In this document: piece by piece, positions 1 through 34,860 of the stretch
How the letters are laid out: every line of letters starts with the position of its first letter
Position numbering within the stretch: the first letter of the stretch is position 1
NCBI GenBank assembly: GCA_947492135.1
Contig: CANLQR010000018.1
Location: 1 to 34,860, forward strand
DNA from: Deltaproteobacteria bacterium
GTDB taxonomy: Bacteria; Myxococcota_A; Polyangia; Nannocystales; Nannocystaceae
Length of the DNA stretch: 34,860 nt
Reading direction: 5' to 3'
The notes under the pieces: model-generated
What the model was told of the DNA's origin: nothing
The model's input: only the letters and a program-made list of their open reading frames with translations
The model's database searches: none
Translations under genes and position numbers: made by a program

Positions 1-390
1 GGCCCGATGCTGACCTGGGAGGTCATCACCGCGAAGAAGAAGGCCGCCGACGACCAGGCTCGCGTGCGCAACATGATCGAGAACGCGCCGGTCAACGTGA
101 TGTTCTGCGACACCGACTGTGTGATCCAGTACGTCAACGAGACCTCGAAGAAGACCCTGCGCACGCTGCAGCAGTACCTGCCGATCCAGGTCGACAAGCT
201 GGTCGGCGCGAGCATCGACGTGTTCCACAAGAACCCCGCGCACCAGCGGAGGCTGCTCGCCGACCCCAAGAACCTCCCGCACACGGCGGAGATCAAGGTC
301 GGGCCCGAGACGCTCTCGCTGCTGGTCAGCGCGATCCACAACTCGAGGGGTGAGTACGTCGGCCCGATGCTGACCTGGGAGATCATCACC
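1..390 (+). repeat. Tandem PAS-module duplication, 360-bp period
   Basis: Bases 1-30 and 361-390 are identical except at one position (g at 22, a at 382), exactly 360 bp (120 codons) apart. They encode the same PAS C-terminal strand and helix. This is direct evidence that the receptor grew by recent tandem duplication of a 120-residue PAS unit. More copies may lie upstream of the window. Confidence 0.8.
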
Positions 391-1401
391 GAGCGCCTCG
401 CGGCCAAGAAGCGCGAGGAGGACATGCTGACGGAGACGACCCAGGCGCGCGCCGATCTCCAGGCAAAGGTGGACAGCCTGCTCGCGACGGTCAACGCCGC
501 GGCCGGCGGTGACCTCACCGCGCAGGTCGGTGTCCAGGGCAGCGATGCCGTGGGTCAGCTTGCAGCAGGGCTCACGCAGTTCATCGGACAGATGCGCGGT
601 TCGGTCGGGGAGATCGGCAAGGCCGCGGCCATGTTGGCCACCGCAGCCGACGGCTTGACCGCCGTCTCGAACCAGCTCGCGGCCGGCGCGACCGAGACCA
701 GCGTCCAGGCGGGTGGGGTGGCGACTGCCTCCGAGCAGATCCGCAGCAGCATCGGCAACGTCGCCGCGGCCGCTGAGGAGATGAGCGCGACCGTGCGCGA
801 CATCGCCAGCAACGCCGGCGAGTCGGCAAAGGTGGCCGGCACGGCGGTCACGACCGCGCAGGACACCAACAGGATCGTGGCCAACCTCGGGGTCAGCTCG
901 CTCGAGATCGGCAAGGTCATCAAGGTCATCAGCGCGATCGCCCAGCAGACCAACCTGCTCGCGCTCAACGCCACGATCGAGGCTGCCCGCGCTGGCGAGG
1001 CCGGCAAGGGCTTCGCGGTGGTCGCCAACGAGGTCAAGGAGCTGGCCAAGGAGACCGCACGGGCGACGGAGGAGATCACCCAGAAGATCGAGGGCATCCA
1101 GGGTGACACCAAGAAGAGCGTCGAGGCCATCGGCGGCATCGTCACGGTCATCGAACGGATCAGTGGCTATGCGACGACGATCGCCGCGGCCGTCGAGGAG
1201 CAGGCGGCGAGCACCCGCGACATCGCGAAGAACGCGAACGATGCGGCCAGCGGATCGACCGCGGTCGTGACCAACATCGGCGGGGTTGCCTCCGCCGCCA
1301 AGGACGCGGAGAAGCAGGCCGCGGAGACCCAACGCGCGGCCCGGCAGCTCGAGGAGACCGCCGGCGCGCTCAACAAGCTGGTCGCGAAGTTCAAGGTCTA
1401 G
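1..1401 (+). CDS. Methyl-accepting chemotaxis protein with repeated PAS domains (5' end outside window)
   Basis: This is a chemoreceptor signalling protein that would control a CheA kinase. The frame is open from base 1, so the gene starts upstream; the ATG at 7 lies inside a PAS-end sequence and is not a credible start. In order, there is the tail of one PAS domain ([10 protein letters not shown]), a complete PAS domain (about residues 20-125) ending in the nearly identical [10 protein letters not shown], a HAMP-like helix pair (about 150-200), and a methyl-accepting signalling domain. The hairpin tip is the classic [20 protein letters not shown]. No membrane segment is visible, so a soluble cytoplasmic receptor is likely. 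There is no C-terminal NWETF-type tether for CheR/CheB. Two stem-loops follow the stop, which separates it from the downstream genes. Confidence 0.95.
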
Positions 1402-1415
1402 CTGGCCGATGAACA

Positions 1416-1451
1416 GATCTCGACCGCGGTCCATGGACCGCGGTCGAGATC
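1416..1451. terminator. Perfect 36-bp palindrome after the MCP gene
   Basis: The 18-base half gatctcgaccgcggtcca is followed by its exact reverse complement. As RNA it would fold into a 16-bp stem with a CAUG loop, 14 nt after the MCP stop codon. No T-run follows, so it would be an unusual terminator; a protein-binding palindrome is the alternative. Confidence 0.6.
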
Positions 1452-1465
1452 CCAAGAGTGACGTC

Positions 1466-1505
1466 GCGACTCCAAGTCCCCGCGCAAGTGGGGACGCGGA
1501 GTCGC
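1466..1505. terminator. Second stem-loop between MCP and MFS genes
   Basis: GCGACTCC (1466-1473) pairs with GGAGTCGC (1498-1505), and an inner CCCC (1478-1481) can pair with GGGG (1490-1493). Together with the upstream palindrome this gives two consecutive hairpins in the 150-bp gap. There is a short non-canonical downstream sequence and no strong T-run. Terminator or attenuator before the MFS-cheBR operon; its function is inferred. Confidence 0.4.
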
Positions 1506-1551
1506 TTATCCGTTGAATCACCCGAGTGATGCCCGAGAGGAGACCGACGCC

Positions 1552-2805
1552 GTGCAACCACAAGCCTGTCCAGCCAATCCACTTCCCGCGAGCACCGAGG
1601 TCGCCTCGGGTTCCACCATCGCGGTCGCGATGCCCTTTCTCACCATGCTCGGGGCCATGGCGATCGTCCCCGCGATCCGGCCCATGTTTGCGGTCAACGG
1701 CGCCGGTGAAGGCGCGATGCATGCCTTCATGAGCGTGAACATGTTAGGCGCCGCCATCGGCGCTCCGCTGGTCTCGTGGGGCGCCGACCGCCTCGGGGCC
1801 CACCGGCGGTTCGCGTTGTTCCTCGCGCTCGCCGACGCGCTACTCATCGGCGCCTGCGCACTGCCCCTAGCAGTAGGGCCGATGCTTCTGGTGCGCACCC
1901 TGCAGGGGGCAGCCAACGTCGGGGTGTTGTCGATCCTGATGGCGATGGCGACGCGATCGCCGGGCCAGACCTCGGGCACGCACTCGCGGCTGGGTGCCGC
2001 GGGCGCTGCGATGACCGCTGCGATCGCGCTCGGCCCACCGCTGGGCGGGCTGCTGCTGGGATGGGGGCCGCGCGCGCCGTTTTTCGCCGCCGCCGTCCTC
2101 AACGCCGTGGTCGCCCTCCTGGTGTGGACGCATGCGCGAGCGCCCGGGCCGCGGGAGCCGCGGATCGATCGCCGCGCGATCGTATCGCGCAGTCCGCTGT
2201 TGGCGGTGCCGATGGTGCTGGGCTTCACCGAGCGCTTCACGGTGGGTTGCTTCGTCGTGTCGTTCGCGATCTACGCCCACGAGGCGCTGGGCTTCACCGA
2301 TCGCGAGACCAGCCTGCGCTTCACGCTGTTCGTCGCCCCGTTCGCGCTCGCGATGTACCCGATGTGGAAGGCATCCGAGCGGTTCTCCCGCGCCGCGCTG
2401 ATGAGCGCCGGCGGGCTCTTCTACGGGGTCAGCTTCTTGCTACTCGCGGTGACCCGCGGCGCCGCCCTCGACGTGACCTTGATCCTGTGCGGACTGGCGT
2501 CGGCGATGATGTACGCGCCGTCGTTGTGCTACGCGGGCTCGTTGGCCCCTCCGGGTGGCCGGGCGACCTCGATGGCGCTGTTCAACGCCGCGGGCTGCCT
2601 GGGCATGATGCTCGGGCCGGCGGTGGCCGGGATCCTGTCGGCGGTCCTGCGCGACGCCGGCTACGGCGCCGCGATCCGCTACCCTGCGATCTTTGCCGTC
2701 GCTGGCGTTGTCCAGCTCGTCGCGATGCTGGCGCTCGCGCGTCCGATTGCGAAGCTCCGCGCCGCCGAGCGGGTCGCCGCCCTGCCGGAGCAAGTCCACG
2801 CATGA
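1552..2805 (+). CDS. Major facilitator superfamily transporter in the che operon
   Basis: A predicted 12-helix inner-membrane transporter of about 417 residues, the usual MFS length. Hydrophobic segments alternate through the whole protein. The MFS motif A lies between helices 2 and 3 as GAPLVSWGADRLGAHRRFA. The GTG at 1552 is preferred because GAGAGGAG (1535-1542) is well placed before it; an in-frame TTG at 1513 lacks a ribosome binding site. The stop overlaps the cheB start (ATGA), so transport and adaptation genes are translationally coupled. The substrate cannot be told from the sequence; drug efflux and metabolite export are both possible. A transporter inside a cheBR operon is unusual and might supply or remove the ligand sensed by the receptor (inference). 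Confidence 0.88.
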   Translation: MQPQACPANPLPASTEVASGSTIAVAMPFLTMLGAMAIVPAIRPMFAVNGAGEGAMHAFMSVNMLGAAIGAPLVSWGADRLGAHRRFALFLALADALLIGACALPLAVGPMLLVRTLQGAANVGVLSILMAMATRSPGQTSGTHSRLGAAGAAMTAAIALGPPLGGLLLGWGPRAPFFAAAVLNAVVALLVWTHARAPGPREPRIDRRAIVSRSPLLAVPMVLGFTERFTVGCFVVSFAIYAHEALGFTDRETSLRFTLFVAPFALAMYPMWKASERFSRAALMSAGGLFYGVSFLLLAVTRGAALDVTLILCGLASAMMYAPSLCYAGSLAPPGGRATSMALFNAAGCLGMMLGPAVAGILSAVLRDAGYGAAIRYPAIFAVAGVVQLVAMLALARPIAKLRAAERVAALPEQVHA

Positions 2806-3938
2806 CCACTTCCGCCCACGCAGCCGCACAGGCACCGTCGCCCGAGCTGGGCGCGCTCGTGCTGGCGAAGGCGGGTGCGTATCGCCGCCACATCGTCGCA
2901 GCGCTCGGGGAGCTGCCCGACGTGACCGTCCTGGGTGCCTTGTCGACGTGCGAGGCGATCGTCGACCGGGCGCGACGCAACGACGTGCAGTTCGTGCTCG
3001 TCGATTCCGATGACATCGACGTCGGCGGACTCGCTCGGGCGCTCGCGGGCCTCGATCGACCCGTCGCCTGGTTCGCGCTGCTCGAAGCGACCGAATCGGG
3101 TGCCAGCGTGGTCCTGCAGGGGGCGGCCGGCGTGATCCCGCGGTCCGCTGTGGGCGACACCGCCGGCCAGGCGGCACGCATTCGCTCGAGTCTGGGTACG
3201 CGTCTGCCCAGCAATCGACGCACGGAGATCGTCGCGCTTGCGCCGACCCCGTCCGGCCGCGCGAGTGAGGCGCCGCTGGGCTCGCCCTCGCCCTCGCCCT
3301 CGCCCTCGCCGATGATCGGACGAATCATCGCACCCACGTGCGGGCGTCGCGAGATCCTCGCGATCGGCTGCTCGACGGGCGGGCCGCCAGCGGTCGGCAC
3401 GCTGATCGCCAGCCTGCCGGCCTCGTTCGGTCTGCCGATCTGCATCGTCCAACACATGTCGGCCGACCACATGCCGTACTTCATCGAGAACCTCGGGCGC
3501 CGGCTGTCGCGGCCCGTCCTTGTGGCGCAGCACCACTTGCCGCTGGTGCCCGGCCACGTCTATGTCGCCGCCGGCGACCAGCACATGCTCCTGGGCCGTG
3601 ACGAGGGGGCCGCCCGTGGCGCGGGTCTGCACCTGCGCCTGAGCAAGGCGCCCGCCGAGCACAACTGTCGGCCGTCGGTCGATCCGTTCTTTCGCTCGGT
3701 GGCGGCCGTGTGCGGGGTGGCGGCGGTCGGTGTCGTGCTCACCGGCATGGGCTCGGACGGTGCGCTCGGCGCCCTCGCCATGCGTGAAACCGGCGCACCA
3801 GTGCTCGTTCAGAATGCCGAAACCTCCGTGGTCTGGGGGATGCCCGGGGCCACCTATCACCTCGGCGCCGCGTGTGCGGTGCTGCCACTCGAAGAACTGT
3901 CACCGGAGATCCTGCTATGGACGCTGCACTCAAGTTGA
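2802..3938 (+). CDS. cheB: Chemotaxis protein-glutamate methylesterase CheB with degenerate receiver
   Basis: It demethylates or deamidates receptor glutamates during adaptation. The C-terminal catalytic domain (about residues 182-375) has the complete triad: Ser191 in GCSTGG, His218 in VQHMS and Asp319 in GMGSDG. The N-terminal half (about 14-130) has the size and strand pattern of a response-regulator receiver. It keeps an Asp at the phosphorylation position (VLVDSDD, D68), but the N-terminal acidic pair is replaced by LAKAG, so normal phosphorylation is doubtful. The two halves are joined by a low-complexity Ser-Pro linker (about 161-170). It overlaps the MFS stop by 4 nt and the cheR start by 22 nt. 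Confidence 0.95.
   Translation: MTTSAHAAAQAPSPELGALVLAKAGAYRRHIVAALGELPDVTVLGALSTCEAIVDRARRNDVQFVLVDSDDIDVGGLARALAGLDRPVAWFALLEATESGASVVLQGAAGVIPRSAVGDTAGQAARIRSSLGTRLPSNRRTEIVALAPTPSGRASEAPLGSPSPSPSPSPMIGRIIAPTCGRREILAIGCSTGGPPAVGTLIASLPASFGLPICIVQHMSADHMPYFIENLGRRLSRPVLVAQHHLPLVPGHVYVAAGDQHMLLGRDEGAARGAGLHLRLSKAPAEHNCRPSVDPFFRSVAAVCGVAAVGVVLTGMGSDGALGALAMRETGAPVLVQNAETSVVWGMPGATYHLGAACAVLPLEELSPEILLWTLHSS
3281..3310 (+). repeat. Five perfect CTCGCC hexamers in cheB linker
   Basis: Exactly five tandem copies of ctcgcc encode the Ser-Pro repeats of the interdomain linker of CheB. The period is a multiple of three, so copy-number change would lengthen or shorten the linker without breaking the frame. 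Confidence 0.85.
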
Positions 3939-4738
3939 ACGAGCCGATCGAAGCACAGTTGTGGCCGATGGTCTGCGCCAAGGTGCGCGCGCTGTCCGGC
4001 GTGGTGCTCGGTGAAGACCAATCGTACCTGCTCACCCGGGTCGAACCCGTGGCGCGTCGGCTGGGATTTCCGGCGGTGTCCAACTTTCTGTCGGCCACGC
4101 TCGCGGGCGGGCGGCCCGAGCTCGAGGCCGCGCTGATCGAGGCCATGACCACCCACGAGTCGTCGTTTTTTCGCGACCCGCCGTACTGGGAGTCGCTGCG
4201 CACGACCATCGCGCCCAAGCTCGCCCTGCTCGGGCGCCCGATCCAGATCTGGTCGGCTGCGTGCTCGAACGGCCAGGAGCCGTACTCGATCGCCATGCTG
4301 CTGAAGTCGCACTTCCCCGCGCTGCAATTCGAGATCTGGGCGACCGACATCGCCCAGGAAACCCTGGGGCGAGCCAGCCGCGGCGTGTTCTCGCCGGTCG
4401 AGGTCGATCGAGGGCTGAGCAACGCGATGCGAGCGTCGTACTTCGACGCCGTGCCGGGCGGTTTGCGCGCGTCCGAGGCGCTGCGCGCGTGCATCCGGTT
4501 CGATGAGTACAACCTCCTGGGCGGGCTGCATCCGCTGCGACGCTTCGACATCGTGTGCTGCCGCAACGTCCTGGTCTACTTCGACGATGCCTCGCGGGAA
4601 CGTGTGATGCGACGCCTGGTCGACGCGCTCACGCCCGACGGCTGGCTCGGACTGGGCTCGACCGAGCTGCCGGTGCGTGAAATCGCGGGGCTCAAGCGCC
4701 TGGCCAACGGCGCCGGTTGGTTGGAGCGGGTGACGTGA
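3917..4738 (+). CDS. cheR: Chemotaxis protein methyltransferase CheR
   Basis: An S-adenosylmethionine-dependent methyltransferase that methylates receptor glutamates, opposing CheB. At 273 residues it has the usual two-domain CheR layout: an all-helical N-terminal domain (about 10-75) with the catalytic-region motif TTHESSFFRD (78-87), then the SAM-binding Rossmann domain with WSAACSNGQEPYSIAM (about 112-127) and the DIVCCRNVLVYFD strand near residue 215. The ATG at 3917 lies inside cheB, 22 nt before its stop, and the GNAT gene starts on its own stop codon (GTGA). There are no C-terminal TPR repeats and no CheW fusion. Confidence 0.95.
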   Translation: MDAALKLNEPIEAQLWPMVCAKVRALSGVVLGEDQSYLLTRVEPVARRLGFPAVSNFLSATLAGGRPELEAALIEAMTTHESSFFRDPPYWESLRTTIAPKLALLGRPIQIWSAACSNGQEPYSIAMLLKSHFPALQFEIWATDIAQETLGRASRGVFSPVEVDRGLSNAMRASYFDAVPGGLRASEALRACIRFDEYNLLGGLHPLRRFDIVCCRNVLVYFDDASRERVMRRLVDALTPDGWLGLGSTELPVREIAGLKRLANGAGWLERVT

Positions 4739-5346
4739 CTTCCTCGAGCTCCAGTCGGTCGGTCGCCGTGGGCGCGCTACCCGGTGCGGAATTCCTGCGC
4801 TTCGCCGAGGAGCATTCGTTCGATCCCGTCGACGGCACGCGCATCAAGTCGCAGTACTCCGCGGCGTTGCTCTCGGCCGCACCGGAATCCGGTGCGATCG
4901 GCTTGCGCGGCTGTGGCGATCTCGTCGCCGCCGCGAGCTATGGCATCGTGGGGTTGCCCCAGCCCAATGCCGTGTCGGCCCGCATCGACGTGGTCGTGAC
5001 GCCCCCGCACTGCCGCGGTCGCGGGCTCGCGCGGGCGGCGGTCGGCACACTCTTGCTCCGATTCATCGACCAGTTCGCCGATCGCCTGCGGCACGTATCG
5101 GTGGTGGCAGCCCACCCGACCATCGGGCGCATCGTCGAGGCGCTCGGGTTCACCGACGCCAAGATCGGGACCAAGTCGCCGGTGTTGCACCGGACCATCG
5201 ACGATCACACCCGGGTCGCCCTGCGCGTGGACGCCGAGCAGCTCCAATCCACCACGCTGCGGAACCTGCGGACCGAGTGTGCCCGCTGCATGTGGAAACG
5301 CGCCGCGCCGTGGTGCGGCCGGAAGGGTCCCGTCGATGGCCCGTAG
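4735..5346 (+). CDS. GNAT-family N-acetyltransferase in che operon
   Basis: A probable acetyl-CoA-dependent acetyltransferase of about 203 residues. Strand 4 and motif A are visible as RIDVVVTPPHCRGRGLARA, which contains the R-x-x-G-x-A pyrophosphate-binding turn (RGRGLA). A typical GNAT helix and the VEALGF strand (about residues 130-135) follow. GTG at 4735 overlaps the cheR stop by 4 nt and has GGAGCGG just upstream. The C-terminal tail carries a CxxC and extends past the usual fold. The gene overlaps the downstream deacetylase by 11 nt. Substrate unknown; operon position suggests a chemotaxis protein or a small signal molecule. The family call is firm, the role is inference. Confidence 0.75.
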   Translation: MTSSSSSRSVAVGALPGAEFLRFAEEHSFDPVDGTRIKSQYSAALLSAAPESGAIGLRGCGDLVAAASYGIVGLPQPNAVSARIDVVVTPPHCRGRGLARAAVGTLLLRFIDQFADRLRHVSVVAAHPTIGRIVEALGFTDAKIGTKSPVLHRTIDDHTRVALRVDAEQLQSTTLRNLRTECARCMWKRAAPWCGRKGPVDGP

Positions 5347-6280
5347 CGGCTACGCGTGGGATACCACGTTCCTCGGGCACCGGACCCTCACGGTGCATCC
5401 CGAGCATCCGGTTCGCGCCGAGGTCCTCGCGCCCGAGCGCATGCTCGTCGACGTCCCTGGCCTGGTGCGCGTCGCCGTCGATGCGGCGCTGGGATTGCCG
5501 GGCGTGCACCGCGTCCACGACCCCGTCTATATCGACGAGGTCGCCGATGCGTGCAGACGCGGGCGTCGCTCGCTCGACGGCGGCGATACGCTCATCGCCT
5601 CCGACTCGTTCGACGTCGCGCTGCGCTCTGCGGCCGCCGCACTGAGCGTGGTGTCGGCGGTGATGGGCGGCAAGCTCGACAACGGCTTCGCCGCGGTCCG
5701 GCCTCCGGGGCACCACGCGCTGGTCAACCGCGGCCGTGGCTTCTGCATCTTCAACAACGCGGCAATCTGCGCCCGCTTCGCCCAGACCGCGTTCGGGGCC
5801 GGCCGAGTGCTGATCGTCGACTGGGACGTGCACCCCGCGGACGGCACGATGAGCATCTTCTACGACGATCCCAGCGTCCACGTGCTGAGCGTCCACCAGG
5901 ACGGGATCCTCGGTAAGGGTGTCGGCGCCGAGGATCAGCGCGGTTGCGCTGCGGGCGAGGGCACGACCTACAACGTACCGCTGCCCGCCGGCACCGACGC
6001 GGTCTCGCACCTGACACGCTTCGGCGAGGCACTCGAGGTCGCCGCGGCGCGCTGTCGTCCGGATCTCGTGCTCGTGAGCTGCGGCTTCGATGCCCACGTC
6101 GGCGATCCGATCGGTGGTCTGCGGCTCGACGACGATCACTTCCGAATCCTGACCCAAATGGTCCGTCGCGTCGCGTTGCGCTACTGCGGCGGTCGCGTGG
6201 TGAGCATGCTCGAGGGCGGCTATCAGCCCGATATCCTGCGCCGCTGCGTTCGCATGCACCTCGAAGCTTTGCTCGACTAG
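5336..6280 (+). CDS. Histone deacetylase / acetylpolyamine amidohydrolase family protein
   Basis: A zinc-dependent deacetylase of class II HDAC type, 314 residues. Key motifs are all present: RPPGHHA (His126-His127, charge relay), VDWDVHPADG (zinc ligands Asp164 and His166), SCGFDAHVGDP (third ligand region), and LEGGY near the C-terminus, where the catalytic Tyr is expected. The ATG at 5336 has GGAAGGG eight bases upstream and overlaps the GNAT gene by 11 nt. Family members remove acetyl groups from lysines, polyamines or other amines. Adjacency to a GNAT suggests an acetyl write/erase pair acting in this signalling pathway (inference). cheX follows 21 bp downstream. Confidence 0.92.
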   Translation: MARSGYAWDTTFLGHRTLTVHPEHPVRAEVLAPERMLVDVPGLVRVAVDAALGLPGVHRVHDPVYIDEVADACRRGRRSLDGGDTLIASDSFDVALRSAAAALSVVSAVMGGKLDNGFAAVRPPGHHALVNRGRGFCIFNNAAICARFAQTAFGAGRVLIVDWDVHPADGTMSIFYDDPSVHVLSVHQDGILGKGVGAEDQRGCAAGEGTTYNVPLPAGTDAVSHLTRFGEALEVAAARCRPDLVLVSCGFDAHVGDPIGGLRLDDDHFRILTQMVRRVALRYCGGRVVSMLEGGYQPDILRRCVRMHLEALLD

Positions 6281-6301
6281 TCCACTCGCACGGAGGTACA
6301 C

Positions 6302-6835
6302 GTGAAACTCGGCATCGATGACAAGCTCGTGGGTGCGTTGGTGGCGGCCACCAACGACGCCTTCTCCATGGCCGGGATCAGCCCACTGCCGGTCGGCGCC
6401 AGCCGGATCGCGACGCCCCGTCACGAGTTCTCCGTCATCGTCGGCATGGTCGGGCGCAACAGCGGCAGCATGACGCTCAACCTGTCGAAGTCGGCGATGT
6501 TCTTCGTCGCCCAGCGTCTCACCGAGCAGCCGCAGAACGAGATCACGGAGGAGAACATCGACGCCGCCATGGAGCTCGGCAACATGCTCGCCGGCGGTGT
6601 CAAGGAGCAGCTGCTCGGATCGGCGTACGAGATCGCCCAGATCTCGCTGCCATCGATGATCGCGTCGCACCGCTACGACGTGATGTTCGCACGCGGCATC
6701 CTGACGGTTTCGGTCGAGTTCGAGCTCACCGAGATGCCGATGACGGCATTCGCCGATCGCTACTTTTCGCTGTCGTTGTCCCTGCTCAAGGGCGCGGGCC
6801 AGTCGTTCGACACGCCGCGGGACGCCGCGGCGTAG
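6302..6835 (+). CDS. cheX: CheX-type CheY-P phosphatase
   Basis: A single-domain protein of 177 residues matching the CheC/CheX/FliY phosphatase signature D-x3-E-x2-N-x22-P exactly: DAAMELGN followed, 22 residues after the Asn, by the Pro of SLPS. CheX dephosphorylates phospho-CheY and ends the signal. The GTG start at 6302 is fixed by a strong GGAGGT at 6292-6297. It is the last plus-strand gene of the operon. It meets a second CheX-like gene on the minus strand only 19 bp after its stop. Confidence 0.9.
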   Translation: MKLGIDDKLVGALVAATNDAFSMAGISPLPVGASRIATPRHEFSVIVGMVGRNSGSMTLNLSKSAMFFVAQRLTEQPQNEITEENIDAAMELGNMLAGGVKEQLLGSAYEIAQISLPSMIASHRYDVMFARGILTVSVEFELTEMPMTAFADRYFSLSLSLLKGAGQSFDTPRDAAA

Positions 6836-6854
6836 CTCGCGTCCGGCACCGGCG

Positions 6855-7349
6855 TCACGCTGCGCGCGGGTGGTGGGTGCCGACGAGCAACGACAGCACG
6901 CACGGAACCTCGCCGACGGAGAACTCGACATGACGGCCTTGGGTGCGCCGGATCGGTCCCCACGCGCCCTCGATGAACAACGGGAGCCCGAGCGAGAGGG
7001 CGCCGTCCTCGGCCGCCAGCGCGGTCTTGAGCGCACCCGCCAAGATGTTCACCAGCTCGCCGATGGAGTCCTGCACGTCCTCGGGCGACAGCGACTCGAG
7101 CTCGGCGGCGTCCATGCCGAGCATGGCGCCGGCCAGGCGCCGACACCCATCCGCGGTCGAGGACAACCCGACGCATGTGGTGTTCTGTTCGCTCGACAGC
7201 GACAGCACGCTGCCGCACACCCCGTGGTCGGGTCGCTGGGCCTCGTCCTGCGGTGCCGGCTCGAGGCCCAGCGCCGACGACGACACCGTCATGAAGCAGT
7301 GCTTGGCGATCTCTGTCCAGCGATCGAGTTGTGTTGAATTTTGGTCCAT
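6855..7349 (-). CDS. Second, divergent CheX/CheC-like protein
   Basis: A 164-residue protein with the phosphatase signature DSIGELVN (D-x3-E-x2-N), followed by a Pro 22 residues later, one short of the canonical spacing. The rest of the protein (LPLFIEGAWG, VEFSVGEVPCVLSLL) fits the alpha/beta layout of CheX/CheC. It is convergent with the operon cheX and divergent from cheY, 118 bp away. It might act on this CheY or on another regulator, or be a non-catalytic binder. Start chosen at the ATG at 7349; a GAGG lies about 11 nt upstream on the minus strand. Confidence 0.8.
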   Translation of the reverse strand: MDQNSTQLDRWTEIAKHCFMTVSSSALGLEPAPQDEAQRPDHGVCGSVLSLSSEQNTTCVGLSSTADGCRRLAGAMLGMDAAELESLSPEDVQDSIGELVNILAGALKTALAAEDGALSLGLPLFIEGAWGPIRRTQGRHVEFSVGEVPCVLSLLVGTHHPRAA

Positions 7350-7467
7350 CTTACTGTGCCTCACTCTGACGCAGGCGTCATCGCCCGCGGGCGGCGGGTT
7401 TCGAGGGCCCGGCCCAACTCGGTCCTTCTGTTCTTTCTGCCGAACGTCGATGAGACAGGGACCAATC

Positions 7468-7830
7468 ATGAAGCTCCTCATCGTCGACGACAGCAAGGTA
7501 ATGCGGCAGATCGTCAAGAAGACCCTGCGCGAGGCGGGGTTCGGCGGCGCCGAGATCGTTGAGGCCTCCGATGGCGCCGAGGCGCTGACGCAGGTCGCTG
7601 CCCATTCTCCGGACGTCGTGATCTCGGACTGGAACATGCCGGTCAAGACCGGCATCGAGCTGTTGACCGAGCTGCGCGCGGCCGGCAACGCCGTGCCGTT
7701 CGGCTTCGTGACGTCGGAGGGCTCGGACACCATGCGTGCGCGGGCGATGGACGCCGGGGCCCTGTTCCTGATCGTCAAGCCGTTCAAACCCGAGGACTTC
7801 GAGCGCGCGCTGTCGTCGATCGCAGCGTGA
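7468..7830 (+). CDS. cheY: CheY-like single-domain response regulator
   Basis: A 120-residue stand-alone receiver. All catalytic residues are present: the acidic pair Asp7-Asp8 (IVDDSK), phospho-acceptor Asp54 (ISDWNMP), Thr82 (FVTSE) and Lys104 (VKPF). It is the likely phosphorylated output of the receptor pathway encoded upstream and the likely substrate of one or both CheX phosphatases. The ATG at 7468 has a purine-rich GACAGGGA upstream. Having its own 118-bp divergent promoter region, it may be expressed separately from the operon. The output target is not visible here. Confidence 0.93.
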
Positions 7831-7831
7831 G

Positions 7832-7945
7832 GCCGCGCCCGCGGCGGATGAGTTCGGTGAGCAGGATCCCTACCTCGATCGTCTTGCCCAGCCCGACTGC
7901 GTCGGCGATTGCCCGCTGGTGTCCGAGGTACGCGAGCAGAGTTGA
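7832..7945 (-). pseudogene. Relic of an SNF2-type helicase (motif I only)
   Basis: Read on the minus strand, about 35 codons give [19 protein letters not shown] followed by [12 protein letters not shown]. This matches the Walker A region (motif I) of SNF2/HepA-family helicases. Nothing of the rest of such a roughly 900-residue protein is present: the fragment stops against the end of cheY and is preceded by the stop of the next gene. It is therefore a leftover of a deleted gene. Recognition rests on the motif and the following helix. Confidence 0.6.
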
Positions 7946-8654
7946 TCACTCGAGCTTCGCCCACACGGGGTTGTGGTCCGAGAGTCCGCGGCCGTCCTCG
8001 ACGCCGCTTTCGCTCGCCGAGGCCATGTAAACGAGCACGTGGTCGATGTTCTGCGACTTGCCGACGCCGCCGTCGGGACGCGGTCGCGTGTACCGCCCGC
8101 GTGGCAGCACCGCGGCCGCGAAGCCGTCGCCGAGCGCTCGAGTCACGGCGGGGCGATCGGCGTTGAAGTCGCCGGCGATCACCGTGGGCAGACCTTCGCG
8201 CTCGCGCGCGTGCGCAGCGAGCTCGGCGAGTTGTGCGACCCCCCTTGTCGCCGAAGGTCACGTGCGTGCTGACGACGGCGAGGCCGTTGCTCAAACGGAC
8301 CGAGAGAAACCCTTTGCCCGGATCGCTCCGGAACACGCGCTCGCAGAGCACCTCGCCGGCCAGCAGCGACGACAACACGACGAGGTACTCCGTCGGATCG
8401 TCGAGCTCGATCTGTCCCTGCTTCGGCTTCGGCACGCGTGGGTACGCGAGCCGGAAGAGGTGCGGAGCCTTCAGGGCGCGCAGCTGATCACCGCTGACCT
8501 CTTGCAGACACACGGCGACCGAGAACGCGAGCAGCTCGTCCACGCGGGCTGCGATCGCCTCGATGCGCGCGCGCTCGTCGAGCCCCGCGGCGGGCCGCTC
8601 GCCCCAGTTCGCCGCGTGGACCGGGTGGAGCACATTCCAAGTCGTGATGATCAC
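7946..8654 (-). pseudogene. Endonuclease/exonuclease/phosphatase family protein, frameshifted
   Basis: Typical EEP-fold motifs are all present but in two frames. The N-terminal part has TTWNVLHP and the catalytic Glu in LQEVSG. The C-terminal part has GDFNADRP and SDHNPVWAKL. The frames separate at a run of six C (G on the coding strand) at 8239-8244. One extra G would restore a single gene of about 236 residues starting at GTG 8654. Such metal-dependent enzymes cleave DNA or phosphoesters; the substrate here is unknown. A homopolymer sequencing error is as likely as a real mutation. Confidence 0.75.
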
Positions 8655-8660
8655 GTCGCG

Positions 8661-8861
8661 ACGAGCGTAGCCGAAGGCCTCGCCTCCGGCACCGAGGACA
8701 TGTGGGCCAAGGCGCACCGCCTCCTGGGTCAGATCGTTCCGTCCGACCACGTCTTCTCGGGGCCAGGCGGGCACGCGTGGACGGTGTGGTCGCCGCTGTG
8801 GACGCGGATGCTCGACGCGGGCGCCATCGCCGATTCGCCGGTCGCTCCGCCCGGCGAGTAG
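8661..8861 (+). pseudogene. Probable C-terminal relic of an alpha/beta-hydrolase (esterase)
   Basis: About 66 codons in one frame end with DHVFSGPGGHAWTVWSPLW and a short tail. A GGH followed by W and an aromatic helix is the usual catalytic-His end of esterase-type alpha/beta hydrolases. No nucleophile elbow or start is present upstream, because the frame runs back into the antisense of the EEP gene. I read it as a 5'-truncated remnant; an unrelated small ORF starting at the ATG at 8700 is possible. Confidence 0.4.
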
Positions 8862-8930
8862 TCGCGTGGATCTCGGCGGTCGATCCGGCGCATCCTCGAC
8901 AACCCGGCATCGTGGTACAGACTCCCTTGG

Positions 8931-9464
8931 ATGCGCCTTCTCGCCCTCGTCGCGCTGCTGCTGTCGGCCTGCTCGCAGCGGTCTGCCCAAGACTCTACCG
9001 CGCCGCCCCTGCGCACGGTCGCGCGCGTCGAGCTCGATCGCTACCTCGGCACGTGGTTCGAGATCGCCTCGTACCCGCAGCGATTCCAGCGCGACTGCAC
9101 CGCGACCAAGGCGACGTACAGCCTCGACGACGACGGCGACATCGTGGTCGAGAACCAGTGCCGCAAGCACACACTTGACGGCAAGCTCGACACCGCGAAG
9201 GGGCGCGCGCGCGTGGTCGATGCGAGCACGAACGCGAAGCTCGAGGTCAGCTTCTTCCGGCCGTTCTGGGGCGACTACTGGATCATCGACCTCGGGGCGC
9301 AGTACGAGTACGCCGTCGTGGGGCACCCGAGCCGCGAGTACCTGTGGATCCTGTCGCGGACGCCCACGCTCGATCCGACGGTCTACGCCGGCATCCTCGA
9401 GCGGCTGGTCGCGCAGGGCTATGACACCTCGCGGCTCCACGTGACGCTCCAGCCGCCGGCCTGA
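8931..9464 (+). CDS. blc: Bacterial lipocalin (Blc-like) lipoprotein
   Basis: A small outer-membrane lipoprotein of 177 residues. The signal peptide ends in the lipobox LLSAC (Cys14). The lipocalin hallmark G-x-W is in RYLGTWFEIASYPQRFQRDC, followed by alternating beta strands such as YSLDDDGDIVVENQC, and the family-typical GDYWIIDL and YLWILSRTP. Bacterial lipocalins bind lysophospholipids or fatty acids and are linked to envelope stress. The ATG at 8931 begins directly with the signal peptide. It is intact among broken neighbours. Confidence 0.92.
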   Translation: MRLLALVALLLSACSQRSAQDSTAPPLRTVARVELDRYLGTWFEIASYPQRFQRDCTATKATYSLDDDGDIVVENQCRKHTLDGKLDTAKGRARVVDASTNAKLEVSFFRPFWGDYWIIDLGAQYEYAVVGHPSREYLWILSRTPTLDPTVYAGILERLVAQGYDTSRLHVTLQPPA

Positions 9465-9500
9465 CGCATCCGCTACACTGCTCCGTGAAGCGGATACGAG

Positions 9501-9737
9501 ATGTCTGACGAACAACCTCGCAGTCCCCTGCATGGGATCACACTCGAGCAGATCGTGACCGAGCTGGTGGGCCACTTCGGTTGGCCCGAGCTCGGCGTGC
9601 AGGTGCGCATCCGGTGTTTCACCGACGATCCGAGCATCTCTTCGAGCCTGAAGTTCCTGCGCAAGACACCGTGGGCGCGCGCCAAGGTGGAGAGCCTCTA
9701 TCTGTTCATGCTCCGCGAGAAAAAGCGCGGGCGGTGA
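9501..9737 (+). CDS. VF530 family (DUF2132) small DNA-binding-type protein
   Basis: A 78-residue protein with the family's characteristic sequence: [17 protein letters not shown] near the N-terminus and [16 protein letters not shown] towards the C-terminus. VF530 proteins form a compact helical fold proposed to bind nucleic acid; the function is not settled. The start is the ATG at 9501. An inverted repeat (ATCCGCT 9468-9474, AGCGGAT 9489-9495) sits just before it, possibly a regulatory site. Its stop is immediately adjacent to the convergent hydrolase remnant. Confidence 0.9.
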
Positions 9738-10111
9738 TCAGCGCTGCGGCTCGGTCGTCGGGGCGAACACGTCCTCGAAGAATCGCACCATCTCCCGCCA
9801 CGAACGGCGATCCGCGTCCGCGTCGTAGGCCATGCCGTTCGCCGGGTCGCGCGCATTGGGGTTGGTGAATGCATGCCCGACCCCAGGATAGGCGTGCAGC
9901 TCCCAATCGGCGTTGCTGCGCTTCATCGCCTCCGCGAAAGCGCCGACGTCGGCGGGGGGAACCATCGGATCGTCCTGGCCGTGCAGCACGAGGATCCGGG
10001 CGTGCACAGGCTCGGCGAGGGTCGCATCGGTCCTGAGCAATCCGTGAAAGCTGACCACGCCGCGCAGCGGTAGGCCCATCCTTCGCGATAGGGGAGCGTC
10101 TCGGAGGGCAT
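9738..10111 (-). pseudogene. Dienelactone hydrolase with internal deletion
   Basis: The C-terminal part (9738-10079) is a good DLH half: LRGVVSFHGLL, ILVLHGQDDPMVP with the catalytic Asp, and HAYPGVGHAFTNP with the catalytic His. The protein would normally be about 240 residues, but the middle with the nucleophile Cys motif is absent. Directly upstream, an ATG at 10111 begins MPSETLPYREG, which looks like the genuine DLH N-terminus, in a different frame. The gene therefore seems to have lost some 100 or more internal codons, leaving both ends. Confidence 0.7.
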
Positions 10112-10243
10112 CGCGGTGACCCTAGCAACCCGGCGGCCGGTTTGTCGTGCGGATGCCGGTTCACCGAGATTTGGGTCCGGACGACACCTTGCGCGGGGAT
10201 GGGGGCCCAAGCGGGGAAAGCTGTCTCGCCGTCGGGGCGAAAA

Positions 10244-11290
10244 TCAGGTCGACGCATCTGGCGCCGGCGGCTTTCCGTCGTCGTCGCGCTCGAGGACCAG
10301 CGCTTCGATGAGCAGTCGCACGATGAGCGGGCCGAGAATCGCCCCCCATGCACCCATCACCATGAGGCCGCCGAACGCGGACACGAACAGCGCGAGCATG
10401 GGCATGCGGAGCAGGCCGACCCTCGCGAACACGGGCCGCAGCAGATTGTCGATTGTACCGATGACGCCCAGGCCGAGCACGGCGAGGATCGCCGCCTTCA
10501 CGGGATGGTCGGTGAGCAGCAGTCCGAGCGCGACCGGGATCCAGATCATCGCGGAGCCGATGACGGGGATCACCGCCGCGATGCCGGTGAGCGGCCCGAG
10601 AACCATCGCCTGCGGCACGCCGAGCGCGAAGTAGGCGATCGTCGCGACGCCGCCCTGCGCCGCGCACGTCAGCCCGACGCCGATCAGCAATCCCCGACCG
10701 GTCTCCTCGAACGCGGCGGCGAAACGCTCGAGATGAGTGCGGCGCAGCGGAGCATGGCGAACGATCCACTGCCAGTCGGCGGTGCCTTCGCGCATGAACA
10801 CGAAGGTGCCCGAGAAATAGACCACCAGGAGCAGCAACGCTTGGGCGGCGGCGCCTGCGACGTTCGTGAGCAAGGTGAAAGCCTCGCTGCCGTAGTCCCG
10901 ACCGAGTGCCACCAGGTCGTCGAGCGTGCGCGGGATCGCGAACGAGTCGCCGCCATTGCCACCGCTGGCGAGCTCGCCGAGGGCAGCGGACGCCGTCGGG
11001 GAGCTCGCGACGGTCGCGGCCAACTCGCGGGTACCGACGAAGACGCCGACGCTGAGCAGCACGACAGGAATCGCGCCGACGAGGGCAACGAACGAGGTGA
11101 GGATCACGGCGGCCAACCGCCGACCTTTGAGGCGGCGTTCGAGCCGCGCCATCAGCGGTCGCAGCAGCGACGCGGTCCATGCCGCGAGCACCAGCGCTGG
11201 CCACAATGGCCAGCACAGCCACAGCGCCGTCGCCCCCAACAGGAGCGTCGCCCAGCGCAGTGCCAACGTCGAATCCAGTCCGGCAGACAT
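10244..11290 (-). CDS. AI-2E family transporter (TqsA/PerM-like permease)
   Basis: An integral membrane protein of 348 residues with the layout of the AI-2E/UPF0118 family: two or three N-terminal helices, a large soluble loop (about 120-160), then five closely packed helices. The family's conserved C-terminal parts are visible: GLLIGVGLTCAAQGGVA, PLTGIAAVIPVIGSAMIW, and IDNLLRPVF followed by MPMLALFVSAFGGL. Homologues export autoinducer-2 or act as Na+/H+ antiporters; the substrate cannot be predicted. ATG at 11290 is preferred over an in-frame ATG 36 nt upstream; neither has a clear Shine-Dalgarno. Confidence 0.88.
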   Translation of the reverse strand: MSAGLDSTLALRWATLLLGATALWLCWPLWPALVLAAWTASLLRPLMARLERRLKGRRLAAVILTSFVALVGAIPVVLLSVGVFVGTRELAATVASSPTASAALGELASGGNGGDSFAIPRTLDDLVALGRDYGSEAFTLLTNVAGAAAQALLLLVVYFSGTFVFMREGTADWQWIVRHAPLRRTHLERFAAAFEETGRGLLIGVGLTCAAQGGVATIAYFALGVPQAMVLGPLTGIAAVIPVIGSAMIWIPVALGLLLTDHPVKAAILAVLGLGVIGTIDNLLRPVFARVGLLRMPMLALFVSAFGGLMVMGAWGAILGPLIVRLLIEALVLERDDDGKPPAPDAST

Positions 11291-11431
11291 GTGCGGCCAG
11301 GGTAGCAACTGCTCGTGCGCGCGCATCGATAGGGCGTGCCGGCGCCGCGCAGGAGCACGATGGCACCCGAAGGACACGCTCGCGTCAGGGAAAGGCGGGT
11401 TCGAAGGGGGAAAGCCGGTCTCGGCGAGATC

Positions 11432-11607
11432 CGCAGCGTGATGGCTCCGCGGGCGAACTGGTGCCCGAGCGCGCCGGTGGATGCGGTGGAGATCGATCTC
11501 GCGGATCTCGGGACGCCGGGGGAGCACGCGTTCTCGTTCGCGATCGAGGGGATCGCGGACGGGGTGTGCGGCCGACGTCGGCGATCGTCTACGCGTACGG
11601 CGGGTGA
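11432..11607 (+). pseudogene. C-terminal relic of a PNGase-F-like secreted domain
   Basis: The gap 11291-11755 holds no intact gene. One frame reads MAPRANWCPSAPVDAVEIDL and then GEHAFSFAIEGIADG. After a shift by one frame it continues RPTSAIVYAYGG and stops at 11607. The R-x-N-W-C-P start, the hydrophobic strands and the final VYAYGG resemble the C-terminal beta-sandwich of peptide-N-glycosidase F-type proteins common in secreted myxobacterial proteins. The gene is 5'-truncated and frameshifted. Family assignment is from memory of the motif. Confidence 0.4.
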
Positions 11608-11755
11608 GCCACCGAGCGAAGCAGCCCACTTCGGGCCGCACATACCAAATCCGCTCACCTGGGGCGTGATGGCAGTCCTGCTCCCGCCGCTCCGCCTCGC
11701 CCGCCCTTCGTTTGTTCGGGATTCGGGTGGACCCGGGGGTGCACTGCAGCCCCCC

Positions 11756-12706
11756 ATGCGTACTGCCCCGATCGCTTACTTCCTGCTTCCACTCGCGCTG
11801 ACCCTCGCGAGCGCCTGTGGTGACACCGACAACGATCCGTCCTCGACTGACACCGACGACAACACCGATTCCGCCTCGACGCTGCCCGACACGAACGAGG
11901 ATTCCACCGAGACCGCGAGCGCCACCGCGACCGAGGACTCCGATCCCTCGATGACCGACAGCGCGACCACGCAGGATCCGACCGTCGCCGACTCGGGCGA
12001 CACCTCGAGCGACTCGACCACCGGCAACATCGGCGAGCCCGGCACACCCGTCGACCTCGGCGACGCCGGCAACTTCGCAATCCTCGCGAAGTCTGGAATC
12101 TCCACCGTGCCGCCGTCCGTGATCACCGGTGACATCGGCGTATCGCCGATGTCCGCCACCTCGATCACCGGCTTCTCCCTCACCCTCGACGCGACCGAGG
12201 CCTTCTCCACGTCGAGTCAGATCACCGGCAATGTCTACGCTGCCGACTACGCCGAGCCGACGCCCACCAACCTCACCACCGCGGTGCTCGACATGGAGCT
12301 CGCATTCACCGATGCGGCCGGTCGTGCACCCGACGTGACCGAGCTCGGCGCGGGCAACATCGGTGGCATGACGCTCGAGGCCGGCGTCTATCGCTGGGGC
12401 ACGGGTCTGTTGATTCCCACCGACCTGACGCTCGACGGCAACTCGACCGATGTTTGGATCTTCCAGGTCGCCCAGGACCTCAACATGAGCAGCGCAACGA
12501 GCATCGTGCTCACCGGTGGCGCGCTCGCGGACAACGTGTTCTGGCAGGTGTCGGGCTCCGTCGACATCGGTACGACCGCGCACTGCGAGGGCAACGTCCT
12601 GTCGATGACGACCGCGCGTCTCGGCACCGGCGCATCCATCGTCGGCAGGCTGCTCGCGCAGACCGCGGTCACACTCGACGGCAACACCGTCGTCGAAACG
12701 CGCTGA
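11756..12706 (+). CDS. Ice-binding-like (DUF3494) lipoprotein
   Basis: A secreted lipoprotein of 316 residues. The signal peptide and lipobox (LASAC, Cys18 or so) are followed by a Thr/Asp/Ser-rich linker (about 20-95), then a DUF3494 beta-solenoid domain. Recognisable parts are LGDAGNFAILAKSGIS, VITGDIGVSP, and the terminal GASIVGRLLAQTAVTLDGNT. Family members include ice-binding adhesins, but many in soil bacteria have no proven ice activity. A role as a surface adhesin or solenoid scaffold is equally possible. The ATG at 11756 starts straight into the signal peptide. Confidence 0.88.
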   Translation: MRTAPIAYFLLPLALTLASACGDTDNDPSSTDTDDNTDSASTLPDTNEDSTETASATATEDSDPSMTDSATTQDPTVADSGDTSSDSTTGNIGEPGTPVDLGDAGNFAILAKSGISTVPPSVITGDIGVSPMSATSITGFSLTLDATEAFSTSSQITGNVYAADYAEPTPTNLTTAVLDMELAFTDAAGRAPDVTELGAGNIGGMTLEAGVYRWGTGLLIPTDLTLDGNSTDVWIFQVAQDLNMSSATSIVLTGGALADNVFWQVSGSVDIGTTAHCEGNVLSMTTARLGTGASIVGRLLAQTAVTLDGNTVVETR

Positions 12707-12734
12707 CGTCAGCAGTTTCTGCGATGATCCGTCG

Positions 12735-12869
12735 ATGCGCGCGCTGACGATCCTGTTGCTCGCCCTCGTCGCCGCGCTCGCGCGCCCCACACCGACCGAG
12801 GCCTGCGCGACCAGGGCCGGGAACGGGCGCCAAGTGGACTCGAGCGCGTGCGGCAAGCGGCACGCATAA
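12735..12869 (+). CDS. Short secreted ORF, probably the 5' stub of a broken gene
   Basis: A 44-codon frame opens with MRALTILLLALVAALA, a good signal peptide, and soon stops at a TAA. The sequence after the signal (ACATRAGNGRQ) has no recognisable domain. Cys-rich coding-like sequence resumes about 140 bp downstream in other frames, separated by a hairpin block. I read this as the N-terminal remnant of a secreted protein gene, but a genuine small exported peptide cannot be excluded. Confidence 0.35.
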   Translation: MRALTILLLALVAALARPTPTEACATRAGNGRQVDSSACGKRHA

Positions 12870-12936
12870 GCGGTTCGCCGCCACCACCTACGGCAGTAGC
12901 CGGATGCGGTAACGCCGCTCGTCCGGATCCGTGCGG

Positions 12937-12960
12937 GGGGCGCCCGGCAACGGGCGTCCC
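12937..12960. repeat. Ten-base-pair hairpin with GCAA loop (repeat-like)
   Basis: GGGGCGCCCG, then GCAA, then CGGGCGTCCC: ten pairs with one G-T and a GNRA-type tetraloop, an RNA-like design. It lies in a block (about 12870-12975) between two coding relics. The block looks like an inserted small repeat, REP-like or the end of a structured mobile RNA. Only one copy occurs in this window. Confidence 0.45.
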
Positions 12961-13010
12961 TACCGCGATCGCAGCGGTCATGTCCATCGGCCCGGACCCA
13001 CTTTGCCGTT

Positions 13011-13279
13011 TGCAGCGACCCCTACGTCGAGCCGTGCAACTACTGCCCCGACGATCCGACGGCGGTGTGTGGCATGCCGCATCGCGGGCGATTCGCCGTA
13101 CAACAACGAGCAAGGCGACGGCATGCCCGGGCGTCTACAAGCTCGTCATCGATGGCGACGGCTTCGAGTCGACGTGCACCTTCGTGATCTCCGACAGCAT
13201 CGGCTGCGAGAGACCACCGTGCGTCCCGGATTCGACCTGCAACGCCCTCTCGCGACGGTGTGGGTCGACGTGCCGTGAT
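13011..13279 (+). pseudogene. Degraded Cys-rich secreted protein, two frames
   Basis: One frame reads CSDPYVEPCNYCPDDPTAVC; after a frame change the sequence continues CPGVYKLVIDGDGFESTC and TFVISDSIGCERPPCVPD. The residues look like real coding sequence of a disulphide-rich exported protein, but no single frame spans them. It probably belonged with the signal-peptide stub at 12735. Function unknown. Confidence 0.35.
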
Positions 13280-13293
13280 CGAACAGAACTCGA

Positions 13294-13755
13294 TCAGCCG
13301 TCCGACATCCGTTCTAGCGCCTCGATGTCGGCGAGATCTTGAAGCCGCGCAGTGGCGCGCTTGTTTCGAATCAGCGCATCGCGCCCGATCACGGGGATGA
13401 CTCGACCTTCGAGATCCATCTCGACGCGGCTGGCCCACGCGTCGGCGAAATCGATACCGTCGACCTCGGTGATGACGTCGATCCGGAGCGGGGCAAGGCC
13501 GATTTGCACCGTTCTCCCGGGCTTCTCGAAGTCTTCGCGCGAAACACCGAGAGCATGCAGCGGCGCACCGAACTCCGCCAACGCTCGCTCGATTCGAGCC
13601 GCTTCCGCAACGCCCGTAGCAACGAAGACATCGATGTCCTTCGTCGCGCGCGGATGTCCGTGGAAGGCCACCGCGTAGCCGCCGATGACGACGAAGCTCG
13701 CGCTCGCGTCGGCGAGCGCGAGCAGCATGTCGCGGAAGTCGTCGGGCAGGTTCAT
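13294..13755 (-). CDS. Nucleotidyltransferase-fold protein (AbiEii/DUF6036-like)
   Basis: A 153-residue protein of the DNA polymerase beta-like nucleotidyltransferase superfamily. The active-site region is VVIGGYAVAFHGHPRATKDIDVFV (given here by its key residues: the GG, the H-G-x-P-R and the D-x-D pair, near residues 25-47). A third acidic position may be in LRIDVITEVDGID. ATG at 13755 overlaps the stop of the preceding small gene by 4 nt. Such stand-alone enzymes are often toxins or abortive-infection proteins that nucleotidylate tRNA or proteins, but some are antitoxins. The direction of action here is unknown. Confidence 0.75.
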   Translation of the reverse strand: MNLPDDFRDMLLALADASASFVVIGGYAVAFHGHPRATKDIDVFVATGVAEAARIERALAEFGAPLHALGVSREDFEKPGRTVQIGLAPLRIDVITEVDGIDFADAWASRVEMDLEGRVIPVIGRDALIRNKRATARLQDLADIEALERMSDG

Positions 13756-13958
13756 CGTGGAGCCCGCGAGATCACGCGGACAGGGATCGTCGCCCGTGTG
13801 TACGAGGGCCAAGGTCGGCCCGACATCGTCCACGCGATGCGGCTCAGGTCCGCTGCGAGCGAGACGCGCTCGGTCGGCGACAGCGGCGTTTCTGTACCGA
13901 GCCGCGCCGCGCGTGCTCGCGCTCGATCGCGACGGGCGGTTTCGTCGGCGTCGGCCAT
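13752..13958 (-). CDS. Small partner protein of the nucleotidyltransferase
   Basis: A 68-residue, Arg- and Ala-rich, mostly helical protein with LSPTERVSLAADLSRIAW and then GRPWPSYTRATIPVRV. Its stop overlaps the nucleotidyltransferase start (ATGA), so the two are co-translated. The arrangement resembles a two-gene toxin-antitoxin unit. I do not recognise a named family. It could be the antitoxin, a substrate carrier or simply a small conserved partner. The start is the ATG at 13958. Confidence 0.6.
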   Translation of the reverse strand: MADADETARRDRARARAARLGTETPLSPTERVSLAADLSRIAWTMSGRPWPSYTRATIPVRVISRAPR

Positions 13959-14041
13959 CGCGACCAGCTTAGCAGCTCGGCCCGCCCTGAGCGATCACGC
14001 TCACCGGCTGGTCGGGCCCGACTCGCTGCCGTCCCGAGCGA

Positions 14042-14262
14042 GTGGAGAAACAGGCGGGGTACCTCGGGCTGCCCTCGGTCGCGCATCTGCTGCTCGTCGC
14101 GCCACGCGAGGTCCGCGTCGAGCTGTACAGCCGGCAGGACGACGGGAGCTTCCGCTTCACGGTGTACGGCCCCGGTGCGCAGATCCTGCTCCCTGCGATC
14201 GGCGTCGCCTTGACGGTCGACGAACTCTACCAGCGAACCTTCGAGCTTCCGGGCGACGACGG
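14042..14262 (+). pseudogene. Uma2-family nuclease, C-terminal relic
   Basis: About 73 codons from a GTG match the C-terminal half of Uma2 (DUF820) PD-(D/E)xK proteins: EKQAGYLGLPSVAHLLLV, VELYSRQDDGSFRFTVYG and VALTVDELYQRTFELP. The N-terminal half with the first catalytic residues is missing and replaced by unrelated sequence. Uma2 genes are often multi-copy and mobile-looking. This one is clearly truncated. Confidence 0.65.
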
Positions 14263-14282
14263 CGGGGCGCGGACTCGAGACC

Positions 14283-14383
14283 ATGCCGATCCTCGTGACC
14301 GGGGCGACGGGGAACGTCGGCGCGCAGGTGCTGCGGCGGCTCGTCGACGGCGGCGACGACGTGATCGCGGCGCGTCGGCCCGG
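14283..14383 (+). pseudogene. N-terminal stub of an NAD(P)-binding (NmrA/SDR-like) protein
   Basis: An ATG at 14283 begins MPILVTGATGNVGAQVLRRL, an excellent Rossmann dinucleotide-binding motif (G-x-x-G-x-x-G) as in NmrA-like and atypical SDR proteins, and continues for about 33 codons to VIAARR. Then the frame turns into Pro/Arg-rich noise. The remaining 200 or more residues are absent, so only the first beta-alpha-beta unit survives, back to back with the Uma2 relic. Confidence 0.6.
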
Positions 14384-14465
14384 ACCTGGACTTCGGCTCC
14401 CACCGACGCCGGCGCCCCGACCCCGACCCCGAGCGACACCAAGCAGGCTTACCAGCCTTGCTCGG

Positions 14466-15251
14466 TCAGCGGCCCGCGGGATTGGACCGGTCACTGCAAT
14501 CGAGGATCAGCCTCTGGCCGGAGACGAGTTCGACTTGCTTGGTCCACGCCGCGCCGCTGGCCGGATGTAGTTTGAAGGTGCGTCGGCCCGGTGGGAAGGT
14601 CATCTCGACCTCACCGGTCAGGGTCATGGTGCCGGACTCGGTCTTTCCGCCCGGACAGAGAAACACCACGGTCGCGGTGTCGTCGATGGCCATCGTTGTG
14701 ACGCTGGTGATGATGCCCACGACTCCGATCGCGACAACTGCGAGGACCAAGGGCCGGAACATGCGGCCTTGCTGAGCCGGCCCGGTGAGCTGCGCCTCGA
14801 CGGGCATCACGGTCTTCTCGTCGATGGGAAGACCGAGCGCGGCCGCGATCTTGCGAGCGAGGGCGGGCGCCCGGCGGACGCCGACGATCTCGAGTCGAGC
14901 GACGCGCAGCGGCTCGCCGTGCATGGGTTGAATCAGCACATCGAGGTGGGACGAGCTCGAACCCCCGCCTTGCACGATACCGATCGTGCTGCCCTCGACC
15001 GCAACGAGGCACGTGCCCAAGACCGAGCGAACTCTGATCTGGTCACCTTCGCGCTGGGCGAAGCGAAGGCTCAGGACGAACCATGCGAGTCCAAAGGCGC
15101 CAAGTCCGGCGAGCACGAGGGTTCCGAGCAACTCGTCGGTGGTGCCCGTCATCGCAATCGAGACCCCGAGCAGAGCGAACGCTGTCCCCGCGACCAGGAA
15201 GACCAGGGGGAAGAACGCCACGCGTTGGCGCGCCGGGTCGGAGCTCAGCAT
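14466..15251 (-). CDS. Hypothetical membrane protein
   Basis: A 261-residue protein I do not recognise. Two adjacent membrane helices lie near the N-terminus (VAFFPLVFLVAGTAFALLGV and LLGTLVLAGLGAFGLAWFVL). A cytoplasmic PH-like beta-rich stretch follows, with VRSVLGTCLVAVE and LDVLIQPMHGEPLRVARLE. A third helix lies around residues 170-190, then a C-terminal beta-rich domain with two Cys. The middle part resembles membrane-anchored PH-like proteins common in Polyangia, but that is only an impression. Start at ATG 15251; a GTG lies directly before it. Confidence 0.7.
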   Translation of the reverse strand: MLSSDPARQRVAFFPLVFLVAGTAFALLGVSIAMTGTTDELLGTLVLAGLGAFGLAWFVLSLRFAQREGDQIRVRSVLGTCLVAVEGSTIGIVQGGGSSSSHLDVLIQPMHGEPLRVARLEIVGVRRAPALARKIAAALGLPIDEKTVMPVEAQLTGPAQQGRMFRPLVLAVVAIGVVGIITSVTTMAIDDTATVVFLCPGGKTESGTMTLTGEVEMTFPPGRRTFKLHPASGAAWTKQVELVSGQRLILDCSDRSNPAGR

Positions 15252-15441
15252 CACGGGATCATAGGTCCCAACTCGCCGAACCAGCGCAACGTCGTCCGGC
15301 GGGCTTCGTACGGCCGAACGATGGGCTTCGTGCCCGCGATTGTCGCCGGCAATCCGATCATGACCGGCGCTAGAACCCGTCGAGTGCCATGAAGGCGTCG
15401 TTGACCATCCGCCCCCCGCGCCTGCGTGTCATGCTCGGGCA

Positions 15442-15942
15442 ATGCGACGTGCGGTTGGTCAGTGGGGGTTGCGGTGGATCGGGTGTGCTGCGGTGGTACT
15501 CGCCACCGCGTGCGACAGCGATGGCAAGGCTGCGGACGCGCCGGGATGCGACGAGAGCGAGGGCGGATCCGCCGGTGAGGCCGCGGTACCGATCGCCATC
15601 GACTGCTCGTTTTCGTTCGCCGACGTGCAGACCGACGTCACGTACCTCGTCGGTGAGGACGTCGAGACAATGGTCGGCGGCAAGCTGATCGCGAGCGGCA
15701 ATCTCAGTGACCCGGAGTACGAGAGCCGCACGTTTTCGTTGACGATCTACGCCGAGGATTCGAGCGTGCTCGCGACGTCGATTTATCAGATGAGTCGCAC
15801 GCAGCGACCCGCCAACGAGTTTCACGGCGATCACGGATTCACCGGGCTCAACTGGGTGAAAGACCCGGATGCGCAGGAGAACGTGCAGTACGCGTGCTTC
15901 GCCCGCGACCCGGCCGATCCGGTCCACGCGTGGGAGAACTGA
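15442..15942 (+). CDS. Hypothetical lipoprotein
   Basis: A 166-residue protein with a signal peptide ending in the lipobox LATAC (about Cys24) and a short acidic/Gly linker. After it comes a beta-rich domain with SFSFADVQTDVTYLVGEDVE and YESRTFSLTIYAEDSS, and one late Cys. Its position on the outer membrane is inferred from the lipobox. No named domain recognised. The ATG at 15442 is the only start that keeps the signal peptide. It is flanked on the 3' side by broken genes, but the frame itself looks intact. Confidence 0.65.
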   Translation: MRRAVGQWGLRWIGCAAVVLATACDSDGKAADAPGCDESEGGSAGEAAVPIAIDCSFSFADVQTDVTYLVGEDVETMVGGKLIASGNLSDPEYESRTFSLTIYAEDSSVLATSIYQMSRTQRPANEFHGDHGFTGLNWVKDPDAQENVQYACFARDPADPVHAWEN

Positions 15943-15983
15943 AGGCGTAAGCGACGCTCGCGGGCGACGTTCAGGCCGAGGTG

Positions 15984-16139
15984 CACCGCCGCTCGCTGCC
16001 GATCGCTTCGCCGTGCCAGGTGTTCAAGCCGACGCCCGAGGCGTCGTTCTGCAACCACTGCAGCACGCATGTACACGATCTCTCCGCCATGACGAAACGC
16101 GAGGCCGAGCGATGGGCAGGGACTTCACGAGACCGGTGA
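15984..16139 (+). pseudogene. Relic with CxxC / VHDLSAMT module
   Basis: The stretch 15943-16237 has no intact gene. One frame reads PCQVFKPTPEASFCNHCSTH and then VHDLSAMTKREAERW before a stop. An FCxxC pair followed by VHDLSAMT is a small metal-ribbon-like module found at the N-terminus of some myxobacterial proteins of unknown function. The rest of such a protein is missing. Confidence 0.4.
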
Positions 16140-16213
16140 TCTCGCCCATGCGCGCGCGCTGCTCGTTGTCGTGGTCGCTGTGCGTGTCGAAGTTGCTGTG
16201 GAACAGGTTGCCC
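16114..16213 (-). pseudogene. Relic resembling DUF1501 C-terminal region
   Basis: Minus-strand frame NLFHSNFDTHSDHDNEQRAR followed by MGEITGLVKSL. The F-D-T-H-x-D-H-D-N string and the following helix resemble DUF1501-type secreted proteins of myxobacteria and planctomycetes. Only about 33 codons remain, partly overlapping the relic on the other strand. Confidence 0.4.
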
Positions 16214-16237
16214 GCCCGGGCCGCCGTCACGCGCGGC

Positions 16238-16855
16238 TCAGCCGGTCGAGTCGGTCGCGCCGGTTCCGTCCGACGTGCCGAATCCCTCGTCGCACAGGCA
16301 GCCGCACTCCGGCGGATCGAACAACCCCGGTTCGACCAACACGCACGGCTCGTAGCCCACGGGCAGCGAGCCGCCGCACTGGAAGATGACGAACACCTCG
16401 CTGTCGCCGGGCAGGAAGAACGGCTCGGAGTCGCAGCCCTCGGGTGGGAAGCAACCACCCACGGTCGTGTCGCCCGTCAGCAGCGCGCACACGCCGTTCG
16501 CGGTGTTCAACTGGCACGCGCCATCGACTAGTCGCACCGGTGTGCTCACGGTCCAGCCGCAGAAGACATCGGATGGCGCCTCGGCTTGCTGGCACCCGTC
16601 GCGATCGAGAAACTGCGCACAGAAGGCCTCGGGATCGAGGGGGCCGCCGCTGCTCGATCCTCCCGTGGCCTCGGGGGTGCCGTCGCCCGTCGGTCCTGCA
16701 TCGACGCTCGTCGTCGGCCCGCTCGGGCTTGCGGTGCCACCGGTCGTGTCACCGGCGGTCGTGCTGGTCGTGTCCTCACCCACGGAACCCTGCTGCACGC
16801 GCCGACCACATCCGAATGCGAGCACGAGCACCAAGATCGAAGCGGGCGTGCGCAC
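16238..16855 (-). CDS. Cys-rich lipoprotein with Thr/Gly linker
   Basis: A 205-residue protein beginning at GTG 16855 with the signal peptide ASILVLVLAFGC (lipobox Cys about 17), preceded by GAGGA. A Thr/Ser/Gly-rich spacer (about 25-75) leads to a Cys-rich module with FCAQFLDRDGCQQ, FCGWTVSTPV, CALLTGDTTVGGCFPPEGC and a C-terminal CGCLCDEGFG. The repeated short Cys spacing suggests a disulphide-stabilised surface domain typical of Nannocystaceae lipoproteins. Function unknown. Confidence 0.75.
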   Translation of the reverse strand: MRTPASILVLVLAFGCGRRVQQGSVGEDTTSTTAGDTTGGTASPSGPTTSVDAGPTGDGTPEATGGSSSGGPLDPEAFCAQFLDRDGCQQAEAPSDVFCGWTVSTPVRLVDGACQLNTANGVCALLTGDTTVGGCFPPEGCDSEPFFLPGDSEVFVIFQCGGSLPVGYEPCVLVEPGLFDPPECGCLCDEGFGTSDGTGATDSTG

Positions 16856-16887
16856 GCGGCTATCCTCGGAGCGTGCGCAGGTCATTG

Positions 16888-16996
16888 TCAACCGGACGGT
16901 ACCTCGTTCACCGGCACGACGGCGACGTCCGAGCCGGGGTTGCGATCGGTGTCGAGGAACTGGCGTTCTCGTTGTCCGAGAAGAGCATCTGGAAGA
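16888..16996 (-). pseudogene. C-terminal tail of a gene cut by an IS end
   Basis: Minus-strand frame GQRERQFLDTDRNPGSDVAV followed by VPVNEVPSG and a stop. It reads like a real protein tail and is interrupted at 16997, exactly where the first IS-end repeat starts. The parent gene is not identifiable. Confidence 0.35.
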
Positions 16997-17210
16997 GGCG
17001 GATAGCCTGCATAAAGGGGGTTCCGTACTTGCGATGACCAGTGATCTCGGCGTTCGCGCCTCGGCGTGAGGGTCGCGACGTCGCCGTCGAGCGCGAGCGG
17101 CCCGGGCGTGCGTCGTCGATCTGTTGTCCCCAATACGCGCAGGCATCACCCGACGAGTCGCGCGAGCGTGGGACACGATCTCGAGGCGCACGCAGGAGCG
17201 CGGGCGTGAT
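16997..17210 (-). repeat. IS-end repeat, copy A
   Basis: It begins ggcggatagcctgcataaag and shares interrupted blocks with copies B and C: GGCGGATAG at the tip, ACAAAGGGG-like, TCCGT, then GATCTGTTGTC and ATACGCGC, and an inner GATCTCGA block. It has no transposase attached and is probably a solo terminal fragment of the IS91-like element, lying in the same orientation as copy B. The segment 17211-17262 shows nothing recognisable. Confidence 0.5.
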
Positions 17211-17262
17211 TCCAGCGAGTGGGATCTTCGCGCGGCGGCTCCAGGACGACACCCTGTCGCCG

Positions 17263-17475
17263 GGCGGATAGGTCGGACAAAGGGGATCCGTGGTTGTCAC
17301 AGCCCGAGCCCGCGGCGTTCTCGGCGTTCGCAGGGCTGCCGGGCTGGCCCCGTGGCGCAGGCATGCGCCGGGTGGCGCACCCCGAACTGTCGTGGCCGAT
17401 ACGCGGGTTGCATCACGCGGTGTGCGGAGGGAGTGTGCGCGACGATCTCGACGCGCAGGCAGCCGTGGCGGTAGT
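17263..17475 (-). repeat. IS-end repeat, copy B, downstream of transposase relic
   Basis: It starts ggcggataggtcggacaaag at 17263 and runs up to the stop codon of the transposase relic at 17485, so it is the 3' terminal sequence of that element. It shares the tip (GGCGGATAGG), GACAAAGGGG, ATCCGTG, CTGTCGTGGCCGATACGCG and GCATCAC blocks with the other copies. Confidence 0.55.
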
Positions 17476-17484
17476 CGCCGCGCT

Positions 17485-17771
17485 CTACTCGACGTCGGTG
17501 GCTGGGGTGGCGTCATCGTCCGCGAGCGGCTCGTCGTCGAGCCGCCGGGACGAGCTAGCTGTCCGACTCCGGTGGCCCGCGGGCTGGCCACAGCTCGGGT
17601 GCATCGCTCGGAAAGCCGACGTGCGAGGGGCATCTTGCTTGCCACGCGGTTGTCGGTGATCTACGCGATCGGCCTCATCCGACCGCCGCACTTGTCGCAG
17701 AGCAACATGTCGATCGAAGACTCGCTGCATCAACTCGGGCCATCGAAGCCCACGCGGCTGCATGGGCGCGC
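17485..17771 (-). pseudogene. IS91-like transposase, C-terminal relic with frameshift and stop
   Basis: On the minus strand one frame gives LRWPELMQRVF, the next continues SIDMLLCDKCGGRMRPIA, then a TAG and ITDNRVASKM. The last part returns to a frame ending DDEPLADDDATPATDVE before the stop at 17485. The CxxCGGRMR zinc motif after a WPELMxRVF helix is the usual C-terminus of IS91/IS801-type (HUH) transposases. The catalytic His and Tyr domain is entirely missing. The element is dead. Confidence 0.65.
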
Positions 17772-17789
17772 AGGTGAGCGCGGCGGATG

Positions 17790-17981
17790 AGCCGACCCGC
17801 ATCGCGAGTCTCGCTGCAGTCTGATGATGCACCGATACACCGCGCGTATCCGAGATCCGAGACGACAGATCGGCGACGCAGGCCCGGGCCGCCCGCGCGC
17901 CCGGACGCCGCGCGCGGACCGGCTGACCCCGAGATCTCGGGTCATGACGAGCACGGACCCCCTTTGTCCCTCCTATCCGCC
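17790..17981 (+). repeat. IS-end repeat, copy C, inverted
   Basis: The reverse complement begins ggcggataggagggacaaag and contains GGGGGTCCGTG, TCATGACCCGAGATCTCGG, GCGTCGCCGATCTGTCGTC and ATACGCGC, matching copies A and B. It faces copy B with the transposase relic between them, so two elements of opposite orientation were fused or rearranged here. The 200 bp after it (17982-18180) show no gene and should hold the promoter of the ATPase operon. Confidence 0.5.
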
Positions 17982-18180
17982 GCGGCGATGACCGGTCGAT
18001 CGTGGGCCGGCGTGTCCAGACGAGCGGCGCGTTCGCGTCGGCGCGTGTGTGATGCGGCCGCGAACGGCCACCTGCGGCCCGAGGCTCATCGCCCGCGTTG
18101 GGTTGGGGAGCGGCGCGGGTTGTGGGGGTCACGCGGTCTGTACGTGCTCTGGCTGCTGCTCGGTTGGGAGTTGAAAGGGC

Positions 18181-19668
18181 GTGTGGTACGTTCTCGGCGT
18201 GTATCTTCGTACACTGGATGCCGGTTACTGGCGCACGCAGATCCGCGGTCTCCGCGTTTCCGGGTTCCGCGGACTCCGAAGCGTCGACCTCGCGGACCTA
18301 CCGGACATTGTCGTCCTTCATGGCCCGAACGGAGCAGGCAAGTCGAGCCTGATGCGAGCAGTCGAGCTCATCGTACGCTGGCTCGGGAACTCGGCGCAGG
18401 CAAGCATCCCTGACGCGGAGCATCCCTCTCGCCTGGGATACGCCGAGGCTCGCGACGCACTTGGCATCGATCGCGACGACTTCTGCAGAGGGGCAGGCCC
18501 CGAGATCCGCATCCGACTGGAGATCGAGCTTGGCACTCGCGCAGGCCCGCTCATGCGTGCGGCTGCGATCCGACGGGGTCGCGTGGTTCTTGAGGCGGTC
18601 GTGCGCGACCTCGGAGAAGAAGCGGGGATTTCCCATTGGTTCGAGTCGTCAACGCTCCACTCGGACATCTCGGTCAACACCGTTCTGACGGAGGAATACT
18701 TTGATGACCTCCTTGCGCGGTCCAGATCCGCGAGCGACGCTGGCGAACGAGCGGCGCTTAGCGAGCAGTTCCACCGAGAGTACGTGGAGTTCGAGGGGAT
18801 CACGCGCCTGCGAAACCTTACGCTCGGGACCAGCGCGGAGCGGCATCATCTCCGTCACCTCCTGGAAATCGGCGGTGCCTACCGGCGAATCGTACGAGAG
18901 CCGATTCTGGGTGGGAGCGGCGAAGCCGCGAGCGACGCGCTTCAGACGCAACTCCGCCGGGCGTCCATGTCCAGAGAGACAGAGCAGTACCGGTTCTGGA
19001 CCTCACTGCCAAGTCTGCTCGCAGACGCGGGACTCTTCGACGGCAAGCCAGCACGCTTTCGTCCAAGCGACGACGAGGTGTACAACGAGACGTCGTTGCT
19101 TGTGAGCACCGAGCATCACGATGACCTGCCTATCTCTCATCTAGGGACTGGGGAACAGCAGCTGATTGCCATGGTGACCTCGATGTGTCTACGCGGAGCG
19201 CCGATCGTCCTGATCCAGGAGCCGGAAGCGCATCTCTATCGCGACGCACAGTTGAAGCTTGCCGGATTTCTTCGGCGCTCAGTTCATTCTCAGTTCGACC
19301 CACCGAGGTTCGATCAGCTCTGGATCGAAACCCACCATCATGCGTTCGCGCTCGCGCCCGAGTATCTGGATGTCTCGCTTGACGACCAAGGATACACACG
19401 CGTAGAGAGGCGTCCTCGGATCGCTGCACAGGGTCATTTCTACGAGCCGGGTCCCGTGCTTGATGCGTTGAAGCAACTGGTCGAGGATCAGAAACAGCTC
19501 AACGGAGACAGCGTCGTATTCCACAACGGTGCTGGGACACCGGTGACGGCCGGAGAGATCCTTGCATCGCTCGATGGTGACCAGGAGGTTGCTCAGCAGT
19601 ACACCGAGGCGGTGACCCGAACTGTCGTCCGGCTGCTGGAGAAAGCGACCCGCGGCAATGCCCCGTGA
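18181..19668 (+). CDS. ABC-type AAA ATPase (AAA_21/RecF-SMC-like), putative defence sensor
   Basis: A 495-residue cytoplasmic ATPase. The N-terminus has the RecF/SMC-like start VSGFRGLRSVDL. Walker A is GPNGAGKSS (48-56). The ABC signature is LGTGEQQ (321-327) and Walker B is VLIQEPEAHL (343-352), with Gln at the usual Asp. ETHHHAF, about residue 382, is at the switch-His position. The insertion between Walker A and signature is long and partly coiled. There is no TOPRIM motif after the ATPase core, unlike OLD or GajA proteins. It resembles the ATPase subunits of PARIS and Septu in layout. GTG 18181 and GTG 18199 are both possible starts. The partner gene follows after 10 bp. Codon use looks less GC-rich than the neighbours, suggesting transfer. 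Confidence 0.85.
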   Translation: MWYVLGVYLRTLDAGYWRTQIRGLRVSGFRGLRSVDLADLPDIVVLHGPNGAGKSSLMRAVELIVRWLGNSAQASIPDAEHPSRLGYAEARDALGIDRDDFCRGAGPEIRIRLEIELGTRAGPLMRAAAIRRGRVVLEAVVRDLGEEAGISHWFESSTLHSDISVNTVLTEEYFDDLLARSRSASDAGERAALSEQFHREYVEFEGITRLRNLTLGTSAERHHLRHLLEIGGAYRRIVREPILGGSGEAASDALQTQLRRASMSRETEQYRFWTSLPSLLADAGLFDGKPARFRPSDDEVYNETSLLVSTEHHDDLPISHLGTGEQQLIAMVTSMCLRGAPIVLIQEPEAHLYRDAQLKLAGFLRRSVHSQFDPPRFDQLWIETHHHAFALAPEYLDVSLDDQGYTRVERRPRIAAQGHFYEPGPVLDALKQLVEDQKQLNGDSVVFHNGAGTPVTAGEILASLDGDQEVAQQYTEAVTRTVVRLLEKATRGNAP

Positions 19669-19678
19669 GGGAGTTTCG

Positions 19679-20065
19679 ATGCCCGACTACGTCCTGATCG
19701 CATTGGTAGGTGACACCGCGACACGAAACGCTGCCGCGCTCGCGGATCGCCTTTCGGAGCGACTTCCGCCGACCCATCGCCTTTCTCAGGACGACGTCAA
19801 AGACTTTCGTCTCGGCACCGGACAAACGATTGTTTTTTTCGGCCACGGCCTGACCGGCGGACTCGGTAAGACGACGCGAGAAATTGTCTGCACTGCAGAG
19901 AACCTCGGCTCGCTGTTCTCGGGCTCCCGAATGTTCGTATACGCGTGTGACACACTCTCCGAAGCGAACGGCTACCGTTCATGGATTGGACGACGAGAGA
20001 GATCTTCAAAAGATTGGTATCGAGGCCGCGGCGATCGGAATGACCGACCTCAAAAAGTTCTTTAG
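19679..20065 (+). CDS. Small caspase/CHAT-like protein, putative effector
   Basis: It follows the ATPase by 10 bp with a good GAGGGAG site before ATG 19679. The first about 100 residues read as an alternating beta/alpha fold: DYVLIALVGD, then TIVFFGHG with His56, then SRMFVYACDT with Cys90. A His-Gly after one hydrophobic strand and an A-C-D/T after the next is the dyad arrangement of caspase-like (C14) and CHAT proteases. The frame after about residue 102 (GRRERSSKDW...) looks like noise and stops at 20065. Sensible sequence continues in the +1 frame to 20162, so the gene is probably frameshifted and about 160 residues when whole. The protease call is inference from the fold pattern. Confidence 0.55.
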   Translation: MPDYVLIALVGDTATRNAAALADRLSERLPPTHRLSQDDVKDFRLGTGQTIVFFGHGLTGGLGKTTREIVCTAENLGSLFSGSRMFVYACDTLSEANGYRSWIGRRERSSKDWYRGRGDRNDRPQKVL

Positions 20066-20162
20066 TCTCGGTACGGCGCTGGACCAACTGTATCTTCGCC
20101 TTTCGGTCGTGACTAAGCCTGGGAGTATCTCTGGTCAAGAATCAAGGCAAGAGCCAGCCTAG
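19985..20162 (+). pseudogene. Continuation of the caspase-like gene in the +1 frame
   Basis: The frame reads LDDERDLQKIGIEAAAIGMT, then DLKKFFSLGTALDQLYLRLS, and stops at 20162. It has good protein character, whereas the frame of the upstream gene here does not. Skipping one base near 19989 joins the two. Whether this is a sequencing error, a decay mutation or a programmed event cannot be told. Confidence 0.5.
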
Positions 20163-20171
20163 CAGCCTGAG

Positions 20172-20573
20172 GTGAAACGACGCGACAACGGGCAGGGCTA
20201 CGAGGATTACCTGATCGGGCTCGCGAAGGCGTCTGGCATCGAGACACCAGCACGCCAGGATCTGGCACGGATCGACCGCAAGCGGCCGAAGAAGGGCTCG
20301 AACGAGGACTGGCGCAGCCCGACCGACACCGATGCGCAGATCATGAAGATGAAGGATGGCCGCACGCATCTCGCTCACAAACAAGAGCACGCGGTCGACA
20401 TGGACACCGGCGCGGTGCTCGGCGTGACGCTCGCTGGCGGTGCCGCCCATGCCGCCGGCAGGCGGCCTCGTCGCCGAGGACGACGAGAAGCTGCAGATCT
20501 GGCTGCGCTGCAATCCCTGACCGCAGCGCCGCCCAGACCTCGGGTCCTTGCTGGACGCCGCGCGGGGCACTAG
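20172..20573 (+). pseudogene. DDE transposase fragment (IS1182/IS5-type)
   Basis: Starting near GTG 20172 the sequence reads YEDYLIGLAKASGIETPARQ, RIDRKRPKKGSNEDWRSPTD, then MKMKDGRTHLAHKQEHAVDM and TGAVLGVTL. This is the central region of DDE transposases with a DUF772-type N-terminus, where SNxDW and HKxEHAVDxxTG are very conserved. After about 20437 the frame becomes Arg/Ala-rich noise, so both ends of the transposase are missing. It closes the accessory zone on the right side of the ATPase pair. Confidence 0.7.
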
Positions 20574-20582
20574 CCTTCGTGC

Positions 20583-21530
20583 ATGCGCTGGCGTGCGGTG
20601 GTGGTGGGGTCGTTGGGGCTCGTGGCGTGCGGTCCCCGTGTCGGGGACGGCGACACGGACGGTGGCGACTCGACCTCGGTCGGCTCCGTCGAGAGCACGG
20701 GCACGACACTCGGCACGACCGAGGCCACCACGGTGGGGACGTCCGTCGGGACGTCGGTGGGCACCTCGATCGGGACCTCGGCGACGACGGGCACCGACGA
20801 GTCGGGCACCGATCCCGACACCTCGTCGGAGGGCGCGACGTTCATCCAAGCGCCCGACGTGCCGGGGCACCCGTGCGACATCTGGGGGCAGAACTGCCCC
20901 GAGGGCACCAAGTGCAGCCCTGCGTCGACGGACGGCGGTCCATGGAATTGGGCGGACTGCGTGCCCCTCGATCCCGACGCGGTGCCGGCGGGTGGCGCGT
21001 GCACGGTGCAGGAATTCCCCTACAGTGGGATCGACGATTGCGAGCTCGGGGCGTTCTGCACGGTGACCGACGCCGCGACGCTCGCGGGGTATTGCGTGCC
21101 GATGTGCACCGGATCGCCGCGTGCGCCGGCCTGCGCGGATCCGGGGTCCACGTGCTATCTCCTCGACGAGGACTACCTGACGGTGTGCGTCGCGACGTGC
21201 GATCCGCTGGCGCCGGATTGCGCGCCCGGGACGTATTGCTATCCCGGGTCGCTCGCGGACTTCGAATGCCGGGAGGATGCCTCGGGGGACCAGGGCGCGG
21301 TCGGGGAGCCGTGCGAGGCGAGCAATGGATGCGACCCAGGGTTGTTCTGCGCGCCGGAGTCGGGCCTCCCCGATTGTGCGGGCGAGACCGGGTGCTGCGC
21401 GCCGTGGTGCGATTTGACGGGTGCGGACGGATGCGGCGACGTGCTGCCGGGGACGGCGTGCGTGCCATGGTATGGGGTGGGGGAGGCGCCGCCGGGGTTG
21501 GAGGATCTCGGCGCCTGCGTCGCGGGGTGA
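20583..21530 (+). CDS. Cys-rich lipoprotein with VGTS repeat linker
   Basis: A 315-residue outer-membrane lipoprotein. The lipobox is GLVAC (about Cys16). The linker (20-80) is low-complexity with four VGTS/IGTS repeats. The rest has about twenty Cys in short-spaced motifs such as CDIWGQNCPEGTKC, CELGAFC, CVPMC, CYPGS and GETGCCAPWC, a pattern seen in surface proteins of Nannocystaceae with EGF- or Dickkopf-like disulphide modules. Function unknown. ATG 20583 follows a non-coding gap after the transposase relic. Confidence 0.8.
   Translation: MRWRAVVVGSLGLVACGPRVGDGDTDGGDSTSVGSVESTGTTLGTTEATTVGTSVGTSVGTSIGTSATTGTDESGTDPDTSSEGATFIQAPDVPGHPCDIWGQNCPEGTKCSPASTDGGPWNWADCVPLDPDAVPAGGACTVQEFPYSGIDDCELGAFCTVTDAATLAGYCVPMCTGSPRAPACADPGSTCYLLDEDYLTVCVATCDPLAPDCAPGTYCYPGSLADFECREDASGDQGAVGEPCEASNGCDPGLFCAPESGLPDCAGETGCCAPWCDLTGADGCGDVLPGTACVPWYGVGEAPPGLEDLGACVAG
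20732..20781 (+). repeat. Four 12-bp repeats encoding VGTS
   Basis: Imperfect 12-bp units of the type gtcgggacgtcg encode VGTS-VGTS-VGTS-IGTS in the lipoprotein linker. The period keeps the frame, so linker length could vary. Confidence 0.6.
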
Positions 21531-21650
21531 GGCCGGACGCGCGTGCAGGCCGGGAACATCGCGGCGGCGAGCGATGCACCGTTCTGAATCAGCCCGAGTC
21601 GGGGATCGAAGTGAACGTCGACGACGTGGTGCTCGACGTGCTTCCGTGAG

Positions 21651-22571
21651 TCAGTCCGCCGCGGTGCGGCGGCTGATCTCGACGACCTGCTCGCGCACGA
21701 AACGAACCGCCTCGTCGTCGTCGACCGCTGCCGGCCACAGCAGGTCCAACGACGTGCCGGCGAGCGAGAATGGGAGCACGGCGGTTCTCAGGCGCCGGCG
21801 TCCGGCGACGATCTGCTTGGCGACGAGCGTCGGTACCGTGGCGAGCAACGCGGTGCCCTCGAGGATTGCGCCGAGACCCTGGAACGACGGCACCGAGACG
21901 CGGACCTTGCGATGGATGCCGAGCGCGTCCTCGACGACGCCACGGAGATCACCGTTGTACGAGACGATCACGTGGTCGTGCGCGAGGTAGCGCGCCATCG
22001 TGAGTTTGTTGCCGATGTCCGCGTGGCGCGGATCGAACACGCACACGAACGTGCCCATCAGCAGCGGCAGTCGCTGCGTATCGCCGGGTAGATCGTCGTC
22101 CGCCACCGTGATCGCGAGATCGATGCGTGCGCTCGCGAGCGCCTCCGCGATCGTCCGGAACTGCACCGGGATGACCGCGAGGCGCAGGCGCGGTGCCTCG
22201 CGATCGAGCGCACGCAACAGCGGCGGGAGCAGCCAGCCTTCGCTCGCGTCGGACAGGCCGAGCCGGATCACGCGATCCGACGTGCGCGGGTCGAAGCGAT
22301 CGGGTGACAGCGCGGCGGTCGTGAGCGCGGCGAGGTGCGGTCGCGCGGCCGTGAGCAGCCGTGCACCGCGACTCGTGATCGCGAGGCCGCGACCCGAGCG
22401 GGAGAACAGTGGCGCACCGACGGCGGTGGTGAGCCGCTTGATCGCAGCGCTGACGGCCGGCTGTGTCAGGTACAGCCGTGCCGCTGCGGCCGTGACACTG
22501 CCGCTCTCGGCGACCACGACGAACACGCGCAGCAGGTTGAGATCGAGGTCCCTTCCATAAATCTCGTTCAT
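21651..22571 (-). CDS. LysR-family transcriptional regulator
   Basis: A 306-residue regulator. The winged helix-turn-helix lies at the N-terminus with LNLLRVFVVVAESGSVTAAA, then LTQPAVSAAIKRLTTAVGAP and LFSRSGRGLAITSRGARLL, as in NodD/LinR-type LysR proteins. The C-terminal substrate-binding domain follows (about 95-295) with IRLGLSDASEG and PGDTQRLPLL. ATG 22571 is chosen; an ATG three codons upstream is possible. It is divergent from an aldo/keto reductase gene with only 57 bp between starts, so it probably controls that gene. No clear T-N11-A operator was identified. Confidence 0.93.
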   Translation of the reverse strand: MNEIYGRDLDLNLLRVFVVVAESGSVTAAAARLYLTQPAVSAAIKRLTTAVGAPLFSRSGRGLAITSRGARLLTAARPHLAALTTAALSPDRFDPRTSDRVIRLGLSDASEGWLLPPLLRALDREAPRLRLAVIPVQFRTIAEALASARIDLAITVADDDLPGDTQRLPLLMGTFVCVFDPRHADIGNKLTMARYLAHDHVIVSYNGDLRGVVEDALGIHRKVRVSVPSFQGLGAILEGTALLATVPTLVAKQIVAGRRRLRTAVLPFSLAGTSLDLLWPAAVDDDEAVRFVREQVVEISRRTAAD

Positions 22572-22628
22572 GTGTCGCATCCATCCTATTCGCTGGTCGA
22601 CGGGTTCGCGAGGACGCATCTTGACCGC

Positions 22629-23618
22629 ATGAACGACGCGAAACACGTGACGATGGGTGCGAACGGACCGCGGGTGTTCCCGCTCGCGCTCGGCTGCATG
22701 GGCATGTCGGGGATGTACGGGCCGGCAGACGAGCAGGAGAGCATCGCGACGATCCATGCGGCGATCGACGCGGGCGTCACGTTGCTCGACACCGGCGACT
22801 TCTACGGGGTGGGCCACAACGAGCGACTGATCGGTCGTGCGATCGAGGGTCGACGCGATCGCGTGCAGCTGTCCGTGAAGTTCGGCGCGCTGCGAGCACC
22901 CGGTGGTGGGTGGGGTGGCGTCGACAATCGACCTGCGGCGGTGAAGAACTTCGCGGCGTACAGCTTGGATCGGCTCGGCGTCGAGGTGATCGACATCTAT
23001 CGGCCGGCGCGGCTGGATCCGAACGTGCCGATCGAGGACACGATCGGTGCGATCGCGGATCTCGTGAAGGCGGGGTACGTGCGGCACATCGGGCTGTCGG
23101 AGGTCGGCGTGGACACGGTGCGACGAGCGGCGGCCGTGCATCCAATCGTCGATCTGCAGATCGAGTACTCGATTGCATCGCGCGGGCCCGAGACGAAGAT
23201 TTTCGGCGAGCTGCGCGAGCTCGGCATCGGTGCGACGCTGTACGGTGTGCTATCGCGCGGGCTGCTGACCGGGAGCGCGCCGACGGGGCCGGGAGATTTT
23301 CGCGCGTGGTTGCCGCGGTTCGCGGGGGATCATCGGACGAGCAACGACGATGTCGTCGCGAAGCTCGGTGAGCTCGCGCGTGCACACGGGATGACGCGCG
23401 GGCAGCTCGCGATTGCCTGGGTGCGTGCGAAGCAGCCGGGGTTCGTGCCGGTCATCGGCGCACGCACGCGTGTGCAGCTCGCGGAGTCGCTCGGGGCGTT
23501 GGCGCACGGGTTGGATGCGGAGGCGATCGCAGAGCTGGAGAGGATCGTGCCGGCGGGGGCGTTTGCGGGGGATCGGTACGCGGCGGAGCAGATGCATCAC
23601 CTCGACAGCGAGCGGTGA
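22629..23618 (+). CDS. Aldo/keto reductase
   Basis: An NADPH-dependent oxidoreductase of the TIM-barrel AKR superfamily, 329 residues. The catalytic Asp and Tyr are in TLLDTGDFYGVGHNE and the Lys is in LSVKFG. The usual catalytic His at the end of strand 4 (normally Y-x-x-H-R) is replaced: the sequence is IYRPARLDPNVPIEDT. The cofactor-binding end is GFVPVIGARTRVQLAESLGA. Likely substrates are aldehydes or sugars. It is divergent from the LysR gene, which is its likely regulator. ATG 22629. Confidence 0.92.
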   Translation: MNDAKHVTMGANGPRVFPLALGCMGMSGMYGPADEQESIATIHAAIDAGVTLLDTGDFYGVGHNERLIGRAIEGRRDRVQLSVKFGALRAPGGGWGGVDNRPAAVKNFAAYSLDRLGVEVIDIYRPARLDPNVPIEDTIGAIADLVKAGYVRHIGLSEVGVDTVRRAAAVHPIVDLQIEYSIASRGPETKIFGELRELGIGATLYGVLSRGLLTGSAPTGPGDFRAWLPRFAGDHRTSNDDVVAKLGELARAHGMTRGQLAIAWVRAKQPGFVPVIGARTRVQLAESLGALAHGLDAEAIAELERIVPAGAFAGDRYAAEQMHHLDSER

Positions 23619-23622
23619 TCGA

Positions 23623-24054
23623 TCACGGCGCGACGACGTGACAGCCCACGCAGCGGAAGCCGTCCGGTTCCGTCGTCTGGTCGAACTTCGGCTCGTCGAG
23701 CAGCGCCGCCATCGTCGGGAACACCTCTTCGAGCATGAACGCGGTCAACTCGGGATTACGCATCTCGGCGACCTCGAGCGTGTTGTCTAGTGGTAGTGCG
23801 CCGAGGACCGCCGGCATCTCGTAGTCACGACCTGCCGCGTCAGCGCCGTGGCAGCTCTCGCACCCAAAGCTCGCCCACCGCTCTTGGTCGTGCTCCTGGA
23901 AGATCGCGCGCATCGTCGGCTCGACCTCGTCGGTCATGAACACGAGGCGCTCTCGTCGATCGAGCTCCGCCCAAGTCGGCGCCTCGTCGCTCGCACAGCC
24001 AGCGAGACCGGCGACTGCGGCGGTGTGGAGGATCAGGGCCGTCACGCGCGACAT
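23623..24054 (-). CDS. Di-haem cytochrome c lipoprotein
   Basis: A 143-residue exported protein with lipobox GLAGC (Cys20). Two covalent haem-binding motifs are present: CESCH (65-69) and CVGCH (135-139). Between them are Met-rich helices (EMPAVLGALP, MLEEVFPTM). It is probably an electron carrier anchored to a membrane facing the periplasm. The 4-nt gap to the stop of the convergent aldo/keto reductase is chance. Partner oxidase not visible. ATG 24054; 24055-24167 holds no gene and only a small GATCC-TGA-GGATC hairpin (24157-24169). Confidence 0.85.
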   Translation of the reverse strand: MSRVTALILHTAAVAGLAGCASDEAPTWAELDRRERLVFMTDEVEPTMRAIFQEHDQERWASFGCESCHGADAAGRDYEMPAVLGALPLDNTLEVAEMRNPELTAFMLEEVFPTMAALLDEPKFDQTTEPDGFRCVGCHVVAP

Positions 24055-24167
24055 CGTCGGAGAGCTTGCCCGAGAATGAGCGCGAAGTGCGACCAGCGAT
24101 GGTTGAGTCCCCGAGGTGAACGTCTCGCTCCCGGTGCGTGCTGTGATCGGCCTGACGATCCTGAGGA

Positions 24168-25550
24168 TCACTTCGCCGGGCTCGGCTTCACGAGCCGACC
24201 CATGAACAGGATCGTTCCGGTCTTCGTGTCGCGCACGAGGAACAAGAACGGATGCTTCGCGACGAACGGCACCGGCTCGTGGGTCGGTGCCCCTCCGACC
24301 GTCATCGACGCCGTTGTCGCGGCTGCGGCCTCGGTGCCGGCCTCGTCCACGGCGAGGAACGCCTTGTGGTAGGCCTCGGAGATCACGAGCTGATCGGCCT
24401 TCGGCGCCATCGCGGTGAAGTCGGCCTTGCTCGCATCCCACGCGGTGACGAGGCCGAGCTTCTCGAGTGGCTTGCGCAGCTCGATCGCGGCCTCGGGCTC
24501 GATGCGAAAGCGCGGCACACCGAGCGCGACGCGGGTGTACGTTGCGGCGGTGAGCCAGCGATCGAGCGCGTCTGCAGTGAGCGCCTTCTCGACGTCGGCG
24601 AGGCCCTTAGGATGGTCGGGTAGCACGATCACCATCGAGTACTCGCCGCCGTTGTACGTCATCTCGAGGATGCGGGCCTTCGCGTCGGCGGCGGTGCCGA
24701 GCCTGTACTGATCGACGCGGTGCATCATCCTCACCGTCGTCTTGCTATCGCCAACGAAGGGCTCGTCCCTCGTCTGTGACTCCTCGAATCCCCCGGCCCA
24801 CTGCGCCTTGAAGTAGATCGCGTTGACGAGCACGAGGCGCGTGTCCGCTGTGACGCCCGAGGCCGGCAGCAGGTCTTTGATCCTGTCCTTGGTCTGCTTG
24901 GCGACCCAGAGGTTGATGTGTGTGCGGGCGTCGGCGCTCGCGCCCTTGAAGTCCAGCGACTCGAGCGGCGCCGCGAAGATGTCCTGGGTGAGCGCGAGGT
25001 ACGGCGCCTCGAACGTGACGGTCTTCTCGCTGAAGAGGCGATTGGCGACCGCGAGCTCGAGGCCACCGGTCGCGGACGACCAGCGCGTCAGCGTGGCCTT
25101 CAGCGCCGGGTGCAGCGTCTCGCCGGCCGGCAGGTGGAACGTCTTCGCGATCTCGTCGGCCGTCGCACCCTTCGCGCCCGCGTGCACCATCGCGAACGCG
25201 AGTGCCATGCTCGCGGGCGACACGAAGAGGTTGCCGGGCTTCGCACCGAGCTCGCGATGGATGTCGATCGCGAAGGTGTTCATGCCCTTCGCGAGCGCGA
25301 GCGCGGTCTCCGGAGCGACGGTCGGCGGCGGTGCGTCGACCTTGGTGTAGGGCTGCTTCGCATCGATCTTGGTGTCGAGCTTCGCGTCCAGCTTCTTCGC
25401 GTCGAGCTTCTTGTCGTTCTTCTCCTTCACGTCTGCCTGCGCGGACTTCTTGTCATCCAGCTTTGCCGTGGTGTCCGTGCCGGAGCTCGGACATGCCGTG
25501 AGCGACACGACCACCGAGAGTGTGACGAGAGCGCGGACGGGCTGCGACAT
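24168..25550 (-). CDS. Serpin-family protease inhibitor, lipoprotein
   Basis: A 460-residue lipoprotein. The signal peptide ends at SLTAC (Cys20) and is followed by a highly charged Lys/Asp repeat linker (KLDAKKLDAKLDTKIDAK). The serpin fold (about 75-458) has NLFVSPASMALAFAM, LVLVNAIYFKAQWAGGF, and the C-terminal HPFLFLVRDTKTGTILFMGR. The reactive-centre hinge is GTEAAAATTASMTVGG, which keeps the small residues needed for loop insertion, so it should be inhibitory. Counting from the hinge puts P1 near Val/Gly, suggesting an elastase-like target. AGGAG precedes ATG 25550. Likely role: protection from self or prey proteases at the cell surface (inference). Confidence 0.95.
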   Translation of the reverse strand: MSQPVRALVTLSVVVSLTACPSSGTDTTAKLDDKKSAQADVKEKNDKKLDAKKLDAKLDTKIDAKQPYTKVDAPPPTVAPETALALAKGMNTFAIDIHRELGAKPGNLFVSPASMALAFAMVHAGAKGATADEIAKTFHLPAGETLHPALKATLTRWSSATGGLELAVANRLFSEKTVTFEAPYLALTQDIFAAPLESLDFKGASADARTHINLWVAKQTKDRIKDLLPASGVTADTRLVLVNAIYFKAQWAGGFEESQTRDEPFVGDSKTTVRMMHRVDQYRLGTAADAKARILEMTYNGGEYSMVIVLPDHPKGLADVEKALTADALDRWLTAATYTRVALGVPRFRIEPEAAIELRKPLEKLGLVTAWDASKADFTAMAPKADQLVISEAYHKAFLAVDEAGTEAAAATTASMTVGGAPTHEPVPFVAKHPFLFLVRDTKTGTILFMGRLVKPSPAK

Positions 25551-25604
25551 CGCGCTCCTTCTATCCGTTTCGGCGCGCGTGATCCAGCGCAGCGATTGCA
25601 ACCG

Positions 25605-26717
25605 TCAGCCCGCGGGACGAAAGGTCTGACAGGCGAGATCGATTTGCGTGCCGAGTGCGCCCTCGATCGCGATCGGCACCATCTCGGCGCCGTCGCAGAT
25701 GTTCGCCACGACGCCGTTTTCGCCGTGGGCAGATGCGAACTCCCACAGCCGCGGCGCGTGGTGGGCCTGGCCGCACTCGAGCCCGCCGCCACAGCACGTC
25801 GCAGGTTGGCCGCACATGTTCATGCCCTCGGTGACGCCGGGATCGCCCGCGACGACGATCGCAGCGACGCCGGCCGCGTCGCCGCCCTTGAGCGCGAGCA
25901 TGTCCGCGTAGATCTCGTCGACGGCACGTGCCGCGGTCGTGCACAGTTGATCGCAGATGCCGAACGGACAGGTGCACTGCGGCCAGCCCAGCTGATCGTA
26001 CGCACCGAAGTCGTCGACGTCGGTCACCAATACGAGCACGAGCAGCGCGTCCTCGCGCACAAAGCCGGTCGCGTCGCCCAGCAGCAGATCCGTCGCGCTC
26101 GACAGCACGTGCTCGCAGCCCAGCGCCGTCCCGCCGTTGCCGAGCACATTGGCTGCCGCCTGCGAGAAGGCGCCGGTGATCTCGGCCGCGCTCATCTCGT
26201 TGGCGTCGAACCACGGTACCGCACCGTTGCCGAGGAACCCGCCGTCATTGTCGTTGGTCAGCCCGATGCGGTACTCGATGTCACCGCAGTTCAGGTTCTC
26301 GAGCGCGAACACGATGTCGGCGAAGGCCGCGCCCGCTGCGAGCGCGCCGATCTCCTCGCTCATCGACAGCGAGCTGTCGAGCGCGAACAGCAGATCGATC
26401 CGCTTGCAGCCGCTCTCGGCGCATATGCCAGCGGTGGTGTCGCTGTCACCGACATCGAGCTTGAGTTCGCCGGTGGCGGCCGTCGTCTCGGGTGACGTCG
26501 TTGGATCTGCGGTCGCCATCGTCGCGGAGCTCGGGCCGGTATCGGCGCTCGGCGACGCGACGCAGGTACCGTCGAGACACATCAGGGAGTCGTCGCAAGC
26601 CATTCCTTGCGTACATGCGCAACCGCTGCTGCCGACGGGGCAGTCGCCGAGATCGGAGCGCGGTTCGCCGCATGCCGAGCCAAGCACCACCAGGGCAAGC
26701 CATCGCGACCACTGCAT
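25605..26717 (-). CDS. VWA-domain lipoprotein
   Basis: A 370-residue lipoprotein with lipobox LGSAC (Cys16). A short Cys-rich segment (CPVGSSGCACTQGMACDDSL) is followed by a Thr/Ala linker, then a von Willebrand factor A domain (about 107-370). The MIDAS motif is ALDSSLSMSEE (D-x-S-x-S), with further acidic residues in VTDVDDFG. VWA domains bind metal-dependent protein ligands. Surface adhesion or scaffold is likely. Several Cys pairs (CTCPFGIC, CCGGGLEC) add disulphides. Similar in design to the gene at 30507. Start at ATG 26717. Confidence 0.88.
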   Translation of the reverse strand: MQWSRWLALVVLGSACGEPRSDLGDCPVGSSGCACTQGMACDDSLMCLDGTCVASPSADTGPSSATMATADPTTSPETTAATGELKLDVGDSDTTAGICAESGCKRIDLLFALDSSLSMSEEIGALAAGAAFADIVFALENLNCGDIEYRIGLTNDNDGGFLGNGAVPWFDANEMSAAEITGAFSQAAANVLGNGGTALGCEHVLSSATDLLLGDATGFVREDALLVLVLVTDVDDFGAYDQLGWPQCTCPFGICDQLCTTAARAVDEIYADMLALKGGDAAGVAAIVVAGDPGVTEGMNMCGQPATCCGGGLECGQAHHAPRLWEFASAHGENGVVANICDGAEMVPIAIEGALGTQIDLACQTFRPAG

Positions 26718-26839
26718 CGGTCGATCCTGCCACGACGGCCGGCGACGTGGCGAGAACGCGGCGGCGGGCTGACCGTCGCGCTGCGATCCTCGCGTCGCCA
26801 CGTTGGGGATGGGGGGAAAAGCGGGCTACCCTCGTGCGG

Positions 26840-27286
26840 GTGAGAATCCTGGCCTTCGCGCTCGCTGTCGCCCTGGGCTGTGACGCCGCACCGAAGCCCG
26901 CACCGTTGGAGGCCGCGCCCGAGCCCGCGACGCCCAAGCCCGCGGCGCCGAAGCCCGCGCCCGGTGGCTCGACAATCCTCGGTGGCGTGTACGTGCAGAC
27001 CTGCGCGACACCAGGCGCGTGTCCATCATTGTTGCAGCCTGCCGGCGCGGCCCACTGCAAAGCGCTGGGTCTGGGCGGGATGACGTGGCGGCTGCCCACG
27101 CGCGACGAGCTGAAGGCATGGCGCGGCAAGCCGGAGCTGGTCGGCTTCGAGGGGTTCCACTGGAGCGGCACGCCGTTCGAGGACGCGCCGGGGCAGGTGT
27201 GGATCTTCGATCCGACCTCGGGGAGCGAGACGACGATTCCAGGCGATCGCAAGCCGTTCGCGGTGCGGTGCGTCGCGAAGCCGTGA
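26840..27286 (+). CDS. DUF1566-like lipoprotein with Pro/Ala linker
   Basis: A 148-residue lipoprotein starting at GTG 26840, directly into the signal peptide RILAFALAVALGC (Cys14). A linker of KPA/PEPA repeats (about 18-45) is followed by a small domain with GGMTWRLPTRDELKAWRGK, then FHWSGTPFED and KPFAVRCVAKP. WRLPTxxEL and the terminal RCV are marks of DUF1566/formylglycine-type (C-type lectin-like) domains. Probable ligand-binding surface module; function unknown. A second in-frame GTG at 26834 is possible. Confidence 0.75.
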   Translation: MRILAFALAVALGCDAAPKPAPLEAAPEPATPKPAAPKPAPGGSTILGGVYVQTCATPGACPSLLQPAGAAHCKALGLGGMTWRLPTRDELKAWRGKPELVGFEGFHWSGTPFEDAPGQVWIFDPTSGSETTIPGDRKPFAVRCVAKP

Positions 27287-27389
27287 GCACGGCCGTCGAG
27301 AAAACCCATGCGCACCCTCGATTGACTCCGCAAGAAATTGCGGGCCCAATATGTGGCCTGCGCGGCGAGAGCCAGCAGCGAGGTGCATC

Positions 27390-27770
27390 ATGGGCGTGAC
27401 AGGGATAGGCGGGCTGTTCTTCCGAGCGAGCGATCCAGACGCGCTCAACACCTGGTATCGCGAGCGTCTGCACGTTGGCGCGGGCTGCAACGCCGACGCG
27501 ACCGGCCCGGTCGACCAATGGAGCTGGAGCACGCTGGCCGGCCCGACGGTGTTCGCGCCGTTCAAGGCCGACACGGATTATTTCCCCGCCGACAAGCAGT
27601 ACATGATCAATCTGCGCGTCGAGGGACTGGACGCCTTGCTCGCATCACTGCGCGCCGCCGGGATCGCGGTCGAGACCCGCGCCGAATGGGATAGCCCCGA
27701 AACCGGCCGTTTCGCGCGCATTCACGATCCCGAGGGCAATCCGATCGAGTTGTGGGAGACGCCGGGCTGA
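27390..27770 (+). CDS. Glyoxalase/VOC superfamily protein
   Basis: A 126-residue protein with the vicinal-oxygen-chelate fold. The first beta-alpha-beta unit is GIGGLFFRASDPDALNTWYR, and the last strand is FARIHDPEGNPIELWETPG, with the typical D-P-E-G-N-x-I-E-L-W ending and a metal-ligand Glu. A role as dioxygenase, isomerase or resistance protein cannot be decided. ATG 27390 is preceded by AGCGAGGTG. It lies about 70 bp before the DUF2750 gene in the same direction. Confidence 0.88.
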   Translation: MGVTGIGGLFFRASDPDALNTWYRERLHVGAGCNADATGPVDQWSWSTLAGPTVFAPFKADTDYFPADKQYMINLRVEGLDALLASLRAAGIAVETRAEWDSPETGRFARIHDPEGNPIELWETPG

Positions 27771-27838
27771 TCGCAGACGTCGGCGGGTCCTCGTTGCGTA
27801 TGGCTGACGCTCGGGAAAAGCTGCCGGCGCGACGAATC

Positions 27839-28513
27839 ATGACCCACCAGAAGATCAGCCACCTGCACCTCGCGCCTGGTGTCGATTGGGCAGGTGCCGC
27901 GGCGCGACTCGAGGCGCGGGCCGCCGCGTGGAGTGCGGTGGACGCGGTGGAGGAGCTGCAACTCGTGCGCGTCGACGACCAGACCGGCGTGCTGATCGCG
28001 GCGACGGTGGACCGCGAGACGCTCGCGTCGTTGATCCACGCCGTCGTCGACCCGTGGATCGCGGAGCAATGTGCCGCCGAGCCGCAGTCGACCCTGCAAG
28101 GGGAGACCATCTTCGGGCTGGGCCGGCACCAGCGAGGCTCACAACTCGACGCGCTTGGCGATGCCGAGCGCTGTGACTACTTCGTCGACCGCGTCGTGGC
28201 GTCCGCCACGGTGTGGGGGCTGTACGGCGACACGTGGGCTCGATCGACGGCGGCAGGCGACGTCGAAGCCTTGCCGGTGTGGCCAACGCGGTTGCTCGCG
28301 GCCCGTTGTGCCGGCGCCGAGTGGCGCGGGTTCGTGCCCCGTCCGATCGCGCTTGCGGCATTTCTCGAGCAGTGGCTCACCGGCATGGACGAAGATGGGA
28401 TCGTCGCGGTGGTGCTCCCGACGCCGACGCACCCTGGCGCGATCGTGCCCGCGGCCGAACTCACGCAGGCGCTGCGCCGTCACCCCGAACGCCCGCGTGG
28501 TACGGTGGCGTGA
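27839..28513 (+). CDS. DUF2750 protein with extra N-terminal domain
   Basis: A 224-residue protein. The C-terminal half (about 110-220) matches DUF2750: ERCDYFVDRVVASATVWGLY, then LPVWPTRLLAARCAGAEWRG, and AFLEQWLTGMDEDGIVAVVL. The first 100 residues (HLHLAPGVDWAGAAARLEAR...) are an additional domain I do not recognise. DUF2750 has no assigned function; many are immunity- or SUKH-like small proteins in cytoplasm, which is only a comparison. ATG 27839 is chosen; ATG 27800 is possible. Its stop overlaps the next start by one base (TGATG). Confidence 0.75.
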   Translation: MTHQKISHLHLAPGVDWAGAAARLEARAAAWSAVDAVEELQLVRVDDQTGVLIAATVDRETLASLIHAVVDPWIAEQCAAEPQSTLQGETIFGLGRHQRGSQLDALGDAERCDYFVDRVVASATVWGLYGDTWARSTAAGDVEALPVWPTRLLAARCAGAEWRGFVPRPIALAAFLEQWLTGMDEDGIVAVVLPTPTHPGAIVPAAELTQALRRHPERPRGTVA

Positions 28514-29055
28514 TGTTGTTTCGCTGCATTCTCGTCTGCGCGTTGCTGGCCCCGCTCGCCTGCGACAACAAGGACTCCACGCCCGCGCCGGCCAGCAGCG
28601 CCTCGGCGGCCGACGATCTCGGGGCGATGACCGAGTACATGCGCAAGTCCAAGTCCGCCGAGGCGAAGGTCAACCTCGGCGCCATCGCCCGCGGCATCGT
28701 CAGTGCGAGCCAGCAGGAGTACGTCGGGCCCGACGGAACGCTGCGCCCGTTCGTGCTCGCCCCGGCCCCGCTCACGCCGCCCTCGGGTGTGTGCTGCAAG
28801 CTACCCAAGGGTCGTTGCGCCGCCGACAGCGGTGACTGGAAACACCCAGCGTGGCGCGCCATCTTCTTCGAGCTGGGCGATCCGCACTACTACTCGTACG
28901 AGGTTGCCGTCGATGCGACAGGGTTCGTCGCCCGTGCGGTCGGAGACCTCGACTGCGACGGATCTCTGGCCACGTTCGAGCTTCGCGGCACGCTCACGGC
29001 CGGCGGCGCCTACGAGCTCGCTGCGGAGCCCACGAGCACCGCCCCGCTCGAGTGA
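28513..29055 (+). CDS. Pilin-like lipoprotein
   Basis: A 180-residue lipoprotein with lipobox LAPLAC (Cys17) and a short Ala/Ser linker. The segment EYMRKSKSAEAKVNLGAIAR then IVSASQQEYV looks like the start of a pilin-type globular head (helix with S-E-A-K-x-N-L). Later parts have paired Cys (VCCKLPKGRC) and VDATGFVARAVGDLDCDG, as in myxobacterial type IV pilin-like proteins. Unlike a real pilin it has no prepilin peptidase site. Coupled by overlap to the DUF2750 gene. Confidence 0.7.
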   Translation: MLFRCILVCALLAPLACDNKDSTPAPASSASAADDLGAMTEYMRKSKSAEAKVNLGAIARGIVSASQQEYVGPDGTLRPFVLAPAPLTPPSGVCCKLPKGRCAADSGDWKHPAWRAIFFELGDPHYYSYEVAVDATGFVARAVGDLDCDGSLATFELRGTLTAGGAYELAAEPTSTAPLE

Positions 29056-29086
29056 CGTGCGTGCTCGCGCCGGTGGGTTGCCTGCA

Positions 29087-30334
29087 CTACCAGCAGTCGC
29101 CCGACCCGGGTTCCTCGCTGTACGAGTCGTAGAGCCAGAATCGGCGCCCGTTCGCGGACAAAACGCCGAGGTGGATGGTGATGCCACCGAGTCCGACCGA
29201 CATGTTCAACCGCGGATCGAGATCGCTGCCCGGGGCGATTTGCTCGGGCGCGACGATGTCCTGATTCCAATAGGTGTCGCACAGATGCTGCTGCGCCATC
29301 GCTCGCGAGGTCGGTGAGTTGAAGTCGAGGTCGACGGCATCGGCGTCGGGATGATCGCCACCGGCGGCGCCACCGACCGCTTCGTTGTAGCAGGGGGGGC
29401 GCCACCAGTTGCGGACGAACACCGGCTCGTCCACCAGCTCGACGAGCTCGTCGGTGAATAGCCCGAGCGCGCCGAGCTTCTCCCACTGGTCATTGGGGGC
29501 GAGCAGGATCGATAGTCCGCACCCGTCGGCCGCCTCCTGGTTGTAGGGCTCGACGATCTCGGCTGCGGTGATGTGTTGGACCCCGACGGCGTCGAGATAC
29601 ATCTGCAGGCCCTCGACATCGGCGCTGTAGTCGAACGCGTTGACGGGGTCGCCGCCGCCGCCCCCGAGGTGATCGATGAGGAACTCGTGGTCGATCTCGT
29701 CGACGTACATCGCGCCGTCGGAGGTGCCGAACTCCTCCGGGATGCAAACCCCGGCGGCGTCGGTGGTGTCGAAGCGCTCGAGTACATTGCACACGTAGCC
29801 ATCGCGGCAGCCTTCGCCGGGCAGCAAGCTGGGGTCGCACTGCGACAGGCAGTAGCCAGCGTTGGGTTGCCCGACCTCCGTGCCATTGACGCAGAACGTG
29901 GCCGGCGCGTCGTCGGCATCGGGGCATAGGTTCGTGCAGGCCTGCGTGCAGGTTCCACACGGGAATCCGTCGCGCGGGAGCAGGCACTCGCCGCCCTCGA
30001 AGCCGCAGTCGCCATCCCCGCTGCATGGCGAGCCGATCCAAGGCGTCGGCCAGCCGGGCGTGCAGTCGATGGGGACTTCGCCGCTCGTCGGATCTTCGGT
30101 CGTCGAAGCCGGGGCGCTGGGATCATCCTCTTCGCCGTCGTCCTGCGTCGCGCTGGCGGGATCGCTGCCGGTGCTGGTCTCGCCCGAGGACTCGATACTG
30201 CCGACCGAGCCTGCCGAGCCGGCTGTGCCGTCGGCGTCGATGCCCGCATCGGGGTCGTACGCGGCACCCGGCGTTCCGGCCGCGCCACAGCCCGCGGTCA
30301 GCAGCGCCAGCAGCCAGTGCGTGTCGGTTTTCAC
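29087..30334 (-). CDS. Lipoprotein with putative M15-type peptidase domain
   Basis: A 415-residue lipoprotein. GTG 30334 is chosen because AAGGGGGATGAC precedes it and it begins the signal peptide (lipobox LLTAGC). After an Ala/Gly/Asp linker comes a Cys-rich region (CSGDGDCGFEGGEC, CGTCTQACTNLC, CLSQCDPS). The C-terminal domain has CYNEAVGGAAGGDHPDADAV followed by DLDF, the H-x6-D zinc pattern of M15A-like D,D-carboxypeptidases, and a later GITIHLGV that could give the second His. A cell-wall or peptide hydrolase displayed at the surface is suggested; activity is unproven. Confidence 0.75.
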   Translation of the reverse strand: MKTDTHWLLALLTAGCGAAGTPGAAYDPDAGIDADGTAGSAGSVGSIESSGETSTGSDPASATQDDGEEDDPSAPASTTEDPTSGEVPIDCTPGWPTPWIGSPCSGDGDCGFEGGECLLPRDGFPCGTCTQACTNLCPDADDAPATFCVNGTEVGQPNAGYCLSQCDPSLLPGEGCRDGYVCNVLERFDTTDAAGVCIPEEFGTSDGAMYVDEIDHEFLIDHLGGGGGDPVNAFDYSADVEGLQMYLDAVGVQHITAAEIVEPYNQEAADGCGLSILLAPNDQWEKLGALGLFTDELVELVDEPVFVRNWWRPPCYNEAVGGAAGGDHPDADAVDLDFNSPTSRAMAQQHLCDTYWNQDIVAPEQIAPGSDLDPRLNMSVGLGGITIHLGVLSANGRRFWLYDSYSEEPGSGDCW

Positions 30335-30506
30335 GTCATCCCCCTTGGTCTTTCGAGTCGCGCCGCAGCACCGAACGGCAAAGATAGCTGTCCTGGGGAT
30401 TCGCGCGAAGGCCCCCGAAGGTTCCCCGGGACCCGAGCGGGGGTGGCTAGCGGGCCTTTGGCGCCGGGGCGGGAACCTTGTCGGCCGGTGGACAACGTCC
30501 CGGCGC

Positions 30507-31580
30507 ATGGGACGGCGATACGGCGGACTCCTGGGATGGCTCGTGGTCGCGGGCACGGCCGTCAGCTGCGGCGGCGAGCTCCGCGACGACGGCGTAGCGA
30601 CCGCCGCGGCGGTGACGACCGATGTCGATCCGAGCACGACGACCGGCGAGGACCCGACCGCCGACGCGAGCGACTCGGTGGCGAGCGACGGCGACACCAC
30701 CGACGCCTCGATCAAGCTCGACGTCGCCGGCACTGCCGGAAGCGCCGATGATGGGGGCAGCGCCGACGAGTGTCAGAACGTCGACGTATTGTTCGTGATC
30801 GACGACTCGTCGAGCATGGGCGACAACCAGCAGAGCCTGGTCGCGAGTTTTCCGGGGTTCGTCGCCGGCATGCAGGCCAACCTGCAGTTCGCCGAGAGCT
30901 ACCACATCGGCATCGTCACCTCGGATGCCTATGGTGCCAATGCCCCAGGCTGCACTGATATCGGCGATCTGGTCACGCGGACCGGAGGCATCGCCGCCAG
31001 CGGTCAGGTGTGCGAGCCGTTCGCGTCGGGAAAGCGTTACCTCGACGAGAGCGAGCCCGATCTCGCGGCGAAGTTCGCCTGCGCCGCCCAGGTCGGTAGC
31101 TCCGGCGCCGACGACGAGAAGATGATGCGGGGCCTGCTCGACGCGCTCGATCCCGCGGCCAACGATCCTGCGGGAAACGCCTGCAACACCGGTTTCGCGC
31201 GCGACGACTCGCTGCTGGTGATCGTGCTCATCTCCGACGAGGACGATGTCCCGGAGCCGTACATGTGCGATCCGGCCGATCCGTTCAACAATCCCTGCGA
31301 CACCACCGGCTCGGGCGGGTCGCCCGACGAGTGGGTCGCCGAACTCGCGACCAAGAAGTCGAACATCGACAGCAACGTCGTGGTGCTGTCGTTGGTCGGC
31401 CTGGCCGGCGACAACGCGTGCGGTGCTGTGCCGGCGTCAAAGCTCATCGGCTTTGCCAATCGGTTCGGTGATCGCGGTTTCACCGATGACGTGTGCGCCG
31501 CGAGCTACGACGGATTCTTCGCAGCGGCGCTGCCGATCATCGACGGCGCCTGCCATGACTACGTGCCGCCCGCGCGCTAG
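30507..31580 (+). CDS. VWA-domain lipoprotein
   Basis: A 357-residue lipoprotein, ATG 30507. The lipobox is TAVSC (about Cys19). After a Thr/Asp linker and the motif IKLDVAG, the VWA domain begins: VDVLFVIDDSSSMGDNQ with the MIDAS D-x-S-x-S, then YHIGIVTSDAYG, and LLVIVLISDEDD (acidic MIDAS loop). Paired Cys occur in the second half. It is very similar in architecture to the VWA lipoprotein at 25605. The 172-bp gap to the divergent M15-like gene must contain both promoters. Confidence 0.9.
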   Translation: MGRRYGGLLGWLVVAGTAVSCGGELRDDGVATAAAVTTDVDPSTTTGEDPTADASDSVASDGDTTDASIKLDVAGTAGSADDGGSADECQNVDVLFVIDDSSSMGDNQQSLVASFPGFVAGMQANLQFAESYHIGIVTSDAYGANAPGCTDIGDLVTRTGGIAASGQVCEPFASGKRYLDESEPDLAAKFACAAQVGSSGADDEKMMRGLLDALDPAANDPAGNACNTGFARDDSLLVIVLISDEDDVPEPYMCDPADPFNNPCDTTGSGGSPDEWVAELATKKSNIDSNVVVLSLVGLAGDNACGAVPASKLIGFANRFGDRGFTDDVCAASYDGFFAAALPIIDGACHDYVPPAR

Positions 31581-31595
31581 CGACTCGCGAAGCGC

Positions 31596-33509
31596 CTACT
31601 CGCAGGTGCCCTGCGGATTACCGCAGTCGCCGGCCCCCGCACACTCGCCGTGCTCGCACTCGGCGTCGAAGCGACAGCGCTCGCCGTCGTGCAGGCCACC
31701 GGGACAGTAGGGATCACCGCACTGCTCGGGATACTCGGAGGTGCGCTGGTAGTGCGACGGCCCCGCGACGATGCCGCCGAGATCCGCGGGGATGTCGGCC
31801 GGCACTGGCCCCGAGCGCGGCGCGTTGGCCCGTTCCCACATCCGAACGACGTCGTCGGCCGAGCTGCGCAAGGGCGCGGTGTCGGTGCCGAGCACGTCGA
31901 GGTCGTCGAGCAGCTCGGTCAACAGGCCGATGTGGCCCAGGCCAAGCTCGTCGAACGCGCGCCCCAGCGGTGGCGAGCCTGACTCCTGTTCGGTCTTGGC
32001 CTGGCATTGGGCCTCGATCGAAAACGATGCCGAGCAGGCGTCGGGCCCGAAGCGCGGCCGGGTTTGCTGGATGAACCCGTTGAGGTCCGAACCCATCGCC
32101 ATCGCCACGCCCAGACCCATCCGACCGTAGTCATAGGCCTGCGCGAACGATCGGCTCGAGCCGTGGCAGGTGTTGTCGACCATCGACGGCTCGTAGGTGT
32201 CGACCTCCTCGTGTGCAGTGCGAAGCCCGAAGACGCCGCCGGTTTCGCGCAGCATCTCGATCGCCCACGCCGGGGTCGTCTTTTCTTCCTTCTCCTTCTC
32301 CTCGACCATGATCTCGCGAAAATGACCGTGGGAGATGTACAGCGGGTAGTAGTCGTTCTCGACGGCGATGCCGTGTAGATCGCGGACGCTTTGCTCGGAC
32401 AGGTGGGCCGCGTCGACGAGCATGCCGCGGTCGAACATCGCCTGAACCAGCTCGCGTCCGTCGGCCGTGAGGCCCAGGACGTTCTTGCAGTTCGCATCGA
32501 CATCGAAACCCAGCGTGACGTCGTTGGTGGTGATCCCGCAGTCTTCGTCGATGTGGCAGTTCTCGGCGTACTGCGCGACGTGGAAGATGGTGTTGTGTGG
32601 CGCCGCGCCGGCGAAGCGACTGTCGAGCTGGTGGGCGATCTGCATGGTTCGGACGCCGAGCTCGTAGAACTCGTCGAGCTGCGGGCGCCAGTCGCCGTCC
32701 TTCATCAGATGCGAGGCTTCGATGCTGAGGATGAACGCGAGCTTGCCCTGGGCGACGATACGCCGGGCATCCTCGGGGGTCCGCGCGATCTCGACCCAGT
32801 CGTGCTCTTGGTCGAAGGTGTTCGCCAGCACGAGCTGGCGCTTGACGTCGGCCATCTCGTCGCACTCCGGGTGTTCGACGTTCTCGTCGGGCAGTGCGCG
32901 ACACAGCCAATCCAGCGAGACCGCAGAGATCACCTCGACGCGGAGCCCAGCCTCGTAGGCGGCGTACAGGTGATCTTCCCAGACCTGTTGGTGGGCGATG
33001 GCGTCCCATCGCGGCCAACCGATGAAGTCGGGCCAGCCGCTGGCACGGTCGGCGTGCGCACCCGTGTCACCCTCGGATCCAGGCACGGCGCTGACGAACT
33101 CGCCGATCAGCCCGCCGCCGCCCGCGACGATGGCCCCGACCAAAGGCACGAGCGTGGAAAGCTCTTCGAGCGGCACATCGGGGCACGTGCCCAGCAGCGG
33201 CGCGAGCTCGTCGCGAAACCGGCCGTGGTCACCCGGCTCACCGCCGTCGCACGGCGCGAGCGCGGCCTCGCCGGGGCCCTTGTACGAGCCGTGAAACCAC
33301 CCACCGCCGTAGCCCTCCTCCGCGAACATGTGCAGATGCAGATCGGCGACGCCGACCAGCGGGGGCAGGGGCTCACCACCGTCGGTGCCGGCGGTGCTCG
33401 ACCCGTCGGAACCCGCTGAGGCCTCGACCGCAGGCGGGTCCGACTCGCGACAGGCACCGAGCAGACCCATCGCCATCGCCATCGCAACTCGAACAGTGAG
33501 GCGCTGCAT
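31596..33509 (-). CDS. Membrane-dipeptidase-like (M19 / amidohydrolase superfamily) lipoprotein
   Basis: A 637-residue lipoprotein with lipobox LLGAC (Cys20). The TIM-barrel metal site is visible in order: ADLHLHMFAEEG (HxH, 58/60), FILSIEASHLM (Glu bridge), LVDAAHLSEQSVRDLHGI, YISHGHFRE and MAMGSDLNGF (final Asp). These match M19 dipeptidases and related amidohydrolases. It is much longer than a normal M19 (about 350-400) because of a long N-terminal loop region and a C-terminal Cys-rich tail (CGDPYCPGGLHDGERCRFDA, ECEHGECAGAGDC). Substrate unknown; located outside the cytoplasm by lipobox. Confidence 0.88.
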   Translation of the reverse strand: MQRLTVRVAMAMAMGLLGACRESDPPAVEASAGSDGSSTAGTDGGEPLPPLVGVADLHLHMFAEEGYGGGWFHGSYKGPGEAALAPCDGGEPGDHGRFRDELAPLLGTCPDVPLEELSTLVPLVGAIVAGGGGLIGEFVSAVPGSEGDTGAHADRASGWPDFIGWPRWDAIAHQQVWEDHLYAAYEAGLRVEVISAVSLDWLCRALPDENVEHPECDEMADVKRQLVLANTFDQEHDWVEIARTPEDARRIVAQGKLAFILSIEASHLMKDGDWRPQLDEFYELGVRTMQIAHQLDSRFAGAAPHNTIFHVAQYAENCHIDEDCGITTNDVTLGFDVDANCKNVLGLTADGRELVQAMFDRGMLVDAAHLSEQSVRDLHGIAVENDYYPLYISHGHFREIMVEEKEKEEKTTPAWAIEMLRETGGVFGLRTAHEEVDTYEPSMVDNTCHGSSRSFAQAYDYGRMGLGVAMAMGSDLNGFIQQTRPRFGPDACSASFSIEAQCQAKTEQESGSPPLGRAFDELGLGHIGLLTELLDDLDVLGTDTAPLRSSADDVVRMWERANAPRSGPVPADIPADLGGIVAGPSHYQRTSEYPEQCGDPYCPGGLHDGERCRFDAECEHGECAGAGDCGNPQGTCE

Positions 33510-33585
33510 TTCGTTTCGACCGTAGTCACACGGCGCAGCGGTGGTCAACGCGGCGGTTGTGCAGCCGTGTGCACGACGCCGAAGA

Positions 33586-34860
33586 TCATGAACGCCGACG
33601 ACGGCGCGTGAGCGGAAGCACGCCGAACAACCACCACGCGGTCGGTGACGCTTGGGTGTTGCAACCGCAACCGCCGCCGCCGCCTCCGCCGTCGGCGGCC
33701 GGCCCCGAGCTGCTGGAATCGGCCGCCGTCGTCATCGGCGCGGTCGTGGATTCGCTGCCCGCCGTCACACTGCCATCGCTGGTATCGGCGGCCGTGGTGG
33801 TGCTGCTGGTGCTCTCGGCTCCGCCACCGAAGCTTGTGATGGGAATCATCACGCTCTGGGTGGCAAGCACCACCGGAGTCGCGCCGCCGGCGTCCTCGAA
33901 CAGGGTGAGCACCTCATTGCCGGCTTGGTTGGTGACGTTGTCGTCGGCGAGGAACTGCACGTACTCGGGAGTGTTGATCACGTAGAGCAACTGCACGTCG
34001 AGCTGCAACACATCGTCCGTCGTATCCGCGGGCGTCGCATCGACGACGTCGGGGTTGCCGGCAAACGTGTACTGCACGGTGTCGAAATTCGGCCAGGTGC
34101 CGTCACCCAGAGGCGTGTAGCGGTCGCCGACAGGATCGGTCTGGGGATCGGCGGCCAGCCCTCGCGGCGGAATGCGGGTGTCCTCGACCCAGTGGTTGTT
34201 GCGCAGCAGGTGGAACACGGTGCCGTCGGCATAGTCCTCGGCGACGGCTTGGTAGGTGCGCAGCTGGGCGTCTTGCTCGAAGCCGGTGCCCTGCGTCCAC
34301 GCGCCCGAGCTCCACACCACTTGCTCACCATAGCGGGCGATCACCTGGATCCACATCACGCGGCCCTCGGAGTAGCCGGTGGGCAGCTTGTGCCCGCTTT
34401 GGTTGGTGACCACGATCTCGGTCGCTCCGAGGCCGCCGCCGAGGTCGACCTCGAGCGGAGCATTCACCTCGAGCGTCGCTGCGGTCGCGAGCACGGCGTC
34501 GATGTTTGCGATGCCGTTGTCGAAGTAGAAGTCGTCGACCTCGCCGCTACCGTCCTGGCCATACACGCCGCGCAGCAATTCGAGCATGAACCGATTGGCG
34601 CCGGCGAGATCGTGACGGCGGCCACCGGTGGGGTGGGTCTGGTCCGAGTTGGCGTTTTCCATGCAGCCCGGCATGTCGGTGACTGCGGGCATGTGGCAGT
34701 CCTGGCACGAGCGGAAGTCCTCACCGGCGACCGCGAAGGCGCTGTTGGTCCACTCGCTGTAGGTGCGCTGCTCGTTGAAGTCGAAGCCCATGCCCACGCC
34801 GCGATCATCGACGCGCTCGCGCGGGGTGGTCACGTCGTGACAGGTTCCACACAGCCGCGA
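33586..34860 (-). CDS. Multihaem cytochrome c with MYXO-CTERM-like tail (5' end outside window)
   Basis: The gene runs off the right end. Two haem-binding motifs are visible in the partial protein: CGTCHDV at the edge and CQDCHMP about 50 residues later; more are expected upstream. A beta-sandwich region follows (IVVTNQSGHKLPTGYSEGRV...). The C-terminus has Ser/Thr linkers, a Gly run, the GCGC signature, a hydrophobic segment (AWWLFGVLPL) and RRRRR, which is the MYXO-CTERM sorting signal processed by MrtX/MrtC-type systems in myxobacteria. It is thus a surface-anchored redox protein. The gap 33510-33585 holds no gene. Confidence 0.9.
   Translation of the reverse strand, partial: SRLCGTCHDVTTPRERVDDRGVGMGFDFNEQRTYSEWTNSAFAVAGEDFRSCQDCHMPAVTDMPGCMENANSDQTHPTGGRRHDLAGANRFMLELLRGVYGQDGSGEVDDFYFDNGIANIDAVLATAATLEVNAPLEVDLGGGLGATEIVVTNQSGHKLPTGYSEGRVMWIQVIARYGEQVVWSSGAWTQGTGFEQDAQLRTYQAVAEDYADGTVFHLLRNNHWVEDTRIPPRGLAADPQTDPVGDRYTPLGDGTWPNFDTVQYTFAGNPDVVDATPADTTDDVLQLDVQLLYVINTPEYVQFLADDNVTNQAGNEVLTLFEDAGGATPVVLATQSVMIPITSFGGGAESTSSTTTAADTSDGSVTAGSESTTAPMTTAADSSSSGPAADGGGGGGGCGCNTQASPTAWWLFGVLPLTRRRRRS

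Follow-up and report, generated by a model that had tools for sequence, protein, structure and literature searches.

A GNAT acetyltransferase and a zinc-dependent deacetylase encoded together with chemotaxis genes in Polyangia suggest a sensory pathway with its own acetylation switch

A matched pair of genes, encoding a GNAT-fold acetyltransferase and an HDAC-type deacetylase, was found within or beside chemotaxis clusters of three Polyangia genomes, which suggests an acetylation switch particular to the sensory pathway that these clusters encode. The window, that is, the whole stretch of 34,860 nucleotides that was analysed, is the complete contig G000:C18 of a draft genome (7.97 Mb, 754 contigs, 90% complete). 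Seven genes follow one another on its + strand in the order MCP-MFS-cheB-cheR-GNAT-HDAC-cheX (7-6835; Table 1), with overlaps of 4 nt between MFS and cheB, 22 nt between cheB and cheR, 4 nt between cheR and GNAT, and 11 nt between GNAT and HDAC. The cheR stop at 4738 and the GTG start of GNAT at 4735 share the letters GTGA, and the ATG of HDAC at 5336 precedes the GNAT stop at 5346, with the HDAC frame ending at 6280. The overlap lengths hinge on the chosen start codons, and the stops and frames are independent of that choice. The preliminary description of this DNA had given the same overlaps for GNAT with HDAC and with cheR, which are exact by coordinates, and its proposal of an acetyl writer and eraser tied to a chemosensory operon is supported by the folds, the overlaps and the conserved linkage described below.

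Table 1. Features of the window, with the evidence for each assignment
Feature	Position	Strand	Evidence or remark
PAS-containing methyl-accepting chemotaxis protein (MCP)	7..1401	+	PF00015, E 7e-32; 5' part lost to contig start
Two strong hairpins, between MCP and MFS	1416-1451, 1466-1505		MFE -68.5 kcal/mol, z -8.1 versus shuffles
MFS transporter	1513..2805	+	PF07690, E 3e-32
CheB methylesterase, degenerate receiver domain	2802..3938	+	PF01339, E 7e-55
CheR methyltransferase	3917..4738	+	PF01739, E 1e-45
GNAT-fold N-acetyltransferase with C-terminal CxxC...PWC motif	4735..5346	+	Motif and AlphaFold fold
Zinc-dependent deacetylase (HDAC), class II / cluster 1-like motifs	5336..6280	+	PF00850, E 2e-73
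CheX-type protein (CheY-P phosphatase family)	6302..6835	+	PF13690, E 3e-14
Second CheX-type protein	6858..7349	-	PF13690, E 3e-10
CheY response regulator, canonical active-site residues	7468..7830	+	PF00072, E 3e-25
Ice-binding-like protein, Ser/Thr/Asp-rich linker	11336-12706	+	PF11999, E 1e-72
Serpin (protease inhibitor, uncommon in bacteria)	24168-25601	-	PF00079, E 9e-105
Protein with Peptidase M19 (membrane dipeptidase) domain	31596-33548	-	

The deacetylase scored 247.7 bits against PF00850 (cut-off 27.9), and its matches in the PDB include HDAC6, HdaH-type enzymes and other deacetylases. Residues D164, H166 and D252, which we take to be the zinc ligands, as well as the His pair H126-H127 and Tyr296, were placed by the standard HDAC numbering logic, and an alignment showed all of them to be invariant across the three orthologues. 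This logic relies on the second Asp and the His of DxDxH, the Asp of GFDA, the double His, and the Tyr of GGY (see also PMC11532494). Judged by sequence, the active site is intact, with all zinc and catalytic residues present. The RPPGHH and EGGY motifs, which a survey of bacterial deacylases tied to robust deacetylases (PMC11532494), are invariant in the three enzymes. Their gatekeepers (PIG, PVG, and PLG) are hydrophobic, and the PEG gatekeeper of the polyamine-specific HDAC10 is absent from all three. Since bacterial HDAC-fold polyamine deacetylases (cluster 4) combine RPP/EGGY motifs with a hydrophobic PIS gatekeeper (PMC11532494), the gatekeepers seen here are compatible with either lysine or polyamine substrates. 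With 314 aa, the window enzyme is short, and it could be aligned to the acetylpolyamine aminohydrolase 3men from residue 76 only, its N-terminus being unaligned; the polyamine-specificity L2-loop, which together with a head-to-head dimer marks the bacterial cluster 4 enzymes (ApaH), is thus probably absent. A quick tree grouped the three deacetylases in a single clade with SH-aLRT 100, and the family's resident HDAC paralogue, found at G000:C398 in the source genome, fell outside it. Plasmid homologues reached 43% identity at best. Deacetylases with 38% identity are also present in ANME-1/Methanophagales and a related archaeon (L075, L077-L081), with no che genes nearby.

For the acetyltransferase, no Pfam family exceeded its curated cut-off (best GNAT family E 0.027), and Acetyltransf_3 and Acetyltransf_1 scored 15.6 and 13.8 bits, both below cut-off. 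The three orthologues have in common an acetyl-CoA binding motif, R94-x-x-G97-x-A99, of the Q/R-x-x-G-x-G/A type. An AlphaFold model (pLDDT 86, pTM 0.84) placed the structural elements in GNAT order, and the listed PDB fold matches of the model are acetyltransferases (probability 1.00, best E 7e-7). Because both motif and fold were found, the protein is regarded as a divergent member of the superfamily despite its Pfam scores. Enzymes that acetylate proteins and enzymes that acetylate small molecules both appear among the listed fold matches, SpeG and phosphinothricin acetyltransferases included, and the substrate features of the two enzymes do not discriminate between protein lysine and small amines. 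The CxxC...PWC tail (window 5278-5319), possibly a metal or redox site, is retained in the orthologues of loci L122 and L063, even at 27% overall identity; weak GNAT matches elsewhere (L025, L027-L033) are partial and stop short of this C-terminal Cys motif.

Profile searches revealed that GNAT and HDAC orthologues co-occur in the same three of 318 Polyangia genomes and in no others, with a few divergent copies possibly missed, as the searches scored each genome's best first-look candidates. The three genomes are distantly related, belong to three different families of the class, and are all fragmented drafts. One of them, the Polyangia MAG G365 (contig JAUHXR010000159.1), was the single further genome with both genes in a phylum sample of 379 genomes, and also the sole close relative in a contig scan with two short peptide patterns, a scan of limited sensitivity; the other, G589, was added by the profile search of the 318 class genomes. 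In G589, which represents another family, the same six genes occur in the same order (MCP-MFS-cheB-cheR-GNAT-HDAC) with identities of 50-78%, the run consisting of cheA, cheW, globin-PAS-MCP (78%), MFS (70%), cheB (50%), cheR (69%), GNAT (52%), and HDAC (70%). The GNAT and HDAC genes of G365 share 4 nt and are divergent to cheA-cheW-globin-PAS-MCP, and no MFS relative was found within the 20 kb seen. The cheA and cheW genes adjoin the MCP gene in both relatives, and the window contig begins inside its own MCP gene. An orthologue of cheR is present in two of the three genomes bearing the pair. The preliminary description had called for a search of conserved gene order and had named its absence in relatives as a refutation; this refutation failed, since the window order was found in G589 and the pair in G365. 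Conservation in these two genomes also led us to reject chance placement or an assembly accident as the origin of the pair.

The pair is sparsely distributed. The 29 genomes of the same family contained no GNAT orthologue, the nearest being a match over 45 residues in G009, and their other HDACs stayed at or below 45% identity. Relatives of CheR, CheB, MCP or CheX were found near none of 93 other HDAC loci inspected, 48 of which had flanks of at most ~1.5 kb. Relatives of the globin/PAS-MCP were identified in six genomes (G027, G026, G349, G035, G451, and G445); the G027 cluster reads cheA-cheW-MCP-cheB-cheY-cheR, and similar che sets surround the receptors elsewhere, wherever the available contigs extend far enough. 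No MFS, GNAT or HDAC relative was found in the clusters of these six genomes, the G445 contig being only 5.4 kb long and showing little, which indicates that the pair is an accessory of some members of the receptor group. A pair common to every relative was rejected on the same grounds, together with the lack of orthologues in same-family genomes.

The window MCP is 78% identical to that of G589 and 55% to that of the same-genus G027, while the window CheY shares 82.5% identity with the CheY encoded next to the G027 cluster, against 52% with that of G589; the second CheX also has a 48% relative beside the G027 che cluster. The simplest reading is that the MCP-to-HDAC unit arrived from a G589-like lineage and was inserted beside a resident cheX2-cheY. 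GNAT and HDAC would then have moved, and been retained, with the che genes, which would point to a common task. No U-tract terminator was found at the two near-perfect hairpins between MCP and MFS (1416-1505), which may be a terminator or an attenuator; the transcript of the pair may, thus, begin at MFS or be attenuated upstream of it.

The window MCP partly matches the Aer2 model of NCBIfam, and its orthologues carry N-terminal globin plus PAS domains, which may bind heme. The pair-bearing clusters are of one kind, probably gas-sensing. The G365 receptor (L063 860-4279, - strand) contains a truncated bacterial globin (PF01152), and the G589 receptor (L122 13819-16089, - strand) a classical globin (PF00042); the joining of homologous PAS-MCP parts to different globins suggests sensor-domain swapping.

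The CheB protein of the window gave no Response_reg match in Pfam. The receiver domains of both the window and G589 (window 2802-3250; L122 12150-12572) have lost the acidic pair as well as the conserved Lys, and in G589 Glu takes the place of the phospho-Asp, whereas the receivers of G027, G026, G349, and G365 are canonical. A CheB model built on two sequences, whose low confidence (pLDDT 56) limits its use to domain order, matched full-length CheB. The degenerate receivers of G000 and G589, as opposed to the canonical ones in pair-less clusters of the same genus, leave room for another control. Covalent changes of other kinds can govern pseudo-receivers, lysine acetylation of GlnR being one case (PMC12632262), and by analogy an acetylation input at CheB is possible for G000 and G589, but not for G365. 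Because G365 combines the pair with a canonical CheB receiver, phospho-control of CheB is not lost wherever the pair occurs, and the idea that the pseudo-receiver accompanies the pair was rejected.

The overlapping genes, conserved order, exclusive co-occurrence, intact deacetylase site and GNAT fold support a pair dedicated to the pathway. We tentatively favor, at somewhat less than even confidence, an AcuA/AcuC-like GNAT/HDAC pair that acts on protein acetylation in this chemosensory pathway. The acetyltransferase would write, and the deacetylase erase, acetyl groups on at least one lysine of the pathway proteins, with the receptor, CheA, the CheB pseudo-receiver or CheY as candidate targets, by the logic through which AcuA and AcuC set the acetylation of acetyl-CoA synthetase. 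With a globin-PAS-MCP receptor at the head of the pathway, such a switch would connect the acetyl-CoA level, via the writer, with a heme-gas or redox signal, and would tune the gain or adaptation of the receptor array. A bolder proposal, that acetylation encoded in the operon forms a second adaptation or gain channel, which replaces the CheA-to-CheB phosphorelay feedback after the CheB receiver lost its capacity for phosphorylation, acts on that receiver or on the chemoreceptor, and links acetyl-CoA status to the heme-gas signal, is considered doubtful.

The pair might instead run a small-molecule cycle, in which GNAT acetylates an amine (a polyamine, drug or signal), the MFS transporter moves it, and HDAC deacetylates it, with the receptor or cluster detecting, or reacting to, the same compound. 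The MFS gene lies between MCP and cheB in both G000 and G589 (the 70% orthologue), and its presence in the conserved operon of two of three genomes keeps such a role in consideration; the best NCBIfam matches of the transporter are to multidrug/tetracycline-type efflux proteins, although all fall far below cut-off. The SpeG and phosphinothricin acetyltransferase fold matches, and the resemblance of PIG to the PIS gatekeeper of RPP/EGGY-bearing bacterial polyamine deacetylases (PMC11532494), point the same way. However, the 20 kb seen of G365 lack an MFS relative, the gatekeepers are not the PEG of HDAC10, and the short deacetylase probably lacks the polyamine-specificity loop. The acetyl-polyamine turnover offered as an alternative in the preliminary description is, thus, only weakened, by the missing HDAC10-type gatekeeper, and keeps the support of the transporter gene; overall we judge a small-molecule cycle to be rather unlikely, yet the most credible of the competing explanations.

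It is less probable still that the pair serves general metabolism, such as control of acetyl-CoA synthetase, and owes its place in the che operon only to co-expression or to having been carried along in a transfer. Such a function is served by acuABC, the known operon of a GNAT and an HDAC (PMC13121692), and the present operon looks horizontally moved, so that passengers could occur; but the pair stays with chemosensory genes in three families and two arrangements, neither acsA nor acuB adjoins it, and the resident paralogue at G000:C398 could do the general work. Control of CheY binding to the flagellar motor was envisaged on the model of E. coli, where acetylation influences the binding of CheY to FliM and CobB reverses the modification (PMC2883070), and the window CheY does have a canonical active site. 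However, no FliM above cut-off was found in G000, G365 or G589 (drafts 90-98% complete; one weak 23-bit match in G000), and PilM of type IV pili is present in all three, making a flagellar-motor effect unlikely. The CheY-FliM route was, therefore, rejected as highly improbable, and no evidence was found for Lys104 of CheY as the target. Type IV pili, gliding or a response unrelated to motility are likelier outputs than a flagellar motor.

The covalent modifications that chemosensory operons are known to encode are methylation and phosphorylation. If the dedicated pair acts on pathway proteins, as we favor, this would apparently be the first acetylation encoded with a chemosensory pathway instead of being taken over from general metabolism; with the candidate substrates numbering fewer than ten, the purpose of Che-protein acetylation could then be tested directly. 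Searches of open-access text returned no report of a GNAT-HDAC pair in a che operon, which is weak evidence of novelty.

Comparison with described systems places the cluster among several partial likenesses. The Aer2/McpB (Che2-type) and globin-coupled receptors share PAS/globin receptors with their own CheA, CheW, CheB and CheR, but we know of no described member with an acetyltransferase/deacetylase pair or an MFS gene. A possible further parallel is offered by operons of the blt-bltD type, which combine efflux with a polyamine acetyltransferase and bring MFS and GNAT genes together; in the window, CheB and CheR are encoded in between and HDAC after. A 2026 review of aerotaxis does not mention acetylation (PMC13401364). 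With the cluster 1 classical bacterial deacylases (KpHdaH; class II HDAC6-like) the window HDAC shares the RPPGHH and EGGY motifs, zinc ligands, His pair and catalytic Tyr, but it belongs to its own long-stemmed clade, has HPADG in place of the HHGNG or HHGQG of HDAC6, and differs in genomic setting. The acuABC operon of Bacillus, in which the AcuA GNAT and AcuC HDAC act on AcsA, likewise encodes a writer and a zinc HDAC eraser together (PMC13121692), whereas here neither AcuB nor acsA is encoded beside the pair, the window GNAT gene overlaps cheR in a chemosensory operon, and the neighbors are cheR and cheX in the window, cheR in G589, and a divergent cheA in G365; the likeness is one of logic, and the present operon does not belong to the acuABC type. 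Acetylation is also linked to chemotaxis in E. coli, but there it involves general enzymes encoded apart from the pathway, the NAD-dependent sirtuin CobB and output through FliM (PMC2883070), in contrast to the linked genes, the zinc deacetylase, and the lack of a FliM above cut-off that characterize the present system.

Follow-up and report, generated by a model that had tools for sequence, protein, structure and literature searches.

A recurrent myxococcal gene pair of an SMC-type ATPase and a small protein of predicted caspase-like fold, a candidate immune module

An ATPase gene followed by a small gene

Our question was whether two adjacent genes in a genome of the Nannocystaceae form an immune module in which an ATPase is paired with a protease. 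The best-known partners of SMC/ABC-ATPase sensors in bacterial immunity are nucleases: Septu consists of the ATPase PtuA and the HNH nuclease effector PtuB, and PARIS has a layout of AriA ATPase and AriB TOPRIM effector. A preliminary description of our locus proposed that a caspase-like protein here takes the place of the nuclease. The window, by which we mean the whole stretch of DNA analyzed, comprises 34,860 nucleotides (contig CANLQR010000018.1, forward strand). The first gene of the pair (18181..19668, + strand) encodes an ATPase of the SMC/Rad50-head type (AAA_21/AAA_15 class, PtuA/AriA-like) of 495 amino acids when counted from the first GTG; its real start is probably further in, because the starts chosen in most relatives lie about 29–37 residues ahead of Walker A. 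Sequence and alignment locate a complete Walker A motif (GPNGAGKS, 18322..18345, + strand) and an ABC signature (LGTGEQQL), and Pfam finds no TOPRIM family in the ATPase or in the small protein of the window, in agreement with what had been claimed for the ATPase. Pfam returns AAA_21 (E = 1.6e-12) and AAA_15 (E = 3.8e-12), and mad3, AriA (E = 2.7e-13), HEC-01A, NsnB, GajA, and PtuA (E = 2.1e-9) are among the best 25 of 102 matching PADLOC families, none of them decisive. Walker B (19216..19221, + strand), located by alignment and a pattern table, reads QE in the window; at the position of Gln-346 the other ATPase rows of that table have Glu (13/14) or Asp (1/14), giving EE or DE in 14/14.

The second gene begins with an ATG at 19679, 10 nt after the ATPase stop codon. 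Its frame (19679..20065, + strand), assigned to a caspase-like protein of predicted clan CD fold, contains the predicted catalytic residues His-56 (FFGHG, codon 19844..19846, + strand) and Cys-90 (VYACDT, codon 19946..19948, + strand) at the positions given previously. The gene had been taken as one frame running to 20162, but the frame of the His and Cys codons stops at 20065 and the remainder lies in another frame. A profile of the small-protein family matches the window at 19688–19963 (E = 6.7e-6). When we built the profile from 12 intact relatives and left the window out, it recovered the window frame 19616–20062 with E = 5.9e-12, compared with E = 0.025 for the next of 604 frames, and the match is thus more than chance. 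Similarity to the family stops just past Cys-90, near position 19963, beyond which the window frame appears to be out of register with its relatives.

The Cys and a conserved Gly are 54 codons apart in L087 and L089 and 56 in L044 (such labels denote loci with relatives of the pair). In the window the segment that aligns here is out of frame, and 37 nt lie between Cys-90 and its Gly. Measured against the 54 codons of L087 and L089, about 125 nt are therefore absent. The segment (19980..20162, + strand; HGLDDERDLQKIG...) may be a remnant of the C-terminal helices, and its local matches are weak: the best one falls on the same conserved Gly in L044, L087, and L089 and elsewhere in L042, with 20, 423, 313, and 232 of 1000 shuffles, respectively, reaching the observed score. 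Against the profile of the 12 relatives it scores 2.5 bits (E = 4.2), and its reading as a C-terminal remnant is only suggestive. The C-terminal half of the small-protein fold was not found in any frame of the window. We rejected a programmed frameshift, as the loss of about 125 nt goes beyond a mere change of frame.

The pair is less GC-rich than its surroundings, as had been noted (0.59–0.61 across 18.5–20.5 kb versus 0.66–0.72 in the neighboring intervals). It had also been placed between insertion sequence relics. This holds downstream, where a transposase relic (20172..20465, + strand) identified by tblastn matches 14 plasmid records; the eight listed rows are all annotated as transposase (56–62% identity), one of them as IS5 family, and Pfam returns no match for the relic. 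Upstream, own-genome matches define a 1.2-kb stretch of dispersed repeat DNA (16960..18180, + strand; 39 matches, including itself and its own inverted repeats), but its IS nature is not established. The window copy of the pair looks decayed: its small gene is cut short and changes frame, and its Walker B motif deviates. Because of these changes to effector gene and ATPase it is probably inactive. A decaying copy is the simplest reading of the small-gene damage, the Walker B change, the transposase relic, and the repeat DNA; the genome is a draft (754 contigs, completeness 89.8%), and an assembly error may account for the small-gene damage. The preliminary description had missed the apparent inactivation.

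Relatives of the pair and linkage of its two genes

Single-protein searches had left the impression that the small protein is without relatives, which was overturned by the ATPase and the small-protein profile. In a phylum sample of 377 genomes, the ATPase finds matches at E ≤ 1e-8 in 12 genomes, the window's own included, and seven members of the window's subfamily (L022–L028) are among them. L029–L033 (E = 3.7e-10 to 7.6e-9) were set apart as a wider ATPase group in which the C-terminal part of the profile is unmatched (matches extend up to 345–365 of about 440 positions); with the small-protein profile, L029, L031, and L032 have no match at E ≤ 0.05, and L030 and L033, which are the same place, reach only E = 0.003–0.008. 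An alignment of the C-terminal ATPase part, scanned over 84,980 species genomes with a reach set by two peptide patterns, returned 11 loci (L034–L044), six of which are the contigs of L022–L026 and L028 again. They are labeled Deltaproteobacteria, delta proteobacterium, Myxococcales, Myxococcota, or Polyangiaceae, apart from L037, which is labeled Proteobacteria, corresponds to the contig of L023, and is counted in the window's phylum. A class-wide search of 317 genomes with an ATPase profile matches 12 of them at E ≤ 1e-30, including the window's own genome and two fragments, and added three loci from the family to which the window belongs (L087, L088, and L089) as well as the fragments L090 and L091. 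Three other genomes of the window's genus have no ATPase match at E ≤ 1e-12.

L042 and L043 are near-identical across the pair and were counted once, and L080, L084, and L085 contain the same proteins as L038, L041, and L044. With duplicates merged, there are 16 distinct loci outside the window (L027, L034–L041, L042/L043, L044, and L087–L091). Among the genomes reached by our searches, all subfamily loci outside the window are in its phylum or labeled Myxococcota. A tree of the ATPases puts the window together with L042, L044, L087, and L089 (100/100), and 8 of 11 inner branches are unresolved. The proteins of the pair have no match in plasmids or viral contigs, and the L034 small protein, the one compared with phages, has none there. 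Searched alone in the phylum sample, the small protein matches 29/377 genomes at E ≤ 0.1; besides the window these are weak fragments (best E = 0.018), which we dropped.

The gene pair is real and recurrent by sequence comparison. A small gene encoding 190–230 amino acids directly follows the ATPase gene, which encodes about 430–540, in 12 of the 16 loci (L027, L034–L038, L041, L042/L043, L044, L087, L088, and L089), and the linkage that the preliminary description had put forward as a check thus recurs. The two genes overlap by 4 nt (ATGA or GTGA) in 10 of these 12 pairs; the overlap is 1 nt long in L042/L043 and 35 nt long in L044. The genome of L088 is a single contig of 13.2 Mb, and the pair is therefore no artefact of draft assemblies. 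Pairwise distances of ATPases and small proteins correlate (Mantel r = 0.82, reached by 19 of 5000 permutations; n = 9 loci).

The other four loci are damaged or have no small gene. In L039 the ATPase is intact, but all that is left of the small gene is an N-terminal remnant (profile positions 1–38, E = 4.8e-5), which was also recorded as L053. The ATPase of L040 is frameshifted and its small gene is absent; L090 preserves a C-terminal part of the ATPase, close to where its stretch ends, and no small-protein match; and in L091 an N-terminal part of the ATPase precedes a fragment of the small protein (E = 6.6e-7). Both L039 and the window have a lost or shortened effector beside an ATPase frame that is still open, as expected of a costly effector. 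Small-protein matches are seen without a visible ATPase at L050, where the match begins at the contig end, and at L051, where it lies beside a histidine kinase and a response regulator (read by eye); L054–L056 are weak matches (E = 0.003–0.005).

Conserved residues and predicted folds

An alignment of the 12 intact small proteins has seven invariant columns: the start Met, the His, an Ala-Cys pair, two Gly, and a Leu near the C terminus. The His and Cys that had been proposed as a dyad are thus invariant in 12/12 sequences, and both are present in the window. The Gly that follows the His is replaced in L044 (GHNG) and in L042/L043 (GHCG). Nine of the relatives were compared with family libraries; they belong to no PADLOC or NCBIfam family and have nothing relevant in Pfam (best E = 0.054), with TOPRIM absent in Pfam and HNH absent in Pfam and PADLOC. 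None of the nine matches the Pfam families for caspase C14 or CHAT (PF12770 in PMC10952713) at E ≤ 1. The window protein has no match to these families at E ≤ 10, a range in which the HMMER filters drop most matches above 0.1. A profile search of the PDB with the small protein gave six matches, the best being a designed protein (E = 1.9e-5) over the C-terminal helical stretch.

We obtained an AlphaFold2 model of the L034 small protein from nine sequences (pLDDT 90, pTM 0.88). The first 14 Foldseek matches of this model are SAVED-CHAT, DdvA, caspase-11, caspase-4, and separase chains (E = 4.4e-5 to 7.3e-3, six at E ≤ 0.001), with SAVED-CHAT at the top (E = 4.4e-5); DdvA carries a CHAT-like domain. 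From the 15th match on, flavodoxins and other Rossmann-type folds are among the hits (E = 0.008 and above). VIA aligns the model with gingipain RgpB (Z = 13.5, r.m.s.d. is 3.2 comparing 163 aligned residues), SAVED-CHAT (Z = 12.2, 3.5, 162 residues), separase (Z = 11.6, 3.1, 154 residues), and TPR-CHAT (Z = 10.7, 3.7, 154 residues); legumain/asparaginyl endopeptidase, caspase/MALT1, and metacaspase follow further down, and the best 50 rows are all clan CD-type chains. Clan CD peptidases place a His and then a Cys at the ends of successive core strands, and in the L034 model His-61 follows strand 55–59 and Cys-100 follows strand 94–98. The small protein is thus predicted, on the model of this relative, to adopt the clan CD fold of caspases, CHAT proteins, and separase, the outcome anticipated in a structural test set beforehand.

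A model of the window ATPase built from 11 sequences (mean pLDDT 75.5, pTM 0.69) matches SMC heads, Rad50 heads, and PtuA in both Foldseek and VIA. Foldseek returns a cohesin head (E = 2.6e-14) and PtuA of Septu (E = 8.0e-14), and VIA an Smc head (Z = 21.8, r.m.s.d. is 4.1 comparing 296 residues) and PtuA (Z = 20.8, r.m.s.d. is 3.7 comparing 298 residues). These Z values lie within 1 of each other and are tied, and we therefore place the ATPase in the SMC/Rad50/PtuA group and no finer. The checks of fold, dyad conservation, and linkage all failed to refute the proposed architecture, and a PtuA/AriA-class ATPase with a protease fold replacing the nuclease is therefore a fair description of the modeled pair.

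Genomic context and possible function

The position of the pair between IS relics and its lower GC content had been read as expected of a defense island. We compared 106 neighbor proteins, 24 from the window and 82 from ten other loci, with PADLOC at E ≤ 1e-40 (best 25 of 31 matching families); the genes were taken from a crude codon-composition caller that errs and misses genes, for example a long open frame in L036 (14002–16392). The matches that could be assigned to a gene, apart from one discounted below, lie in four loci: a DrmD-like helicase is located 74 nt downstream of the pair in L036, a type I methylase upstream and divergent in L041, a type II cytosine methylase downstream and convergent in L035 (E = 2.4e-148), and, some 3 kb away in L037, an Mrr-type restriction enzyme. 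Restriction or DISARM-type genes are thus found near 4 of the 10 scanned relative loci, which is not a strong defense-island signal; none was found at the other 6, nor was any assigned by PADLOC among the scanned neighbors in the window. The window has an AbiEii-like nucleotidyltransferase 4.3 kb from the pair (E = 3.4e-6), and its contig has no match for the PDC-S01 family or for the cytosine methylase family of L035. A PDC-S01 match in L037 was dropped as defense evidence; it corresponds to a DUF4143 ATPase with many matches in several of these genomes. A control set of 110 proteins, small and drawn from contig starts in six of these genomes, gave at the same cut-off one member each of PD-T4-6, mad6, and a kinase model and no restriction family. 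The difference in restriction-type genes (4/82 neighbors versus 0/110 controls) is modest, with p of about 0.03 calculated by hand.

Membership in Septu or PARIS was rejected, since the fold of the partner differs. PtuA is among the nearest structures of our ATPase and likewise works with a separate effector, but the NCBIfam PtuA model scores the window ATPase with 23 bits against a cut-off of 500, and the partner has a predicted clan CD peptidase fold and no HNH match. PARIS is similar in that AriA models are among the best PADLOC matches of the ATPase, but here the partner has a protease fold in the model and no TOPRIM match. OLD and Gabija GajA differ by a TOPRIM domain after the ATPase domain; our protein ends about 150 residues past Walker B and has no such Pfam match. 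The CHAT effectors SAVED-CHAT and TPR-CHAT (Craspase) resemble the small protein in structure, SAVED-CHAT being its top match, and in the order of His and Cys, but the small protein has no fused sensor domain and no Pfam CHAT or caspase match; if activated, it would be activated by a separate ATPase. According to PMC10586767, Lamassu joins an SMC-type sensor (LmuB) to exchangeable putative effectors (LmuA), among them one type with a predicted trypsin peptidase domain and other enzymes. The link of an SMC-type ATPase to a separate effector is shared, but our pair is a conserved two-gene unit with an ATPase in the size range given above. LmuB is absent among the best 25 of the 102 PADLOC families matching that ATPase. 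LmuA combines an N-terminal enzyme with a C-terminal docking region; the partner here is a single compact clan CD domain in the model, with no PADLOC match among the nine relatives. A PtuA-like ATPase is also reported with other partners (ptuXYZ) in PMC11980606, and one ATPase class with many effectors is thus an established theme.

We consider it reasonably probable that the pair is a two-gene immune module, with an ATPase sensor and an effector of clan CD protease fold, in the style of PARIS, Septu, and Lamassu. We infer this defense role from the architecture and from the restriction-type genes near 4 of the 10 other scanned loci. Counting against it are the six scanned loci where no such gene was found, the transposase-like or metabolic-looking surroundings of L098–L100 (read by eye), the absence of matches in plasmids and viral contigs, the Rossmann-type folds among the later Foldseek matches, and the damage to the window copy. 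The ATPase would probably assemble into an oligomer, like PtuA, AriA, or LmuB, and sense foreign or abnormal DNA or a phage protein. To judge by fold, dyad, and pairing, it would keep the clan CD protein inactive until triggered and then switch it on, and the active protein would cleave host or phage proteins and halt the infected cell, a form of abortive defense. This scheme borrows from Lamassu, as described in PMC10586767, and from Septu and PARIS. The stronger claim, to which we give about an even chance, is that the module is undescribed and that its PtuA/AriA-type SMC-head ATPase acts directly as the gate of a free-standing clan CD protease. With an ABC-type in place of a STAND ATPase, it would be a minimal two-protein counterpart of the apoptosome and inflammasome, in which an ATPase scaffold is combined with a caspase. 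The general plan of ATPase and effector is known; the small protein is unrecorded in the family libraries searched (Pfam, NCBIfam, and PADLOC), and we found no description of the two-gene pair in the open-license PMC literature. A recurring SMC/ABC ATPase with a small clan CD protein would extend sensor-effector logic to the caspase superfamily and would provide a minimal setting in which to study how a caspase-like protease could be activated by an ATPase sensor; with two short genes, a predicted dyad and ATPase site, and a dozen natural variants, it is directly testable.

We consider unlikely a regulated proteolysis pair unrelated to phages, in which a cellular substrate (for example a DNA-bound or SMC-associated protein) is presented or remodeled by the ATPase and then cut by the clan CD protein, much as separase cuts cohesin. 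The SMC/Rad50 head of the ATPase and the separase chains among the best structural matches of the small protein would suit it, as would L099 and L100, which by eye lie amid metabolic-looking genes (L098 has transposase-like genes), but patchy presence (12/317 genomes of the class and 0/3 other genomes of the genus) and repeated decay suit an accessory role better than housekeeping. Still more doubtful is a toxin-antitoxin-like addiction pair of a mobile element, with a protease-fold toxin, the ATPase as antidote, and phage defense as a by-product. It would explain two overlapping genes, the transposase relic and repeat DNA by the window copy, the transposase-like genes near L088 (read by eye), and the loss of the effector with retention of the ATPase frame in L039 and the window; however, an ABC-type ATPase is unusually large for an antitoxin, and gene order and size are unlike those of classic toxin-antitoxin pairs. 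It is improbable that the small protein is a clan CD relative without enzymatic function, in which His and Cys were retained by chance and which serves the ATPase as structural partner or adaptor: inactive CHAT and caspase homologues do exist, and the Gly after the His is altered in some relatives (GHNG in L044, GHCG in L042/L043), but of the only seven columns that are invariant across 12 diverse sequences, two are the His and the Cys, and the Ala preceding the Cys is another.

Relatives of the pair at other loci

At L091, a fragment locus (G577:C1, 1489-2130) in a genome assembled as a single contig of 14.8 Mb, an N-terminal piece of the ATPase comes directly before a fragment from the middle of the small protein, which makes this a further decayed copy of the pair. 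In L043, a matched locus outside the window, a protein combining leucine-rich repeats with a PP2C phosphatase (9069-11162) starts 19 nt past the stop of the small gene.

The profile built from relatives of the small protein also matches at L051 (G252:C345, 186-911, minus strand; E 1.1e-13). This protein carries HG and Cys motifs, and its neighbours, identified by eye, are a response regulator and a histidine kinase: the fold family of the small protein in a different signalling context.

Other features of the window

Dispersed repeat DNA containing imperfect inverted repeats occupies 16960-18180. It has 39 matches in its own genome, itself included, and possibly represents a miniature-element family. 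An AbiEii/DUF6036-like nucleotidyltransferase is encoded at 13294-13833 (minus strand; E 3.4e-6).

Serpins, which are serine protease inhibitors, are uncommon among bacteria. One is encoded at 24168-25601 (minus strand), matching almost the whole PF00079 profile (E 8.9e-105), and its gene lies 4 kb from the protease-fold gene.
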